Positions 1-64,000 of a DNA stretch of 64,000 bases are shown here, piece by piece. Numbering within the stretch: position 1 is the stretch's first letter; each line of letters begins with the position of its first letter. Below the pieces are notes generated by a model, which searched no databases, was not told the origin of the DNA, and worked only from the letters and a program-made list of their open reading frames with translations. The stretch is from the NCBI GenBank assembly GCA_020160935.1, contig JAIUPL010000014.1:1-64000 (forward strand). The letters run 5' to 3'. A program made the position numbers and the translations under genes. The stretch comes from Bacteroidota bacterium (GTDB lineage Bacteria > Bacteroidota > Bacteroidia > Chitinophagales > Saprospiraceae).

Positions 1-104
1 TCAACTTCTCAACCCCTCAACTTCTCAACCTTTCCCGAGCCGCCAGCCTGAAAAACCCATCACCCCTTACCCGCGCTAATAACCAATAACTTAATAACCA
101 ATAA
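1..104. repeat. Short tandem repeat arrays downstream of the first gene
   Basis: Positions 1-30 are an array of TCAACCCC/TCAACTTC-type units, and about 89-104 plus the bases just before repeat the 14-mer TAATAACCAATAAC twice. The array lies just past the stop codon of the minus-strand gene that follows. Similar CTCAACCC arrays occur at about 5962-6022, 32008-32046 and 39661-39722. The inverted partner, if there is one, would lie left of the window. Confidence 0.7.
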
Positions 105-2162
105 CTAACGGCAGTATTGCTGCAACACCACCTGCGCCTGCCCATAACCCATGCCCAGCGATTTTTGCCAGTCGGCACAGGCGCCGGCCTGGTCGCCTGC
201 GGCGCGGCGGGCCATACCCCGGTTGAAATACACATCGGAGGCATCGGGTTTGATGCTGATAGCCTGCCCGAAAGCAGCGATGGCTTCCGGAAAACGGCCC
301 TGGGCAGCAAAAGCGTTGCCTTTGTTGTTGAGCGCTTCGGTGAGTTTGGGGTCTTTTTGTAATGCGAGGTCGTATTGTTCGATGGCGCCGGGCATATTGC
401 CCATGCCCGCCAGCGCATTACCTTTTTGGTAGAAATAGTCGGCCAACGGCTGCTCTTGGATGGCTGCATCAAACAGTTGGATGGCCTTGTCGAACTGCCG
501 ATTGCCTGCATAGGCGCCGGCCAACGCGGCATTGCGTTCATGCGTGGGCCGTTTCATGCCCAGGCTGATACCTTTTTCAAAATCGGTAATAGCGGCTGCA
601 TAATCGTTGATTTTGGTGCGCGTTTGGGCACGGCCCCACCATGCTTCCGGGCTTTCCGGCTTGATCTGGGTAGCCTTCCCGAATGCCTGAACGGCTTCCG
701 GATAGCGTTTCATTTTGTTGTACGTAACGCCGAGGTTGTGTGCAGCGTCGTAGGTGGTCGGGTCTATTTTTAATGCCTGCTCATAGCACTGAATGGCTTT
801 TTCGTAGTTGTTCACATCAAAATAGGCAAGCCCTTTGTTGGTCCAGGAAAGCGCGTCCTGCGGAAATTTAGCCGTTACATTTTCCCACAGGGCAGGGCTG
901 TTTTGCCAGTGGCGGTTTTGCATAAAAGTGAGCGCTGCGAACAAAACCGTTACCGCTCCTGCTGCCCAAATCCAGCCTTTTCCCGAAGGTTTTTCAAGCA
1001 AATGGGTGAAATAATGCCCGACGATAAACAACAGTCCGAAATAGGGAATGTAGGTAAAACGATCGGCCATAAACGCCTTGCCCGCGCCTTTGAATTGCAG
1101 CACGAACATGATATTCACCAAAAAAAACAGAAACCCGAAGGCAATTACACGCCCATTTCGCATACTGCGCGCTACCCACCAGACAACAGCAGCCAGTGCC
1201 AGCGGTGCTATGTAGTAAGTGGCAGGAATGTGGCCCACTTTCGGATACGGGTAGTAGGCGGACAATCCCGTCGGCGCTACAAATTTAACCAGATACATGA
1301 ACAAGGACCAGGTGGCAAAAAAGAAGCGATCAAGCACTGGATAGCCGGTGTCTTTCAGGCCCTCTGCCACGTCAAGAAAATGCAGGCCTACCAGGCCAAA
1401 TACCAGCGAAAGGGCAAAAAATGGCGCTTTTTCGACCCAAACGGATATTTTTTTCAAATCGCGACCAGCCAGGTAGTCCAGTGTCAGCATCGACAATGGC
1501 AGGGAAACCGCCTGGATTTTAGAAAACAGTGACAGCAAACCCAGCCCCAGGGTAAGCAGATACCATTTTGTTTTTTGTTCCGATTGCTGGATGTATTTCC
1601 AGTACGTCAGCAAGGCCAAAAGGTAAAAAACACCGTACAGCACGTCCTTGCGTTCGGTCACCCAAGCCACACTTTCTACGCGCATAGGGTGAATACCGAA
1701 CAGGGCTGTGGCCAGCACCAAGCCCCAACTGCGCAGTCCGATAGCGCGAAACAGGAAATACGCGGCGGCCGTGGTAGCCACATGTAGCAACACGTTGTTG
1801 AGGTGGTACAGAAAGGGACGGAAATTATCGGCTACCTGCATGCCTGGCTGCACCACCGGATCGAATGCGTGCTCTACACAGTAGGTGAATACCACCAGCG
1901 GCGAGTAGTTGCCACAAGTATGGCCGGTAAACATGGCGGAAATAGCCTGCCCGGAAAGTGGTTGCACCAGTGGATTGAGCCACAGATAGCCGTGGTCGTC
2001 CCAATTGACAAAACCTGCTCCCAGCGTGTTGGCAAACACCAGAAAAGTCAGCAGCAGACATACCAGCAGTCCGGTTTTTATGGAAATGCCAGGCAATGCG
2101 CTTGCAGCAGTTGAAGGGGTACGCGGGGCGGCAGCAGGGGCTGTTTTTTTCTTTTTCGACAT
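105..2162 (-). CDS. Multi-spanning GT-C-like membrane protein with C-terminal TPR repeats (TMTC-like)
   Basis: The 685-residue protein has two halves. Residues about 25-430 are very hydrophobic, with many membrane spans. Residues about 440-685 are tandem tetratricopeptide repeats (motifs such as NKGLAYFDVNNYEKAIQCYE and GNAFAAQGRFPEAIAAFGQA). An acidic pair sits early, in FVNWDDHGYLW (about residue 54), where GT-C glycosyltransferases and the TMTC O-mannosyltransferases carry their catalytic acidic motif. From that layout I infer a membrane glycosyltransferase using a lipid-linked sugar, with TPRs for partner binding; the acceptor is unknown. I chose the methionine of MSKKKK rather than one ten codons upstream because a lysine-rich start precedes the first span. 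It is divergent from fadD. Confidence 0.7.
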   Translation of the reverse strand: MSKKKKTAPAAAPRTPSTAASALPGISIKTGLLVCLLLTFLVFANTLGAGFVNWDDHGYLWLNPLVQPLSGQAISAMFTGHTCGNYSPLVVFTYCVEHAFDPVVQPGMQVADNFRPFLYHLNNVLLHVATTAAAYFLFRAIGLRSWGLVLATALFGIHPMRVESVAWVTERKDVLYGVFYLLALLTYWKYIQQSEQKTKWYLLTLGLGLLSLFSKIQAVSLPLSMLTLDYLAGRDLKKISVWVEKAPFFALSLVFGLVGLHFLDVAEGLKDTGYPVLDRFFFATWSLFMYLVKFVAPTGLSAYYPYPKVGHIPATYYIAPLALAAVVWWVARSMRNGRVIAFGFLFFLVNIMFVLQFKGAGKAFMADRFTYIPYFGLLFIVGHYFTHLLEKPSGKGWIWAAGAVTVLFAALTFMQNRHWQNSPALWENVTAKFPQDALSWTNKGLAYFDVNNYEKAIQCYEQALKIDPTTYDAAHNLGVTYNKMKRYPEAVQAFGKATQIKPESPEAWWGRAQTRTKINDYAAAITDFEKGISLGMKRPTHERNAALAGAYAGNRQFDKAIQLFDAAIQEQPLADYFYQKGNALAGMGNMPGAIEQYDLALQKDPKLTEALNNKGNAFAAQGRFPEAIAAFGQAISIKPDASDVYFNRGMARRAAGDQAGACADWQKSLGMGYGQAQVVLQQYCR

Positions 2163-2365
2163 GGTTTGGCACTCTTTTCTGGCAACAAACATAGTGCGCA
2201 GGTGCGTTTTAGCCAGATTTTTTCAGGAAGAATTATGGAATTTGCTGCCCGATACAGGATATTTACGCGGAATAGCATGGCTAAGGCCTGTAGATATTTT
2301 GTCGGCCCAAACCCTTCGATGCATTTGCTGTTTACAAGTTCAACCGAATTAGACTCTATCATTTT

Positions 2366-4024
2366 ATGGAAAAGCCCTGGCTGCAACATTACCCCGCCGG
2401 CGTGCCGGTTAATATTGAACCTGCCCAATACCCGCGTCTCCTCGATATGCTCGAAGAGTGTTTTAAGAAATACAACGACCTGCCTGCGTTTGTATTTATG
2501 GGGAAAACAATGACTTTTGGCGAGGTAGATAAACTCAGCAACCAGTTTGCCGCGTATTTGCACTCGCGCGGACTTGAGCCTGGCGACCGCATTGCGCTGA
2601 TGATGCCCAATACCATGCAATATCCGATTGCCCTGTTCGGATGCCTGCGCGCCGGCCTCATTCTGGTGAATACCAACCCCTTGTACACGCCGAGGGAAAT
2701 GAAACACCAGTTCACCGACTCCGGGGCCAAAGCCGTCATTATTGCCGAAAACTTTGCGTACAACCTCCAGCAGATTATTGGAGAAACGGAAATCAAAACC
2801 GTTATTCTGACGAGTGTGGGTGAAATGCTGGGGCTGAAAGGCGTGATCGTCAATTTCGTGGTGCGCCATATCCGGAAAATGGTACCCAAATTCAGCCTGC
2901 CCAATACCGTTTCTTTCAAAGAAGCACTGAGGCAGGGCAAAAAATTTACCATCAAACCCTTCCAGACGGGCCCCGACGACACCATCGCCCTGCAATACAC
3001 CGGCGGCACCACCGGCGTGTCGAAAGGTGCCATGCTGACCAACCGCAACCTGGTAGCCAACATGCTCCAGATCAAAGCCTGGCTCTCTCCGGTACTGGCC
3101 GAAGGAGAAGTAGTGGCCCTGTGCCCCTTGCCGCTTTACCACATTTTTGCTTTTACCGTCAACTGTCTGGCATTTATGCTGTGCGGTGGTAAAAATATCC
3201 TCATCGTCAACGCCCGCGACCTGCCTGCACTCATCAAGGAATGGCGCACGCACCAACCCAGCATCGTTACCGGAGTAAATACCTTGTTCAACGGACTGCT
3301 CAACCACCCGCAATTCAGCACGCTCGATTTCAGCAACCTGAAAGCCACCGTGGGCGGCGGTATGGCCGTACAACGCGCCGTGGCCGAACGCTGGCAACAG
3401 GTGACAGGCTGCCAACTCACGGAAGGTTATGGCATGACCGAAAGCAGCCCGGTGCTGACGGTCAACCCGGTGAATGATACCATGCGACTGGGTACTATCG
3501 GAATGCCGGTGCCCTCTACTGATCTGCGGATCGCCGACGAACAGGGCAATGTGCTGCCTCCCGGCCCCGAAAATGTAGGTGAAATTCAGGCCAAAGGCCC
3601 GCAGGTCATGAAAGGCTACTGGCAACGCCCCGAAGCCACTGCCGATACCATCAAAGACGGCTGGCTGTGTACCGGCGACATGGGTTTCATGCACCCCGAC
3701 GGCTTTTTCCAGATCGTAGACCGCAAAAAAGACATGATTCTCGTTTCCGGGTTCAATGTGTACCCGAATGAAATTGAGGACGTACTGGCCCTGCACCCGA
3801 AAGTGCTGGAATCGGCCGCGCTGGGACTGCCCGATGAAAAGTCGGGCGAAGTCGTGCAGGTGTTTATTGTAAAAAAAGACCCGTCTCTGACCGAAGAGGA
3901 AGTGATCGCGCACTGCCGCGCCAACCTGACGGGCTATAAAGTGCCGAAAAAAGTGCAGTTCCGCACCGAATTGCCCAAAACCAATGTGGGCAAGATATTG
4001 CGGCGGGAACTGCGGGATAAATAG
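2366..4024 (+). CDS. fadD: Long-chain fatty acid-CoA ligase
   Basis: This 552-residue enzyme is an ANL-superfamily adenylating enzyme that activates fatty acids to acyl-CoA through an acyl-AMP intermediate. The phosphate-binding motif YTGGTTGVSKGAMLTNRN is at about residues 211-228, GYGMTESSP at about 354, the hinge region WLCTGDMGF at about 432 and the C-terminal catalytic lysine motif GKILRREL near the end. Its length is normal for FadD. It stands alone on the plus strand and converges on the secreted protein gene that follows; a heptad-armed inverted repeat lies between them. An enoyl-CoA hydratase at 42.7 kb and two acyltransferases elsewhere in the window would use its products, but they are not linked to it. 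Confidence 0.9.
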   Translation: MEKPWLQHYPAGVPVNIEPAQYPRLLDMLEECFKKYNDLPAFVFMGKTMTFGEVDKLSNQFAAYLHSRGLEPGDRIALMMPNTMQYPIALFGCLRAGLILVNTNPLYTPREMKHQFTDSGAKAVIIAENFAYNLQQIIGETEIKTVILTSVGEMLGLKGVIVNFVVRHIRKMVPKFSLPNTVSFKEALRQGKKFTIKPFQTGPDDTIALQYTGGTTGVSKGAMLTNRNLVANMLQIKAWLSPVLAEGEVVALCPLPLYHIFAFTVNCLAFMLCGGKNILIVNARDLPALIKEWRTHQPSIVTGVNTLFNGLLNHPQFSTLDFSNLKATVGGGMAVQRAVAERWQQVTGCQLTEGYGMTESSPVLTVNPVNDTMRLGTIGMPVPSTDLRIADEQGNVLPPGPENVGEIQAKGPQVMKGYWQRPEATADTIKDGWLCTGDMGFMHPDGFFQIVDRKKDMILVSGFNVYPNEIEDVLALHPKVLESAALGLPDEKSGEVVQVFIVKKDPSLTEEEVIAHCRANLTGYKVPKKVQFRTELPKTNVGKILRRELRDK

Positions 4025-4026
4025 AA

Positions 4027-4174
<148 letters not shown>

Positions 4175-4182
<8 letters not shown>

Positions 4183-5137
4183 CACACCACTGTGCCGCGC
4201 TTTCCATCAGCGATATTTCATTTTTCAGGAGATTGTACACTTCTTGAAACATCATGGATTGCGCACCGGACACCGTCGGATAGTGCACGCCGAAATTGTA
4301 TTTTTCACCGTGGCCGACTTTTTTGAACGCCTCGGTGAGCGCTGCCATTCGTTTTTGGGCGTCTTTGCGATAGGCCATACATAAAGGCGTCAGTTCATTC
4401 AGCATGGCATTGGCGAGGGCCAGGTGTTTTTCAGATGCCTGTTTTCGTACGGCTTTGACCTGTTCGGGGTCGTGGTCGTGGCCATATTCTCCATAGGAAA
4501 ACATCGGCAGGCGGTCGATGGCCTGTTGTTCCCAATCGCGCACTTCCTGGTGCTTTTGTTCATAGCGTTGCTGTATGGCCGTTTGCGTTTGCCATCGATC
4601 GAGGTTGGTAGCCGATTGTGTATACGTCGTGCACATTTCAGCCCATTCGACATCGGTACCGGGCACAGGCGCCGTTTCTACATTGGGCGCTCCGGTGGCG
4701 GGTCGAATACCTTTGTCGGCCAGCATTTCTGCCAGATAAGTTTGTTGCTCCTGTTCGCTCATGGCAGCAAACTTTTGGGCAAAAGCGGGATCGGAAAGCA
4801 TTTTTTGGGTGAATTCGGACGTGGCGGCGTTCATAGCCGACTGCTGTTCTGCACTTACTCTGGACGCCGGTTTGGAGGCAGGCTGCACGCCCATGGGATT
4901 TTTCTGGTAAAACGCCATTTGATAGCGCTGGTTTTCTTCCCCCGCTTTTTCAATTTTTTCAAGCCAGGTTTGGTATGGTTGGGCTGAGGCGTTTTTCAGG
5001 GCGCAGTTCAGTTGGGAGGCAGGAGGTGGCACCTTATTCAACAAGGCCACCATATCGGCAGTGCTCACCTGCTGTGCACGCAGGTGAGTGACTGCCAATA
5101 CTGCTATGAGGAGGGTTAAGAATTTCATTTTTTTCAT
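4175..5137 (-). CDS. Secreted protein of unknown function
   Basis: The 320-residue product starts with a clear signal peptide (MKKMKFLTLLIAVLAVTHLRA, cleavage near residue 21). The mature part is rich in Gln, Glu and Ala, looks mainly helical, and has four Cys, the last three residues from the end. I recognise no catalytic motif and no T9SS sorting domain, so a periplasmic location is the simplest reading. Only 7 bp separate its start from the stop of a 34-codon membrane peptide gene upstream, so the two are probably co-transcribed. Function unknown. Confidence 0.75.
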
Positions 5138-5144
5138 AATAGGG

Positions 5145-5249
5145 TTATTTCATTTGGCGGTAAACTTTCAGGCCACGCAAGGCTGTGCGTACAGCCAGAA
5201 TAATGACGGCAATCATAACCGATGCAAGTAAAAATTGGAGTGTTTCCAT
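5145..5249 (-). CDS. Small single-span membrane peptide (34 aa)
   Basis: This ORF is shorter than usual gene-finding cut-offs. It begins METLQFLLASVMIAVIILAV, a continuous hydrophobic segment over residues 4-20, followed by a basic tail (RTALRGLKVYRQMK) that fits the positive-inside rule. It ends 7 bp before the start of the secreted protein gene on the same strand and no other frame explains the region. Its shape is that of a real single-pass microprotein rather than random coding. Function unknown; it may act with the downstream product. Confidence 0.55.
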   Translation of the reverse strand: METLQFLLASVMIAVIILAVRTALRGLKVYRQMK

Positions 5250-5267
5250 TGTTAGTGAATTGGGTTA

Positions 5268-5365
5268 GGCCTTACACTACACGTTGTGTTTCTTGTGCTA
5301 TCCGTGTTTTTATTCAAACACAATGGACACAAAGCGTAGTGTAGACCTGTTTTCAAAATTGATTT
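5268..5365. repeat. Imperfect inverted repeat, GTAGTGTA-type core
   Basis: The left half reads TACACTACacgttgtgt and the right half is close to its reverse complement (acacaaagcGTAGTGTAg), with a short loop containing TTTTTATTC. It lies upstream of the 34-aa peptide gene and downstream of the lipoprotein gene. The same phrases (CTACGCTTTGTGTCC, CCTTTGTG) recur in the better preserved elements at 25.8, 31.3 and 48.8 kb, so this is probably an eroded member. It is followed by ATCCGTTTCATCCG, a phrase repeated beside the element at 25.8 kb. Confidence 0.6.
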
Positions 5366-5442
5366 TTTGAAAAAATCCGTGTTAATCCGTTTCATCCGCT
5401 CTCCCATCCTGCTGTGGGCGCTCTAAGACGGCCTTCATAATG

Positions 5443-5871
5443 TTAATCTCTGTCGGCTTCCAGTTCGTAGCGCTCGCCGTCGATGATACCCGTCATTTCG
5501 AGTTTGTCGCCAACGATTTCCAGATCGAATTTCAGTTGTTGGCCTTCCTCGTTTTCCAGTTCAATTTCTTTGTCCTCTACGTCGACCGTGTAGTCACCGC
5601 TGATGATTTCAGAAGAACCGTCGGTGTAGTTTACCGACCACTCAAAGTCGCCGTTGGAGCCCGTGTAAGCGTCGAATTCCATTTTGGAGGCGAGCACCAG
5701 CGAACCTTTCAACTCGACACCGTCGACGGTAAAGGATTTGATTTTCCAGTCGCCCACCACTTCATCGCGCAGGGTGGGTTTCGGGTCTTTTTTGCAACTC
5801 ATGAAGGCAGGCATCAGGATCATCGCAAACAGGATGGCAGAAAGGCTGGATTTCGAAATGATGTTTTTCAT
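5443..5871 (-). CDS. Small lipoprotein, lipocalin-like
   Basis: The 142-residue protein has a lipoprotein signal (lipobox ending FMSC, Cys26) followed by an acidic all-beta domain starting RDEVVGDWKIKSFTVDG. A G-x-W motif near the start of alternating beta strands is typical of the lipocalin-like families common in Bacteroidota. I infer a periplasmic or outer-membrane-anchored binding protein; the ligand is unknown. It stands alone, with no evident operon partner. Confidence 0.65.
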   Translation of the reverse strand: MKNIISKSSLSAILFAMILMPAFMSCKKDPKPTLRDEVVGDWKIKSFTVDGVELKGSLVLASKMEFDAYTGSNGDFEWSVNYTDGSSEIISGDYTVDVEDKEIELENEEGQQLKFDLEIVGDKLEMTGIIDGERYELEADRD

Positions 5872-5961
5872 TGCTTAATTAGAATTTAAATTGGGTGATG
5901 TGATGAAATGTTGCGTTGGTCGGAACGTCGGTTCCTCCAATGGCTTGGTTGTTAGATAATT

Positions 5962-6022
5962 GTGAGGGAGGTTGAGAGGGGTTGAGAGTTGAGAGGGGTT
6001 GAGAGTTGAGTGGGGTTGAGGG
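5962..6022. repeat. Direct array of GTTGAGAGGG/CTCAACCC units
   Basis: Read on the minus strand this is a run of CTCAACC, CTCAACTCTCAACCCC and similar units, beginning 2 bp past the stop of the cupin gene. No inverted partner is visible nearby, unlike the hairpin elements. The same unit type is found at 1-30, 32008-32046 and 39661-39722. Confidence 0.75.
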
Positions 6023-6024
6023 GG

Positions 6025-6594
6025 TCAGAATTTGCAGTAGCGGTACTTCAGTTCACGATCGATGCCTTTGCGGACGGCGCGGGCTGCAAGCCAGCGGAAA
6101 ACGGGGCCAAACCAGCCCACAATTCCCGGCAGGTGGGTGTCGCTCCATACGCCTACCAGTGCAAGGTGATACAGATTTTTGGGAATACCATTGCGGGTCA
6201 GGCCGTCTCTGCTGAGGCCGTATACCACCTGGATGGCCATTTCAAAATTGCTGCTACCGGGCTCCAGCAGTACAGAAAATTGAATGGTTTCGGTATCAGA
6301 GGGGTTAAAAAAACGGTGTTTTTGGCCGATTTTCACCGTGGCGCGTTCGCCGGGGTGCAGGTACAGAATTTGATCTTCCAGTTGCACCCCCAGCACCCCT
6401 TCCATGGCGGTAAAGGTTTCATCAAAGGCGGTGTGTATGTGCAAGGCGTTGCCTCCTTTGGGTACCAGTTCTATGTGAATGAGGGTGCGGGTTCCATTGG
6501 TTTCTTCCGCGGTTTCTACAAAAGTTGCGCGGTCTCCGATGTCAGGATTTTCAACTGTTCGGGCTGTTTTTGTTTCCATTTTTATTGTTTTCAT
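6025..6594 (-). CDS. Cupin-domain protein
   Basis: The 189-residue protein carries a single cupin barrel at about residues 35-115: an HIHTAFDETFTAMEG stretch gives the metal-ligand pattern HxH(x)nE, and the second motif (GERATVKIGQKHRFFNP) supplies the last His. The tail of about 60 residues is amphipathic and has a G-W-F-G-P-V-F stretch that may contact a membrane. It follows the cytochrome gene with a 28-bp gap and is probably co-transcribed with it. Whether it is an enzyme or a sensor cannot be told from sequence. Confidence 0.75.
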   Translation of the reverse strand: MKTIKMETKTARTVENPDIGDRATFVETAEETNGTRTLIHIELVPKGGNALHIHTAFDETFTAMEGVLGVQLEDQILYLHPGERATVKIGQKHRFFNPSDTETIQFSVLLEPGSSNFEMAIQVVYGLSRDGLTRNGIPKNLYHLALVGVWSDTHLPGIVGWFGPVFRWLAARAVRKGIDRELKYRYCKF

Positions 6595-6622
6595 GTTTTT
6601 GTGTTCAGGTTGGAGTCGTGAA

Positions 6623-7624
6623 TTATTGGCTTTTTGAAGTCATGCCTTTTTCCTCGTAGCGCTCGATTTTGTGTTGAATAACCGGCACCGTTTTCAGGTA
6701 AGCATATACGGCTTTTACCTCGGAGTCGCTCAGTGCGGAGTGTGGCGTCATTGGATAGTGGAGCAGTCCGCCACCAGGTTTTTTACCAAACCGAACGGCC
6801 TCTACAAACTGTTGTTCCGTCCAGTTGCCGATACCTGTTTCCTTGTCCATGGTAATGTTGGCCGTAACCACTTCCGTCACGCCGTCCATATCTAGCATGG
6901 CAGTGCCGCCGCCATAATAGCCGGGTGTTTTTTCGGGATCGAGGTCGTTGAGTGTTTTCAGGTCGGCGCTGTGGCAGGCGAAACAACCGATCATACCATT
7001 GGCCACGTATTTGCCCAGGGCCGCAGGATTGCTGGAATCGGGCTCAATGATGGGTTGCGCAGGGAGCGGCAGCGGTTTGAATGCCACATTGGCCAGCAAT
7101 TTGACCAGGAAATTGGACTTGTTCGGCGGGAACTCATGCGAATCAGCCGCCAGTTCGGGATCGGAGGAGCGTAGCCATGCGATCACGGATTTCAGGTCTT
7201 CGTCCGACATACGCGGGAATTTCGGCATAAACGGCGGCACGTATGCGCCCGTTTGCGGACGAATGCCTGTGCGCAGGAAATAGTACAGTTCGCCGTCGGT
7301 CCAGTTACCGATACCATGCGTGGGGTCGTGCGTGATATTCAGCGAGTACACATCGCCAAATTCCTTCGGAATGTCGGAGCGATAAGAGCCCGTGAGTTTT
7401 TGGGTTTCTGAAGAGTAGTGGCACTCGCGACACAGCATACTGCTGATACGTTTGCCTTCTGCCACATGCGCCGAATCGCGTGGGACCTGCATGGTTTTAA
7501 TGGCTTCGGTCATCTCAACAGGGTAGTGTGGGATACCTTTCATTTGGATGTACAGGGCAAAAATGCCTACGAACAGGACTACTACGCCCAGGGCGTACAA
7601 GAGGATTTTGAACAATCGTTTCAT
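6623..7624 (-). CDS. Membrane-anchored di-haem cytochrome c
   Basis: The 333-residue protein has an N-terminal membrane anchor (MKRLFKILLYALGVVVLFVG) and two c-type cytochrome domains, each with a CxxCH haem site: CRECH at about residue 65 and CFACH at about 215. Both domains have the GIGNWT motif and a downstream Met-rich loop (PPFMPKFPRM; PMTPHS) that can supply the axial Met. It would carry electrons on the periplasmic face, probably to or from an oxidoreductase. I used the ATG at MKRLF; an upstream ATG in frame would add a hydrophilic tail before the anchor. The cupin gene follows in the same direction. Confidence 0.85.
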   Translation of the reverse strand: MKRLFKILLYALGVVVLFVGIFALYIQMKGIPHYPVEMTEAIKTMQVPRDSAHVAEGKRISSMLCRECHYSSETQKLTGSYRSDIPKEFGDVYSLNITHDPTHGIGNWTDGELYYFLRTGIRPQTGAYVPPFMPKFPRMSDEDLKSVIAWLRSSDPELAADSHEFPPNKSNFLVKLLANVAFKPLPLPAQPIIEPDSSNPAALGKYVANGMIGCFACHSADLKTLNDLDPEKTPGYYGGGTAMLDMDGVTEVVTANITMDKETGIGNWTEQQFVEAVRFGKKPGGGLLHYPMTPHSALSDSEVKAVYAYLKTVPVIQHKIERYEEKGMTSKSQ

Positions 7625-7774
7625 TGTGAGTTGTAAGGTTTTAGATGCCCGGAAGCAAATCAACTTCCGACAGCAGGCACTAGACGGGTGAAAGTGCACA
7701 AAGGATGCATGGCCATCTACGAATGGCCGAAACCAGTCTACGAAAGGTGAAAAATAAAAGAAGAAAAGTCTTTC

Positions 7775-8926
7775 TCAGAAGTCTACTTCAAACAGTTTTC
7801 GCATCTGCCGTTCGTTCAAACTGTCGGGCAAAAGCCGGAACAGGGTGTTGCGAACGGTGGCCAAAAAAGGGTTTTGCAGTTGCGCTATTTTGCCAAGCGA
7901 AAATGACTGCTCCACGATGTATCGGGTGCGTGGCATACGCCGGCGTTCAAAGGCTTGAAAAGCGGCTTCCGGGGTAGTATTTTTCGACAGTTCGTCGGCC
8001 AGTACAACCGCGTCTTCAATGGCCTGGCAGGCGCCCTGACCCATGTTGGGCGTGGTGGCGTGGCCCGCGTCGCCGATCAGCAATACCCGGCCGAATGCAA
8101 ACTGCGGGATGGGTTTGAGATCGATGATATCATTCCATATCAGGTCTTGATCGCTGGTTTTTGATAATAATTGGGGAATTGGTGCATGAAAATCGCCAAA
8201 ATGCTTCATCAAATCCTGCACAGTATATGCTTTCATGCTCGGGTCGTTGGCTGGCGCATTCAAACAAGCAAACCAGTACACCTTGCCTTCGGGCAGCGGC
8301 ACAATTCCGAAGCGGCAACCATTCCCCCAGGTTTCAGTGGCGGCGCTCAGCGACAAGTCCCGGGCTTCGACAACGGCTCTCCAGCAGGTATAGCCCGCAT
8401 ACCGCGGCGCTGCATCGGGCAGAAACTGCCGCCGGATAGTCGAGTGAATACCATCGGCCACAATCAGACAATCTGTCACTTCCGTCGAGCCATCCTGAAA
8501 ATGAACAAGGGTTTTGTCGCCCTTTTGCTCCGTTTTGATGGCTTTTTTTCCGGTAAAAATCTGGGCAGGGTCGAGTTCGGCCAGCAGGGAATCATGCAAG
8601 GCTGCCCGGTGAATGGCAAAATTGTGAAGGCCGTATTTTCGGCTGATGGCCGTGGCATCGGCGCTGCTGAGGGTTCGGCCCTCTCGGTCGAGGATGGCGA
8701 AAGTAGGCAGTGCATGCCCGCGGTGAACCACTCGATCGGCGATACCGAGCCGTTCATAGGCCTGAACTGCATTGGCAGCCAGCAGCAGTCCGGCGCCAAC
8801 CGGTTTGATGTCGGCCGCAGATTCGAATACCTGTGCCTGTATCCCGATGCCGCGCAGGGCAATGGCTGTGGTAAGTCCGGCTATTCCGCCGCCGAGGATG
8901 GTGTATTTCATGGCTGTTGTTGACAT
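7775..8926 (-). CDS. FAD-dependent monooxygenase (aromatic hydroxylase type)
   Basis: The 383-residue flavoprotein has the three FAD signatures of class A monooxygenases: the N-terminal GGGIAGLTTAIAL fold, the DG motif in LIVADGIHSTIRR at about residue 155, and the GD motif in LIGDAGHATTPNMGQGAC at about 280. The substrate cannot be deduced. Start MSTTAMKYT is chosen; MKYT five codons later is possible. It lies alone between the LytTR regulator and the cytochrome gene. Confidence 0.85.
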   Translation of the reverse strand: MSTTAMKYTILGGGIAGLTTAIALRGIGIQAQVFESAADIKPVGAGLLLAANAVQAYERLGIADRVVHRGHALPTFAILDREGRTLSSADATAISRKYGLHNFAIHRAALHDSLLAELDPAQIFTGKKAIKTEQKGDKTLVHFQDGSTEVTDCLIVADGIHSTIRRQFLPDAAPRYAGYTCWRAVVEARDLSLSAATETWGNGCRFGIVPLPEGKVYWFACLNAPANDPSMKAYTVQDLMKHFGDFHAPIPQLLSKTSDQDLIWNDIIDLKPIPQFAFGRVLLIGDAGHATTPNMGQGACQAIEDAVVLADELSKNTTPEAAFQAFERRRMPRTRYIVEQSFSLGKIAQLQNPFLATVRNTLFRLLPDSLNERQMRKLFEVDF

Positions 8927-9062
8927 ATTGGCTGTCGGGGCAGTAGTGATTTGTTTGTTGTCATTTGATGAAACAAAGGTGGGGCGCTTTATTCGCTGCT
9001 GCCAACATGATGTACATGAACTGCTGTTTTGGAGAGATGAAATGTAGAAACGGCCTGCCGAA

Positions 9063-9842
9063 TCATTTTCCCAGCCACACTTTAAAGTCATTCACTTTCT
9101 CGCGGCTCACGGTGGCTTCCTGTGGCTCTTCGGGTTTCAGGTGCAGTTTCAGGCGGTTGCCGAAATAGGGGTGTATCTGGCTTACGCTGGACACACTCAA
9201 AATGTACTGCCGACTGATGCGAAACCAGTCGCGCGGATCAAGTGCGGCTTCCAGTTCGTCCATGGTGTATTCCACGATGTAACGCTGTCCGGCAAGGGTT
9301 TTGAAAAAATTGACCCTTCCTTCCGACCAGAAATAGGCAATATCGGAGACTTCCACCGATACATAGCGCTGCGCGTGTTTTACCAGAAAACGGCGGCGGT
9401 AAGCCTGCGCAGGCTCGGCCTGTGCACGCAGCAAATCGAGCAGTTTGTCCAATTGCGGCGCAGCGGAAGTGTCGCCCGCAAAGCGGGTTTTCATCTCCTT
9501 GTACTTGCCCAGCGCCCGCGACAGATCGTCGCGTTGTACGGGTTTGAGAAGGTAGTCGACACTGTTGACCCGGAACGCCTGGAGCGCATACTCGTCGTAG
9601 GATGTGACGAATATGACCGGACTTTTCACCTCTGTGCGTTGAAAAATCTCAAAACTCTGCCCGTCCGACAGTTCTATGTCCAAAAAAATCAGGTCGGGCG
9701 CCGGATTCTTTTCGAGCCACTCCACAGCGCCGCGGATACTGCCTGCCGTTCCGAGGATTTCAATGGAAGGATCTACTTCTTCCAGCAGCCGAATCAGTTT
9801 TTTTACGGCAAGGGGTTCGTCTTCAACGAGGAATGTACGCAT
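9063..9842 (-). CDS. LytTR-family response regulator
   Basis: The 259-residue regulator has an N-terminal receiver (phospho-acceptor Asp in PDLIFLDIELSDG at about residue 54, acidic pocket VEDEP, and the switch Thr/Lys in VTSYDEYA and LLKPV) and a C-terminal LytTR DNA-binding domain from about residue 155. It is the cognate regulator of the two LytS-type kinases directly upstream, though a 214-bp gap separates them. That gap is filled by a huge inverted repeat reaching within 3 bp of the ATG, so the start region would be base-paired in a read-through transcript. Confidence 0.9.
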   Translation of the reverse strand: MRTFLVEDEPLAVKKLIRLLEEVDPSIEILGTAGSIRGAVEWLEKNPAPDLIFLDIELSDGQSFEIFQRTEVKSPVIFVTSYDEYALQAFRVNSVDYLLKPVQRDDLSRALGKYKEMKTRFAGDTSAAPQLDKLLDLLRAQAEPAQAYRRRFLVKHAQRYVSVEVSDIAYFWSEGRVNFFKTLAGQRYIVEYTMDELEAALDPRDWFRISRQYILSVSSVSQIHPYFGNRLKLHLKPEEPQEATVSREKVNDFKVWLGK

Positions 9843-9844
9843 GA

Positions 9845-10083
9845 TAGAGAGTGAGAGATGTGAGAGATGTGAGAGAGTGAGAGATGTGAGAGAGTGAGAG
9901 ATGTGAGAGATGTGAGAGCGTGAGAGTGTGAGAGTGTGAGAGATGTGAGAGTTCGTAGAGTACACCTTTTCACTCTAAAATTTTATGGCGCAGAGCGGTG
10001 TACTCTACGAACTCTCACATCTCTCACACTCTCACACTCTCACGCTCTCACATCTCTCACACTCTCACGCTCTCACTCTCTAT
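9845..10083. repeat. Long hairpin with GTGAGAG-type arms between kinase and regulator genes
   Basis: By direct comparison, 9902-9966 and 9997-10061 are perfect reverse complements (65 bp) around a 30-nt loop. The inner end of each arm is the core GTTCGTAGAGTACACC; the outer part is tandem GTGAGAGT, GTGAGAGAT and GTGAGAG units continuing imperfectly to about 9845 and 10083. The right arm supplies the last codons and the stop of the kinase gene, and the left arm runs almost to the start codon of the regulator. Confidence 0.95.
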
Positions 10084-11112
10084 ATAAGGAAGTACGACGG
10101 CGAACGTCCTCCCATCGTCCAGCACTTCAAATCCGGGCTGATCGAGCAGGTGGTAGCGTTCGCGCAAGTTATCGAGGCCGATGCGGTTTGATAGTAAACG
10201 CGCATTTTTTCGTTGCAGGTTGTTGCTTACGCGCAAGTGGGCATCATTGGCCTGAATACGGATAAGCAAGGGCTTGTCGGGGCTGATTTCATTGTGTTTC
10301 ACTGCATTTTCAAGCAAAATTTGCAAAGTCAGAGCGGGTAGTTTTCGGTCGAAATATGCCGAATCAACCTCTATTTTCAGATCAATGCCGGAATCGTGTC
10401 TCGTTTTCAGCAGGTGAAAAAAGGATCGGATAAAACGCAGTTCGTCTTCCACCCGGGCGAGTTCCTGTTCATTGGCGCGCAGCAGATAGCGATATACATT
10501 GGAAAGTTCGTCGACAAAATCCTCGGCTTTGCGCGGGTTTTCCATGATCAGCGACGACAACACATTGAGGCTGTTGAACAGAAAATGCGGGTTCAACTGG
10601 CTTTGCAAGGACTGAAACTGGCTTTCCAACTGGAGTTTTTCCAGCGTTTCGGCTTCGGTTAGCGCAGCCCGCCATTTTTGGAAATAGGTGATTCCTTCGT
10701 ATGCAGTAGTACCGATCATCACCGACATGGCGCACAGCAGCATCAGTACGTACCATTTTTTCCAGGAAAAAGCCATTTCCGGGTAAGGCAAATAACTCAT
10801 CAAGTGGTAGGTAAGCGTCATGATCGTCACGACGGTCAGGCCATAGCCCAACATGCTGTAGGCCACCCTTTTTTTCCATTGGTGCAGTTCCGGAAAACGG
10901 ATCAGTGTAGCATTGCGCACGCGGTGGCACAAAACAGGCACCAGCATGCTGCTCAGCAGCCACGGAATGGTAATCATCCAGAAGCGCGCGGCCGAACTCC
11001 AGTAAAAACTCCCGTACAAGCCGTTCATGGCTGCCACAAAAAGAGGCGGGATGGAGAACACTTCCACCCACCATTCACTGAATTGGAAAAAAGGTTTGCG
11101 TGTGTTTTTCAT
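10057..11112 (-). CDS. LytS-type sensor histidine kinase (catalytically complete)
   Basis: The 351-residue protein has several membrane spans in residues about 15-140, a short linker, the His_kinase motif NPHFLFNSLNVLSSLI (phospho-acceptor His about 175), and an HATPase domain with an N-box (LLENAVKHN, about 269) and a G-box (NRIGLDNLRERY). It would phosphorylate the LytTR regulator encoded just downstream. Its start overlaps the stop of the preceding kinase gene by 4 bp (ATGA), so the two are translationally coupled. The last eight residues, IESESVRV, are encoded by the GAGAGTGAG tandem units of the repeat element, so the C-terminus has been rewritten by the repeat. Confidence 0.9.
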   Translation of the reverse strand: MKNTRKPFFQFSEWWVEVFSIPPLFVAAMNGLYGSFYWSSAARFWMITIPWLLSSMLVPVLCHRVRNATLIRFPELHQWKKRVAYSMLGYGLTVVTIMTLTYHLMSYLPYPEMAFSWKKWYVLMLLCAMSVMIGTTAYEGITYFQKWRAALTEAETLEKLQLESQFQSLQSQLNPHFLFNSLNVLSSLIMENPRKAEDFVDELSNVYRYLLRANEQELARVEDELRFIRSFFHLLKTRHDSGIDLKIEVDSAYFDRKLPALTLQILLENAVKHNEISPDKPLLIRIQANDAHLRVSNNLQRKNARLLSNRIGLDNLRERYHLLDQPGFEVLDDGRTFAVVLPYIESESVRV

Positions 11113-12146
11113 GCCGCTGCTTCGATTTCCTGCATAAATGGTAAACGAAAATGCAGCCGGTTGTCCACCACTGCCTGCACCGCTTGTCGGCCGCTTTGCT
11201 GCTCATAGGCGCTGGCGATGGCTGCCCAATCCAGGTTGCCGGAATCGACCCACACGGTTTTCGGCTGATAGGGCGCTGTCAGGACAAGCGCGTTTTCATT
11301 AGCAGAAATATCCACCAGCAGCGGCTTTTCCGGGCTGATGGTTTGTGTGCGAATCAGGTAGTCGAGCAGGTTTTGAAGAATCAGCGGCGGCAGTTTTTGT
11401 TCCAGGTATTGTGCATCCACCTTTGTATGAACATCAAATGCAGCGCCCAGCCGCGTGATGAGCAGGTAGGTGTAGGATTCCGAAAATGCCAGTTCATCGG
11501 CGAGGGGTACCTGCAACTGCCGGTTGGCGCGCAAGAGGTAACGGTACACTTTGGAAAGTTCGTCGACAAATCGTTCGGCACGGCGGGCGTCTTCTCCGAT
11601 CAGGGCCGACAACGTCGTCAAGCAATTGAACAGAAAATGTGGATTTACCCTGTTTTTCAGGGCTTCCAGGTGTTGGCGCGCCTGCTCTTTTTTGAGCAAT
11701 TCAGTGCGTTGCAGGGCCAGTTTGTAATGCCCGAAAAAATAAATGGCCTCGTAAATGCCCCCGATCAGGACGATGAAAAACATGGAAATGGAAAAATTGA
11801 TCAACCACACCCGAAAAGTAAGAACCGGCGCCGGTGCGATGTCAAACTCATGAATAAGCACCTGCATGACGAACTGGCCCATGCCGGCCACCATGGCAAA
11901 CCCCGTCAGCATCCAGGCCACGCGGGCCGTGGTATGCTCCAGCCCGGGGTATAGCCGGCGGATGCGGATCAGAATGTACCTCGAAGCCTCCCAAATCAGC
12001 CCCGTACAAATGATGCTGATGAGCATGTATTTCCAGAGAAGATCCCAACGACCGGGAAAGAAAAACGGCATTTCAGCCAGCAACAGCATTGCCACCGAGA
12101 GCGGGATGCCAAGAAGGCGCAGCCATTTGTCGTTGAGTTGTTCCAT
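11109..12146 (-). CDS. LytS-type kinase paralogue with degenerate ATP-binding domain (probable pseudokinase)
   Basis: The 345-residue protein matches the next gene in layout: membrane spans in the first 150 residues, then NPHFLFNCLTTLSALI with the acceptor His at about 169. The ATPase domain is eroded. Where the neighbour has LLENAVKHNEISPDKPLL this one has LLDYLIRTQTISPEKPLL, losing the N-box Asn and the KH pair, and no D-box or G-box (GLxNL) follows. I infer a partner that can accept phosphate but not bind ATP normally, working as a heterodimer with the intact kinase. The start MEQLNDKW is preferred because TACATTTG at 12163-12170 lies just upstream. Confidence 0.85.
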   Translation of the reverse strand: MEQLNDKWLRLLGIPLSVAMLLLAEMPFFFPGRWDLLWKYMLISIICTGLIWEASRYILIRIRRLYPGLEHTTARVAWMLTGFAMVAGMGQFVMQVLIHEFDIAPAPVLTFRVWLINFSISMFFIVLIGGIYEAIYFFGHYKLALQRTELLKKEQARQHLEALKNRVNPHFLFNCLTTLSALIGEDARRAERFVDELSKVYRYLLRANRQLQVPLADELAFSESYTYLLITRLGAAFDVHTKVDAQYLEQKLPPLILQNLLDYLIRTQTISPEKPLLVDISANENALVLTAPYQPKTVWVDSGNLDWAAIASAYEQQSGRQAVQAVVDNRLHFRLPFMQEIEAAA

Positions 12147-12162
12147 TGCGTTTTCCTTGAAA

Positions 12163-12170
12163 CAAATGTA
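12163..12170 (-). promoter_or_regulatory. TAnnTTTG promoter box ahead of the kinase-kinase operon
   Basis: On the minus strand this reads TACATTTG, an exact match to the Bacteroidota -7 element. It ends 16 nt before the ATG at 12146, giving a very short leader and supporting that start. A near-match in the other direction, TACATTCG at 12244-12251, may serve the DoxX gene. Confidence 0.5.
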
Positions 12171-12256
12171 GTCAATACCCCCGTCGCCGTAAAACGCCCA
12201 TGACATGAACTGTGGAAAATGCTGCATGAATTGTAAATTCAAGTACATTCGCCTTT

Positions 12257-12682
12257 ATGAACAATTGGCTTTCTACTCGTCCCCTGAAAAATTTTGAAAC
12301 GGTATATGCCTTGCTACGCATCATTACCGGATTTTTTATGCTGCTACATGGTTGGGAAGTATTGAACCCGACGATTATGGCCGACAATGGCAAATGGCTC
12401 ACCGAGTTGCATTTTCCGGCGCCTGCAACCCTGGCATACCTGGGGAAAGGTGCAGAATTAGTCAGCGGCGCCTGCCTGATGATTGGTCTGGGCACTCGTT
12501 TTGCCGTATTGCCGCTTATCCTGACCATGCTCTTGATCGCTTTTGGCATGGGCCACGGCAAGGTGTGGTATGAAGACCAGCATCCGTTCATGTTTGTGCT
12601 GCTGGGTGTGTTGTTCTGGTCGGGTGGTAGCGGTAAATGGAGCGTGGATGCCTGGCTGGAGCAAAAAAATCAGAAGTTGTAG
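12257..12682 (+). CDS. DoxX-family membrane protein
   Basis: The 141-residue protein has four hydrophobic segments and the features of DoxX-like proteins: LRIITGFFMLLHGWEVL at about residues 20-36, GKGAELVSGACLMIGLGTRFA at about 62-82 and a C-terminal span near GVLFWSGG. Family members are small inner-membrane proteins tied in some cases to redox homeostasis or quinone oxidation; a specific role here is unknown. The GH43 gene starts 12 bp after its stop, so the two may be co-transcribed, although the roles have no obvious link. Confidence 0.8.
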   Translation: MNNWLSTRPLKNFETVYALLRIITGFFMLLHGWEVLNPTIMADNGKWLTELHFPAPATLAYLGKGAELVSGACLMIGLGTRFAVLPLILTMLLIAFGMGHGKVWYEDQHPFMFVLLGVLFWSGGSGKWSVDAWLEQKNQKL

Positions 12683-12694
12683 ATTCTATCCATC

Positions 12695-14428
12695 GTGAAA
12701 TACTTCCTTTTGTCTGTCCTGCTTTGCGGTTGGGGCCTTTTGCAGGCGCAACAGCAAACGACTTATTGCAACCCTGTCAACATCGACTATGGCTTTACGC
12801 CCATCCCCAATTTCAGTGAATGGGGCAGGCACCGGGCCACGGCCGATCCGGTTATCGTGACCTACAAAGGCGATTACTACCTGTTTTCTACCAACCAGTG
12901 GGGATACTGGTGGAGCGGCGACATGCTGCACTGGACGTTTATTGCCCGGCATTTCCTGAAACCCCAGCACAAGGTGTACGACGATTTATGCGCCCCCGCA
13001 GTGTGCGTCGTGGGAGATACCATGCTGGTGTTCGGCTCCACCTATGGCCGCGATTTTCCGATCTGGATGAGCACCAACCCCAAGGCCAACGAGTGGTCGG
13101 AAGCCGTGCCAGCCTTCGATATGGGCGGCTGGGACCCCGCTTTTTTCCTCGACGACGACGGCCGTTTTTACATGTACAACGGCAGCAGCAACACCTACCC
13201 GCTGTACGGCATCGAACTGAATCGAAAAACCCTGCAACCCATGGGTTACCGCAAGGAAATGTACCTGCTCGAACCGGAACAGTACGGCTGGCAACGCTTC
13301 GGCGAATACATGGACAACACCTTCCTCGATCCTTTCATTGAAGGCGCCTGGATGACCAAACACAACAACAAATATTACCTGCAATACGGCGCGCCGGGCA
13401 CCGAATTCAGCGGCTATGCCGATGGCGTGGTGGTAGGCGACACGCCGCTGGGGCCTTTCACGCCGCAGTCGGACCCGCTGTCGTTCAAACCCGGCGGTTT
13501 TGCGCGCGGCGCCGGGCATGGCGCTACGTTTCAGGATAAATGGAACAACTACTGGCACGTGTCGACCATCGTGTTGTCGGTAAAAAACAACTTCGAACGC
13601 CGCATTGGCATCTGGCCGGCGGGCTTCGACGGCGATTTGATGTATTGCAACACGGTGTTTGGCGATTACCCGCATTACCTGCCCAATGGCCCTGCCGATC
13701 ACCTGAAAAGCCGTTTCACGGGCTGGATGCTGCTGAATTACAAAAAACCGGTGCAGGTGTCGTCTACTTTCGGCAGTTACAACGCCAACAACGCCGTCGA
13801 CGAAAACATCAAAACCTACTGGAGCGCCGCCAGTGCGGCGCCGGGCGAATGGATTCAGACCGACCTGGGCGCCCAGTGTACCGTGCGCGCCATTCAGATC
13901 AACTACGCCGATCAGGACGCCGGGCTGCTGGGCAAACAAACCGACATTTATCACCAGTACAAAATATACCACTCTGCCGACGGCCGAAAATGGGAACTGC
14001 TGGTGGATAAAAGCAACAATAAAACCGATGTGCCGCACGACTACGTGGAACTGCCGCAGCCTGTGCGTACCCGCTACCTCAAACTGGAAAATGTGCACAT
14101 GGCGGCGGGAAAATTTGCCATTTCAGGCTTGCGTGTGTTCGGACTGGGTGCGGGCGACAAACCGGACGCGGTCAAACAGTTTTTCGTGCTGCGCACCCGC
14201 CACGACAAGCGCTCGGCCTGGCTGAAATGGAGCCCGGTGGACAATGCCTTTGCCTACAATATTTATTTCGGAACCGACCCAGAAAAGATGCACAACTGTA
14301 TCATGGTGCACGATGCCAACGATTATTACTACAAAGGCATGGAAAAGGATCGAACCTATTATTTCAGCATCGAGGCCATCAATGAAAATGGGGTGTCGAT
14401 GAGAGGGGAGGTGGTGAAAGTGGAATGA
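12695..14428 (+). CDS. Secreted glycoside hydrolase family 43 protein with discoidin and Fn3-like domains
   Basis: The 577-residue protein begins at a GTG codon and has a signal peptide (MKYFLLSVLLCGWGLLQA). Residues about 30-330 form the five-bladed propeller of GH43, with catalytic-site candidates in RATADPVIV (Asp about 49), GGWDPAFFLDDDGRFYMYNG (about 143) and FIEGAWMTKHNNKYYLQYG (Glu about 215). Residues about 350-485 look like an F5/8 type C (discoidin) sugar-binding domain, and the last 90 residues like a fibronectin type III domain. It should cleave arabinose- or xylose-containing polysaccharides outside the cytoplasm; the exact substrate cannot be read. Its last codons, GTG GAA TGA, lie inside the palindrome that follows. 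Confidence 0.88.
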   Translation: MKYFLLSVLLCGWGLLQAQQQTTYCNPVNIDYGFTPIPNFSEWGRHRATADPVIVTYKGDYYLFSTNQWGYWWSGDMLHWTFIARHFLKPQHKVYDDLCAPAVCVVGDTMLVFGSTYGRDFPIWMSTNPKANEWSEAVPAFDMGGWDPAFFLDDDGRFYMYNGSSNTYPLYGIELNRKTLQPMGYRKEMYLLEPEQYGWQRFGEYMDNTFLDPFIEGAWMTKHNNKYYLQYGAPGTEFSGYADGVVVGDTPLGPFTPQSDPLSFKPGGFARGAGHGATFQDKWNNYWHVSTIVLSVKNNFERRIGIWPAGFDGDLMYCNTVFGDYPHYLPNGPADHLKSRFTGWMLLNYKKPVQVSSTFGSYNANNAVDENIKTYWSAASAAPGEWIQTDLGAQCTVRAIQINYADQDAGLLGKQTDIYHQYKIYHSADGRKWELLVDKSNNKTDVPHDYVELPQPVRTRYLKLENVHMAAGKFAISGLRVFGLGAGDKPDAVKQFFVLRTRHDKRSAWLKWSPVDNAFAYNIYFGTDPEKMHNCIMVHDANDYYYKGMEKDRTYYFSIEAINENGVSMRGEVVKVE

Positions 14429-14572
14429 GAGTCCTGAGTCGTAAGTCCTGAGTCCTAAGTCCGTAGAGTGTACCTATAACTCTTGGCTTTAATTTATAGG
14501 AGGCGCCCATAGTTACAGGTACACTCTACGGACTTAGGACTCAGGACTTACGACTCAGGACTCTCATTCCAC
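14420..14572. repeat. Perfect 56-bp inverted repeat with (AGTCCTG/A)n arms
   Basis: Positions 14420-14475 and 14517-14572 are exact reverse complements around a 41-nt loop. Each arm is GTGGAATGAG, then AGTCCTG, AGTCGTA, AGTCCTG, AGTCCTA heptads, then the core CCGTAGAGTGTACCT. The arms extend through the stop codons and the last two codons (Val-Glu) of both convergent genes, so both end GTG GAA TGA. It is likely a bidirectional terminator and shows that one gene end was copied onto the other. Confidence 0.95.
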
Positions 14573-15334
14573 CACAATCTCCACCACATCCTCCACTTTC
14601 AAACCCAGGAGCGTGGCGGCGCGGCCCATATTCACGGCAATTTCCAAAAAACCGGCGCTGTTGAACAGGCACAATTGCTCGCCTACAGGCACATCGCAAT
14701 AGTTGTCGGAGAGTTTGGTAATGGGGTCATTGCGTTTGAAATACAGGGAAAACGGCTTGTCGCCGGCCGTTTTTTCAAACAGATCACGACGAATATTCAC
14801 CACTGCATTGTCGTAATTATCTACGTGGATGATGGTGCCACGTATACGGCCCGGCGTGATAACCGGCTGAATACTAATGCGTTGCAGTAATGGAGCAGGG
14901 AAGTCGCCCAAGGCTTCGAAGGGCTTGTCGCTCGTAAGATGGGCAACGGCGTCGGCATAGATGTTTTTTACGGCAAAATGTCGGGTAGCATCCGTGGGTA
15001 AGGTGCGCACATCGGTCGGATCAATTTCATCGAACAGCAAGGTAAGCAACCCGTTGTCGGGCGCCAGGAAATAATGCCCTTTGTGCCGCAGCGCTACAAA
15101 GCGGAAACCCATGCTGTACACACAATGCACGCCGATGAGGTGGATGGTGCCTTCCGGAAATTCTTGCCAGATGTTGCGCACCACAAAAGCACCCTGCACA
15201 ATGTCAAAAGGCTCGATGTGGTGGGAAATATCTACCAACTGCAAGTCGGGGTTGCGGCGCAGCAAGGCGCCTTTGAGCGCGCCGGCGTAGTAATCCTGCG
15301 TTCCGAAATCGGTGGTGAGTGTGACGATGGGCAT
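14564..15334 (-). CDS. SAM hydrolase / SAM-dependent halogenase family protein (DUF62)
   Basis: The 256-residue protein matches the SAM hydroxide adenosyltransferase family: it starts MPIVTLTTDFGTQDYYAGALKG with the conserved T-D-F-G, has DISHHIEPFDIVQGAFVVRN at about residues 38-58, FLAPDNGLLTLL at about 90 and GTIIHVDNYDNAVVNI at about 170. Family members cleave SAM to adenosine and methionine or, rarely, fluorinate or chlorinate it; the hydrolase role is the default. The start is the methionine of MPIVTL, 21 bp downstream of a TATCTTTG box. The stop lies inside the palindrome shared with the GH43 gene. Confidence 0.88.
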   Translation of the reverse strand: MPIVTLTTDFGTQDYYAGALKGALLRRNPDLQLVDISHHIEPFDIVQGAFVVRNIWQEFPEGTIHLIGVHCVYSMGFRFVALRHKGHYFLAPDNGLLTLLFDEIDPTDVRTLPTDATRHFAVKNIYADAVAHLTSDKPFEALGDFPAPLLQRISIQPVITPGRIRGTIIHVDNYDNAVVNIRRDLFEKTAGDKPFSLYFKRNDPITKLSDNYCDVPVGEQLCLFNSAGFLEIAVNMGRAATLLGLKVEDVVEIVVE

Positions 15335-15355
15335 GGCTGGGACTTCTAATTGGGG

Positions 15356-15363
15356 CAAAGATA
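15356..15363 (-). promoter_or_regulatory. TAnnTTTG promoter box of the DUF62 gene
   Basis: The minus strand reads TATCTTTG, an exact match to the Bacteroidota -7 consensus, 21 nt before the ATG at 15334. It lies in the short gap to the aldo/keto reductase gene, so the DUF62 gene need not depend on read-through. Confidence 0.5.
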
Positions 15364-15391
15364 GTGTTTCTATTTTTTGGGGAAAGCCAAA

Positions 15392-16363
15392 CTACTGGCT
15401 CCACGAAGTCGGCTGCCGATCCCAGCGGTGCTGTTTCAAAGCCGCCATCACCTCGGCGGGCAGTCCTTTCCCATCCGACGCCGCGCAATTGCCTTCCACG
15501 TGCCGCACGCTGCGCATACCGGGAATAATCGTAGCCGAATCGGGCGTGCTCAGGATAAACCGAAGCGCCATTTCCGCCATCGTCATGCCTGCGGGTATCA
15601 GCGGCCGAAGCGCATCGGCGCGGTCGACGCTGGCATGCAGGTTTTCGGGCACGAAGTAGGTGGAACGCCAGTCGTCGGCAGGAAAGGTAGTGTCGTGCGT
15701 GAGCATGCCCGTGAGCGAGCCCTCGTCGAAAGGTACGCGGGCGATGACCGCCACGTCTAATTCCTTGCACAAGGGGAACAACTCATCTTCCGGCGCCTGA
15801 TCGAAAATGTTGTAAATGACCTGTACGGCGTCGATCATTCCCGTGCGAAGGGTGTGAAGCACGTTTTGGGGTTCCCAGCGGTTGACGGAAACGCCCCAGT
15901 GCGCCACCTTGCCTTCGCGTGTGAGTTTTTCGATGGCCGATTTCCATTCGTCCTGGTCGTGCCAGGCATCGTTCCACACGTGAAACTGCTGGAGGTCGAT
16001 TTGTTCGACGCGCAGGTTGCGCAGGCTTTTTTCGGTGTATTCCACGATGTGTTTCACCGGGAAACAGTCTTTTAACAGATACTCCGGGCGGGAGGGCCAC
16101 TTGAAATTCATGGGTGGAATTTTGGTGGCAAAATACAAGCGTTTGTCGCGGTGCGTGCGCAGCAAATCGCCCAGAATCTGCTCGCTTTTACCTGCGCCGT
16201 AGCCCCAGGCGGTATCGAAAAAAGTAACACCCAGTTCGACCGAGCGGTCGAGGGCGCGTTGTATTTCTGCGGGGTCGTTGCCCGTCCAGCCGGCGAGGCC
16301 CCACATGCCATAGCCGATTTCAGAGACAGGGATGTTCGTTTTTCCAAAACGACGGTATTGCAT
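15392..16363 (-). CDS. Aldo/keto reductase
   Basis: The 323-residue NADPH-dependent (alpha/beta)8-barrel oxidoreductase shows GVTFFDTAWGYGAGKSEQIL (Asp and Tyr of the tetrad, about residues 50-70), YFATKIPP with the catalytic Lys, and a catalytic-His-type strand near LQQFHVWND at about 128. The cofactor site ATIIPGMRSVRHVEGN is near residue 290. It is not close in sequence to the two other aldo/keto reductases in this window. The substrate is unknown. Upstream of its start lies a 21-bp tandem array that may carry its control region. Confidence 0.88.
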   Translation of the reverse strand: MQYRRFGKTNIPVSEIGYGMWGLAGWTGNDPAEIQRALDRSVELGVTFFDTAWGYGAGKSEQILGDLLRTHRDKRLYFATKIPPMNFKWPSRPEYLLKDCFPVKHIVEYTEKSLRNLRVEQIDLQQFHVWNDAWHDQDEWKSAIEKLTREGKVAHWGVSVNRWEPQNVLHTLRTGMIDAVQVIYNIFDQAPEDELFPLCKELDVAVIARVPFDEGSLTGMLTHDTTFPADDWRSTYFVPENLHASVDRADALRPLIPAGMTMAEMALRFILSTPDSATIIPGMRSVRHVEGNCAASDGKGLPAEVMAALKQHRWDRQPTSWSQ

Positions 16364-16385
16364 AGGTGGTGTTGTTTTGGGAGCG

Positions 16386-16617
16386 AAGATAGAGGTGTCG
16401 AAGCCGTTTTGTTACCTGTTTTTGACCCTTTTTAACGTCTTGAAGACCTCTCTTTGCCTGTTTGGGACGTCAATTGACGTGTCTGGGACGACGCGTTACC
16501 TGTTTTTGACCCTTTTTGACGTCTCGCAGACGTTTCTTTACGTGTTCGAGACGTCACTTCACCTGTTTTTGACCCTTCGCAGGGTGTCGGAGGCGTTGTT
16601 GGTCGTGTTGGAAAGGT
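16386..16617. repeat. Array of eleven degenerate 21-bp tandem repeats
   Basis: Cut into 21-bp blocks from 16408 (16408-16428, 16429-16449 and so on to 16617), ten consecutive blocks align, with TTACGTGTTnGnGACGT as rough consensus of block positions 5-21; an eleventh fits at 16386-16406 with a 1-bp slip. Blocks 1, 5 and 8 share the identical 15-mer ACCTGTTTTTGACCC. The gap (16364-16774) has no convincing gene: the open frames across the array simply reflect its period of three times seven. Two helical turns per repeat would place bound proteins on one face of the DNA. Confidence 0.85.
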
Positions 16618-16633
16618 TTTAAGCGTGAGTAGC

Positions 16634-16667
16634 AGACCTATAAGGTTTTTTGAAACCTTATAGGTCT
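16634..16667. terminator. Perfect 15-bp-stem hairpin AGACCTATAAGGTTT
   Basis: The sequence AGACCTATAAGGTTT, a 4-nt TTTG spacer, and its exact reverse complement form a 15-bp stem. The same stem recurs at 18962-18996. It lies between the 21-bp array and the T9SS fragment, so here it may be a relic terminator or a dispersed repeat rather than the end of a live transcript. Confidence 0.6.
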
Positions 16668-16774
16668 CGGTTCGTAAAATTATTTACCACATCTACTGCC
16701 CGCTTCACACCTGAAAATGCCCGGTTCTGTACATTGGATAGAAAATTTAGGTCAGCAGTAACTATTTTAGCCCA

Positions 16775-17323
16775 ATGAATACATTTCAAAATACCCTGGT
16801 CAACGACCTGCTGCCCGATACCACCATATTTCAGGCCAATGCCAAAACGGTGAACGAACTGTTTGTACAAAATTTTATGTATTACGATGTTTCGCTCGAC
16901 TCCACCGAACGCGCCACCCTCTCCGCCATAGCCAACCAGTGCCCGCTGGCAGGCGGCGAAGCCGTACTGATAGCGCGCGCCATGCTGGATGCCGTGGTGA
17001 AAACGCCGGTATTTTACAACGATGCTTTGTTGTGCGAACAACCCGAACTGGAGGAAAGAAGCCGGTCGATGACAACTTCGGGTGGCTGCTCCGTGGCGCC
17101 CAACCCGGCTTCTACAGAGTTGACATTGCGTACCAAGGCTCCCGATGCTACACGATTCGTGTTGCGCAATGCCATGGGACAAAGCATACTGAGCATGTCT
17201 CTTACCAAAGGGAAAAACACCTATGTGATTCCTGTATCCAATATACCGCAGGGAGCATACTCCTGGGAGGTTTGGGTCGCCGAAAAGAGATCAGACTCCG
17301 GTAAGGTGGTCATTATGCACTAA
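16775..17323 (+). pseudogene. C-terminal fragment of a T9SS-secreted protein
   Basis: The 182-residue ORF ends in a clear T9SS type A sorting domain (VAPNPASTELTLRTKAP ... GAYSWEVWVAEKRSDSGKVVIMH) and the piece before it resembles the end of a long secreted protein. There is no signal peptide, and the in-frame codons upstream reach a TAG at 16748 with no likely start. A T9SS cargo must pass the inner membrane by Sec, so this cannot be a whole gene. I read it as the 3' end of a gene that lost its front; the array and hairpin now sit where the front should be. Confidence 0.7.
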
Positions 17324-17392
17324 CTTTTTTCATGACATACAGGGTGCTTCTTGTGCAGACAAGTAGCGCCCTGTTTTTTTCTTTCCGACACC

Positions 17393-18916
17393 ATGCGTTC
17401 CATTTACATATCAATTGCACTGTTGTGGTGCATACCCGTTTCATCTATTGCCCAGAAAGAAAACTACGTGTGGGTTTGCGGCCACGACAGTTTTTCTTCC
17501 AACCCTATTTTTGGTGGCATCAATATCGATTTTAACGGAGATACAGTGGTTGCAAGCAAGGTGGATCGTTATATCGATTTCGGCAGCGGCAACTGCGCTA
17601 GCATATGCGACAGTTCAGGGCAACTGCTTTTTTATACCAATGGCTGTACTGTCGCCAACAGTGCACATGAGTTGATGGAAAACGGGGATTCATTGAATAG
17701 TGGGGAGGTATTTGATATTCAGTGTGGAGTAGAGACCTTGGGATATACTTCAGGCTTCCAAAGTTCTATCATATTGCCAATGCCCGGATCAGATAATTTG
17801 TACTATATCTTTCATAAGCGAATTTTTTATGTGTTCAATCCATTTGATGTATTAACTAGACAGCTGTTATATTCGATTGTGGATATTAGTCAGAATGAAG
17901 GATTAGGCAAGGTTATAGAAAAAAATATCATCTTCACACAAGATACTTTTGCATATGGTGATATGACAGCCGTACGACATGCTAATGGTATTGACTGGTG
18001 GCTGTTAAGTCCAGGCCGTCGTAATAACAAATACTTCACCTTTCTTTTTTCTTCGGAAGGATTGTCTCTAAGCAATATTCAAACCTTGGGCGATGCGACT
18101 CCACCTGAAGGAGAAGGAGGGGGGCAATGTGTATTTAGCCCTGATGGAACAAAGTATATCCGATTCAATCCTCATAATAAGGTGCGTATGTTTGATTTTG
18201 ATCGAAGCACTGGTTTATTAAGTAATTATAAGCAAATTAATGTGGATTTTGAAGATATTGATCTATTCGCAGGTGCTTGCATGATTTCTCCCAGCGGGCA
18301 ATACCTGTATATTTCAGCACAAAAATATCTGTATCAACTGGATTTATTCTCGGACGATATTGAAGCGTCTCAAATCAGGGTCGCTGAGTATGATGGCTAT
18401 GCAGACCCGATTGCAACAAACTTTGGTCGTTGTATTATGGGGCCTGACTGCAAAATCTATGTTTTCCCAGGCAATGATAGTCGCGTCATCCACATCATCC
18501 ACAACCCCAACGAACCCGGCTTAGCCTGCAATTTCGAGCAGCATGCCCTGCATACGCCGACCTATCACGGGGCTACATTCCCCAATCTTCCCGACTTTCG
18601 GCTCGGCGCCATCGGCACTCCCGTCAGCCCTTGCGAGGGCTACACCGTGCCCGTGCGGGAGGCCTGGCTGCCGGTGCTGCCTGCGCTGTCGGTGTATCCC
18701 AATCCTGCGCATGCTTACCTGAATATATCGGCCAGCGCGCCGCTGTCGGCGCCGGCGCGCTGGGTGCTGTACGACCTGTACGGGCGTGCGCTGCGCAGCC
18801 TTGTGCTGGCGCCCGGCGCAGGGCAGCAGTGGCAGGTAAGCATCAGCGATGTGCCTGCGGGGGTGTATGTGTGGCGTACGAGCGGCGGCGGGAGCGGGAA
18901 GGTGGTGAAGGAATAG
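17393..18916 (+). CDS. T9SS-secreted beta-propeller-like protein
   Basis: The 507-residue protein starts MRSIYISIALLWCIPVSSIAQ, a signal peptide. The body has repeated blades of the type GGGQCVFSPDGTKYIRFNP and GACMISPSGQYLYISAQ, as in PD40/WD40-like propellers, with several Cys. The last 75 residues are a T9SS type A sorting domain (LSVYPNPAHAYLNISAS ... PAGVYVWRTSGGGSGKVVKE), so it should be exported and anchored at the cell surface. Base composition changes sharply inside the gene: roughly 17640-18480 is AT-rich, while 18500-18916, including the sorting domain, is GC-rich. That suggests a mosaic. The ligand is unknown. Confidence 0.8.
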   Translation: MRSIYISIALLWCIPVSSIAQKENYVWVCGHDSFSSNPIFGGINIDFNGDTVVASKVDRYIDFGSGNCASICDSSGQLLFYTNGCTVANSAHELMENGDSLNSGEVFDIQCGVETLGYTSGFQSSIILPMPGSDNLYYIFHKRIFYVFNPFDVLTRQLLYSIVDISQNEGLGKVIEKNIIFTQDTFAYGDMTAVRHANGIDWWLLSPGRRNNKYFTFLFSSEGLSLSNIQTLGDATPPEGEGGGQCVFSPDGTKYIRFNPHNKVRMFDFDRSTGLLSNYKQINVDFEDIDLFAGACMISPSGQYLYISAQKYLYQLDLFSDDIEASQIRVAEYDGYADPIATNFGRCIMGPDCKIYVFPGNDSRVIHIIHNPNEPGLACNFEQHALHTPTYHGATFPNLPDFRLGAIGTPVSPCEGYTVPVREAWLPVLPALSVYPNPAHAYLNISASAPLSAPARWVLYDLYGRALRSLVLAPGAGQQWQVSISDVPAGVYVWRTSGGGSGKVVKE

Positions 18917-18996
18917 TCGTCAGTCGAGAGTCGACAGTCGACAGTGGGTGCGTTATGTCGCAGACCTATAAGGTTTCCCAAAAACCTTATAGGTCT
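18917..18996. terminator. Heptad run plus bidirectional hairpin terminator
   Basis: Just past the T9SS gene stop is a short run of AGTCG-type heptads (TCAGTCG, AGAGTCG, ACAGTCG). It is followed at 18962-18996 by AGACCTATAAGGTTT, a 5-nt loop and its exact complement, a 15-bp stem identical to that at 16634. The hairpin lies between convergent genes and can stop transcription from both sides. Confidence 0.7.
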
Positions 18997-19020
18997 ACCA
19001 GTCGTTGAAAGGCCCTACAC

Positions 19021-19617
19021 CTAGTAAGGTTTTATAATCTGCCCGGTATTGGCGCCAAAAACCGATTTCCGAAAACCGTATTCCAGTTGTTGCATCGTTA
19101 CCGGAATATTGCCGGGGAAGTACGGGAAATATTGAGGTGAGTTTTCGATGACCGTAGGGCTTACGGCATTGATACGAATTCCATTGCCCAGTTCAATGGC
19201 GGCTGCTTTGACGAAGCCTTCTACTGCACCATTGGCTGCCGAAGCATTGGCAAAATTCAACTGAGGTTCGTGTGAGAGGGCGCCGGTGATAAGCGTAAAA
19301 GAGCCTTTTGGACGGATATAGTGCTGCCCGATGAGTACCAGGTTGATCTGTCCCATCATTTTTCCTTCCACTCCTTTTCTGAATTCCTTGTCGGTGAGTT
19401 TCTGCCAGGGGCCCACGAAAGTTGGGCCGGCAGTAGAAATAAGGGCATCAAAGACCCCAACCTGTTGGTACATTTTTTCGATAGAGTCCGTAGAAGTAAT
19501 ATCCACACATATCTCACTGCCTGAAGTGGAAGCCGTGATGACTTCATGATCTTTTTTAAAAGCGTTGGTCAAATGTTTGCCCATAGTGCCGGAAGCACCC
19601 ACGATGATGATTTTCAT
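19021..19617 (-). CDS. Short-chain dehydrogenase/reductase
   Basis: The 198-residue enzyme is a small SDR: nucleotide-binding motif VGASGTMGKHL at residues 5-15, ISTAGPTFVGP (NAG-type motif) at about 80, and a Ser-rich stretch ITGALSHEPQLNFANASAANGAVEGFVKAAA where the catalytic site would lie. The usual YxxxK is replaced by A-N-A-S-A-A-N-G, as in some short SDRs of the YajQ/DUF-like type, so activity is not certain. It is preceded by an AraC regulator on the same strand, with its own TACTTTTG box between. Confidence 0.8.
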   Translation of the reverse strand: MKIIIVGASGTMGKHLTNAFKKDHEVITASTSGSEICVDITSTDSIEKMYQQVGVFDALISTAGPTFVGPWQKLTDKEFRKGVEGKMMGQINLVLIGQHYIRPKGSFTLITGALSHEPQLNFANASAANGAVEGFVKAAAIELGNGIRINAVSPTVIENSPQYFPYFPGNIPVTMQQLEYGFRKSVFGANTGQIIKPY

Positions 19618-19644
19618 TTTTTGTGAATTTTAGAAACAATGCCA

Positions 19645-19652
19645 CAAAAGTA
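19645..19652 (-). promoter_or_regulatory. TAnnTTTG promoter box of the SDR gene
   Basis: The minus strand reads TACTTTTG, 27 nt before the ATG at 19617, an exact match to the Bacteroidota -7 element. The SDR gene can therefore be transcribed apart from the AraC gene upstream. Confidence 0.45.
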
Positions 19653-19701
19653 TCGGCATCGGCAGGCGGGCGAATAGGATAATCGTGCAGTTTACCAGGA
19701 C

Positions 19702-20565
19702 TCACCTGAAATTCTGCCGGAATGCCTCCGGTGAATATCCGATATGCTTTTTAAAAAACCGGATGAAATAAGATGTATCTTCATAACCGAGGTGGTCGGC
19801 AATTTCCTTGACCTGGCTGGGTGTAGCCAGCAGGTACCTTTTGGCTTCCAGGAGGATGTGTTCGTTGATCATATCCGAAGCGGTTTTGCCGATGCTCGAT
19901 TTGGTGATTTCATTTAACTGATAGGCCGACAGGTTCATCATTTTCGTGTAGTGAGACACCTGTTTGTGGGTGGCAATGTGTTTTTCGAGCAATTCCTGAA
20001 AGTCTTCAAAACGTTCCTGGGTGTAGTTGTTGGCAGGGCTCGATTCGTGTGCAGCAAGCGCGCCCTGGCGCATCAGTTCCACAAAAAAAATATCGAGCCC
20101 CGACTGGATTACATCGCGGTAGCCTTCTTCTCTGTTGGTAAATTCCTGATACATCAGCGCCATGACCGACGCGGTTTTGTCATATCGGGCGCTCTCAAAA
20201 TCATAGTAATTTTTATTGCCAGCGCCTGTAAAACGATGGCTGGGCGACTTGAGCGTCGGCTGATAAAACTCGGCATTGAACTCGAGCAGATACCCTTTAC
20301 TGCCTGCATGCAAATGAAGTTGGTGTACTTGCCCGGGGCGCAAAAAGAAAACGGCATGGTCGTGCACTTCGTAATCCTGAAAATCTACCTGGTGCACGCC
20401 TGTCCCGCTTGTCAGGGCAAGAATAAAATAGAAATCATGCCGGTGCAAATCATGGAACAGGTCCTGTTCACCCAGAATATCCTCTACCCGCCTTATTTTA
20501 AATCGTTCGGGAGCAGATAATACCGCCGGGGAGGGCGTGAGTTGTCTGACAGGAATATTTTTCAT
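19702..20565 (-). CDS. AraC-family transcriptional regulator
   Basis: The 287-residue protein has an N-terminal cupin-like sensing domain (HDFYFILALTSGTGVHQVDFQDYEV) and a C-terminal pair of helix-turn-helix motifs ending in the AraC signature VKEIADHLGYEDTSYFIRFFKKHIGYSPEAFR. It probably responds to a small molecule and controls the SDR downstream or itself. The methionine at MKNIPVRQ is chosen over an upstream ATG because a TATATTTG box lies between the two. Confidence 0.85.
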   Translation of the reverse strand: MKNIPVRQLTPSPAVLSAPERFKIRRVEDILGEQDLFHDLHRHDFYFILALTSGTGVHQVDFQDYEVHDHAVFFLRPGQVHQLHLHAGSKGYLLEFNAEFYQPTLKSPSHRFTGAGNKNYYDFESARYDKTASVMALMYQEFTNREEGYRDVIQSGLDIFFVELMRQGALAAHESSPANNYTQERFEDFQELLEKHIATHKQVSHYTKMMNLSAYQLNEITKSSIGKTASDMINEHILLEAKRYLLATPSQVKEIADHLGYEDTSYFIRFFKKHIGYSPEAFRQNFR

Positions 20566-20615
20566 TTGAATTGAATTGCAAGAGGTGGTTCGCGGTTCCT
20601 GGCGCAGGATGGTTG

Positions 20616-20623
20616 CAAATATA
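20616..20623 (-). promoter_or_regulatory. TAnnTTTG promoter box of the AraC gene
   Basis: TATATTTG on the minus strand, 50 nt before the ATG at 20565. It lies inside the longer reading frame, so transcription from it would exclude the upstream ATG. The flanking GGATGGTT...AACCATCC is a short palindrome and a possible operator. Confidence 0.45.
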
Positions 20624-20705
20624 ACCATCCGGGGTGGTTTTTGCGCATTTTAAAAAGTCCTGTACAACTGGGTTTTTGTCCTATCAGGGCGCTGCACACT
20701 GCAAA

Positions 20706-20713
20706 TACCTTTG
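20706..20713 (+). promoter_or_regulatory. TAnnTTTG promoter box of the 70-aa membrane protein gene
   Basis: TACCTTTG, an exact -7 match, 20 nt before the ATG at 20734. The same octamer precedes the genes at 34683 and 42662. Confidence 0.5.
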
Positions 20714-20733
20714 TGGGGTAAAAAAAATGAAAC

Positions 20734-20946
20734 ATGATGAAATCTAAAATGAAATGGATCGCCGCCTTGAAAATCTGGGTGGTCATCTATCCGTCTATCA
20801 CCTTCTTTCTGTACGTGTTCGGTGAAAAACTGTCTGTCCTGCCGCTGTATCAGCGGACGTTTATTCTCACCATTTCGCTGGTGCCCTGGATCATATTCGC
20901 TGGCGTGCCGCTGGTAGATGCGATTCTGCGGCGGGTAAACAGGTAG
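20734..20946 (+). CDS. Small two-span membrane protein
   Basis: The 70-residue protein has two hydrophobic segments (about residues 9-29 and 43-62) joined by a short loop, with a basic start and end (MMKSKMKW; ILRRVNR). This is typical of small conserved membrane proteins in Bacteroidota with no known role. A good promoter box upstream supports it being real. It is followed by a long inverted repeat and the TrxR-like gene. Confidence 0.65.
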   Translation: MMKSKMKWIAALKIWVVIYPSITFFLYVFGEKLSVLPLYQRTFILTISLVPWIIFAGVPLVDAILRRVNR

Positions 20947-20959
20947 TTCGATTAAGAAA

Positions 20960-21143
20960 GATATGCTGTTCGGCTTCGCCTCACGCATAGTAGTGCAACG
21001 CGGATAGTGCAGATATTGCGGATTAGGCGGATTTTCAGGGCCTGACGTCCCTTTTATGATTTAATAATTATCCGTGTGATCCGCTATATCTGCACTATCC
21101 GCGTTGCACTACTATGCGTGAGGCGAAGCGGAATAGCATATCC
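20960..21143. repeat. Long inverted repeat with arms of about 73 bp
   Basis: The left arm (20960-21032) and right arm (21070-21143) are near-perfect reverse complements; the central block from CTTCGCCTCACGCATAG to CGGATAGTGCAGATAT is unbroken. The loop is about 37 nt. The outer part of the loop side carries the ATCCG phrases also seen at 5387 and 25932. Unlike the heptad elements it has no obvious tandem unit. It lies between two genes in the same direction. Confidence 0.9.
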
Positions 21144-21180
21144 CAAAAGCCTCGTCTTTTCCCATTCAATTTTCAAACAA

Positions 21181-22089
21181 ATGACCATCAACCAACAATT
21201 CGATGTCATCATAACCGGCGGAAGTTACGCGGGCCTGTCAGCAGCCATGGCTTTGGGCCGGGCATTCAAACATGTATTGGTGATAGACAACGATGACCCC
21301 TGTAACAAACAAACCCCGCACTCGCACAATTTCCTCACCAACGACGGCAAAACGCCCGCAGAAATTGCTGCAAACGCCCGTTTGCAGGTGCAGGCATACG
21401 ATACGGTTCAATTTTTCCCGGGCCTCACCGTAAGCGGTCGACAAACTGCCGACGGTTTTCTTATCGAAACGGATACCGGAGAGGCGTTCACTGCGCCCAA
21501 ATTGATTTTCGCGACCGGCATTAAAGATATGCTCCCGGATATCGCGGGCGCTTCTGACTGTTGGGGTATTTCACTGATCCATTGCCCGTACTGCCACGGA
21601 TACGAAGTGAAAAATGAAAAAACAGGGGTGCTTGCCAATGGAGACATGGGGTTTGATTTTGCCCGACTTATTTTCAACTGGACCAGCGACTTGACCCTCT
21701 ACACCAATGGCACATCAACCTTCACGCTGGCGCAAATGGAGCAACTTCAGCGGCGTCAAATCCCGGTTATTGAAAAGAAAATAGTCGCATTGGAACACAA
21801 CCGGGGACACATCGAACATATCCGCTTCGCAGACGGCGACACCACTGCTGTAAAGGCGATGTATGCGCCGAGCCCATTCGAACAGAAGTGCCGTATCCCC
21901 GAATCCCTTGGCTGCGAATTAAGCGAAGAAGGTTATATCAAGGTAGATGCTTTTCAGCAAACCACCATACCAGGCGTTTATGCCATTGGCGACGCAGCAG
22001 CAAAAATGCGCACCATTGCCAATGCCGTATCCACAGGGACTTGGGCCGGAATGAGCATCAGCAAAAAAATGATTCTGGAAGGGTTTTAG
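21181..22089 (+). CDS. Thioredoxin reductase-like flavoprotein with CxxC
   Basis: The 302-residue protein has the two-domain TrxR fold: FAD site IITGGSYAGLSAAMALGRA near the start, the redox pair HCPYCHGYE at about residues 136-144, and the C-terminal FAD motif GVYAIGDAA at about 265. The NADPH-binding GxGxxA motif is poorly conserved (GVLANGDMGFDFA), so it may be one of the TrxR-like oxidases or an unusual reductase. The ATG at MTINQQF is chosen, as the upstream frame runs into the inverted repeat. The thioredoxin partner is not nearby. Confidence 0.85.
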   Translation: MTINQQFDVIITGGSYAGLSAAMALGRAFKHVLVIDNDDPCNKQTPHSHNFLTNDGKTPAEIAANARLQVQAYDTVQFFPGLTVSGRQTADGFLIETDTGEAFTAPKLIFATGIKDMLPDIAGASDCWGISLIHCPYCHGYEVKNEKTGVLANGDMGFDFARLIFNWTSDLTLYTNGTSTFTLAQMEQLQRRQIPVIEKKIVALEHNRGHIEHIRFADGDTTAVKAMYAPSPFEQKCRIPESLGCELSEEGYIKVDAFQQTTIPGVYAIGDAAAKMRTIANAVSTGTWAGMSISKKMILEGF

Positions 22090-22092
22090 CCC

Positions 22093-22620
22093 TTATTTAA
22101 ATATCAACGAAGGAATACCGATTCCGACGCCCACGCCGTACAACACATCGATCCAGAAAAAACGCAGGAAATTGAACACATAAATCAGCCCTATCAGAGG
22201 AAATGACAGGATGGCCAGCAGGTTTTTTTCTTTTATTTTTTCTTTGGCCTGTTCATATACGTTGGATGCATCCTGGTTGGACGGGATGGCGTGCGCACCG
22301 ATGGATACACCCAGCCAGATGAGAAAATAGGACAAGGGGTGATCCAGTTGGAAGAATTTGATCGGCATGTAGGCCGGCAGGCAAATGAACAGACAGAGCA
22401 AGGTGTTGACAAAAAACGGCCCCATGGAAATCAGGAAAGTCGTGTAGAAATTGCTCGTGTTTTCATGGATCACGTAGCCTGCTGGGTTGCCGACCCTGAA
22501 ATAGCAGGCATCAAAAACAGCCACTTTCCGCAACCTGCAAAAAAGCATGTGTGCAAATTCATGCACAATGATGCCGGGAAAGGTCAGAATGGAAATAATT
22601 TCACCAGGAATAAAGAACAT
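22093..22620 (-). CDS. Membrane protein with HExxH motif (site-2-protease-like)
   Basis: The 175-residue protein has four to five membrane spans. The zinc-type motif HEFAHMLFC is at about residues 20-28 in the first, and a second possible ligand lies in NQDASNVYEQ at about 122, as in small M50-like proteins. It begins 5 bp after the stop of the zinc-ribbon/TPR gene on the same strand, so the two are almost surely one operon. It could be an intramembrane protease or only an M50-fold protein; the NPDG-type motif of true site-2 proteases is not clear. Confidence 0.65.
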   Translation of the reverse strand: MFFIPGEIISILTFPGIIVHEFAHMLFCRLRKVAVFDACYFRVGNPAGYVIHENTSNFYTTFLISMGPFFVNTLLCLFICLPAYMPIKFFQLDHPLSYFLIWLGVSIGAHAIPSNQDASNVYEQAKEKIKEKNLLAILSFPLIGLIYVFNFLRFFWIDVLYGVGVGIGIPSLIFK

Positions 22621-22625
22621 GAGGT

Positions 22626-23537
22626 TTATTTTTTGGTCCAGCCGTTGGGGAATTGTTGCAAAAATTCTTCTCTGGAAATGATTTTTTTTGAATCGATCCG
22701 GTACTCCACCATATTGTAATACTCCCGGGCATCGGCGCTGGTGCTGTCTATCGACCGTGCTTTTTGCAAATACAGGAAAGCGTTTTTCCGGGCGCTTTCA
22801 TCGCCTTTGTCGGCATAAATGCAGGCATAAGCCGAGGCAATGGAGGTCCAGAATGTGGCATTGCTCGAATCCAGTTCCAGTTGTTTGAACGATGCCTTCA
22901 AAAAACCTTCGTAGTCCTTGTTGTCGTACGTTGCGCCGATCGTAGCCTGGTTGATCAGCATTGCCATGTTGTATTCGGCCGGCATTTTGTCGGCGCATTG
23001 ATTGAATTCCACGAGGGCTTCGGCAGATTTGTCTTCCGTCAGGCGGGCAATGCCACGGAAATACGAGGCCAGGGTGCTCAGTTCTTCCACTTCGGGTACT
23101 TTCTCGCTGGCCGAGGTCATCCGTTCGGCTGCCTGGGTATAGAAGCCGGCGGTAAACTGATTGTTGGAAGTTTTTATATCGTTGTAGGCCTGGTAGTATT
23201 TCCAGTTCCAGAAAAAAGCGCCGATCACGATCACGACGATGGCCGCCAGAAACGCTTTCACCCAGGTTGGGAAAGTCCGGTTGCGAATATCGGTCTCGCA
23301 GTCTTCACAAACAGGATAATTGGCAATATTGGAAAGGTGCCTGCTGCCGAAATCTTTTTCGCAGAACACGCAGACCGTCGGGTCGAATTCCTTTTCTATG
23401 TTTTCCAGTTCGAGGTGGCTGTCGTTGGGGAAGGTGGCCTGGATACACGCCGCGCAATACGTTTTACCTTCAATTTTGAGGGTGTCGTTGAGGGGCACAT
23501 CTGTTTTCTGGCAGATGTCACAAGAGGTTTTTTTCAT
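22626..23537 (-). CDS. Zinc-ribbon, single-span, TPR-like protein
   Basis: The 303-residue protein has two CxxC pairs near the N-terminus (C6-x2-C9 and YCAAC), then CVFC and CEDC, which form two zinc-ribbon-like units. A membrane span follows at about residues 91-113 (VKAFLAAIVVIVIGAFFW). The rest, about 115-300, is helical and TPR-like. Only the N-terminal zinc part would face the cytoplasm. It heads a two-gene operon with the HExxH membrane protein, so a sensor-protease or adaptor-protease pair is possible. I do not recognise a named family. Confidence 0.6.
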   Translation of the reverse strand: MKKTSCDICQKTDVPLNDTLKIEGKTYCAACIQATFPNDSHLELENIEKEFDPTVCVFCEKDFGSRHLSNIANYPVCEDCETDIRNRTFPTWVKAFLAAIVVIVIGAFFWNWKYYQAYNDIKTSNNQFTAGFYTQAAERMTSASEKVPEVEELSTLASYFRGIARLTEDKSAEALVEFNQCADKMPAEYNMAMLINQATIGATYDNKDYEGFLKASFKQLELDSSNATFWTSIASAYACIYADKGDESARKNAFLYLQKARSIDSTSADAREYYNMVEYRIDSKKIISREEFLQQFPNGWTKK

Positions 23538-23580
23538 ACAAGATTGGGGAAAAGGAACAGGGATTTTAATGATCGATGTT

Positions 23581-23588
23581 CAAAAGTA
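23581..23588 (-). promoter_or_regulatory. TAnnTTTG promoter box of the zinc-ribbon/protease operon
   Basis: The minus strand reads TACTTTTG, 43 nt before the ATG at 23537. It is an exact match to the Bacteroidota -7 element. Confidence 0.45.
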
Positions 23589-23653
23589 GTTTTTATTCGG
23601 TAATTCATGCCGTATAAAGCGTGTTTTTCAAAAAAACGGCACACCAGCGCCCT

Positions 23654-24550
23654 TCAATTCATCCCCCGATACTCATTCGGCGTCACGCCCACCCGTTGTT
23701 TGAACAGCCGGGTAAAATGCTGCGGGTATTTGAACCCGAGTTCGTAAGCCACCTCGCTCATGGATTTTCCGGGGTCGAAAATTTTTTCCTTGGCCATATC
23801 GATCACTTTGGCCTGGATGTATTCCTGGGCCGATTTGCCCGTTTCTCGTTTGATGAGATCGCCGAAATAATTGGCCGAGAGGTTCAACTGTCCGGCACAA
23901 TACGACACCGAAGGCAGTCCTACGGTTTGCGGCTGGTCGGAATGGTAATAACTGTTCAGCAGGGTTTCAAAACGCTCCAGAATGCCTTTGTTCGCCGTGT
24001 CGCGGGTGATAAACTGCCGGTCGTAAAAACGCGTGCAGTAATTGAGAAACAACTCGATATTGGAAATAATCAGGCGCTTGCTGTGCTTGTCGATGGCGTG
24101 TTGCAGTTCGAATTGGATGTTCAACAGGCAATCCAGAATCGTATTCCGCTCGGCTTCCGAGAGGTGCAGCGCTTCGTGTAATTCATAGGAAAAAAAGGAA
24201 TACTCGTCCATGTGTCTGCCCAGCGCCGTGCCCCGAATCAAATCGGGGTGAAATACTAGTACCTTGCCTTTAGGCTGATAGTAGGAGCCGTCGTTGACGA
24301 TACTGACCACCTGTCCCGGCGCGATGAACACCAGCGTACCTTCTTCGTAATCGTAGGTATTGCAGCCGTAGCGCAGGTCGCCGCATTTTACCTCTTTCAG
24401 AAATGCGGCGTAAAACCCATAGCGGATTCTGGCATGCTGTCGGGGCGATGCTTTCGACAAATCAACCACACTCACCAACGGATGCAGGGTTTCGTTGTTG
24501 TTGAATTTATTGTACTGACTGATCGTCTCGAAGTTCAGGTAATTTTCCAT
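23654..24550 (-). CDS. AraC-family transcriptional regulator
   Basis: The 298-residue protein has an N-terminal cupin-like domain (TLVFIAPGQVVSIVNDG) and the double helix-turn-helix of AraC at the C-terminus, ending KSMSEVAYELGFKYPQHFTRLFKQRVGVTPNEYR. It is divergent from an aldo/keto reductase gene whose start is about 180 bp away, the classic layout for local control of that enzyme. The start MENYLNFE is used. Confidence 0.88.
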   Translation of the reverse strand: MENYLNFETISQYNKFNNNETLHPLVSVVDLSKASPRQHARIRYGFYAAFLKEVKCGDLRYGCNTYDYEEGTLVFIAPGQVVSIVNDGSYYQPKGKVLVFHPDLIRGTALGRHMDEYSFFSYELHEALHLSEAERNTILDCLLNIQFELQHAIDKHSKRLIISNIELFLNYCTRFYDRQFITRDTANKGILERFETLLNSYYHSDQPQTVGLPSVSYCAGQLNLSANYFGDLIKRETGKSAQEYIQAKVIDMAKEKIFDPGKSMSEVAYELGFKYPQHFTRLFKQRVGVTPNEYRGMN

Positions 24551-24577
24551 AACGCTGTTTTTACTCCTCAAAAATAA

Positions 24578-25714
<1,137 letters not shown>

Positions 25715-25734
25715 TGATTATTCGGTGATGGATA

Positions 25735-25950
25735 AGGAATGAAACGGATTCGGGCAGGTTAAAACAGTGTCGCCTGTTGTGATTCAAAAAAAATCCGCTG
25801 GTGTACATTACACTTAGTACCCCTTGTGTTTTCCTTCGTGTTCTCGTGTGTTTAATTATTTTACAACAAAGGACACGAAGGAAAACACAAGGGGCACTAA
25901 GCGTAGCGTCTACATACGGACTAGAATATGAGAAATCCGTTTCATCCGTT
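25735..25950. repeat. Nested inverted repeat with CCTTGTGTTTTCCTTCGTG core
   Basis: The inner arms are about 25803-25840 and 25872-25912, pairing CTTAGTACCCCTTGTGTTTT with its complement with few mismatches, around a loop of about 30 nt. Outside them 25736-25750 (GGAATGAAACGGATT) pairs with 25932-25946 (AATCCGTTTCATCC). It sits between convergent genes. It shares phrases (CTACGCTTAGTG, CCTTCGTGT) with the elements at 31319 and 48784. Confidence 0.8.
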
Positions 25951-26007
25951 CTGCTACGACAGGTAATTGGATCGACTTGTGCGCCGCAGACAGGTGCCTG
26001 GCTCCTT

Positions 26008-26664
26008 TTACGACACTATTTTGATATTGAATGCACCATTGTTGGTAGCGCCCCATATCCGCAGCCAGAGTGGCAGGTACATTTCCGTACCCCTGGAAGT
26101 CGTAATGTCGCCCAGGTCGATGATGTTTTTTTCGAGCCAGCCGAATGATTTCAACATTTTCTTCACTTCTTCCTTGGCTGCCGCATCGTTACCACCTAAA
26201 AAAACATGGTGGTCGCCGTCGTTGATCATGGCAGGATTTACCATCAGTCCGCACCACATGGTGTTCAGCGTTTTAACCACTTTGGCTTGAGGGAATGTTT
26301 TTTGAATTTCCTCTCCCAGCGAGTTGGTATTGACCACGGAAAGCGAGGGCGGCATGCCTTTGGAGAAGTCGAGCGGATTGGAAACGTCGATAATAATTTT
26401 CCCGTCGATGTTTTGTTCGCCGGCCATTTTCAGCGCATCGATGGAGCCTGCGCCTGCGGTACAATTGAAAATAATTTCTGCGAAAGCGGCTGCATCGGCA
26501 AAGGTTCCTGCCGTGGCTTTGCCGGCGTGTTTGGCCACGAAGGCTTGCGCCTTTTCATTGTCTTTCGTTCTGGAACCTATCATAACGCTGTGCCCCAACT
26601 CAATCAATTTTGAACCGATGGTATCTCCAACCATGCCTGTTCCGAATACTGCGATGTTCATCAT
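26008..26664 (-). CDS. NADPH-dependent F420 reductase-like dinucleotide-binding protein
   Basis: The 218-residue protein is a Rossmann-fold protein of the F420_oxidored type: GTGMVGDTIGSKLIELGHSVMIGSR at the N-terminus binds NADP, and DVSNPLDFSKG and VKTLNTMWCGLMVNP follow the family pattern. In organisms lacking F420 such proteins act as NADPH oxidoreductases or related enzymes; no F420 synthesis gene is visible here. ATG at 26664 or 26661 would give nearly the same protein. Confidence 0.8.
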   Translation of the reverse strand: MMNIAVFGTGMVGDTIGSKLIELGHSVMIGSRTKDNEKAQAFVAKHAGKATAGTFADAAAFAEIIFNCTAGAGSIDALKMAGEQNIDGKIIIDVSNPLDFSKGMPPSLSVVNTNSLGEEIQKTFPQAKVVKTLNTMWCGLMVNPAMINDGDHHVFLGGNDAAAKEEVKKMLKSFGWLEKNIIDLGDITTSRGTEMYLPLWLRIWGATNNGAFNIKIVS

Positions 26665-27083
26665 GACTTTTATTGTTTGATTTCAATAACAGTGCAAAGA
26701 TGTGGGCGTGTGCAGGCGGACGAATGGTTCATAACTTGGTTGTGATGGTATAATTAGACGCGTGTTTTGAACAATGTAGATCAAGCGCCGCGTAGTCAAT
26801 GTCTTGATTTTTAATTATTTGCATCAAATGCTTCGGGTTTGCCACCCAAAACGCACGTTATTTTAGAAAATGACTATCCGCGTATTGTACCCTGAGGAAG
26901 AAATACAGGCATCAAAAATCCTGAAACAGTGTTATTGCATCGCTCCACGGCATAGCGTTCATTCAACGGCAAAAGCCTGTAGTGTACAATATGTGGATAG
27001 TCATATTTTGGAATTATCCGGCTACGTCCTTCCATTTACAAAAGGCGTAACCGAACAAACACAATACCGCCATCCTATTCACC
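26665..27083. other. Gene-free interval holding a 24-bp inverted repeat
   Basis: The interval separates two minus-strand genes. Inside, 26867-26890 (AAAATGACTATCC...TTGTAC) pairs with 26983-27008 (GTACAATATGTGGATAGTCAT) with about two mismatches, enclosing about 92 nt. This resembles a small miniature element, though no target-site duplication is evident. A 73-codon reading frame overlaps it (26870-27091) but does not look like protein. Confidence 0.55.
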
Positions 27084-28073
27084 CTAATTAACCACCATTC
27101 CCATTTGCAGTGCAGCATATCTCGTGCCGGCAAATGCGCCTTCCGGGAAAGTCTCGTCAAGTACTTTTAAGTCCCCGGCCGACAGGTTGATGCTGGTCGC
27201 TGCGATGTTTTCCTTCAGGCGATTGGGGTTAGTGGTGCCGAAAAGTGGCAATATGTCGTTACCCTGATGCAGCACCCATGCCAGCGCCAACTGGGAAGCC
27301 GAACAGCCTTTTTCGCTGGCCATCTCCTGCAAAAAGGCTACTTTCTTTTTATTAGCCTCGAAATTTTCTCCTGTAAATCGGGGGGCATGCGCCCTGAAGT
27401 CGCCGACAGGAAATTGTCCGGTCAGTTCACCGCTCAGCAAGCCCCGGCTTAGCACACCATACGCTACAACTCCGATACCCAACTCGCGGCAAACCTGCAA
27501 CAGATCTTTTTCAATTACCCGCGATGCCAGGGAATATTCTACTTCCACTGCCGCAATCGGATGCACCTTGTGCGCCCTTCTGATGATTTCTGGACTTGCT
27601 TCAGACAGTCCTATATGCTTCACCTTGCCCTGTTTGATCAAATCTGCGATAGCGCCTACTGTCTCCTCTATCGGAATAGCGGGGTGAATCCTTCCGGGCT
27701 GGTAAATGTCTATGGCGTCCACATTCAAGCGGGTTAGGGAATAGGCGGCGAAGTTTTTAACCGCTTCCGGCCTGGTATCAAAGCCAAGCCATTCGCCCGA
27801 CGGTGCGCGTAGAGCGCCGAATTTTACACTGATAACGGGTTGGGCTTTTCTGCCTTTGAGCGCTTTCCGAATGAGCAGTTCGTTGTGCCCCATTCCGTAA
27901 TAGTCGCCTGTGTCCAGAAAATTAATTCCCATGTCCAGCGCGGCCTGAATGGTTTTTATGCTTTCTGCATCATTGCGCGATTCCTTTGTTCCGTACATGT
28001 CGCTCATGCCCATTGTGCCAAGCCCTAGTGCGGAAACTTGCGGGCCATTCTTGCCCAATTGTAGTTGCTTCAT
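27084..28073 (-). CDS. Aldo/keto reductase
   Basis: The 329-residue enzyme has [24 protein letters not shown] (catalytic Asp and Tyr, about residues 50-72), [10 protein letters not shown] with the Lys, [13 protein letters not shown] where the usual His is replaced (QPGR), and the cofactor motif [19 protein letters not shown] near 290. Two AraC-type genes lie upstream on the same strand, the closer one 64 bp away. The altered His region makes the substrate range hard to judge. Confidence 0.88.
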
Positions 28074-28137
28074 TTTTTTAATGTTGAAATACGGAGCAAA
28101 AGTCGGGACTCGCTTTTTCCCGAACGTGGTGACAAGT

Positions 28138-28503
28138 TCAGAATTTTACGGCGGCCCTGTTTTGATCCCTGAATTGTTTAGGGGTAGTGTGTTCGAAGTG
28201 TTTGAAAAACTTGTTGAAGTTGGACGGGTCGAAGGTCAGTTGCCTTGCAATGGCGGCAATGCTTAAATCGGTAGAAAGAATCAGGTCTTTTGCTATCTCC
28301 ATCAGTTTTTCCTCATACACATCGCAAGGCGATTTTTGGAGTTCGTCTTGGATGGTGTTGCTTAAATGGGTGGGGTGAATATGCAGTAGGGCAGCAAAAT
28401 CCTGTACTTCGAAAGTGGTTTCCACTTTCCCGCTTCTCAGATCGTTCATGTGCTTTTCCAACTCGCTCAAAAACGCGTTTGTTATTTCGCCGGGCCGTTT
28501 CAT
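28138..28503 (-). CDS. Short AraC-type DNA-binding protein (no sensing domain)
   Basis: The 121-residue protein is only the AraC DNA-binding region: [73 protein letters not shown]. Stand-alone versions of this size exist in Bacteroidota, so it need not be broken. Its start overlaps the stop of the full-length AraC gene upstream by 4 bp (ATGA), which couples their translation. It may compete with or pair with the larger protein at the same sites. Confidence 0.8.
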
Positions 28504-29408
28504 GGTTTATTTTTTGATTTTCTGAATTCAAGCGGTGTCTGTGCCGTGTGTTTTTTAAAAAACTTTCCAAAATTAGCCGGGTCCGAGAAATCGAGTTGAT
28601 AGGCTATTTCCGAAATGTCGTGGTCGGTAAACTGAATAAGCGCTTTGGCTTCACTCAGCAGGCGTTCATTAATAAAGGATAACGCGTTTTTGCCCGAAGC
28701 GGTTTTTACCGATTGCGAAAGGTGATTGGGGGTGATGTTGAGCATTTCGGCATACGCTTCAATGGTTCTTTTTTCGATGTAGAAATTGTTGATCAGTTGA
28801 ACGAATTTTTGAAGCAATATTTGCTGCGGGGTGGTAAAACCTTCTTCCCATTGGCTGAACGCAAGTGTAAAATCCTTGAGTTGGTACAGCAGGGCGAGTA
28901 ATTTGATCGAAGCGATTTTGTGCTGGCTGTCGGAGCAGTTTTCATAGGAAGTAAATACATCTTCAAAATGAGGGGTAAATTCTTCAAACTTCTGCTGGTT
29001 CAATTTGAAAAAATTGGTGTGTAGCATGTTAAAAAAAGGAAATTCCTTTTCAAAATCCGGCTTGAAAAAATCAAAACACGCTTTCTTAAAATACAGCAGA
29101 TAACCATGCGCCGAATGGTCGCGGTAAAAACTGTACAACAAGCCCGGCGATTGAAAAACCAGGAAGGAGTTGAGTTCGGCAACGTTGGTATTGTCGTAGG
29201 TTATTTTGGTTTTGCCCGCATTGGAAACCAGGGCAACGAAATAAAAATCTTTCCGGAACGGGGGCTTGTAATTACTCATGGCCCCCTCGTTTTCTTTTAA
29301 CCGCAGGCAATAAAAATTCGGGTTGCTTGTCCTGTAGAGGGACGGAATGGACCCCAAAAATTCATTTATTTCTTTGTAAAAGGGAATGATGGATGTTAAT
29401 TCAGTCAT
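28500..29408 (-). CDS. AraC-family transcriptional regulator
   Basis: The 302-residue protein has an N-terminal cupin-like domain with a DNTNVAELNSFLVFQSPGL stretch and a C-terminal AraC domain (TIEAYAEMLNITPNHLSQSVKTASGKNALSFINERLLSEAKALIQFTDHDISEIAYQLDFSDPANFGKFFKKHTAQTPLEFR). It overlaps the short AraC gene downstream, and the aldo/keto reductase follows that. A TATATTTG box lies 61 nt ahead of its ATG. Confidence 0.87.
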   Translation of the reverse strand: MTELTSIIPFYKEINEFLGSIPSLYRTSNPNFYCLRLKENEGAMSNYKPPFRKDFYFVALVSNAGKTKITYDNTNVAELNSFLVFQSPGLLYSFYRDHSAHGYLLYFKKACFDFFKPDFEKEFPFFNMLHTNFFKLNQQKFEEFTPHFEDVFTSYENCSDSQHKIASIKLLALLYQLKDFTLAFSQWEEGFTTPQQILLQKFVQLINNFYIEKRTIEAYAEMLNITPNHLSQSVKTASGKNALSFINERLLSEAKALIQFTDHDISEIAYQLDFSDPANFGKFFKKHTAQTPLEFRKSKNKP

Positions 29409-29469
29409 TTCATTGGGCGTTCATTCATGGCACATTTCCTGCGTGTCAATGCGTTGATTTTAGGCCAGA

Positions 29470-29477
29470 CAAATATA
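29470..29477 (-). promoter_or_regulatory. TAnnTTTG promoter box of the AraC pair
   Basis: The minus strand reads TATATTTG, exact to consensus, 61 nt before the ATG at 29408. Confidence 0.4.
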
Positions 29478-29524
29478 TGATTTTGGATCGAAGGTGTGGG
29501 TAGGACGGGCTAAAGTCCATGCTA

Positions 29525-29819
<295 letters not shown>

Positions 29820-29835
29820 TGTTAATCCCATCATT

Positions 29836-31188
29836 TCACTGCAAATCAATGATTTTGTCTGCTTCCCGTATGCCGCTCAAATAAGCGCCGTGTGCCGTTG
29901 AAAAATAATCGGGTTCGGTGTGTTCGCCTGCAAAAAAAAGTTTGTTGTCCACCTCGGCGGCCAGGTCATCGAAGTGGCGCGGTTCGGTACCTACGGCGAA
30001 GTAGGAATAGGCGCCGTATGCATTTTCATTGGTGTTCCATTTCGTGCGCTGCAGATGGGTTGGTTCGGGAATGCTGCTACCATACATATCGCGCAGGTGC
30101 GCCATAATATCGCTGATTACTTGTGCATCCGACATGGATTCCGTCTGCCGGGCATAGTCGGCATAGGCAAACGTCATCAGGGCATTTGTCGACGGGTTTA
30201 GTTTTTTCACATTGACGAAGTAGTTGAACTTGTCCTTTGTTTCGGGCGTGTAAATGAGAAAAAACGCATCGTCCCAAAACGCTGTATCCCAGGTCAGCAG
30301 GAATTTATTGACGCAATTCATGCCTACTTTTTGAATAGCCGTTTGTTTGGCGGCGGGCAGGGCAGGGGCAAACTGGATACTGTTGTGTTTCAAAACGCCG
30401 AGTGGGGCCGTTACGATGACATAATCGGCTTCCGTAACAGCGCCGTTGTGCGTCACGCGCACCTTGCTGCCCGAATAATCCACAGCCGATACGCGCTGAT
30501 TCAATTGCACATCCAGCCCGGCGGCGAGGTACTGAGGGATGGTATCGTAGCCATTGGTCGCTATTTTTTCGACGCCGCCGTATTCCTCACCCTCCCCGTA
30601 ATACAGCGACGACACCTGGTCGAGGTCGCCCAAATCGAAGGTGACATACGTGGAAAGGAAGAAGCGCCACAACCGGCTGTTGGCATATTGCGGGTACTGT
30701 TCAAAAAAAACGGTTTCGAAACTCTTGTTGGCATTGCCGTGGGTCGCGAGGGTGTCCAGGATGTCGTAGAGTTCGTTTTCGGTATTGGTAAAAACGGTAT
30801 CGCTGATTTCGATGCCTCCGAGGTCGTACGCGGCATAATTGGCGTCGTCGGAAAGGGTAGCGGTCATGCCGGCTTGTTGAGCCAGGTCCGTGATAGGGTT
30901 GCCACTGATGCCATGAATCCAACTGGCGCCCTCATCAAAAGCAACACCCAGCGAGCGGTTGGTACGCAGTCGGCCGCCCACTTTGTCCTGGGCTTCCAGC
31001 ACCGTCACCGTGAACCCTTTTTCTTTCAGTTTTTTGGCAGCAGCGAGGCCGGCTATGCCTGCTCCAATGACGATGACGGATTTGTCGATGGGCGCTGTCT
31101 CCTTATCGCAGGCGGTCAGCAGAGAAGGCGACAAGATGGCAATACTGGCGCCTTTGAGGGTTTTTTTGATGAAAATTCTTCTTTTCAT
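29836..31188 (-). CDS. Flavin amine oxidase-like lipoprotein
   Basis: The 450-residue protein has a lipoprotein signal with a twin-arginine-like start (MKRRIFIKKT) and lipobox LLTAC, Cys27. The FAD site VIVIGAGIAGLAAAKKLKEKGFTV begins at about residue 40, followed by GGRLRT and, near the C-terminus, LFFAGEHTEPDYFSTAHGAYLSG, the amine-oxidase FAD-binding signature. It would oxidise an amine or a related compound at a membrane surface. The double Arg suggests export with cofactor bound, but this is inference. Confidence 0.85.
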   Translation of the reverse strand: MKRRIFIKKTLKGASIAILSPSLLTACDKETAPIDKSVIVIGAGIAGLAAAKKLKEKGFTVTVLEAQDKVGGRLRTNRSLGVAFDEGASWIHGISGNPITDLAQQAGMTATLSDDANYAAYDLGGIEISDTVFTNTENELYDILDTLATHGNANKSFETVFFEQYPQYANSRLWRFFLSTYVTFDLGDLDQVSSLYYGEGEEYGGVEKIATNGYDTIPQYLAAGLDVQLNQRVSAVDYSGSKVRVTHNGAVTEADYVIVTAPLGVLKHNSIQFAPALPAAKQTAIQKVGMNCVNKFLLTWDTAFWDDAFFLIYTPETKDKFNYFVNVKKLNPSTNALMTFAYADYARQTESMSDAQVISDIMAHLRDMYGSSIPEPTHLQRTKWNTNENAYGAYSYFAVGTEPRHFDDLAAEVDNKLFFAGEHTEPDYFSTAHGAYLSGIREADKIIDLQ

Positions 31189-31318
31189 GCGCGGGTGTAG
31201 ATTGTTGACGCTGCAAAGAAAGAATTAGTTTTACTTGTTGAGAGGATGGGCGGACGGATGAGACGGATTTTTTCGGATTACAAGGGTATTTTATCAAAAA
31301 AATATTTTGGGAAAGCAG

Positions 31319-31430
31319 GTACACGCTACGCTTAGTGCCCTTTGTGAAACCTTCGTGTACTTCGTGGTAAAAATTTTTAACCACAAAGTACACCACGGTT
31401 TCACAAAAGGACACAAAGCGTAGCGTGTAC
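31319..31430. repeat. Inverted repeat with GTACACGCTACG outer and CCTTTGTGAAACC inner parts
   Basis: The left arm from 31319 (GTACACGCTACGCTTAGTG, then CCTTTGTGAAACC) pairs with the right arm ending at 31430 with scattered mismatches; the loop is the AT-rich AAAAATTTTT. The element at 48784-48891 is a close relative: both are preceded by GGGAAA and AGCAG. It lies upstream of the amine-oxidase gene and downstream of the 124-aa gene. Confidence 0.85.
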
Positions 31431-31458
31431 AAAATATACTTCCACGTTTATTGTGAAC

Positions 31459-31833
31459 TTACGATTTCCGCACCAGCATTTTTTGAGTGCGGTAAAAGCC
31501 GTCGAGCAACTGTTCTATCAGGTGTTCCAGCGGCACATTGTTTTCCTGTACCCATTGTTTCAGGTCGTCTTGCAGGGTTATCCTGACCTGGGTTTTGTCG
31601 GAAGCAGCGGTGTCGACGCGTACCCAATCGCCTTCAAATGCTTCGTCGTAGGCGATGTCGTCGTCATCGTAGAAAATGACTGTTTCCGGCACCTCGATAC
31701 CTGCCTTGCTGAGTTTAAAAGCAACGAGGGCTTCTACTTGAACATGATCAAAATCAACGGAACAGTCGCGAACAGACTCGCCTGTTTCTATCCTGCGAAG
31801 GGCTTCTGAAACCGATATTTTATGATTCGCCAT
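31459..31833 (-). CDS. Small conserved-looking protein with RHH-like C-terminus
   Basis: The 124-residue protein begins ISVSEALRRIETGESVRDCSVDF, has an acidic middle (YDDDDIAYDEAFEGDW) and ends TQVRITLQDDLKQWVQENNVPLEHLIEQLLDGFYRTQKML, which resembles a ribbon-helix-helix DNA-binding motif (strand then two helices). That could make it an antitoxin or repressor, but no toxin gene lies beside it. Acidic tracts followed by an RHH would be unusual. I do not recognise the family. Confidence 0.6.
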   Translation of the reverse strand: MANHKISVSEALRRIETGESVRDCSVDFDHVQVEALVAFKLSKAGIEVPETVIFYDDDDIAYDEAFEGDWVRVDTAASDKTQVRITLQDDLKQWVQENNVPLEHLIEQLLDGFYRTQKMLVRKS

Positions 31834-31961
31834 TGTTAGTGTTCTTTGATTTGTGAGGCAAATACATGCGCCGTGTCCGTATTACCTGAAATTACAAAAG
31901 GTAACCTTTTAAAAATTAGAAAAGTTTAACCGGCAACCTTCATTTTGTCTCTTTTATCCCC

Positions 31962-32006
31962 CAAAAACAAAGCGGCTCGCTCCGGAATCCCTCCGAAGCG
32001 AGCCGC
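31962..32006 (-). terminator. Intrinsic terminator of the prc gene
   Basis: Read on the minus strand, a 10-bp stem GCGGCTCGCT/AGCGAGCCGC (31972-31981 with 31997-32006), extended inside by CGGA/TCCG, is followed by TTTGTTTTTG. The stem is GC-rich and the T-tract is in the right direction to end the protease transcript. Confidence 0.8.
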
Positions 32007-32007
32007 C

Positions 32008-32046
32008 CTCAACTCCTCAACCCCTCAACCTCTCACCCCCTCAACT
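32008..32046. repeat. CTCAACCC direct array
   Basis: Five CTCAAC(C)-type units (CTCAACTC, CTCAACCC, CTCAACCT, CTCACCCC, CTCAAC) lie between the prc stop and its terminator. No inverted partner is seen. Confidence 0.7.
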
Positions 32047-32076
32047 AATATCAACCTCATCAACCCCCCAAAAAAC

Positions 32077-34215
32077 TCAATTCTTCCCAACCGCCACCGT
32101 ATTCCGGATCATATCCTGCATAATGCGGTATGACTCATACAGTTGGATGTCTTTTTTCTTGTCTTTCAGCCAGTCTTCGTTGCGGGCGATGCGCGAGGTG
32201 TCGCTCTGGATTTGTGGAATATCGGCCGCCAGGTTTTCGATGTTGAAGCCATTGATCGGCTGGAACAGGTTGTCGAACTGTTCGGCTTCCATGTCCTGGC
32301 GTTTGTTCCAGTTGCGATACTTCTCGAGTTGGAGCGGGTACTGCGACTGGTCTTTTTGTTTGCGCAGGCGCACGGCGTTGTCGCTCACTTTTTTGAACGT
32401 ATCGTCCGACTTTACGCGGGCTTCGCTGTCCGATTTCAGTTTATCCAGGTTATTGATGCGGTAGGCGTTCTGTTTGAACGGTACGGCATCGATGGTCGTG
32501 GACGCAAGCGGGTAGTCGTTTTCGCGTTCGCCCAGGTCGATGTAGTTGTAGAAGTCAGGCAGCACGATGTCGGGCGTAACGCCGTCGAGTTGTGTGGTTT
32601 TGCCGGTAATGCGGTAGAATTTCTGAATGGTCAGTTTCATTTCACCCAGCGGCTTCACGGAGTCGTCGCCTGTGGCGTTATCGAGGTCGACAAAACGCTG
32701 CACAGTACCCTTGCCATAGGTGCCCGAAGAACCGACGATCACAGCGCGGCCGTAGTCCTGCATGGCAGCAGCGAGAATTTCGGAGGCCGAAGCGCTGAAA
32801 CTGTTCACCATCACCACTAGCGGGCCGCCCCATTGTACGCGCGGATCGTTGTCCGACATGATTTCCGGCGTTTTGGTGCGGCTTTTCACCTGAACGATCG
32901 GGCCGTTTTCGATGAACAGACCCGACATCTGCACTACGTCGCGGAGCGAGCCGCCGCCGTTGTTGCGCAGGTCGAGGATGATGCCTTTAGCGCCTTCTTT
33001 TTTCAGTTTTTCCACTTCTTTGGCTACGTCGGCAGCGCAGGAGGTAACACCTTGCGGGGTGAAGTCGGCGTAAAATTTCGGCAGGTAGATGTATCCAACT
33101 TTATCCTGGGCGTCGCCGCTGTTGAGCATCAGCGATTTGGCAAAACCTTCTTCCATGATGACCACGTCGCGGGTGATGGTGATGGTTTTTTCCATGCCAT
33201 CGGCCTTGCGCACGGAGAGGGTCACTTTAGAGCCTTTCGGGCCACGGATTTTGCTGACGACGTCGTCGATTTCCCAGCCCATTACATCGACGGACTCTGC
33301 ATCGGTGGTGCCTTGTGCTACTTTCAGGATCACGTCTTTCGGTTGCAGGGTACCTTCTTTCCAGGCCGGACCGCCGGGTACGATTTCCGTGACGGTTGTT
33401 TTTTCGCCATCGCTTTGCAGGCGTGCGCCGATGCCTTCGAGTTTACCGGACATCTGAATGTCGAAGTTTTCCTTTTCACGCGGTGAGAAGTAGCCTGTGT
33501 GCGGGTCGAACACGTTGGTAATGGCATTCAGGTACACTTCCATGCGGCGCGTGCGATCCATTTTCAGGATCTGTTTCTGGCGCTTTTCGTAGGTGTCGAG
33601 CACCTTTTTGCGCATTTCTTCTTCGAGTTGCGCAAAAGTTTTCTTCTCGCCTTTGAAATCGGCTTTTTCCTGTTTTTGTTCTTCTTCCACGATACGGCTG
33701 AGCACTTCGAATTTCAGCCATTTTTCCCAGCGGCTGCGCAGTTCGGCGTCGTCTTTTGCCCACTGGAGTTTGTCGCCTTCGGTTTCCAGCAGTTCGTTTT
33801 TGCTGAAATCCATCGGTTTGGCCAGAATTTCCTGGTACCAGGATTGCGTTTTGGGCAGGGCTTTGTCGAACAACTGCAGCGAGAGGTTAAAAAACTCGAA
33901 AGTACCGGCATTGGCCTGGTCGTCGAGTTGCATCTCGAATTGTTTCAGTTGATTGATATCGTCCTGTGTAAACAGTCGTTTGCTATTGTCGATGTCCTTG
34001 AGGTACAAGGCATATACTTCTTTGGAGAACGAGTCGTCGATAGATTTCGGCTGGAAGTGCAGGCGGTCGAGGCCTTGCAACAGGGCGCGCATCAGCGCGG
34101 CTTCTTTCTGCGGGTTGGGTTCCGGTTGGCCGAACGGACGGAGCGCTCCGGTAAATATCGCGAGGCCTGCAATGCCTACAAAGGAGAACAGCAGGATGGA
34201 CGATTTTAATTTCAT
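32077..34215 (-). CDS. prc: Carboxy-terminal processing protease (Prc/Tsp)
   Basis: The 712-residue periplasmic S41 protease has a membrane/signal segment (MKLKSSILLFSFVGIAGLAIF), a long helical N-domain, a PDZ domain at about residues 240-330 (GIGARLQSDG ... VPGGPAWKEG), the protease core with FSASASEILAAAMQDYG (catalytic Ser about 470) and GTYGKGTVQ (Lys about 496), and a C-terminal DUF3340-type region. Its length and motif spacing match E. coli Prc, not the shorter CtpA type. It trims proteins from their C-terminal ends in the envelope. An upstream ATG (34272) would add 19 residues and cannot be excluded. Confidence 0.92.
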   Translation of the reverse strand: MKLKSSILLFSFVGIAGLAIFTGALRPFGQPEPNPQKEAALMRALLQGLDRLHFQPKSIDDSFSKEVYALYLKDIDNSKRLFTQDDINQLKQFEMQLDDQANAGTFEFFNLSLQLFDKALPKTQSWYQEILAKPMDFSKNELLETEGDKLQWAKDDAELRSRWEKWLKFEVLSRIVEEEQKQEKADFKGEKKTFAQLEEEMRKKVLDTYEKRQKQILKMDRTRRMEVYLNAITNVFDPHTGYFSPREKENFDIQMSGKLEGIGARLQSDGEKTTVTEIVPGGPAWKEGTLQPKDVILKVAQGTTDAESVDVMGWEIDDVVSKIRGPKGSKVTLSVRKADGMEKTITITRDVVIMEEGFAKSLMLNSGDAQDKVGYIYLPKFYADFTPQGVTSCAADVAKEVEKLKKEGAKGIILDLRNNGGGSLRDVVQMSGLFIENGPIVQVKSRTKTPEIMSDNDPRVQWGGPLVVMVNSFSASASEILAAAMQDYGRAVIVGSSGTYGKGTVQRFVDLDNATGDDSVKPLGEMKLTIQKFYRITGKTTQLDGVTPDIVLPDFYNYIDLGERENDYPLASTTIDAVPFKQNAYRINNLDKLKSDSEARVKSDDTFKKVSDNAVRLRKQKDQSQYPLQLEKYRNWNKRQDMEAEQFDNLFQPINGFNIENLAADIPQIQSDTSRIARNEDWLKDKKKDIQLYESYRIMQDMIRNTVAVGKN

Positions 34216-34299
34216 ATCCAATAAGAATTTGTCAAGATCAAATTTGCCGAAAGGCTTGAAGGAATGGAACATCGCTCGTTAAATGCGTTTTTGAATGTA

Positions 34300-34307
34300 C
34301 AAAGATA
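34300..34307 (-). promoter_or_regulatory. TAnnTTTG promoter box of prc
   Basis: CAAAGATA on the plus strand, thus TATCTTTG on the minus strand, exact to consensus. It lies 27 nt ahead of the ATG at 34272 and 84 nt ahead of the preferred ATG at 34215. Confidence 0.45.
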
Positions 34308-34635
34308 AGCCATGATGCGTGCGAAAAACAGGATTAACAGGATGGTAACAGAGGGTTCTGCTCTTTAATGACACTCAAAAACCTTCCGCGTAACGCCCGG
34401 CAAACAAAAGATCACAAATTTCATACAAATGCTGCCAGCCCTTCGTATATTGTGTGAAACACGACACAGAACGAAAAGAACGTTCGATTTCCGGCATTGT
34501 TTCCCTTTTTTTCTACGAACGTACGAAAGAAACGGTTTTTGGCAACTTTTCAAACGCCTAACTTGTGACTTTCAGACAAACAACAGTAAAAAAGGGCCAA
34601 GGGTTGGAAATGTTTTCCGGCTTGGTATTTGGCAT

Positions 34636-34643
34636 TACCTTTG
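34636..34643 (+). promoter_or_regulatory. TAnnTTTG promoter box of the polysaccharide operon
   Basis: TACCTTTG, exact, 39 nt before the ATG at 34683. The downstream Wzz-like and flippase-transferase genes are separated by 1 bp and probably depend on it. Confidence 0.5.
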
Positions 34644-34682
34644 TCGGAGTAGAAACCTCACCCAAACCGATTAAATAATACT

Positions 34683-36917
34683 ATGGATTTCGGATACCTC
34701 CTGCGCATTCTGGCCCGCCGCAAGTGGCTGATTGCCGGCGCCATGCTCACGGCAGCCGTTGCTACTTTTTTGCTGATTGGCCTGCGCCCGGAAAAGTACA
34801 AGGCGAGTGTGATACTCGCCACAGGTATTGTCAATTACAAGGGCATCAATTCCGACAATTCCGATGCTTTTGTGCAGCAATACCAGGTGCAAAATGCCTT
34901 TTCCAACCTCATCGAGTTTGTATTGTCGCGGTCGAGCATGAAAATTCTCACCATTCACATGCTCAAACACGACCTGTCGGCCGGCGCCAATCAACAGGAG
35001 CACCCGTATCGGAAGGCCAACCCCAAACTCTCGCAATTCAGCCAGGAAGAGCAAAACCAGTTGATAGCCGAACTCGCTAAAATCAACCTCGACAGCATCA
35101 ACGACCCTTCGTTCAGCCAGCAGTTCGACTACCTGCTCGATAAAATTGCCCGCGCTTACGGGTACGACCACGATGCCCTGCGCCGCAGCATCGACGTGAA
35201 ACGAAAAGGCGAAACTGACTATCTGTCGATTGAAGTCGTGACGGAAAATCCGCAGTTGTCACAGGTGATGGCCAATACCTTTGCCGGCCGTTTTCTCGCT
35301 TACTACCACAATATTTCGGTGCGCGAAAAGCGGAAAAATGTAGAAACCTACTCCAAACTGGCTGCGGATAAAAAATTCGTTGTCGACTCCATCAACAACG
35401 TCCGCTTCGAATACCTCAAAGCCAAAGGACTGCCGGTGCTGGGCAAACAAAGCGAGGAACTCGTAGGCCAGATCACCAAACTTGAAATAGAACGCCAGCG
35501 CGCCGATTCGCGCAAAAAAGCCGCCGCAGGCTCCGTCGAACGCATCAAAAAGTACGAGGACAACCGCGAATCGCGCGACGCCCGCGAAGTGCAGGCCCGC
35601 GTGGAAGAAAAAAACAACACCATCGACCAGATGGAACGGGTGCGCGAACTCACCCAGCGCAGCCTCGAAACCAAAGGCAAGGACGCCGATGTGGAAGCCG
35701 AACTGGCAGAAGCCAAAGCCGAACTCAACAACGCCGTGCGCAGTTCTGCGCGCGTGCAAGGCAAATTGCGCACCGACGAAACCAAACGCACCCGCGAAGA
35801 CCTGTACAAGGAGCGCGTATCGACCGACCTCGACCGCATCGATGCGGAAGAAAACTATGACCGCCTGAACAATGAAATCTGGAAACTCAAGGGCCAACTC
35901 GGCAGCATGGTGGTCAACGATGAAATTTCCAGCCGCATGTTGAAAGATGAAGAACGGGCCCTGGCAGAATTTAACAAGGTCAACGACGAACTCATCAATG
36001 CCAAACTCAACCTTGAAAATGCCGAAAATCCGCTGTCGGTGGTGGAAAATGCGCAATTGCCCGAATGGCCCGAGCCGAACCGGCAAACACTCATCAGCGT
36101 TTTCGCCGCTATTGTGGTGGGTACGCTGACGATTATTGCGCTGTTTGTGCTGGCCTATTTGGATAAAAGTTTGCAGTCGCCCGATCTGTTTAAACGCTAC
36201 ACCAATCAGTTGCCATTGCTCGGCTCCATCAGCGCTGTGCCGGTAAAAGGGCTGGATTTTGAAGAACTGTTTGCCGGAAAGAATGCTTCCAAACAGGTGT
36301 CGACTTTCCGGGAAGGGCTCCGAAAACTCCGTTCGGCGCTGCTGCAAACGACCGATAAAACCTACCTTTTTGTGAGCCTCAAAGGCATGGAAGGCAAAAC
36401 ATTTACCATGCACGCACTGGCGCACTCGCTGGCCGCCAACCACAAAAAGGTGCTGATGCTCGACACCAATTTCAAAACTCCCCTGTCGGAAAAATACTCG
36501 GACAGCCCGACGCCCAACAGCGCCTTGCTGAACAAACTCATTCGAGAACACGGTTTTTCCAATGTTTTCCTGATGAAAAATCCCTCGGAAGACCTGAAAC
36601 AGGAACGCCGCGTGGATATCATCGGCAATGTGGGCATCCATAAATCGCCGTCGGAAGTTTTGGACGACAAAAAATTCAGGCAGTTCCTCGCGGCACTCGG
36701 CGAGCAGTACGACTACATTTTTATGGAAGCGGCCTCGCTCACGCAGTATTCCGATGCTTACGAACTGGTGCCATTTGCCGACAAGGTAATTGCCGTTTTC
36801 AATGCCAAATCGAGCATCGGACATGCCGATGCCGAAACGCTGGATAACCTGCGCGACCTGCGCGAAAAATTTGCCGGAGCCATCCTGACCGAAGTGGATG
36901 CGCGCAATATGAATTGA
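34683..36917 (+). CDS. Wzz/GumC-type polysaccharide co-polymerase with degenerate BY-kinase domain
   Basis: The 744-residue protein has a first membrane span at about residues 14-32, a periplasmic region with long coiled coils (about 190-430) and a second span at about 475-495, the layout of chain-length regulators. Residues about 535-740 resemble the bacterial tyrosine-kinase ATPase domain. The Walker A equivalent VSLKGMEGKTFTMHALAHSLA and Walker A' VLMLDTNFKTP keep GKT and one Asp, but the C-terminal Tyr cluster that BY-kinases autophosphorylate is absent (ends TEVDARNMN). It likely sets chain length or export of a surface polysaccharide with the flippase 1 bp downstream. Confidence 0.85.
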   Translation: MDFGYLLRILARRKWLIAGAMLTAAVATFLLIGLRPEKYKASVILATGIVNYKGINSDNSDAFVQQYQVQNAFSNLIEFVLSRSSMKILTIHMLKHDLSAGANQQEHPYRKANPKLSQFSQEEQNQLIAELAKINLDSINDPSFSQQFDYLLDKIARAYGYDHDALRRSIDVKRKGETDYLSIEVVTENPQLSQVMANTFAGRFLAYYHNISVREKRKNVETYSKLAADKKFVVDSINNVRFEYLKAKGLPVLGKQSEELVGQITKLEIERQRADSRKKAAAGSVERIKKYEDNRESRDAREVQARVEEKNNTIDQMERVRELTQRSLETKGKDADVEAELAEAKAELNNAVRSSARVQGKLRTDETKRTREDLYKERVSTDLDRIDAEENYDRLNNEIWKLKGQLGSMVVNDEISSRMLKDEERALAEFNKVNDELINAKLNLENAENPLSVVENAQLPEWPEPNRQTLISVFAAIVVGTLTIIALFVLAYLDKSLQSPDLFKRYTNQLPLLGSISAVPVKGLDFEELFAGKNASKQVSTFREGLRKLRSALLQTTDKTYLFVSLKGMEGKTFTMHALAHSLAANHKKVLMLDTNFKTPLSEKYSDSPTPNSALLNKLIREHGFSNVFLMKNPSEDLKQERRVDIIGNVGIHKSPSEVLDDKKFRQFLAALGEQYDYIFMEAASLTQYSDAYELVPFADKVIAVFNAKSSIGHADAETLDNLRDLREKFAGAILTEVDARNMN

Positions 36918-36918
36918 G

Positions 36919-39567
36919 ATGTCCCATTACTGGATTCGTTCGGGTTTTTTTACGCTGCTGGAAAAAGGCGCTGCGCTGGTGTTCAGCCTGGGCACTGCCA
37001 TGCTGCTGTTGCGGCTGCTCGACAAACCGACTTTTGCGGCCTGGGGCATTTTTACCATCATCGGTTATTTTGTGGAAATGGGCCGCAACGGACTGATTCA
37101 GAATGGTTTGGTGCGGGCGCTGGCGATCCACAAAGACGATAAAAAGGTATACGCCGACATTTCGACGGCTTCTTTTGTGCTCAACCTTGCCTTTTCTCTG
37201 GTATCGAGCCTGGTGCTGTGGAGCATCGCCGCCTGGCTGGCCCGGCAATATCAGGCTCCGCAACTGCTTCAATTGTTGCCGGTATATTTTGCCCTTAACA
37301 TCATCATGGCGCCGTATGCGCACTTCGCTTTTGTGCAGCAGGCGAATTTTGAATTTCGGGGAATTTTCGGGAGCACTTTTTTCTACCGGGGCGCTTTGTT
37401 TGTCTGGATTGCCGGGTGCTGGCTGAGCGGCCGGCCTGTTCAATTGCCCGAACTGGCCGTGGCCATGCTGGTCGGCGCCTTGTTGGGTTCGGGCGTGGGC
37501 TGGTACTTCGCCCGCCCGTTTCTGGTTTTTTCAGGTAAACCGGAACTGAAATGGATCAAACACCTGCTCGGATACGGGCAATATGTGCTAGGCACCAACC
37601 TGAGCACCATGTTTTACAAAAACATCGATAAACTCTCGCTGGGCTACCTACTTGGCCCTGCCGCTTTTGCCGTGTACGATGCTGCCGGCAAGGTGACGCA
37701 GATGGTGGAAGCGCCGTCGTTCAGCATCGCAGCGGTGGTGTTCCCGAAAAGTGCCGAACGCATGGCGCTCGATGGCGCACAAGGGGTGAAGGCACTGTAC
37801 GAACAGAGCGTGGCGGCGATTCTGGCTATTATCCTGCCGTTTTTGCTGGGTGTGCTGGTGTTTGCCGAGCCGATTATTGGGGTTTTTGCAGGCCCACAGT
37901 ACGCCGATTCGGCGGATGTGCTACGGCTGACGGCATTTTTCGGACTGTTTATGCCGTTTGCGGTGCAATTCGGGACGGTGATGGATTCTACGGGTAGGCC
38001 GGCGCTGAATTTTGTGTGTACGCTTTTTACGGCCCTGCTCAACTGGGGTTTGAGTATTGTGTTCGTTCGCACATTTGGTCTGTTCGGTGCTGCATTTGCT
38101 ACGCTGGCGGGGTATGCCGTCAGTTTTGTCGTTATGCAGTATTTTTTATATAAATATTTTAAAATCAATGCGTTAAGGGCGTTTGGATATGTGCCGAAGA
38201 TGTATGGGAGGGTGTTGCGCGGGACCTCACCCCCCGGCCTCTCCGAGGGAGGGGGGGTGACTTCCCCTTTGACATTCCCTGATAAGGATGCCAGGGGTAC
38301 TCGCTCCCCCTCTCCCTCGGAGAGGGGGCCGGGGGGTGAGGTCCCGTGCCAGGAAGATGTCATTTTTTTCACCCTCTTCCGCACCGACAATCCCTACTCG
38401 TCCATTTCTTTATCTATGGCAAAGGAACTGGCTAAAAAACACCGGGTTTTTTATGTCAACCATCCATATTCGCTGAAAGACATTGTGCAGGGATGGCGCT
38501 CGGGCGATGCCATGCTGCGCCGCCGATTGCCCCGATTACTGACGGGCCGGGTGCGTTACGAAGCGCTGGACAGTATCCCGCAGAATTTTATTGCCGTTCA
38601 GCCACCGGCTACGCTGCCGATCAACTGGCTGCCTCCGGGGCGCATGTACAACCTGCTTCAACGCTGGAACAACGGCATTATCTTGCGCGCCATCCGCAAA
38701 ACCCTGCGGAAGTATGCAGTGCGTAATTACGTGTATATCAACTGCTACGATCCTTTTTATGCAGGTTCATTGCCCGATAACATGGGCGCGCGCTGCCGCA
38801 TTTACCACTGCATCGACGACATCACACAAAACGCCTACACCGACCGGCACGGCACTGCGCTGGAAAATGAAGCCTGCCGCACGGCCGACCTGACGTTTGT
38901 GACCTCCACCAATTTGTACAAACTGAAAGCGCCCTATGCCCGCCGTATTACGACGTATTTCAATGCCGCCGACATATCGGTTTTCCGCAGGGTACGGGAA
39001 GAAACATTTCCGCGTCCTGCCGAACTGTCAGACCGGGAGGGCAAGGTAATCGGATTTATCGGCAACCTCGATGAATTGCGCATCGATTACCCGCTGTTGA
39101 AAAACATTGCCCTCGCTTTCCCGCAGCATACGCTCTTGCTGGTAGGGCCGGTGAATAGTGCGGAGCCCCGGGAACTGGGACTTGATCGCCTGCCGAATGT
39201 CATTTTTGCCGGAAGCCGGAATTTGCACGATTTGCCACCCCTGCTCCAGCACATGGACGTCGTACTAATCCCGTTTTTGAAAAATACGCTGACAAAAAGC
39301 ATCTACCCACTGAAAATCAATGAGTACCTGGCGGCCGGAAAACCGGTGGTGTCGACCACTTTTTCTGATGATATCCGCACTTTTGCCAATCTGATTTACC
39401 TGGCAGAAGATGAAACTTCTTTTATCAATCAAATTGCCGAAGCCTTGCAGGAAAACAACCCGGCGTTGGTGCAGCAACGCGTGGAATGTGCCCAATCCAA
39501 CACCTGGGAGGCTCGCATCCGGCAACTCTGGAAAGAAGTAAATGAAGTCCTGAGTCCCAAGTCCTGA
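36919..39567 (+). CDS. Flippase fused to a GT-B glycosyltransferase through a repeat-derived linker
   Basis: The 882-residue product has an N-terminal half (about residues 1-433) with a dozen or more membrane spans typical of polysaccharide flippases (MSHYWIRSGFFTLLEKGAALVFSLG). The C-terminal half (from about 477, DVIFFTLFRTDNPYSS) is a soluble GT-B transferase like TuaH, with IYHCIDDITQNAY and PLKINEYLAAGKPVV. The two are joined by about 43 residues of Gly/Pro/Ser-rich sequence (GTSPPGLSEGGG...SPSPSERGPGGEV) encoded by a palindromic repeat at 38221-38345. Separate genes are usual, so I infer that the repeat fused them. The last residues VLSPKS come from AGTCCTG heptads. It starts 1 bp after the Wzz-like gene. 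Confidence 0.85.
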   Translation: MSHYWIRSGFFTLLEKGAALVFSLGTAMLLLRLLDKPTFAAWGIFTIIGYFVEMGRNGLIQNGLVRALAIHKDDKKVYADISTASFVLNLAFSLVSSLVLWSIAAWLARQYQAPQLLQLLPVYFALNIIMAPYAHFAFVQQANFEFRGIFGSTFFYRGALFVWIAGCWLSGRPVQLPELAVAMLVGALLGSGVGWYFARPFLVFSGKPELKWIKHLLGYGQYVLGTNLSTMFYKNIDKLSLGYLLGPAAFAVYDAAGKVTQMVEAPSFSIAAVVFPKSAERMALDGAQGVKALYEQSVAAILAIILPFLLGVLVFAEPIIGVFAGPQYADSADVLRLTAFFGLFMPFAVQFGTVMDSTGRPALNFVCTLFTALLNWGLSIVFVRTFGLFGAAFATLAGYAVSFVVMQYFLYKYFKINALRAFGYVPKMYGRVLRGTSPPGLSEGGGVTSPLTFPDKDARGTRSPSPSERGPGGEVPCQEDVIFFTLFRTDNPYSSISLSMAKELAKKHRVFYVNHPYSLKDIVQGWRSGDAMLRRRLPRLLTGRVRYEALDSIPQNFIAVQPPATLPINWLPPGRMYNLLQRWNNGIILRAIRKTLRKYAVRNYVYINCYDPFYAGSLPDNMGARCRIYHCIDDITQNAYTDRHGTALENEACRTADLTFVTSTNLYKLKAPYARRITTYFNAADISVFRRVREETFPRPAELSDREGKVIGFIGNLDELRIDYPLLKNIALAFPQHTLLLVGPVNSAEPRELGLDRLPNVIFAGSRNLHDLPPLLQHMDVVLIPFLKNTLTKSIYPLKINEYLAAGKPVVSTTFSDDIRTFANLIYLAEDETSFINQIAEALQENNPALVQQRVECAQSNTWEARIRQLWKEVNEVLSPKS
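38221..38345. repeat. In-frame palindromic repeat inside the flippase-transferase gene
   Basis: The left arm begins GGGACCTCACCCCCCGG and the right arm ends CCGGGGGGTGAGGTCCC, an exact 17-bp pairing; further in, CTCTCCGAGGGA pairs with TCCCTCGGAGAG. The arms differ by small indels. The element has no stop codon in this frame, so it reads through as a linker. Peptides of the SPSPSERGPGGEV type seen in other bacteria point to a known-looking repeat family, but the family name is not certain. Confidence 0.9.
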
Positions 39568-39722
39568 GTCGGGCTTGGGTAGTGAAGGAGAACGGGGGAT
39601 AGCATTTGATTTTTTTCAAAAAATGTATTTGAAACAATTGATTGAAATAAATTTGGGCATCCTCAACCCCTCAACCCCTCAACCCCTCAACCTCTCATCT
39701 CCTCAACCCCTCAACCTGTCAT
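39545..39722. repeat. AGTCCTG heptads and CTCAACCC array between convergent genes
   Basis: The glycosyltransferase gene ends within AGTCCTG, AGTCCCA, AGTCCTG, AGTCGGG heptads (39546-39573), which include its stop codon. At 39661-39722 a run of eight CTCAACCC/CTCAACCT units leads to the stop of the next gene on the minus strand. The two halves have different units and do not pair with each other. Confidence 0.8.
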
Positions 39723-40264
39723 CCTTTCGCGCGTACCACTCCCCGTTGCCTTCCCAGCATCCACTCATAAGCGCCGAACATCACACCGGAGAAGAACAGG
39801 TCGCCGAGGATCGTATTTTTCAAAAATGGCAGACCGGCTACGAAACAGGCTGTGAGCCCCGCAGGAGTGTGCGGGTACATGCCACTATCGAGCCAGGTGC
39901 TGAAATTGGTGACCAGAAAGAATATTGCGGAGGCCGACAAACTGGCGAACAGCAGGCGCGCAGGTGTCACTTTTTGCCGCAGTAAGGTCCAGCCAAGGAG
40001 CATTACCAAGCCAAAAGCCACATAAATCCACCAGGAAGTGATAAATGTAAACTCCGGATAATATTGTCGGTAAATGACGTTGTTCAGCACCAGATCACTC
40101 AGGAACAATGCCAGAAAAGGCACACTCAGCATCCGGATTTGCTGGCTGAAATAAGCGGCTCCAAAAAGCGCCATCGCGCTAATCGGCGTGAAGTTGTCGG
40201 GGTGTGGAAGCAGGCGCGAGAGGGCTGCAAGCGCGGTAAGGGCAATCGCGAGGCGAAGTTTCAT
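39719..40264 (-). CDS. DUF6580-like multi-span membrane protein
   Basis: The 181-residue protein has five to six hydrophobic segments, with RLLPHPDNFTPISAMALFGAAYF near the N-terminus, the typical start of DUF6580 proteins, and FLALFLSDLVLNNVIY at about residue 55. Families of this shape include substrate-binding subunits of ECF-type vitamin transporters, which is a possible but unproven role. No transporter partner is adjacent. Confidence 0.75.
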   Translation of the reverse strand: MKLRLAIALTALAALSRLLPHPDNFTPISAMALFGAAYFSQQIRMLSVPFLALFLSDLVLNNVIYRQYYPEFTFITSWWIYVAFGLVMLLGWTLLRQKVTPARLLFASLSASAIFFLVTNFSTWLDSGMYPHTPAGLTACFVAGLPFLKNTILGDLFFSGVMFGAYEWMLGRQRGVVRAKG

Positions 40265-40647
40265 CTCTTTGGAAAAATTTTATGCTGTACTGTCGAAACG
40301 GATTTCTCATGCACAACCAAATGAGGCTGCAAAGATAGAACGATCCGGGGCCGTCTTGCAAAGTTTCGCTCCAACTATTTGCGGGTGGGGCATCTGCAAT
40401 TCATTTTTTACTTAATGAACATTGAAGCCTGTTCATTTGTCGTTTCTCCAAAAATTACCTATACTTCTCCATTTTCCCCTATGATTGCCCTCCATTTGGT
40501 TATCGGTTATCAGGGTGGTTATGATACATTTGCCCTCCCTTGCGGCCATCCGATTATGAAAGCAATAAGAAACTGTTTTAAGCATCCATAAATGCCCCAT
40601 TACCACCCTGATAACCAATAACAGATAACTGATAACTTAAAATAAGC
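40265..40647. repeat. Divergent gap with (GGTTATC)n inverted repeat
   Basis: No gene is supported. At 40496-40522, TTGGTTATCGGTTATCAGGG is followed by TGGT, and it pairs with 40600-40637 (ACCACCCTGATAACC, then AATAACAGATAACTGATAAC); 15 bp (GGTTATCAGGGTGGT) pair perfectly, after which heptads of the type GGTTATC/GATAACC continue on both arms. The loop is about 80 nt. The element precedes the M1 peptidase gene, its right arm ending about 10 bp from the ATG. Confidence 0.75.
40330..40337 (-). promoter_or_regulatory. TAnnTTTG promoter box of the DUF6580 gene
   Basis: The minus strand reads TATCTTTG, exact, 65 nt before the ATG at 40264. Confidence 0.45.
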
Positions 40648-42492
40648 ATGAAGCAACGCATTCTTTTCTTTCTCTTCTTTGGTACTACCATCCTTTCCGC
40701 CCAGCCTGAGCGATGGCAGCAACGCGTGGATTACAACATGAACATAGACATGGACGCTGCGCGCCACCAATACCACGGCACGATGCGCCTTGCCTACACC
40801 AACAATAGCCCTGACACGCTCGACAAGGTATTTTTTCACCAGTATTTCAATGCTTTCCAGCCCAACAGCATGATGGATGTGCGCTCGCGCACTATTGAAG
40901 ATCCTGACCGGCGGGTGCTCGACCGCATCCTGAAACTAAAACCCGAAGAACAAGGCTATATCAAGGTGAACACCCTGAAACACAACGGCAAAGGGGTGCG
41001 TTTCATGTCCAATGAAACCATACTCGAAGTGACGCTTTCCGAACCCATCCTGCCGGGCAGCACCACGGTATTTGAAATGGAATGGGATGCACAGGTGCCG
41101 CTGCAGGTGCGCCGCTCGGGCCGCGACAACCGCGAAGGGGTGGCTTATTCCATGTCGCAATGGTACCCAAAACTCTGCGAATACGACTACCAGGGCTGGC
41201 ACGCCAATCCGTACATCGCCCGCGAGTTTTATGGCGTATGGGGCGACTTCGACGTGAAAATTTCTATCGACAAAAACTATGTAGTAGCAGCAGGCGGCTA
41301 CCTCCAAAACCCGCAGGAAACCGGCTATGGCTACGAAGACCCAACACAGCCGTTGCGTCGGCCCGAAGGCGACAAACTCCTGTGGCATTTCAAAACACCC
41401 AATGTGCACGATTTCTGCTGGGCGGCCGATCCGGAATATACCCAGGTGGTACACAAGGCGGAAGACGGCACAACGATTCGTTTTTTCTGGCAAAAAGGAA
41501 AAGGTTACGACGAACAATGGCAAAAACTGCCGGCCATCATGGATCGCGCGCGTACACACATGAACAAACATTTTGGCAAATATCCTTACCAGGAATATTA
41601 CTTCATTCAGGGTGGCGACGGCGGAATGGAGTATCCCCTGGCAACGCTTATGAATGGCAAAACTTCGCTGAATTCATTGGTAGGTACGGCCGTACACGAA
41701 CAATTGCACTCCTGGTACCAGATGATTCTTGGCACCAATGAAAGCCTCTATGCCTGGATGGACGAAGGATTTACCTCTTTCGCAGAAGATATTGTGATGA
41801 ATGAACTGGCCCGCGAAGGTTTTCTGCCCGGGCAGGCAGCAGAAGAAAATCCGCATGAAGGGGTATACCGCGCCTACCAGCAATTGGCCAGCAGCGGCAA
41901 GGAAGAGCCGCTCACTACTCATGCCGACCATTTCAACTGCAACTATGCCTATTCTGTGGCCGCCTACGTCAAAGGCGATGTGTTTCTGTCCCAACTGGAA
42001 TACATCATCGGCAAGGATGCTTTTGCCAAAGGCCTGCTGCGGTATTTCGATACCTGGAAATTCAAACATCCCAATGCCAATGACTGCGTCCGCGTATTTG
42101 AAAAACAAAGCGGCCTCGAACTCGACTGGTACAAGGAAGATTTCGTCAACAGCATCAAAACAGTTGACTACGCGATCGATACGGTATATGAAAATGACAA
42201 AAACACGTACGTATCCATCCAGCGCAAAGGTCTGATGGCCATGCCACTCGATATTGTGGTGACTTACTCCAACGACGATCAGGAAATTTTCTACGCCCCG
42301 CTGGAAAGCATGCGCGGCGAAAAAGCACCCGAAAGCAATACCAAACGTACGCTCCTGCCCGATCACCGCTGGGTAGACCCCGGATTTACGTTTGAAATAC
42401 CGTGTAAGTTGAAAAAGATTGCCAAAATTGAAATCGACCCCAGCCATCGGATGGCCGATCAGGATTGGGAAGATAATTTGTGGAAAAAATAA
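40648..42492 (+). CDS. M1-family zinc metallopeptidase
   Basis: The 614-residue protein has a signal peptide (MKQRILFFLFFGTTILSAQ) and the M1 catalytic motif AVHEQLHSWYQ at about residues 348-358, with the third zinc ligand in WMDEGFTSFAED about 19 residues later (HExxH-x18-E). The usual GAMEN motif appears as GGDGGMEYPLATLMNG, with the Glu kept. It should be a periplasmic or outer-membrane aminopeptidase acting on peptides. Its stop is followed at once by a heptad-armed palindrome. Confidence 0.9.
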   Translation: MKQRILFFLFFGTTILSAQPERWQQRVDYNMNIDMDAARHQYHGTMRLAYTNNSPDTLDKVFFHQYFNAFQPNSMMDVRSRTIEDPDRRVLDRILKLKPEEQGYIKVNTLKHNGKGVRFMSNETILEVTLSEPILPGSTTVFEMEWDAQVPLQVRRSGRDNREGVAYSMSQWYPKLCEYDYQGWHANPYIAREFYGVWGDFDVKISIDKNYVVAAGGYLQNPQETGYGYEDPTQPLRRPEGDKLLWHFKTPNVHDFCWAADPEYTQVVHKAEDGTTIRFFWQKGKGYDEQWQKLPAIMDRARTHMNKHFGKYPYQEYYFIQGGDGGMEYPLATLMNGKTSLNSLVGTAVHEQLHSWYQMILGTNESLYAWMDEGFTSFAEDIVMNELAREGFLPGQAAEENPHEGVYRAYQQLASSGKEEPLTTHADHFNCNYAYSVAAYVKGDVFLSQLEYIIGKDAFAKGLLRYFDTWKFKHPNANDCVRVFEKQSGLELDWYKEDFVNSIKTVDYAIDTVYENDKNTYVSIQRKGLMAMPLDIVVTYSNDDQEIFYAPLESMRGEKAPESNTKRTLLPDHRWVDPGFTFEIPCKLKKIAKIEIDPSHRMADQDWEDNLWKK

Positions 42493-42640
42493 AGTCCTGA
42501 GTCCTAAGTCCTAAGTCCTAAGTCCGTAGAGTACACCTTCATGCTCTTGGCATTGTTATTTGTGAATGCCAAGAGCATGAAGGTGTACTCTACGGACTTA
42601 GGACTTAGGACTCAGGACTCAGGACTTACGACTTAGGACT
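42493..42640. repeat. Inverted repeat with (AGTCCTA)n arms and GTAGAGTACACC core
   Basis: Positions 42507-42554 and 42565-42612 pair perfectly over 48 bp around a 10-nt loop (GTTATTTGTG); outside that the AGTCCTA/AGTCCTG heptads continue imperfectly from 42493 to 42640. The core CCGTAGAGTACACCTTC is nearly that of the palindrome at 14420-14572, and the heptad unit is the same. It lies between two plus-strand genes and the left arm starts at the first base after a stop codon. Confidence 0.95.
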
Positions 42641-42649
42641 AAGTTTTCT

Positions 42650-42657
42650 TACCTTTG
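42650..42657 (+). promoter_or_regulatory. TAnnTTTG promoter box of the enoyl-CoA hydratase gene
   Basis: TACCTTTG lies only 4 nt before the ATG at 42662, just outside the hairpin. If used, transcription starts at or next to the start codon, so the mRNA would be leaderless or nearly so. Confidence 0.5.
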
Positions 42658-42661
42658 CCCC

Positions 42662-43444
42662 ATGCAATACGAAAATTTACAAATAGACCTGCAAGACGGC
42701 ATCGCAATGGTGACCATCAGCCGTGAAAAAGCCCTGAATGCCCTGAATCGCCGCACCATGGAAGAACTGGAGCACTTTTTTGGTGAGGCAGCATACGACC
42801 TGGAAGGGCTGAAAGGCATCATATTGACCGGCGCGGGAGAAAAAGCATTTGTAGCAGGAGCAGATATTACCGAATTTCAAGGCCTCAGCGCACACGAGGG
42901 CATGGAATTAGCCAAACGCGGACAGGATATTTTCTTTTTGGTAGAACGGTTCCCCAAACCGGTAGTTGCGGCAGTCAACGGTTTTGCACTGGGTGGAGGT
43001 TGCGAACTCGCCATGGCCTGCCACCTGCGCGTAGCGGGCGAAAAAGCCAAATTCGGTCAACCGGAAGTAAATCTCGGACTTATTCCAGGCTACGGCGGCA
43101 CCCAGCGCCTGATACAATACATCGGCAAAACCAAAGCCATGGAACTGCTCATGACGGCTGATATCATTGGCGCCGATGACGCACGTCAACTGGGCCTGGT
43201 CAACTACCTCGTACCTTCGGGCTCCGAAATTGACAAAGCCAAAGAACTGATCGAAAAGATTGCTACCAAAGCGCCCTTCGCGATTTCCAAAGTAATCGAA
43301 TGTGTCAATGCCTATTATGAAACGGGTGTCGACGGCTTCTGGAAAGAAGTTGATGCGTTCGGCGAATGCAGCGGTACGGAAGACTTCAGAGAAGGAGCCG
43401 CCGCATTTGTGGAAAAAAGAAAAGCAACCTTTTCTGGTAAATAG
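42662..43444 (+). CDS. Enoyl-CoA hydratase/isomerase family protein
   Basis: The 260-residue crotonase-fold enzyme shows AFVAGADITEFQ at about residues 61-72, the oxyanion-hole stretch ALGGGCELAMACHLRVA at about 104-120 and catalytic Glu candidates in EVNLGLIPGYGGTQRL at about 134-150. This fits 3-hydroxyacyl/crotonyl-CoA hydration in fatty-acid or butyrate metabolism. It starts directly past the hairpin with its own promoter. The FNR gene follows after 78 bp and may or may not share its transcript. Confidence 0.9.
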   Translation: MQYENLQIDLQDGIAMVTISREKALNALNRRTMEELEHFFGEAAYDLEGLKGIILTGAGEKAFVAGADITEFQGLSAHEGMELAKRGQDIFFLVERFPKPVVAAVNGFALGGGCELAMACHLRVAGEKAKFGQPEVNLGLIPGYGGTQRLIQYIGKTKAMELLMTADIIGADDARQLGLVNYLVPSGSEIDKAKELIEKIATKAPFAISKVIECVNAYYETGVDGFWKEVDAFGECSGTEDFREGAAAFVEKRKATFSGK

Positions 43445-43522
43445 TGTTTTCTGGCGTGTCGATCAGACTAAAAAAGAGGCGTTTGCACGCATGAGGCAGG
43501 CGAATCCGACATTAGCATTCGT

Positions 43523-44536
43523 ATGAATACCAAAATAGAGACGGACATTATTATCATCGGAGCAGGCCCAGTAGGCCTGTTTGCCGTTTTTGAGGCAGGC
43601 CTTTTGAAAATGCGCTGCCACCTGATCGATGCCTTGCCACAACCCGGCGGACAATTGACAGAAATTTATCCTAAAAAACCGATCTACGACATCCCGGGTT
43701 ATCCTTCCGTGCTGGCCGGCGATCTGGTGCAAAACCTGATGCAACAAATCGCGCCATTCAGCCCCGGATTCACCCTCGGCGAACGCGCAGAAAGCGTCGA
43801 AAAACAGGACGACGGCCGCTGGCTGGTGACCACTTCCCGCGGAACACAACACCTGGCGCCGGTGATTTTTATTGCAGGCGGCCTCGGCAGTTTTGAACCG
43901 CGCAAACCGCCCATCGACAACATCGAGCACTTCGAAGACCACGGCGTGGAATACTTCGTTCGCACCCCCGACATATACAAAAATCGTCGGGTCGTCATCG
44001 CCGGTGGCGGCGACTCCGCGCTCGACTGGACGATCTATCTGGCCGACTTGGCAGAGAAAATTACACTGATTCACCGCCGAACAGAATTCCGCGGAGCGCC
44101 CGATTCTGTGGAAAAAGTAATGGAACTGGCAGAATCCGGCAAGATCAAACTCATCACCAATGCACAAGTAGTTGGTTTACAAGGCAATGGCGAATTGCAT
44201 GGCGTAACTATCCAGCATGATACCGAAGGCGAGTTCCAGGTAGATGCCGATCATTTCGTTCCGCTGTTTGGCCTCACTCCCAAACTTGGCCCGATAGGTG
44301 AATGGGGATTAGCCATCGACAAAGGCGCTGTAGAAGTGAACACCTCCGACTATTCCACCAGCGTTCCAGGCATTTATGCCATCGGTGATATCAACACCTA
44401 TCCAGGTAAATTAAAACTAATTCTCTGCGGCTTCCACGAAGCAACGCTGGCCTGTCAGTCGGCGTTTAAAGTGGCTTTCCCTGACAAAAAACTGTCGTTC
44501 AAGTACACGACGGTGACGGGGATTGAAGCGCTGTAA
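43523..44536 (+). CDS. Ferredoxin-NADP+ reductase (TrxR-like type)
   Basis: The 337-residue flavoprotein has the FAD site IIIGAGPVGLFAVFEAGLL, LPQPGGQLTEIYPKKPIYDIPGYP at about residues 37-60 (diagnostic of the TrxR-like FNR family), the NADPH site VIAGGGDSALDWTIYL at about 156 and GIYAIGDINTYPG at about 284. It lacks the CxxC of thioredoxin reductases. A [2Fe-2S] ferredoxin gene is next on the same strand, so they are likely redox partners delivering electrons between NADPH and an unknown acceptor. Confidence 0.92.
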   Translation: MNTKIETDIIIIGAGPVGLFAVFEAGLLKMRCHLIDALPQPGGQLTEIYPKKPIYDIPGYPSVLAGDLVQNLMQQIAPFSPGFTLGERAESVEKQDDGRWLVTTSRGTQHLAPVIFIAGGLGSFEPRKPPIDNIEHFEDHGVEYFVRTPDIYKNRRVVIAGGGDSALDWTIYLADLAEKITLIHRRTEFRGAPDSVEKVMELAESGKIKLITNAQVVGLQGNGELHGVTIQHDTEGEFQVDADHFVPLFGLTPKLGPIGEWGLAIDKGAVEVNTSDYSTSVPGIYAIGDINTYPGKLKLILCGFHEATLACQSAFKVAFPDKKLSFKYTTVTGIEAL

Positions 44537-44539
44537 ATT

Positions 44540-44653
44540 GAGTTATGAGTTATGAGTTATGAGTTTTACTCACAATGCTATCGGCATTTTCAAAAGAGTG
44601 GCCGATAGCATTGTGAGTAAAACTCATAACTCATCACTCATAACTCATAACTC
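44540..44653. repeat. Inverted repeat with (GAGTTAT)n arms, left of the ferredoxin gene
   Basis: Positions 44552-44585 and 44601-44634 pair perfectly over 34 bp around a 15-nt loop. The arms are GAGTTAT heptads leading to the core TTTTACTCACAATGCTATCG. The right arm ends a few bases before the ferredoxin ATG. A sibling with the same heptad lies just after that gene. Confidence 0.95.
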
Positions 44654-44661
44654 TCCTCTGC

Positions 44662-44979
44662 ATGAATACCATCCAAGTCAACATCATCGACCGTGAAGGC
44701 GCCCGGCACGAACTAGAAGCCCCCACTGATATGAATATGAGTGTCATGGAATTGTGCAAATCGTACGAACTTCCGGTAGAGGGCACTTGCGGCGGCATGG
44801 CGCTCTGCGCCTCCTGCCATGTGTACGTATTGAGCGACCAGGAACTCCCGGAACCTACCGACGACGAAATTGCGATGCTGGATGCCGCGTTTTTTGTAAA
44901 ACCCAACAGTCGCCTCGGTTGTCAGTTGAAACTGAAAAATGAAATGGACGGACTGACGCTGGAGTTGGCACCGGTTTGA
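44662..44979 (+). CDS. [2Fe-2S] ferredoxin (adrenodoxin/putidaredoxin type)
   Basis: The 105-residue protein has the cluster ligands Cys43, Cys49, Cys52 (GTCGGMALCASCHV) and Cys87 (RLGCQL), the C-x5-C-x2-C spacing of vertebrate/bacterial-type ferredoxins that serve P450s or Fe-S assembly. The DDE stretch (PTDDEIAMLDAA) matches the partner-docking acidic patch. It is probably the partner of the ferredoxin reductase encoded 125 bp upstream. Its stop codon TGA is the first base of the following repeat arm, and repeats flank the gene on both sides. Confidence 0.92.
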   Translation: MNTIQVNIIDREGARHELEAPTDMNMSVMELCKSYELPVEGTCGGMALCASCHVYVLSDQELPEPTDDEIAMLDAAFFVKPNSRLGCQLKLKNEMDGLTLELAPV

Positions 44980-45127
44980 GTTATGAGTTTTAAAGTTATG
45001 AGTTATGAGTTTTACTCACATTGCTTTCGGCTTTTTCAATAGTAATTTTCTCATCTGTGGCATGAGAGTACAGCACCATAACTCATAACTCATAACTCAT
45101 AACTTTAAAACTCATAACTCATAACTC
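44978..45127. repeat. Inverted repeat with (GAGTTAT)n arms, right of the ferredoxin gene
   Basis: Positions 44978-45011 and 45087-45120 pair perfectly over 34 bp. The left inner part (TTTTACTCACATTGC, then TTTCGGC) is nearly the core of the element at 44540, but the matching right inner part is gone, replaced by AATTTTCTCATCTGTGG-type sequence. The left arm begins within the ferredoxin stop codon and the right arm ends near the stop of the convergent acyltransferase gene. Confidence 0.9.
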
Positions 45128-45130
45128 CAC

Positions 45131-46840
45131 TCAGTCCACTTTCAACACCTCAATCTCCGCCGATTTCCAATGAACGGCCTTTTGCAATTCATAATTCTGC
45201 AGGCGATTGTGGTAAAAGTACAAGACGCGGAAATTGGAAGATACGATATGTCCTTCCTTGGTAAGGCTCAGTGGTTTTTCCGCATGGAAAATACCGAGGT
45301 TTTTCACGCCATCGCGCACCACTTCTTCGGGCGAGCGATGTATTTCAGGCGCCAGTCGAATTTTGCCCTGTTGTTCCCATAAATAAAGACGGGTTTGCAT
45401 TTGTTCCACCACTTCCACGACAGCGTGGAAAGGGAACATATAATCGTCGGGGGGAAGGCGCAGGATGCCGAACAGGTCGAGTTTAGGGTTCTCATGCATC
45501 AGCATTTCGAATACGGCAAATGCTGTCAAGTGGCTACTAAGTACCACATTTTCAAGGTGATAGCGTTCTACAATCCGTTCAGCCAGTATTTTGGTGTATT
45601 CCTCTTCCCGCTGTCGGTCTTCATTTACCTCGTTTTTGGAGGTAAAATAATGCCGGATATCCAGTTCGTTTCCAAAACGATCGTAACTGCGGCCTTCAGC
45701 ATCCACCATATTGCCCAGCACATCGAGCGGGCGGCCAATGCTAAGCGTTATATCGCTGGTGGTAGAAAAAAAGCGCCAGATAAAACGCAGCCAGCCGCGT
45801 ACACTTTTGCCTTCGTCGCGCAGGCGGATGTAATTTTCCTTACCTGTACTGCGCAGGTGTTGTTCGATCAAAAACGGCGCTTCCAGTACGAAATTGTAAC
45901 AGATTACCAGCGGCACGATAAACACTTTTTTGCCGTTCTCCTGCTGGCACATAGCGCGTTGGGCTTCTACGGCAGTGCCTAAAAGGCCCATTTTCAGGTC
46001 AGTTTCCAGTTCCCCCGAACGCGAGCGTGTACCACCTGGGAAAAACAGCGTATTCACCCCGCGCTGAATACTCAGGTTGCTCATCACCTTGAGCGTTTCG
46101 AGGTAAATGGGGTTCTTTTTCCGACGGTCGACACGATAGGCGCCCAGCCGGTTCATGAAGTAGGCAGCCGGCCCGAAATTGTACAGGTTGAGCCCTGCCC
46201 CGTAACTAAACGAAGGCATGCCCAGCATCTGGTCGAGCGCATACCCGACCAGAATAGAGTCGAGGTTGCTGCTGTGGGTAGGAACGACCACCACCGTACC
46301 GTGTTTGAAGAGTTCGCGCACCGTAGCCGTGTCGCCGGTCATATTCAGGCGTTCGTACAGGTGCCGGCGCCCCCTCCAGATTGCGCGCAGGCTTTTGCCT
46401 ACGGCAGCATTAAAAATGCGGTTGAAAAAAGCAGTCAGGAATCGTTGTGCAAAACGGAAGGTTGGAATCTGAAACGTCCCGACAATTTCTTCCGAATACC
46501 GGTGGATGATTTTTTGCAGCAAATCCTCGGCCGCAGCCTTGGCTTGCGGATCGTCGCGGTCGAGCGATTTTTTGATCAGTTTTTTGCTGATGCGGTTCCA
46601 GAATTGCCGTTCATTGGGCGGATCCACTTTCCAGGGATCTTCCTTGATACGGATACGCTCCTGGTACATGGTTTTGACGATCACATCGGCCAGGTCCTTG
46701 CGGTGTTTGCTGACGAGGCGTTTGAACGTGAACTCATCGATTTCGCGAATAAAATCTGCACGATCCTTGCTGAGCCGGTAAATCGGCCAGTCTTCGATGC
46801 GTTCAATGATACGGGGGTATATGACGATGTCTTTCTTCAT
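45131..46840 (-). CDS. PlsB-like glycerol-3-phosphate/lysophosphatidate acyltransferase
   Basis: The 569-residue protein has the acyltransferase motif block: THSSNLDSILVGYAL (H-x4-D, about residues 187-201), FFPGGTRSRSGEL (about 265) and IVPLVICYN (about 300). Length and the flanking helical domains resemble PlsB-type enzymes that acylate glycerol-3-phosphate at the start of membrane lipid synthesis, rather than the smaller PlsC type. It sits 370 kb-independent of fadD here, but both would use acyl donors. It is followed downstream on the minus strand only by the repeat, and EngB lies upstream with a 31-bp gap. Confidence 0.85.
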   Translation of the reverse strand: MKKDIVIYPRIIERIEDWPIYRLSKDRADFIREIDEFTFKRLVSKHRKDLADVIVKTMYQERIRIKEDPWKVDPPNERQFWNRISKKLIKKSLDRDDPQAKAAAEDLLQKIIHRYSEEIVGTFQIPTFRFAQRFLTAFFNRIFNAAVGKSLRAIWRGRRHLYERLNMTGDTATVRELFKHGTVVVVPTHSSNLDSILVGYALDQMLGMPSFSYGAGLNLYNFGPAAYFMNRLGAYRVDRRKKNPIYLETLKVMSNLSIQRGVNTLFFPGGTRSRSGELETDLKMGLLGTAVEAQRAMCQQENGKKVFIVPLVICYNFVLEAPFLIEQHLRSTGKENYIRLRDEGKSVRGWLRFIWRFFSTTSDITLSIGRPLDVLGNMVDAEGRSYDRFGNELDIRHYFTSKNEVNEDRQREEEYTKILAERIVERYHLENVVLSSHLTAFAVFEMLMHENPKLDLFGILRLPPDDYMFPFHAVVEVVEQMQTRLYLWEQQGKIRLAPEIHRSPEEVVRDGVKNLGIFHAEKPLSLTKEGHIVSSNFRVLYFYHNRLQNYELQKAVHWKSAEIEVLKVD

Positions 46841-46871
46841 AGAACAACTGGTTGAAAATCAACCTGTTTGA

Positions 46872-47468
46872 TTATTTAGCCGGTTTAGCCCATTTGGCAA
46901 TAAATTCCAGCAGTTCGGTTCTGCCCATTCTTTTTTCAGCAGAGGTAGTGAAATAGGTCGGAAGATTTTCCCAGGTTTCAGATAATTTATCCATAAACGC
47001 CCCAATGTTGCGCTGAAGGGTGTCTTTGCCGATTTTGTCCGACTTGGTAAATACGAGCACAAAAGGCACCCCGGCTTCGCCGAGCCCGTTGATAAAATCC
47101 AGGTCAATTTTGGTAGGTGGAATCGTGGAATCAATCAGTACGAATGCTGCTATCAGTTCTTCCCGGTGGTGAAAGTAGCCGTCGATCATGCTTTTGAGGT
47201 TCTTCTGCTCGGTTTTCGACACACGAGCATAACCGTAACCGGGCAGGTCGACGAGGTACCAGGACTGATTGATAAGGAAAAAATTCAGCAGGCGCGTTTT
47301 ACCCGGAGTGGCCGACACTTTGGCTAAACCCTTGTGTGTCAGCATATTGATCAGCGAGGATTTACCTACGTTGGATCGGCCGATAAATGCAAACTCGGGC
47401 CGTCCGTCTGTGGGACAGGCGCCGACTTTGGGGTAACTGGCAATAAACTCTGCACTTTTGACTTCCAT
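46872..47468 (-). CDS. engB: Ribosome biogenesis GTPase EngB/YsxC
   Basis: The 198-residue GTPase has G1 FIGRSNVGKSSLINML (about residues 31-46), G2 ATPGKTRLLNFF, G3 DLPGYGYARVSK (about 78-89), G4 TKSD (about 147) and G5 TSAEKRMG (about 177). This is the essential GTPase needed for large-subunit assembly. I used the ATG at MEVKSAEF, which matches the family; the longer frame adds a non-conserved piece. TACCTTCG, one base off the promoter consensus, lies about 8 nt upstream. Confidence 0.93.
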   Translation of the reverse strand: MEVKSAEFIASYPKVGACPTDGRPEFAFIGRSNVGKSSLINMLTHKGLAKVSATPGKTRLLNFFLINQSWYLVDLPGYGYARVSKTEQKNLKSMIDGYFHHREELIAAFVLIDSTIPPTKIDLDFINGLGEAGVPFVLVFTKSDKIGKDTLQRNIGAFMDKLSETWENLPTYFTTSAEKRMGRTELLEFIAKWAKPAK

Positions 47469-47505
47469 AATGAAGGGCGAAGGTAGCGAATTCCCGCCAA
47501 GTCGG

Positions 47506-47739
47506 TCAGGGTTCGCTGCTTTCGCGTTTCTCGTTTTCCCAATCGGTGCGCGCCAGCACAATCAGAACAACGCCGGCCACTGTCATCAGGATTTTAAGTA
47601 CAAATGCCAAAAGGGCTCCACCCCATTCCATCCAGCCCAGAAACACCCAGCGCACACCTACCAGCGACATGATGATGGCCGTAATGCCAAAGATGAACAA
47701 CAGAAAACCCAGAACAAGCCAGTAACTTTTATTTTTCAT
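47506..47739 (-). CDS. Small two-span membrane protein
   Basis: The 77-residue protein starts MKNKSYWLVLGFLLFIFGI and has two to three hydrophobic segments (about residues 7-27, 33-45 and 49-64) with a charged tail (RTDWENEKRESSEP). It precedes engB with a 37-bp gap on the same strand. The role is unknown; an in-frame ATG five codons upstream is possible. Confidence 0.65.
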   Translation of the reverse strand: MKNKSYWLVLGFLLFIFGITAIIMSLVGVRWVFLGWMEWGGALLAFVLKILMTVAGVVLIVLARTDWENEKRESSEP

Positions 47740-47752
47740 ATTTTGTGGTATC

Positions 47753-47783
47753 ACGTCGGCAGGGTTTGAAACCCTGCCGACGT
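47753..47783. repeat. Perfect 15-bp-stem hairpin ACGTCGGCAGGGTTT
   Basis: ACGTCGGCAGGGTTT, a single G, and its exact complement. The stem ends in GGTTT like those at 16634 and 18962. It lies between divergent genes, where a terminator would make no sense, so it is more likely a dispersed repeat or an operator. It ends 30 bp before a promoter box. Confidence 0.75.
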
Positions 47784-47812
47784 TTGATGTTTATAAAAAA
47801 CTGCATTTCCCC

Positions 47813-47820
47813 TAACTTTG
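47813..47820 (+). promoter_or_regulatory. TAnnTTTG promoter box of the HMG-CoA lyase-type gene
   Basis: TAACTTTG, exact to consensus. Transcription from it starts near 47827, which excludes the ATG at 47787 and favours the TTG at 47862 as the start codon of the next gene. Confidence 0.5.
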
Positions 47821-47861
47821 AGCGCCCGAATTTGTTTGACAGACACCAAAAAAAATTCAAA

Positions 47862-48743
47862 TTGCTTCCCGTTACCGAACCACATATTCCCGCTACCAAA
47901 CTCATCGAATGCCCGCGTGACGCCATGCAGGGGATTCATCCTTTTATCCCTACCGATGTAAAGGCGGCCTACATCAACCAGTTGTTGCGGGTAGGGTTCG
48001 ATTCCATCGATTTTGGCTCTTTTGTAAGCCCAAAAGCCATCCCGCAAATGCGCGATACGGCGGAAGTGCTCGCAAAATTAGACCTTTCCCATACGAATAC
48101 GAAACTTTTGGCCATTGTAGCCAACGAACGTGGCGCACAGGATGCTTGCCAGCACCCCGAAATAACCTATCTGGGATATCCATTCAGTATCAGCGAAACA
48201 TTTCAGTTGCGCAACACCAATGCCACCATTGCTGAAAGTGTGGAACGCACCAAATCTATTCAGGAACTGTGTGAAAAATACGGAAAACAACTCGTTTTAT
48301 ACATTTCCATGGGCTTCGGAAACCCGTATGGCGACCCCTGGAATGTGGAAATTGTGCAGCGCTGGGTAGATGTGCTGGTACCCATGGGCATCCGCATCTT
48401 TTCTTTGTCGGACACGATTGGCTGCTCCAATCCGCAGAATATTTCCTACTTGTTCGGCAATCTGATACCGGCCTATCCACAGGTTGAATTTGGCGCGCAC
48501 CTGCACACCCAGCCGCACAACTGGCGGGAGAAAATAGAAGCCGCCTGGCGCAATGGATGCCGTCGCTATGATGGCGCCCTGCGCGGCTACGGCGGTTGCC
48601 CGATGGCCAAAGACGACCTGACTGGCAATATGGCTACCGAAAACCTGGTGTTTTTCTTTGATGAAGTAAATGCCGGACTGGCATTGGACCGTTCGGCATT
48701 TGGAAAGGGCATGGCGATGGTCGATCAAGTGTTTCCACATTGA
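47862..48743 (+). CDS. Hydroxymethylglutaryl-CoA lyase-type aldolase
   Basis: The 293-residue enzyme of the DRE-TIM superfamily begins, at a TTG codon, LPVTEPHIPATKLIECPRDAMQG, where ECPRDAMQG matches the catalytic RD motif. SLSDTIGCSNP at about residue 183, FGAHLHTQPHNW with the metal-ligand HLH at about 209 and GCRRYDGALRGYGGCPMA at about 228 (active-site Cys) follow the HMGL family, which splits HMG-CoA into acetoacetate and acetyl-CoA in leucine breakdown. The longer frame (from 47745) overlaps a hairpin and a promoter box and is unlikely to be translated. Confidence 0.85.
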   Translation: MLPVTEPHIPATKLIECPRDAMQGIHPFIPTDVKAAYINQLLRVGFDSIDFGSFVSPKAIPQMRDTAEVLAKLDLSHTNTKLLAIVANERGAQDACQHPEITYLGYPFSISETFQLRNTNATIAESVERTKSIQELCEKYGKQLVLYISMGFGNPYGDPWNVEIVQRWVDVLVPMGIRIFSLSDTIGCSNPQNISYLFGNLIPAYPQVEFGAHLHTQPHNWREKIEAAWRNGCRRYDGALRGYGGCPMAKDDLTGNMATENLVFFFDEVNAGLALDRSAFGKGMAMVDQVFPH

Positions 48744-48783
48744 GCGATTGGAGGGATTAGAACAACCAGTGTTTGGGAAAAGC

Positions 48784-48891
48784 AGACACACTCTACGCCT
48801 TGTGTCCTTTGTGAAACCTTGGTGTTCTTCGTGGTAAAAAATTTAACCACAACGAACACCAAGGTTTCACAAAGGACACTAAGAGCGTGTA
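48784..48891. repeat. Inverted repeat with CACTCTACG outer and CCTTTGTGAAACC inner parts
   Basis: The left arm from 48784 and right arm to 48891 pair with some mismatches; the central run TTTGTGAAACCTTGGTGTT is unbroken, around the loop TAAAAAATTTA. It lies between convergent genes. It is a close relative of the element at 31319-31430, sharing the AGCAG lead, the arm order and the AT loop. Confidence 0.88.
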
Positions 48892-48942
48892 CAAATGATA
48901 ACATTATAGTTAGTATTGTCAACAGGCCACAAATCCTCCGTT

Positions 48943-49476
48943 TCAAGCCCCATAGCCCTGCTCCGCAATGCGCCGCGCCCTTTCCATAAAGGTTTCCGGT
49001 GTGTCGTCGGTTGTAACACCCAGCCCGTCGATGTACCGATTGAAGAAACTGAACAACGCTGCAATCAGTACCGTATCATGGATTTCGAAGTCAGTAGCGC
49101 CCAGATGGCGCGCCAATTTTACCTGCTCAAGTCGCACATAGGTACCACCCCGGTGCACACTTTGGGCAATGGACAACAGTGCTTTCATTTTTGCAGAAAG
49201 ATCAGAATGTGGAATGTCCGAGAGCGTTTTTTCTACGGTTTCTTGATTGGCATTCAGGTGGCATTGGGCTACTGCGCTATGCACATTTTTGCAAATTGTA
49301 CATTGATTGAGGCCCGACACGTATGCGCCGATGAGTTCGCGCTCGCCCCGACTCAGGCCTTCATCTGTGCAAAGCAACGCATTGGTGAGCGCCGTAAGCC
49401 CGGGAGCGATGGCGGGTCGGAAAGCCATAAGGCCGTGCATTCCGGGCAGGTTTTCAGGTAAAGAAATGTAAGACAT
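48943..49476 (-). CDS. AhpD-like peroxidase-related protein, copy 2
   Basis: The 177-residue protein has the AhpD core E-(x)n-CxxC-x3-H: ERELIGAYVSGLNQCTICKNVHSAV at about residues 45-70. Such proteins reduce peroxides using a CxxC disulfide or, in the carboxymuconolactone decarboxylase family, act on small cyclic acids. It is a tandem duplicate of the preceding gene (same LPGMHGLMAFRP start and CxxC position) and starts 5 bp after that gene's stop. The start MSYISLPEN is chosen. Confidence 0.87.
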   Translation of the reverse strand: MSYISLPENLPGMHGLMAFRPAIAPGLTALTNALLCTDEGLSRGERELIGAYVSGLNQCTICKNVHSAVAQCHLNANQETVEKTLSDIPHSDLSAKMKALLSIAQSVHRGGTYVRLEQVKLARHLGATDFEIHDTVLIAALFSFFNRYIDGLGVTTDDTPETFMERARRIAEQGYGA

Positions 49477-49481
49477 GGGTG

Positions 49482-50030
49482 TTATTTGGGTGATGAACCA
49501 ACGTATCCTGTTTCTTCGACAATCTTGCGGCCGCGTTCGCGATACATATCGGGGTCGTCCGGAGCGAACGTGTTCAGGCCATCCACATACCGGTTGAACA
49601 TGCAAAAGGCCGCAGCAATGAGCACGGTGTCGTGAATTTCAAGGTCGGATGCGCCGGCAAGACGTGCCAGTTCCACCGTATCTGCGTCTACAAATTTCCC
49701 GCCCAGTTGCACCTGTTCGGCAATGGCCAGCAAGGATTTCATTCGGGAAGAAATCGGCGCTGTCTGGTAGTCGCGCAACACTTTGTCTACCAGGTTTTCC
49801 TGTTCTGGTAAAAGAAATCGTGCTACAGCGCCGTGTATGTTTTTACAAAAAAAACAATCGTTCAGCGAGGAAACGAATGTCGCAATCAGTTCGCGCTCGC
49901 CCTTGGAAAGACCTTCATCGGAGCGTAGCAATATTTCAGCCAGTGCGTTGAGGGGCGTGGCCGTTTCGGGCCGAAAAGCCATAAGACCCCGAATGCCCGG
50001 AAGTTGTTCAGAAAGGTGAATATGAGCCAT
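49482..50030 (-). CDS. AhpD-like peroxidase-related protein, copy 1
   Basis: The 182-residue protein has GERELIATFVSSLNDCFFCKNIHGAV, the AhpD-type motif with CxxC and the downstream His. It is the upstream copy of the tandem pair, following the MFS gene after 12 bp on the minus strand. A cytosolic thiol peroxidase or an isomerase-like role would fit; the link to an importer suggests that it processes the imported compound or protects against it. Confidence 0.88.
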   Translation of the reverse strand: MAHIHLSEQLPGIRGLMAFRPETATPLNALAEILLRSDEGLSKGERELIATFVSSLNDCFFCKNIHGAVARFLLPEQENLVDKVLRDYQTAPISSRMKSLLAIAEQVQLGGKFVDADTVELARLAGASDLEIHDTVLIAAAFCMFNRYVDGLNTFAPDDPDMYRERGRKIVEETGYVGSSPK

Positions 50031-50042
50031 GATTTTTTTGTT

Positions 50043-51248
50043 TTAGGAATGAATTTCCGTTTCCGGGCTGTACCAGGCTGCAAAAAGCGCGATGACAAAC
50101 GCCCAGGCAAAGGTGAGCAGCGCATTGCCAAACCCTCCCAGCACTTCTACAAGCGTGCCAACAAAAAACACAGCCGTGGCAGTAAAAAAGCGACAGATAT
50201 TGAAGCACACGCCCGTTGCAGTTGCCCGTATTTCAGCCGGAAACAAAGCAGGCACATAACCTGACAATGCGCCCTGACTGATCCCGAAGAACATGGCCAA
50301 AACAGCCATTTCTACATAAATGAGTGGAGAAAAACCCTTGTTGGTGAGAAAAAGCAAGGCACACATACCAATCAGCCCGGTGAACGTGACCAGCAAGGTT
50401 GTTCTGGATCCCCATTTCTGCATCAAAATGCCGGAAAAAAGCCCGCCCCCGATTCCTCCGAGCCCAAGCAACATCATTGAGAACCCGCGTTCTTTCTGCC
50501 CGTCCGTAGCGCCTTTCACCAGTTCTTGCACCCAGGTGGGAATCCAGGAAAACAAGCCCCACAAGCCGATCAGCACCGCGCCGTATACGATAGAACCCAG
50601 CACCAGATTGCGTCGATACGCCGGAGCGGCCAGGAGCGGCCAGATCGACCGCTCCTGGACGGGCATTTCTTTTGTCGTTTGCCACACCTTCGATTCGGGC
50701 AGGAAAAACAAGATCACTGCGCCCAGGCCAAGAGGTATAAATCCCAGCAAAAATGCCTGCCGCCAGTGTGAAAAACCTGCCGTCAGGGCGCCGCTCAAAA
50801 CTATTCCCACCGGAAACATAACGGCCAGAATGCCGAGCATAACCGAACGGTTTTCGGCTGGCCAGATTTCGGAAATATACACCGTGCTGACGAGCAATAC
50901 GCCTCCAACCCCAAACCCGGCCAGAAAACGGTACAGCAGCAATATCTGCCAATCCGGCACTGCATACACCAGACAGGTAAACAGGCCATACAGCCCGGTC
51001 GCCAGCGCCAGGGTTTTGATGCGGCCAATTCGATCGCAAACAACGCCCAGCAATAGCCCTCCCAGCATCCATCCGTACAGAAAAGATGCGTTCAGGTATG
51101 CGCCGGTGTTGGCCAGTTCAAATTCGCCGGATGTCGGCGCTGACAGTTCCTGAACCACCACAGGCAGGTTGGCCGACAACAACATGGAAACCGTTCCGCC
51201 AAACAAATAGGCCAATGCACAAACGGCAAAAGAAAAATGACGCCCCAT
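50043..51248 (-). CDS. MFS transporter
   Basis: The 401-residue protein has 12 predicted membrane spans and the MFS signature between spans 2 and 3 (GVVCDRIGRIKTLALATGLYG at about residues 68-88), plus VYISEIWPAENRSVMLG at about 123, like aromatic acid/metabolite: H+ symporters and related carriers. It starts 3 bp after the stop of the TonB receptor gene. With that receptor it would take a substrate across both membranes. Confidence 0.88.
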   Translation of the reverse strand: MGRHFSFAVCALAYLFGGTVSMLLSANLPVVVQELSAPTSGEFELANTGAYLNASFLYGWMLGGLLLGVVCDRIGRIKTLALATGLYGLFTCLVYAVPDWQILLLYRFLAGFGVGGVLLVSTVYISEIWPAENRSVMLGILAVMFPVGIVLSGALTAGFSHWRQAFLLGFIPLGLGAVILFFLPESKVWQTTKEMPVQERSIWPLLAAPAYRRNLVLGSIVYGAVLIGLWGLFSWIPTWVQELVKGATDGQKERGFSMMLLGLGGIGGGLFSGILMQKWGSRTTLLVTFTGLIGMCALLFLTNKGFSPLIYVEMAVLAMFFGISQGALSGYVPALFPAEIRATATGVCFNICRFFTATAVFFVGTLVEVLGGFGNALLTFAWAFVIALFAAWYSPETEIHS

Positions 51249-51251
51249 TGT

Positions 51252-54008
51252 TTATAAACCGCTGTATGTCAGTGAAATGTAATAGAGTCCTCCTACCGCT
51301 GGCGATCCGTAAGCCTGCACGATGTATTTATTAGTGATGTTATTTGCTCCGATTTTCACCACTGTTTTCAGGTTGGGCAAACGATAACTCACTTGTGCAT
51401 CCAGCAGGTTATAGGCTTTTACCTTTCCAGGGCTGAGTTCGGTGAGGGTGCCGTACCAGTCGAACGCCTGTTGCCAGTGCCAGGCAACTCCGAAGCCGAA
51501 ATGTTCGGTCACACGGTCGTTGTTCAGCATCAGGTTGGTTTTCCATGCTGGTGTGTTGAATGCTGGAATATTGTTGGGATCGGCGTCCTGAATTTGGAAA
51601 TCCGACCAGGTTGTATTGAACTGTACCCGGTAGTTTTTTGGCAAAGAATAAGTCAGGCCCAGGGTAGCGCCCTGCGCTGTCACCTTGTCGGAGGCATTGG
51701 TGTACAACTGGAACAACTGTGTGTTGCTGTTTACCACATCAAAAGCCGCATCCGGGTTGATGGTACCGTCGGGCGCCAGCACGGGGCTGTCGGTACGCAT
51801 TACCACTTGATTGATGAGGAAATCGGTGTACGAACTATGGTAATAATTGACATCCAGCAGGATTTTTTTCCCGAAAAAGCCTTTGTAACCCAGTTCGAAA
51901 CATTTGGTTTGTTCGGGTTTGATGTACGGCACATCGGATTTTACGAGTTTGTCCTTGTTGTTCACAACTGCCTGCGGAAAAGGCACGCCGTTTTGCAAAT
52001 CCTGCTGAAAACCGCCGAAAAATGCGCCCAGCGAAGACGCATCTACAGAGTTTTCATAGGCATTGAGTCCACGGCTGTTGGCAGGCGCGCCACCCAGAAT
52101 AATGATGGGGCCGACATTGAGTTTGATGTACTGGTCGGGTACGGTGGGGTTGCGAAAACCTGTTTGGTAAGAAGCCCTGAAAAAATGCTGTTTTTCAGGT
52201 GAAAACACGAGAGATGCACGGGGAGTAAAATTGCCGTCGAAACTTTCATTTTTATCGTAACGGCCTGATAATGTAAGTTTTAATTTATCTGATAATAGAT
52301 TTTTAGATGCTTGCGCAAACACGCCGTACTCTCCGATGGTGACCGGGTTTTCCAGGTCATCGAACAGGGTTCCGTTGGTCGACATGTCATAAAAACGATA
52401 ATTAGCGCCTACTTGCAGGCCCATAAATTTTAGTGCAGAAGTAAAGTCGTACTGCACATCTGCCTGATACAAGGTGCTGTTGCTCACCACACCGGCACCA
52501 CTCAGACCGGTGGTATGAATCAGCCTGTCTTTTTGCGTTTCAAAAGCCTCGGTACCGGGCGACAGTCGGCCATCATCGGCAAAAATGCGTGCTGCTGCAT
52601 GATTTTGTGCCGAAACGCCATTCACATCGCCGTTGTAGGCCGCCGTGTAGCGGGTAAACCAGGTATCATCGGCCATTTGTGCCGACACCACATTGCCGTT
52701 CAGGTCTTGCACCCAGGTTCGGTTGATGTGCTGCGCCAGCGAGCGGGAGTTGTAGGAATCCGATGAGCGTTCGCCAGTCGAATACCCGCGAATAAAGAAA
52801 TTGCGCCCGCGCAATTCGACGCGTTGCTGCAGGAGTTTGAAGTTATTGAGCGCATAGCGGCTGCTACCGGTGTACATGGTAGTGCCTTGGCCCCAATTCA
52901 GGGCATACAACAGTTCCAGGTTGTCCCTCAACTTGTAATGCAGAGAGCCGCCGAATTTGGTACCATAAACGTCATATTGCGCTACATCTTTTTCCTCGTA
53001 TCCGGTGCGCGATACGCGGCCGATGCCTTCGATGGTACGCGCTACTTCGTCGCCATAAATATTGAGTGCATTACGGCCGGGGTTATTGTCGCCGCGCTGC
53101 GCTTCCGGAGTATTCGGATCGATGTCGGTGTAATCGGCAGCATACCAGTCGGTGCCAGTGAGGTAAGAAGCATTCAGTTTAAAAGCAAACTTGTTTCCAA
53201 ATGCTTTTGCGTAACGCGCCGAAACATCGTACAGCGGCTTGGCCCCTCCGCCTGCAGGGTCATTCACATGGTTGATCCCTAGTTTGGTTTGCACGCTAAG
53301 TCCCTGATAATCAAATGGATTTTTGGTTCGAACAGACAACAATCCATTGAATGCCACCGGGCCATACAGGGCGGAGGCAGCGCCGGGGATCAATTCAACA
53401 CTTTCCACATCCAGGTCGGAGGAGCCAAACAAATTTCCGACGGCAAACCCGAGGCCGGGCGTCTGGTTGTCCACACCGTCCACCAGTTGGAGAAAACGGC
53501 TGTTGCCCGTGTCATTGAAACCCCTGGTATTCACTTGTTTGTATGTGAGGCTGCTCGTTACCATGTCGAGCGATTTCATGTTGACAAGGCCGTCATAATA
53601 ATTGACCGAAGGGCTTTCTCGAATGGCACGGGCGTCCAGTTTTTCGATGGTTACAGGCGATTTAAGGATACTTTCTTCCACACGAGAAGCGGAAATAACC
53701 ACCTGATTGAGCAATGCTTCATCGGTATTCAGTTCGAGCACACCGGCTTCATAGGAAGCAATGGTGAATTCGCGTTCACCAAAACCCAGCATGGAAACAA
53801 GCAGGGTGTAGGGCGGTTGCTGCGTGGTATTCAGTGAAAACTTGCCGGCAGCATCTGTCACCGTTCCACTGGAAGTGCCTTTCAGCACTACCCTGGCGCC
53901 TGTGAGGGGTTTTTGGGTTTCAGCATCGTGTACAGTACCCGTGAGGGTTTGTCCGACTGCAACAACAGTGCAGTATATGCCTATAAAAAGGGTAAATATG
54001 TATTTCAT
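51252..54008 (-). CDS. TonB-dependent outer-membrane receptor
   Basis: The 918-residue protein has a signal peptide (MKYIFTLFIGIYCTVVAVGQ), a carboxypeptidase-regulatory-like domain at about residues 22-100 (GTVHDAETQKPLTGARVVL), a plug (VNTRGFNDTGNSRFLQLVDGVDNQTPG, about 160-185; VESVELIPGAASALYG, about 203-218) and a 22-strand barrel ending YYISLTYSGL with the aromatic last residues of barrel proteins. It imports a bulky or scarce compound. It heads the block TonB receptor-MFS-AhpD-AhpD, gaps of 3, 12 and 5 bp. There is no SusD gene beside it, so a glycan role is less likely. Confidence 0.93.
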   Translation of the reverse strand: MKYIFTLFIGIYCTVVAVGQTLTGTVHDAETQKPLTGARVVLKGTSSGTVTDAAGKFSLNTTQQPPYTLLVSMLGFGEREFTIASYEAGVLELNTDEALLNQVVISASRVEESILKSPVTIEKLDARAIRESPSVNYYDGLVNMKSLDMVTSSLTYKQVNTRGFNDTGNSRFLQLVDGVDNQTPGLGFAVGNLFGSSDLDVESVELIPGAASALYGPVAFNGLLSVRTKNPFDYQGLSVQTKLGINHVNDPAGGGAKPLYDVSARYAKAFGNKFAFKLNASYLTGTDWYAADYTDIDPNTPEAQRGDNNPGRNALNIYGDEVARTIEGIGRVSRTGYEEKDVAQYDVYGTKFGGSLHYKLRDNLELLYALNWGQGTTMYTGSSRYALNNFKLLQQRVELRGRNFFIRGYSTGERSSDSYNSRSLAQHINRTWVQDLNGNVVSAQMADDTWFTRYTAAYNGDVNGVSAQNHAAARIFADDGRLSPGTEAFETQKDRLIHTTGLSGAGVVSNSTLYQADVQYDFTSALKFMGLQVGANYRFYDMSTNGTLFDDLENPVTIGEYGVFAQASKNLLSDKLKLTLSGRYDKNESFDGNFTPRASLVFSPEKQHFFRASYQTGFRNPTVPDQYIKLNVGPIIILGGAPANSRGLNAYENSVDASSLGAFFGGFQQDLQNGVPFPQAVVNNKDKLVKSDVPYIKPEQTKCFELGYKGFFGKKILLDVNYYHSSYTDFLINQVVMRTDSPVLAPDGTINPDAAFDVVNSNTQLFQLYTNASDKVTAQGATLGLTYSLPKNYRVQFNTTWSDFQIQDADPNNIPAFNTPAWKTNLMLNNDRVTEHFGFGVAWHWQQAFDWYGTLTELSPGKVKAYNLLDAQVSYRLPNLKTVVKIGANNITNKYIVQAYGSPAVGGLYYISLTYSGL

Positions 54009-54199
54009 GTTATTTCGAAAGGTTGGTTTATGAAATTGCCCGGCCAGCAGGCAAAAAAGTGGCTTTCAAAACACGGCCTCATTAAACCGCAGTTTTGAGA
54101 ATAGGCAAACCCGTAGCCGCATGGCTCTATCGGGTTTGCCCTAAATATTCAACTCAAACTAAACTATGTCTTGGTAGGCCCTGCTTCAGCAGGAGATTG

Positions 54200-54246
54200 G
54201 CGCGCTCACTTCTCACCTCTCGCTTCTCGCTTCTCACCTCTCAGTT
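54200..54246. repeat. CTCACTT/CTCGCTT heptad array forming a gene end
   Basis: Units CTCACTT, CTCACCT, CTCGCTT, CTCGCTT, CTCACCT, CTCAG follow each other with a 7-nt period. The last 12 codons of the outer-membrane protein gene (LRGEKREARGEK) are encoded by this array, and its stop lies within it. Confidence 0.85.
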
Positions 54247-55405
54247 TCCCAATCCGGAAGGCGTAGTTGAAACTGATGGAATAATCGGCAAAGGCAGCAT
54301 CGCCCTGTACATGCACAGGATGGGCAGGGTCAAGAGCGTTTTGCAGTTCCTGGCTGGCAATGTCAGCCGCACTTTGGACGCGATTTTTGATGAAATTATA
54401 GGGTACGAACAGGCTAAAACTGTGTTTTCCAGTGCGGAAAGAAACGCCGGGTTCTACAGCCACCACATAACCGGGGCGGCGATAGGCTACCTGTCCGCCG
54501 AACGCATCGTAGGCCGGGATACCTTCCCAGCGGCCTGCCAGCGAGAAAGTCAGGCTATTGGATGGCAGTGTCGACAGCATAAAACCGGCACGGGCAAAAT
54601 ACTGATCTGGGCAGGCGTACAGTTCATAGCCTTCTAGGCCGGCTTTAGGGGCCGATTTGAAAGAGCCGTTGTTCTCTTTCGGGTTGAACAGGTAGTATCC
54701 ATTCGCAAAACCGTAGAGTTTTTTGTACAACTGTTTGAAAGCCTGCAGTTCGACCGAAACGCCGATCCCGCCATCACCGGGCTGGATTGCCTGGTCCATC
54801 ACCACATTTTTAACCGTACCGTCTGCTTGTGGAGCGTCGTCTGTGGCCTTGTAATTGCCGGTATTGAGTTTCAAACCCAGTCCGAGCATGATATTTCCAT
54901 GGTGTGCCTTGTCGGGGTTGAACAGCCAGTAGTTGGCATTCAGCCGCACATCGCCGATGCCTTGTGCAAAAACGCTGTAACGAAACGTATCGCGCGGCGT
55001 GGAGGTGGTGCGCAATACCTGCGAGCGTTCGTTGTGTACCCACGGAATAACGGCATTGATTTGCAGGCGATCGGAGATACCGAAAGAAAAATTCAGGTCG
55101 ACAGCATGAGAATAGATATTGACAGCATTGCCACGTTCTTTGCCATCGGGGCCGATACCGCCGCCCGTGGTTTGCCGCTCATGTTGTTCTTCTGTGCCAA
55201 CAAAGTGGCGCCAGGAGTGAAAATAGCGATAACTGGTACCAACCTGGAATTCTCCTTTTCTCAGGTTATATGGAACAGCCGATTCTGAATTGCACATGGT
55301 ATTGATACCGCCCATCTGACGAACGGCTACACAACCCTGGGCATTGGAAACAACTGCATTTGAAAGTATAAAGAGGGCAAGCAAGAGGTGTTGAAAATAT
55401 CTCAT
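54206..55405 (-). CDS. Outer-membrane beta-barrel protein (phenol MetA-pathway-like)
   Basis: The 399-residue protein has a signal peptide (MRYFQHLLLALFILSNAVVSNAQ) and alternating strands typical of a monomeric outer-membrane barrel (NLRKGEFQVGTSYRYFHSW; SFGISDRLQINAVIPWV; GIGDVRLNANYWLF; GLKLNTGNYK), resembling the family loosely called MetA-pathway of phenol degradation. The barrel should end at SISFNYAFRIG; the remaining residues come from a heptad array. It lies upstream of the TonB receptor with a 197-bp gap and may work with it. Confidence 0.75.
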   Translation of the reverse strand: MRYFQHLLLALFILSNAVVSNAQGCVAVRQMGGINTMCNSESAVPYNLRKGEFQVGTSYRYFHSWRHFVGTEEQHERQTTGGGIGPDGKERGNAVNIYSHAVDLNFSFGISDRLQINAVIPWVHNERSQVLRTTSTPRDTFRYSVFAQGIGDVRLNANYWLFNPDKAHHGNIMLGLGLKLNTGNYKATDDAPQADGTVKNVVMDQAIQPGDGGIGVSVELQAFKQLYKKLYGFANGYYLFNPKENNGSFKSAPKAGLEGYELYACPDQYFARAGFMLSTLPSNSLTFSLAGRWEGIPAYDAFGGQVAYRRPGYVVAVEPGVSFRTGKHSFSLFVPYNFIKNRVQSAADIASQELQNALDPAHPVHVQGDAAFADYSISFNYAFRIGKLRGEKREARGEK

Positions 55406-55731
55406 GGTAAAATGTACTAGATGGTGTGGAAAAGAATGGAAGAGGTGCTCATTGGGGACACCAACAAGCAGCAAGTACAGTTTTCGCTGACTGCATACAG
55501 GCAGCAAATTTCCCGGATCAGGTTAGGGGTATGCCCCATGTCACCTTGCCATAAGGCTATTAGAGCATGCTGAAAATCAGGCATTTGCATCTCCATATTG
55601 CCAGCAATCTGCTCAATACAGAGTCAGGAATTGCACGCGCGTATTGCAGCGAAACAAATACAATAGCGTCCAGCCTCCTGCAAGTGCAGCAGCCTGATTT
55701 TCAACAAGCAGTAAATACCCGGGGATTCTTT
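55406..55731. other. Gap with no clear gene; minor inverted repeat
   Basis: GCTGAAAATCAGGC at about 55569 pairs with GCCTGATTTTCA near 55691. A 59-codon minus-strand frame (55417-55596) contains several Cys but shows no family and overlaps the longer version of the outer-membrane gene's frame, so I do not call it. A TPP-like ACCTGATCCGGG occurs but lacks the rest of that riboswitch. Confidence 0.4.
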
Positions 55732-56358
55732 TCAGACACAATCAGGAGGGGGCGACAAGACGTTCGCCCAGTTCGTTGGCACGAAGAAAGCATAGTGCCA
55801 GGCAGCAGTGCGCTGTGTGGTTTGCCCTGTGGGTGCATGCACCACTACTTCAGGGCAAACAGAGGGAGAGAAAACAGTAAGAAAATCCTTCGCAGAAGGA
55901 GCGTTGTGGTGGCTGACAGGTTGTTTGTGCGTCTGGTTTTCCGACGACAAATCGGTCATAATCATGCTCAGGGCGTCAAACCTGTCGCGAGCATTCAAGT
56001 TGCGCTGCAAGGTGAAATACAACGTATCGTTTTCGTAGCGACGTTCTACTACGTTGTAAAACTCGTCGCCGACTTTGATACACTTCTGCACCGGGTCAGT
56101 TTCTTCCCAGTTGCCGGTGTATGGCAGCGACGCATGCACTTTGATAGTGATTTGGTCAGACTCATTCTCCATTTTTGGCAAAGGCGTCTGTAGCGCTTCC
56201 GTGTATCGAAGCGATATCAGAAGCGGTTCCCCTGTTTTCCAGAGCAACACTGCCAGTATGAATATGGTGAATAGTCTTTGCAAATCAAATAATATTCTTT
56301 CGGCAGCAAAGAAAGTAAACTTTTGAAAATAAAAAGGTTTGTAGAACAAAATATCCAT
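55732..56358 (-). CDS. Membrane-anchored small protein of unknown function
   Basis: The frame encodes up to 208 residues. A hydrophobic span lies at about residues 30-48 (LFTIFILAVLLWKTGEPLL), after which the protein is polar, with PVQKCIKVGDEFYNVVERRYENDTLYFTLQRN and FSPSVCPEVVVHAPTG. The true start is uncertain: a TTG just before the span (LQRLFTIF) would make a standard anchor. Proteins of this shape are often found beside metal or peroxide uptake genes in Bacteroidota, but I cannot name a family. It is on the same strand as the receptor block. Confidence 0.5.
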   Translation of the reverse strand: MDILFYKPFYFQKFTFFAAERILFDLQRLFTIFILAVLLWKTGEPLLISLRYTEALQTPLPKMENESDQITIKVHASLPYTGNWEETDPVQKCIKVGDEFYNVVERRYENDTLYFTLQRNLNARDRFDALSMIMTDLSSENQTHKQPVSHHNAPSAKDFLTVFSPSVCPEVVVHAPTGQTTQRTAAWHYAFFVPTNWANVLSPPPDCV

Positions 56359-56465
56359 CTATCTGAAAAAAACCTGCATCTGCTTCTTCCAACTATATTA
56401 CGCTTGCAGAGGCTGAAAAACAAGGTTTACTTTCGATCTTTGCTCCTCAAATAAAAAGCACTGTC

Positions 56466-57047
56466 ATGATTATTGTACAGGATATCCTGGTGAGCGACGA
56501 TGTGGTAGAACAACAATTCATCTGTAACCTCAGCGCCTGCAAGGGCGCCTGCTGCTGGGAAGGCGACTATGGCGCCCCGCTGGATGAGGAAGAATTGCCC
56601 ATACTGGATGCCATTTACGAGCAGGTAAAACCGTTTCTGCTGCCCGCGGGCATTGCAGCCATCGAAGCACAAGGCACTTCGGCTTTTTTCAACGGCATGG
56701 GGCATGGTACTACCCTGATAGATGGCGGCCCATGTGCCTACCTGACATATGACGAACTGGGCATCGGGCAGTGCGGCATCGAACGTGCCTGGAAAGCAGG
56801 CGCCACCGATTTTCAGAAACCCATTTCCTGCCACCTCTACCCTATCCGGGTGGAGAAATTTGAACACTTCGGTTCGGAAGCGCTGAATTACGACCGCTGG
56901 GATATTTGTTCGGCAGCCTGCGAACTCGGAAAAAAGGAACAAGTGCCTGTATATCAATTCCTTAAGTCGGCCATCATCCGAAAATACGGCGAGGATTTTT
57001 ACGAAGAACTCGACGGTGCAGCACAGTTTATGAAAAACAATGCCTGA
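56466..57047 (+). CDS. DUF3109 (YkgJ-like) cysteine-cluster protein
   Basis: The 193-residue protein has ICNLSACKGACCWEGDYGAPL at about residues 19-39, then GGPCAYL, GQCGIE, SCHLYPIRV and DICSAACELG, the eight or so Cys of the DUF3109 family, which probably bind zinc or an Fe-S cluster. The role is unknown. GATCTTTG, one base off the promoter consensus, lies about 25 nt upstream. The RNase Z gene follows after 6 bp. Confidence 0.82.
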   Translation: MIIVQDILVSDDVVEQQFICNLSACKGACCWEGDYGAPLDEEELPILDAIYEQVKPFLLPAGIAAIEAQGTSAFFNGMGHGTTLIDGGPCAYLTYDELGIGQCGIERAWKAGATDFQKPISCHLYPIRVEKFEHFGSEALNYDRWDICSAACELGKKEQVPVYQFLKSAIIRKYGEDFYEELDGAAQFMKNNA

Positions 57048-57053
57048 ACTGCC

Positions 57054-58022
57054 ATGCACCTTACCGTACTTGGCACCGGCTCGGGCGGCCCTTTTCACGG
57101 TCGCCACTACACCTCGCAGGTATTGCAGGTGGATAACCAGTATTTTCTGATCGATTGCGGCGAGGGCATGCAAATGCAGGCGTTTCACCATCGGGTAAAA
57201 GCCGACCGGGTGAATCAGATTTTTATCAGCCACCTGCATGGCGACCACGTGTTCGGCCTGATCGGGCTCCTCACCAGTTGGTGCCTGAAACGACGTACTG
57301 AAACCGTGCATATTTTTTCGCCGCCTGGCTTGTACGAACTGGTGTCTACCACGGCCCGTTTGTGCAGCATTACATTCCCTTTTCCCATTCAATTTACGGA
57401 GGTGGATGCCTCGACGCATGCCCTCGTGTTTGAAAACCACAAGGTGGAAGTGTGGACTATCCCATTGATGCATCGCATGGCGACCAGCGGTTGGTTGTTT
57501 CGGGAAAAAAGGCGCCCCGACAATATCCTGAAATCAAAAATTGATGAATACGGCATTCATTATTCGCTGATTCCGGGTATCAAGGCAGGCAATGACCTGA
57601 CACTGGCTGACGGCCGTATAGTTCCGCATGCCGAACTGACGGTACCTGCCGCTCCGCCGCGCAGTTATGCTTTTTGCAGCGATACGGCGCCTTCGGATGC
57701 AGTGGCGGAAATTGTGCAAGGCGTTGATCTGCTGTACCACGAGGCCACTTTCACCCATGAACACCTCGAAGAGGCCCGTATTTCCTTTCATTCCACAGCG
57801 GCACAAGCGGCAGAAATAGCCCGCAAGGCAGGCGTTCAGCGGCTGTTGCTGGGTCATTTTTCGGGCCGTTATGAAAATACGGAGGCGCACCTGGCAGAGG
57901 CGCGCGCCATCTTCGAACGCTGCGATATTGCCACCGACGGCCTTCGCCTGCCCATCGGCCCCGATCTGCCGGAACAGGAAGAAGAAGCCGGTGTTGCATC
58001 CGGATCAGGCAACATGCCCTGA
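57054..58022 (+). CDS. rnz: Ribonuclease Z
   Basis: The 322-residue metallo-beta-lactamase-fold enzyme has the signature HLHGDHVFGLIGLL at about residues 60-73 and later ligands in SHLHGDH and LLLGHFSGRYE at about 262, with DTAPSD and HEATF between. It cuts the 3' trailer from tRNA precursors. Length is usual for the bacterial short form. It follows the DUF3109 gene after 6 bp. Confidence 0.92.
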   Translation: MHLTVLGTGSGGPFHGRHYTSQVLQVDNQYFLIDCGEGMQMQAFHHRVKADRVNQIFISHLHGDHVFGLIGLLTSWCLKRRTETVHIFSPPGLYELVSTTARLCSITFPFPIQFTEVDASTHALVFENHKVEVWTIPLMHRMATSGWLFREKRRPDNILKSKIDEYGIHYSLIPGIKAGNDLTLADGRIVPHAELTVPAAPPRSYAFCSDTAPSDAVAEIVQGVDLLYHEATFTHEHLEEARISFHSTAAQAAEIARKAGVQRLLLGHFSGRYENTEAHLAEARAIFERCDIATDGLRLPIGPDLPEQEEEAGVASGSGNMP

Positions 58023-58037
58023 AAGCGATTTGCTGTG

Positions 58038-58045
58038 TACATTTG
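58038..58045 (+). promoter_or_regulatory. TAnnTTTG promoter box of the PlsC-type gene
   Basis: TACATTTG, exact, 8 nt before the ATG at 58054. Transcription would start within one or two bases of the start codon, another nearly leaderless case. Confidence 0.5.
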
Positions 58046-58053
58046 CCGCTTCT

Positions 58054-58785
58054 ATGAAAATGCTCCTGTATAAAATCTGGGCGGCATATGCCGTATTGTT
58101 GTTTCTGCTGCTGATGGTCATCGCCCTGCCTGTCATCGGTGTGAACATGATCACCACGCCGGGACCGAGTGCCCTGCGCCGCAATATCCAGTTCCTGCAC
58201 CACGTCTTTACGCCCACTTTTTTGATGCTCGTCGGGATACGGGTCCGGGTGACAGGTGGCGGCCTGCTCGACCCCAAACAGTCGTATGTGATTGTCGGGA
58301 ACCACCGCTCTTCCCTGGATTTTATTGTCAATGCCCAGGCGTTCCCGGGCATTTTCCGCTTTTTGGCCAAACAGGAATTGCAAAAAATCCCGGTTTTCGG
58401 CTGGGTCGTGCGCAAAATGTGCCTGGTGGTCGACCGCAGCAGCGCCATGAGCCGGGCCCGCAGCGTGGTAGCCCTCAAACAAAACCTCAGCGAAGGTTAC
58501 AGTATTTTCATCTATCCGGAAGGCAGCCGCAACAAAACAGACGACCTGCTGGGCCCTTTTTACGACGGCGCTTTTCGCATCGCTATTCAAACCGGCGCGC
58601 CACTGGCTGTTCAGACGCTCGTCAATATCCACGACATCACGGCCAATGGCGCAGGGCTTCGCCCGGGCGTGGTTCGGGTGATTTGGGAACCGCCCATCGA
58701 AACAAAAGAAATGGGGCAGGAGGATATTCAGGGGCTGAAAACGAGGGTGGAAGAAGCGATGCGGAAAAGGATGGAAGGGAAGTAG
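58054..58785 (+). CDS. 1-acyl-glycerol-3-phosphate acyltransferase (PlsC type)
   Basis: The 243-residue membrane protein has an N-terminal span (IWAAYAVLLFLLLMVIALPV), the catalytic H-x4-D in VGNHRSSLDFIV at about residue 84, and the glycerophosphate-binding FIYPEGSRNKTD at about 151, and it keeps the length of PlsC. It should transfer the second acyl chain to make phosphatidic acid. I used the ATG at MKMLLYKIW, 9 nt after a promoter box; the longer frame overlaps rnz. Confidence 0.9.
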   Translation: MKMLLYKIWAAYAVLLFLLLMVIALPVIGVNMITTPGPSALRRNIQFLHHVFTPTFLMLVGIRVRVTGGGLLDPKQSYVIVGNHRSSLDFIVNAQAFPGIFRFLAKQELQKIPVFGWVVRKMCLVVDRSSAMSRARSVVALKQNLSEGYSIFIYPEGSRNKTDDLLGPFYDGAFRIAIQTGAPLAVQTLVNIHDITANGAGLRPGVVRVIWEPPIETKEMGQEDIQGLKTRVEEAMRKRMEGK

Positions 58786-58859
58786 ATTATATAGAAGAGG
58801 CAAATGGCCTTTTTTACGCATTCGAATTCAAATGGCAGACTAAGAGGTGTCTAATTTAA
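58786..58859 (+). pseudogene. Remnant of a DUF4143-type AAA ATPase C-terminus
   Basis: Read in the frame one base off the acyltransferase stop, the bases around 58776-58859 encode EVDYIEEANGLFYAFEFKWQ and a few more residues to a stop. The pattern (E/V)DYIEE-x2-G-x-YAFEFKW is the typical tail of DUF4143 archaeal/bacterial AAA ATPases. Nothing of the ATPase body is present upstream. I infer that an ATPase gene was lost and its end left beside or joined to this gene. Confidence 0.6.
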
Positions 58860-59012
58860 CAGAATAACTACAAATATTTCCAATTATTAAATCATATTTG
58901 CCATGCCTTCCCTTCATCGCGGGCCCCGGTGATGAAGGCATCAAACTCTTCATTTTTTAAAAACATCGACTTCACATGGAAATGAATCTCCAAAAAGTGG
59001 CACGACTGTTGT

Positions 59013-59028
59013 CACACACACACACACA
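59013..59028 (+). repeat. (CA)8 microsatellite between a start codon and a T9SS gene
   Basis: Eight CA dinucleotides follow ATG GAA ATG (58976) in the leader. In the present length the frame from that ATG ends at a TAG shortly after. Removing one CA joins it to the long T9SS frame and creates a normal signal peptide. A short imperfect hairpin (ATGCCTTC ... GATGAAGGCAT) sits at 58903-58941 upstream. Confidence 0.8.
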
Positions 59029-59040
59029 TTTCGCACAATT

Positions 59041-60831
59041 TTGCTGGTTTTGGTTATGGTAGCCGGGTGTTGGGGGGTGAACGCGCAGGGCGGTCAATTT
59101 CAGTTTGGCGCTTTGAGCGCTCCTGACCCTGGTACGGGGATGCAACGCTGTACGGTTACCTGGGCATTACATGAGGCTACGATCGCCACTATTAATGCTT
59201 ACATCAGTTACAGTACCTCTCCAATTTGTATTGATATTGCGGCGACCCAAGCAAGTGTACCGGCGGAACTTTCTACTTACACCAATGTAACATCTACCGG
59301 AATCTCCCTTATTAAGGTATCCAACTCACCCCTTAATATCGCCCCTATTTATCCCAATTTCATTGTGATATACATCAGTGGGGAGCCTTCCGAATCAGTA
59401 ATTTTTTCAGGCGGCGGCTTTCTTACCAATCCCAACAACACTTCCTTTTCGATTGGATCAACCAACCCAACTTACCAATTCCCTTCAGGATACGGCATTA
59501 CTGGTGTCGCACAAAAACTTGGTGGCTCGGCCTGCAACGGAGGATCAAACAACTGGATACCAGATGTTCAATTCTCCATCAACAGGGTGCTTGCTCCGGG
59601 AGAGCCAGCCTGTTACGCAGGGCCTGCCATGCCTGCCAGTACTACCCCGGTTGATCCTTTTTATGCGTTTGAGAACCTGCCGCCGATGTTTTCCTATAGC
59701 CTTGCTGCCGCCAAAAACACCGGATGTGATTGCGGCCCATTAGGCCCCATCAACAATGTAGATAAAAACCTGGTTCGTTCTTATATCCTGGGGCTGGCAA
59801 CGCCAACACTCCTGGAAGGGCACACAGGTGACTATGATGCCAACGGCGCGCTGAATGCATATGACATGACTTTTATTACCAAATGCAACCTCGGAGAACA
59901 GTCGATGCCTTCTGTCTGGCGTTTTGCTGCAGTATCAAGTATCAGTAATTTTTCCAATCCGCTTATACAGAGTGTCAACCCGCTGCCACCGCTGCTGCCC
60001 AACACGCTGACGGTCAGCAGTTTGTCTGGTAATTCAACCGTCGACTTCGTGGGAATCAAACGAGGAGATGTGGATCAAAGTTGCACTACCTGCGGAGGCG
60101 CGCTAACGGGCGGCGGTCTGGAAGAACGCGGCGAGAGAAAACGGGTATATAAAGGTGTCAGCGTAGAAGGGAAAAGCATGGAAGCCGGGGAAGAACTGTT
60201 AATCCCTGTTGTGGCAACTGATGACCTGACCGGGTTGGCAATATTCGGCATGGAACTGGCATCGAGCAACAAAATCAGGTTGATGGAAGCAAAAGATGTC
60301 ATTCAAACAGACGAATACAGCGATTACAGAATAAGGGAAGAGAACGACGGACAGGTACTGCACTATGACTGGTTTACCATGACAAATGGCGGGAAAAAAA
60401 TCGCTCAGGGCGATGTGCTGTTTTATGTGCGCGTACAGTCGCTTGACAAAGTGATGAACCTGAAAGACGAATTGTTCCTGCTTCCATTCTCTCCGAACAA
60501 TATGCTGTTTTATGACAACGGCCAATCGGAAGCCGACTGGCGCCTGACAGAACCGGATAAAAAAACGTATGATCGTTTGTCAGCAGTTATCACTGGCGGC
60601 AACCTGTTAATGGGCGCTACCGCTCAGGTGGAAATATATGTACCACAAAGCGGTCTTTATCAAATAGTAGTGAGTGATATGTCGGGAAATGTTGCAAGTA
60701 CCCGGGCATTCGACGCTGCTGAAAAAGGCTGGATTAAAAAAGAAGTATCCATACCTGACCATGCAGGGGTGTACCAGATGACCATTTCATCTGCCTCCGA
60801 GCGCCATACCCTCCGCCTCGTCAGATATTAA
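59041..60831 (+). CDS. T9SS-secreted protein with dockerin-like segments, frame possibly switched
   Basis: The 596-residue reading frame has the T9SS type A sorting domain at its end (PQSGLYQIVVSDMSGNV ... GVYQMTISSASERHTLRL) and Asp/Asn-rich dockerin-like segments near the middle (GDYDANGALNAYDMTFI; VGIKRGDVDQS). Its N-terminus as read begins at TTG (LVLVMVAGCWGVNAQGGQ), a signal peptide lacking the usual basic start. The start ATG at 58976 is out of frame by the CA tract; with seven CA repeats the product would begin MEMNLQKVARLL and have a full signal peptide. It is followed by a terminator. Confidence 0.8.
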   Translation: MLVLVMVAGCWGVNAQGGQFQFGALSAPDPGTGMQRCTVTWALHEATIATINAYISYSTSPICIDIAATQASVPAELSTYTNVTSTGISLIKVSNSPLNIAPIYPNFIVIYISGEPSESVIFSGGGFLTNPNNTSFSIGSTNPTYQFPSGYGITGVAQKLGGSACNGGSNNWIPDVQFSINRVLAPGEPACYAGPAMPASTTPVDPFYAFENLPPMFSYSLAAAKNTGCDCGPLGPINNVDKNLVRSYILGLATPTLLEGHTGDYDANGALNAYDMTFITKCNLGEQSMPSVWRFAAVSSISNFSNPLIQSVNPLPPLLPNTLTVSSLSGNSTVDFVGIKRGDVDQSCTTCGGALTGGGLEERGERKRVYKGVSVEGKSMEAGEELLIPVVATDDLTGLAIFGMELASSNKIRLMEAKDVIQTDEYSDYRIREENDGQVLHYDWFTMTNGGKKIAQGDVLFYVRVQSLDKVMNLKDELFLLPFSPNNMLFYDNGQSEADWRLTEPDKKTYDRLSAVITGGNLLMGATAQVEIYVPQSGLYQIVVSDMSGNVASTRAFDAAEKGWIKKEVSIPDHAGVYQMTISSASERHTLRLVRY

Positions 60832-60846
60832 GCGATACATTATTCT

Positions 60847-60890
60847 GATGCAGCAGCCGGCCCGGGCTGCTGCATCGGTTTCTTTTTTTT
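60847..60890 (+). terminator. Intrinsic terminator
   Basis: GATGCAGCAGCC and GGCTGCTGCATC form a 12-bp stem with the loop GGCCCG, followed by GGTTTCTTTTTTTT. A strong stem with a T-run marks the end of the T9SS gene transcript. Confidence 0.88.
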
Positions 60891-60909
60891 CCTTCAACCG
60901 AATTTTCCC

Positions 60910-63900
60910 ATGCGCGCTCTTTTTATACTCCTTTTTCTTTGTTTATTTGCTTGGCCAGCCATTTCACAATCGTTTTTGGCAACCAAGGATTCCGTGTATT
61001 TTGATGCATCAGGAAGTCATGCCTATAATACTTTGGTATCGTACAATCCGGTGACTTGCCAGGATTCATTAATTACTGTTATTGATCAGGGAGACTATTA
61101 TTTTTTGCAGGTTTATGATGTGGCAGCAGGTCCCAACGGAGAAATATATTTGATGATAAACGCAGGTTCCGTTGCTACTGGCGTAGTATCTTGTATTTCT
61201 TTACTAAATGTTCAAACTGGGGCACTTACCTGTCTCGTTGATTTTCTTCCTATAGGATTGTTTGGCGGCACCTCCATGGTTTGCAGTGCCGACAGCATTT
61301 TATACGTCGCCGGAAATGGACTGATCTCTTATGATTTGAAAACAGGCGTAGTGACCGACCACGGCCTGTTTCCCAATTTTTATAATGCATCCGGGGATAT
61401 GGTCTTCAAAAACGAGCAACTTTATGTGACCATCTCCGCCAATCAACAACTGCTGCAGGTAAATATCGACAATCCTTCGGCCAGTCAGGTTGTGGCGTCT
61501 TATTCGCAAATACCGTTGCAAAGACAAATTTGGGGTATCGCTTCCAATGTGTATGACTGCGACAGCAGTGATATGTATTTGATTACCGGTGTATTAAATC
61601 CGAATCAAAGCCGCGAATACGATGTATACGGGCTTGATTTTGCTACACAACAGACCACTTTCCTGTGTACAGGAGGAGGTTGTTTTTATACCGGCAGCAC
61701 CACTTTCAACGAGTTTCTTGCTTCGGATTGTTCCGTCAGGCTCGATCTGGATCACAACAACAGCAGCGGCGCCGACAACGGCAACTACCAAGTGACAACC
61801 TGCGCTGGCGCGCCGATTTTCATCTCCGATACGTCGGATATGGTGTTGTACAGCGGCTACCGGATAGACTCTTTGTGCCTGCGCCTGAATCCGGCTTATC
61901 CGGGAGAAATACTTACATCTGCGACTGTACCTGTAACACTCGCTGTGGCAGGACAAAACACCCCGCATCTGACATTCAGTAATACCAGCAATATCCTGTA
62001 CCCGGATTTTCAGGCGGCACTTCGGTCAGTTTTTTGGCAATATTCGGGTAGTGGAAGCCCTGCGGGCGGCCTGCGTACGGTAGAAGTAACACTGTATGCG
62101 CGCGGAGGCCGACAGGATACTTCTTTTGCCTTCCTGCACCTCGAACTGCCGCCTTCGGCAGGGCGCGACACATCGGAATCTGTCTGTATGGGCGCCGTGC
62201 CGTTCCAGCTGGATTCTCTCCTGTCGGCAGACGCCGATACTGGAGGTATGTGGATACCCGCCTTGCCTGGCGCCGTGTTTGATCCTGCTATTGCGGGCAC
62301 ATATTCATTCCAGTATTTGACGACAGGCCATGAATGCCCCTCAGATACGGCTATAGTAGAAATAGTAGTGCCGACGCTTCCTGCGTTCTCGTTGGGCAGT
62401 GATGCTTCCATTTGTTATGGCGACAGCCTGTTGCTCCTTGCGCCGCAAACCGCCGTGTGGCAGGATGGAAGTATGAGCAACACCTTTGCTGCAAATCAGG
62501 CAGGCCTGTTCTGGGCCGAAGTGACCAATGCGCAAGGCTGTGTTTTTCGCGACAGCATATTGCTCAGCCAGATTCCTCTACAAAACACGAACGAAGTAAT
62601 ACAACGCTGCTTCGGTCAGGATTACATCTGGAATGGCCACGCATTGCAAACGGACACAACTGTCTGTGCAACGTTTCTTTCCATAGCCGGCTGCGACTCC
62701 TCCCATTGCCTGACGCTGGATTTTTTCCATCCCCTTCTGTCAACAGATACCACACTGTGCGAAGGTCAAAGTATTTCCTGGCATAGTCAGGTATACAATA
62801 GTAGCGGTACATTTACTGATACCGTTCTATTGGATGGCTGCCAGACTATTACATCACTACAAATCAATCTTGTTCCGGCAGATACGATATCCATTTTTGA
62901 AACGATTTGCCCCGAAAGCACCTATCTACTTGGTAATCAGGAATATACTTTACCAGGACTTTATGTATTAAACGTGCCTACAGAAGCAGGATGCGATAGT
63001 ATTATTGCCCTGTCACTGGCCTGGCAGGAGACGCCGACACTTGTGATTGCCGGCGACACTTCGTTTTGTTCCGGAAGCACCACCGTTCTTTCCACCTCCG
63101 GTTTCGATTCCTACGCCTGGTCGCTCAGCGGCGCTACTGGCCCCAACCTGACAGTAACAAACAGCGGAACTTACACTGTCACTGCCACCAACGCACAAGG
63201 CTGCACCGCTACCGCTTCTCTGGCCGTGAGCGAATCGGCGCCCATCGTGGCCGCCTGGGAACTCCAACCGCCCCTGTGCCACGGCGCTGCCGACGGCTGG
63301 ATCGAACTGCTCGGCATCGAGGGCGGATCAAGCCCTTTTTCCTATCGATTCCTCCAGAATGCGCCTGTCACACAGCCCTTCTTTGAACATTTGCCCGCAG
63401 GCGCTTATGCCATCCGCACGTCCGACGCCGACGGCTGTTTTGTGGATACAACCTTGGTCTTGATCGATCCGGAAGCCCTGACCCTCTCGCTCGGCCCCGA
63501 CATCTTTGTGAGCGCCGGTAACGCCTGGTCGCTTTCGGCGCAGACAACAGGCGGGCAGGGCGCGCTGACCTACGTCTGGTTACCGCCTGCGGGGCTCAGT
63601 TGCGCCGACTGTCCCAACCCTGTTCTTTCCCCTTCGGATTCTGTAGTTTACCTGCTCACCGTAACCGACGCGAACGGGTGCAGCGCCACCGACAGCATCC
63701 GGGTATTCGTGCAAGGCGCGGGGTTTCTGTTTATTCCCAATGTTTTTTCTCCCGATGACGACGGCAAAAACGATTTTTTCGGCGTCTTCGCCGACCCTGA
63801 CCGGGTGCGAAGCATCGAACTCCTGCGCGTGTACGACCGATGGGGCACGCTCGTGTACGAGGAATCCGGCGCACCGTTTAACGACCTCAACAAAGGATGG

Positions 63901-64000
63901 GACGGTGCTTTTCGCGGAAATCCTGCTGCGCCGGGTGTGTATGTGTGGTATACCTCCGTCAGGCTGACCAACGGAGAGGTGCTGCAGCGGTCGGGAGATG
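60910..64000 (+). CDS. Large T9SS protein with SprB-like and CHU_C (type B) domain, cut by the window edge
   Basis: The frame opens at ATG 60910 and runs 1030 codons with no stop to the window end, so no complete ORF is counted there. It has a signal peptide (MRALFILLFLCLFAWPAISQS), a first part of about 350 residues with propeller-like blades, then repeated Ig-like/SprB-type modules (ICYGDSLLLLAP; LCEGQSISWHSQ; PPLCHGAADGWIELL, with Gly and Asp patterns), and at the end the CHU_C gliding-type sorting domain (NVFSPDDDGKNDFF; LLRVYDRWGTLVYEE; NPAAPGVYVWYTSVRL). Only a few residues should be missing. It is probably exported and cell-surface attached, an adhesin-like or gliding-related protein. 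Confidence 0.88.
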   Translation, partial: MRALFILLFLCLFAWPAISQSFLATKDSVYFDASGSHAYNTLVSYNPVTCQDSLITVIDQGDYYFLQVYDVAAGPNGEIYLMINAGSVATGVVSCISLLNVQTGALTCLVDFLPIGLFGGTSMVCSADSILYVAGNGLISYDLKTGVVTDHGLFPNFYNASGDMVFKNEQLYVTISANQQLLQVNIDNPSASQVVASYSQIPLQRQIWGIASNVYDCDSSDMYLITGVLNPNQSREYDVYGLDFATQQTTFLCTGGGCFYTGSTTFNEFLASDCSVRLDLDHNNSSGADNGNYQVTTCAGAPIFISDTSDMVLYSGYRIDSLCLRLNPAYPGEILTSATVPVTLAVAGQNTPHLTFSNTSNILYPDFQAALRSVFWQYSGSGSPAGGLRTVEVTLYARGGRQDTSFAFLHLELPPSAGRDTSESVCMGAVPFQLDSLLSADADTGGMWIPALPGAVFDPAIAGTYSFQYLTTGHECPSDTAIVEIVVPTLPAFSLGSDASICYGDSLLLLAPQTAVWQDGSMSNTFAANQAGLFWAEVTNAQGCVFRDSILLSQIPLQNTNEVIQRCFGQDYIWNGHALQTDTTVCATFLSIAGCDSSHCLTLDFFHPLLSTDTTLCEGQSISWHSQVYNSSGTFTDTVLLDGCQTITSLQINLVPADTISIFETICPESTYLLGNQEYTLPGLYVLNVPTEAGCDSIIALSLAWQETPTLVIAGDTSFCSGSTTVLSTSGFDSYAWSLSGATGPNLTVTNSGTYTVTATNAQGCTATASLAVSESAPIVAAWELQPPLCHGAADGWIELLGIEGGSSPFSYRFLQNAPVTQPFFEHLPAGAYAIRTSDADGCFVDTTLVLIDPEALTLSLGPDIFVSAGNAWSLSAQTTGGQGALTYVWLPPAGLSCADCPNPVLSPSDSVVYLLTVTDANGCSATDSIRVFVQGAGFLFIPNVFSPDDDGKNDFFGVFADPDRVRSIELLRVYDRWGTLVYEESGAPFNDLNKGWDGAFRGNPAAPGVYVWYTSVRLTNGEVLQRSGD

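Follow-up and report, generated by a model that had tools for sequence, protein, structure and literature searches.

The window analysed here, a stretch of 64,000 nucleotides from a bacterium of the Saprospiraceae, carries near its right-hand end two neighbouring genes for putative surface proteins, the first of which contains a run of eight CA units within its predicted signal-peptide codons. The features of this region are as follows:

58893..58900, forward strand: promoter-like box CATATTTG, with five of the six fixed bases of the consensus TAnnTTTG (from the sequence); left edge of the cassette discussed below
58911..58938, forward strand: candidate inverted repeat in the 5' leader, CCTTCATC...GATGAAGG (sequence comparison)
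58976..59012, forward strand: start codon and n-region, MEMNLQKVARLL, ending on the first base of the following codon (sequence, homologue alignment)
59013..59028, forward strand: (CA)8 tract, the proposed switch, out of frame in the assembled state (sequence, frame arithmetic)
59029..59088, forward strand: hydrophobic core and end of the signal peptide, FRTILLVLVMVAGCWGVNA, with cleavage before Q (sequence, alignment); right edge of the cassette
59041..60831, forward strand: surface-protein ORF of 596 codons from TTG 59041, with the mature part from about 59086 (ORF reading)
60145..60480, forward strand: beta-rich domain resembling cohesin (AlphaFold model, strands 369-480; Foldseek)
60628..60822, forward strand: C-terminal T9SS type A sorting domain, a weak match (TIGR04183)
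60910..64000, to 64017 in the contig, forward strand: gene for a surface protein with a CHU_C domain (Pfam CHU_C, 1.2e-12; synteny)

The sequence-only reading had described a (CA)8 tract followed by an early stop, and this is what lies at 59013-59028: translation from the ATG at 58976 is out of frame relative to the 596-codon ORF and ends after 28 codons. The stop does follow the repeat, but the TAG spans 59060-59062 and the end given as 59061 had to be corrected. The claim that one CA unit fewer would join the ATG to the long ORF was borne out by frame arithmetic, since with 7 or 10 units the frame reads through to give 617 or 619 aa, consisting of the full signal peptide MEMNLQKVARLLSHTHT-FRTILLVLVMVAGCWGVNA, cleaved before Q, and then the mature protein. 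The same arithmetic gave no read-through from this ATG with 5, 6, 8, 9, 11 or 12 units. A second in-frame ATG, at 58982, lies within the n-region. Upstream of TTG 59041 the long frame contains no ATG, GTG or TTG, this TTG being its first possible start.

The repeat has a unit length not divisible by three, it lies inside the translated 5' end, and the tract exceeds the length expected by chance. It is the only CA tract of at least 8 units in the 5.84-Mb genome, for which a first-order Markov model predicts about 0.004 tracts of the (CA)8 type, and under local codon usage the probability of HTHTHT being spelled as pure CAC/ACA is about 0.0009. The sole other (CA)7 of the genome (L256, G000:C14:89458-89471) abuts GC-rich, foreign-looking sequence, a junction that is possibly an assembly chimera. 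Ahead of the gene, the box CATATTTG is presumably the promoter, as judged from general knowledge of Bacteroidota promoters, whose -7 consensus is TAnnTTTG. Substitutions in relatives preserve the pairing of the leader inverted repeat via G-U; because its stability does not exceed that of shuffled sequences (z -1.1 to 0.1), we rejected it as a stable fold and list the hairpin as a candidate only.

The protein encoded behind the tract matched no Pfam family at E <=1. An AlphaFold model (mean pLDDT 71) contains beta domains, and the Foldseek matches include the cohesin chains 2w1n, 4fl4, 3kcp and 3l8q, at a target TM-score of only about 0.3 and low coverage; on this model, the cohesin matches appear to belong to the domain at 60145..60480. 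By eye, GDYDANGALNAYD and GIKRGDVDQSC resemble dockerin motifs. TIGR04183 scored 19 bits here and 20-21 bits in two homologues, against a cutoff of 23, at the expected C-terminal position. A body of 596 open codons has a chance probability of about 1e-13, third-position changes prevail in comparisons with homologues, and the estimates of dN (about 0.4) and dS (saturated or about 2.4) give a dN/dS of about 0.17, indicating purifying selection. Homologues of the CHU_C gene sit behind the switched gene in most relatives.

A search for homologues of the protein in 61 genomes led us to identify two close ones, at 50% and 53% identity and both in one genome (G031), plus some nine others of the genus that are more distant, the comparison comprising one assembly per species, mostly metagenome-assembled where the source was stated. 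Each G031 copy carries (CA)7, which puts it in frame with the same ATG; G016, with (CA)8, and G012 and G022, each with (CA)10, are out of frame and have long open bodies. In-frame and out-of-frame states were both seen, then, across homologues, in different species only. The position of the tract is occupied by eight-base repeats in G024 and by a CT tract in G025. The members from G011 and G019, whose G tracts are short or interrupted, are out of frame as well, so that not every member of the family fits a simple switch. The relatives in G007 and G009 are near-identical around the tract, with 7 vs 11 units, and their bodies, like that in G026, have further breaks, which in G007 and G009 may be indel errors. 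In the G026 homologue (L056, G026:C40, ~20130-20249) an inverted-repeat insertion of about 90 bp splits the CA tract and separates the n-region from the (CA)9 that is left.

A census of every CA and CT tract of at least 7 units in 42 genomes of the genus yielded 18, vs about 3 expected (13 CA vs 2.2; 5 CT vs 0.6). A strict automatic test for location at a signal peptide, demanding a long open frame, an ATG just upstream and a hydrophobic stretch just downstream, was passed by 11 of the 18 tracts; these are not all independent, four of the 11 being related cassette loci (this genome, G016 and G031). Random sites passed at 1.15% of site-strands, or 2.3% for either strand (p ~2.6e-14), a conservative background because it was drawn from loci containing this kind of gene. 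Five more signal-peptide tracts were recognized by reading (G007, G009, G021, G022:C5 and G017); the one in G021 is upstream of an in-frame ATG and therefore may act in the leader there. In all 16 signal-peptide tracts the coding strand carries CA or CT, and two CA tracts of the genus lie away from signal peptides (G000:C14 and G031:C380). (TA)7 is absent from the 42 genomes, with 1.4 expected. Poly-G tracts were considered as a parallel switch and rejected, since most of those in this genome lie between genes or at the ends of contigs.

At the level of the order, (CA)8 was found in 35 and (CT)8 in 15 of 299 genomes. Many of the sites that we read were again at signal peptides, including those of lipoproteins and of a TonB-dependent receptor, and some had no long frame nearby. 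CT tracts, encoding SLSLSL, were located at reprolysin-like metalloprotease genes at six loci among those checked, in different genera, some of these assignments being matches under Pfam's cutoff. Pfam T9SS tails were present in two proteins with CA/TG tracts (L261 and L266).

The phase variation proposed from the sequence alone thus gained support from homologues in both frames, the intact ORF, purifying selection and the enrichment of tracts at signal peptides, and we consider it very probable that the locus is a slipped-strand simple-sequence-repeat contingency locus, off as assembled. Slipped-strand mispairing during replication would gain or lose CA units within the signal-peptide codons. 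Ribosomes that initiate at ATG 58976 would, on a tract of 7 or 10 units, produce the full signal peptide and the protein, which would reach the surface by way of Sec and, as a probable second step, the type IX system; in the assembled state they would yield only a dead-end peptide of 28 residues, leaving the protein off in most cells. Switching in live populations would be reversible and might benefit the cells by helping them to evade phage or predators, or by hedging bets in adhesion. That most loci are off as assembled counts against a switch; among the ten loci with intact bodies three are on and seven off, which is compatible with the one third expected from random phase.

Constitutive translation of the protein from TTG 59041, or from some other start codon than ATG, is conceivable and would make the CA tract a relic in an untranslated leader. 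This TTG is in frame and precedes LVLVMVAG, a short hydrophobic N-terminus that could allow weak constitutive export, and a TTG can be read at the equivalent place in G016 and in one G031 copy. The second G031 copy, however, lacks it, a signal peptide begun there would have no charged n-region, and the conserved ATG, which opens a conserved n-region MxMxLQKVAR, is in frame in both G031 copies; we regard such a start as unlikely. Even less probable is that the repeat was miscounted in sequencing or assembly, the true count being 7 and the gene always on, for although miscounts can occur in draft assemblies, ordinary short reads span a tract of 16 bases and out-of-frame counts recur in many independent assemblies. 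The off state as assembled and the broken bodies in G007, G009 and G026 would also suit a decaying pseudogene whose frameshift is a one-off mutation, but the intact 596-codon body, its low dN/dS and the recurrence of the tract across many genes and species make this extremely improbable.

The switch sits in a block that is more alike among relatives than the protein behind it. From 58893 to about 59088 the DNA of this locus, of G016 and of both G031 copies is 86-92% identical, with the CATATTTG box as the left limit, the signal-peptide cleavage site as the right one and flanks without alignment beyond them. The block behaves as a cassette, because the mature proteins behind it are only 24-53% identical (53, 50 and ~25%); it may have been moved by recombination, or kept by selection on nucleotides. 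The CHU_C gene, compared with its G016 counterpart, is 63% identical at its end and 36% at its start, which on sequence grounds would be another sign of mosaicism. Within the genus the cassette occurs in G016 and G031, and in G026 with a divergent n-region; searches of 199 genomes of the family, this one apart, and of viral contigs returned no match to it. Our tentative proposal, which we consider possible rather than probable, is that the promoter-to-cleavage block works as a portable cassette: in different species it would have been joined by recombination to different mature surface proteins, rendering phase-variable whatever T9SS cargo follows, and switching of this kind at signal peptides would be a common and so far undescribed means of varying surface proteins and secreted metalloproteases in the Saprospiraceae and their order.

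Most known examples of phase variation driven by repeats come from host-adapted pathogens, notably human ones such as Helicobacter pylori. By analogy, the closest precedents for the mechanism would be oipA/hop of H. pylori, oipA having CT repeats in its signal peptide (PMC10564699), and opa of Neisseria, whose leader-peptide codons contain CTCTT repeats (PMC3960869). As in oipA/hop, a dinucleotide tract in signal-peptide codons would decide by frame on the expression of a surface protein, and the CT tracts of Saprospiraceae relatives encode SLSLSL, as CT repeats of H. pylori would; in contrast, the unit here is CA, giving His-Thr ahead of the hydrophobic core, and the cargo is a probable T9SS protein of an uncultured environmental Bacteroidota, for which the Pfam search, empty at E <=1, showed no link to Hop porins, the likeness being one of mechanism only. 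With opa it would have in common that the repeat lies in leader codons, that strand slippage does the switching, that some relatives have more than one such locus, with several per genome, and that variants recombine, whereas opa has a pentanucleotide unit, an outer-membrane barrel as product and conventional secretion. The CHU_C domain of the downstream partner and the weak T9SS tail of the switched gene resemble known Saprospiraceae CHU_C/T9SS surface proteins; no description of repeats controlling such cargo turned up in the literature searched, which covered only a minority of subscription journals and contained no paper joining 'phase variation' and 'Saprospiraceae', nor, among work on repeat switching in Bacteroidota, a signal-peptide switch like this one. 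If true, our reading would extend repeat switching to environmental bacteria that are uncultured, where it would act on the signal peptides of surface proteins and of secreted metalloproteases, and would point to phages, predators or changing surfaces, not immunity, as the source of selection; it is testable through repeat counts in existing metagenome reads.

Other repeats were observed in the window and the genome. Intergenic tandem arrays of 7 bp, in inverted pairs some 60-100 bp apart, occur at 42492-42640, 44539-44653, 44977-45127, 14430-14563 and 4029-4180; the unit varies by site (for example AAGTCCT / GGACTTA and TGAGTTA / AACTCAT), the architecture is constant, and a hairpin is visible between some of them. 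In their first 50 bases, contigs C3, C11 and C15 of G000 start inside or close to G/C runs 13-25 bases long, which suggests assembly breaks or artefacts at poly-G. At L248 (G000:C24, ~53662) a poly-C run lies within an apparent CRISPR array, in which the unit GAGTTGGCGGGCAAATTCCAGAAGAAGAAGGATTGAAAC recurs.
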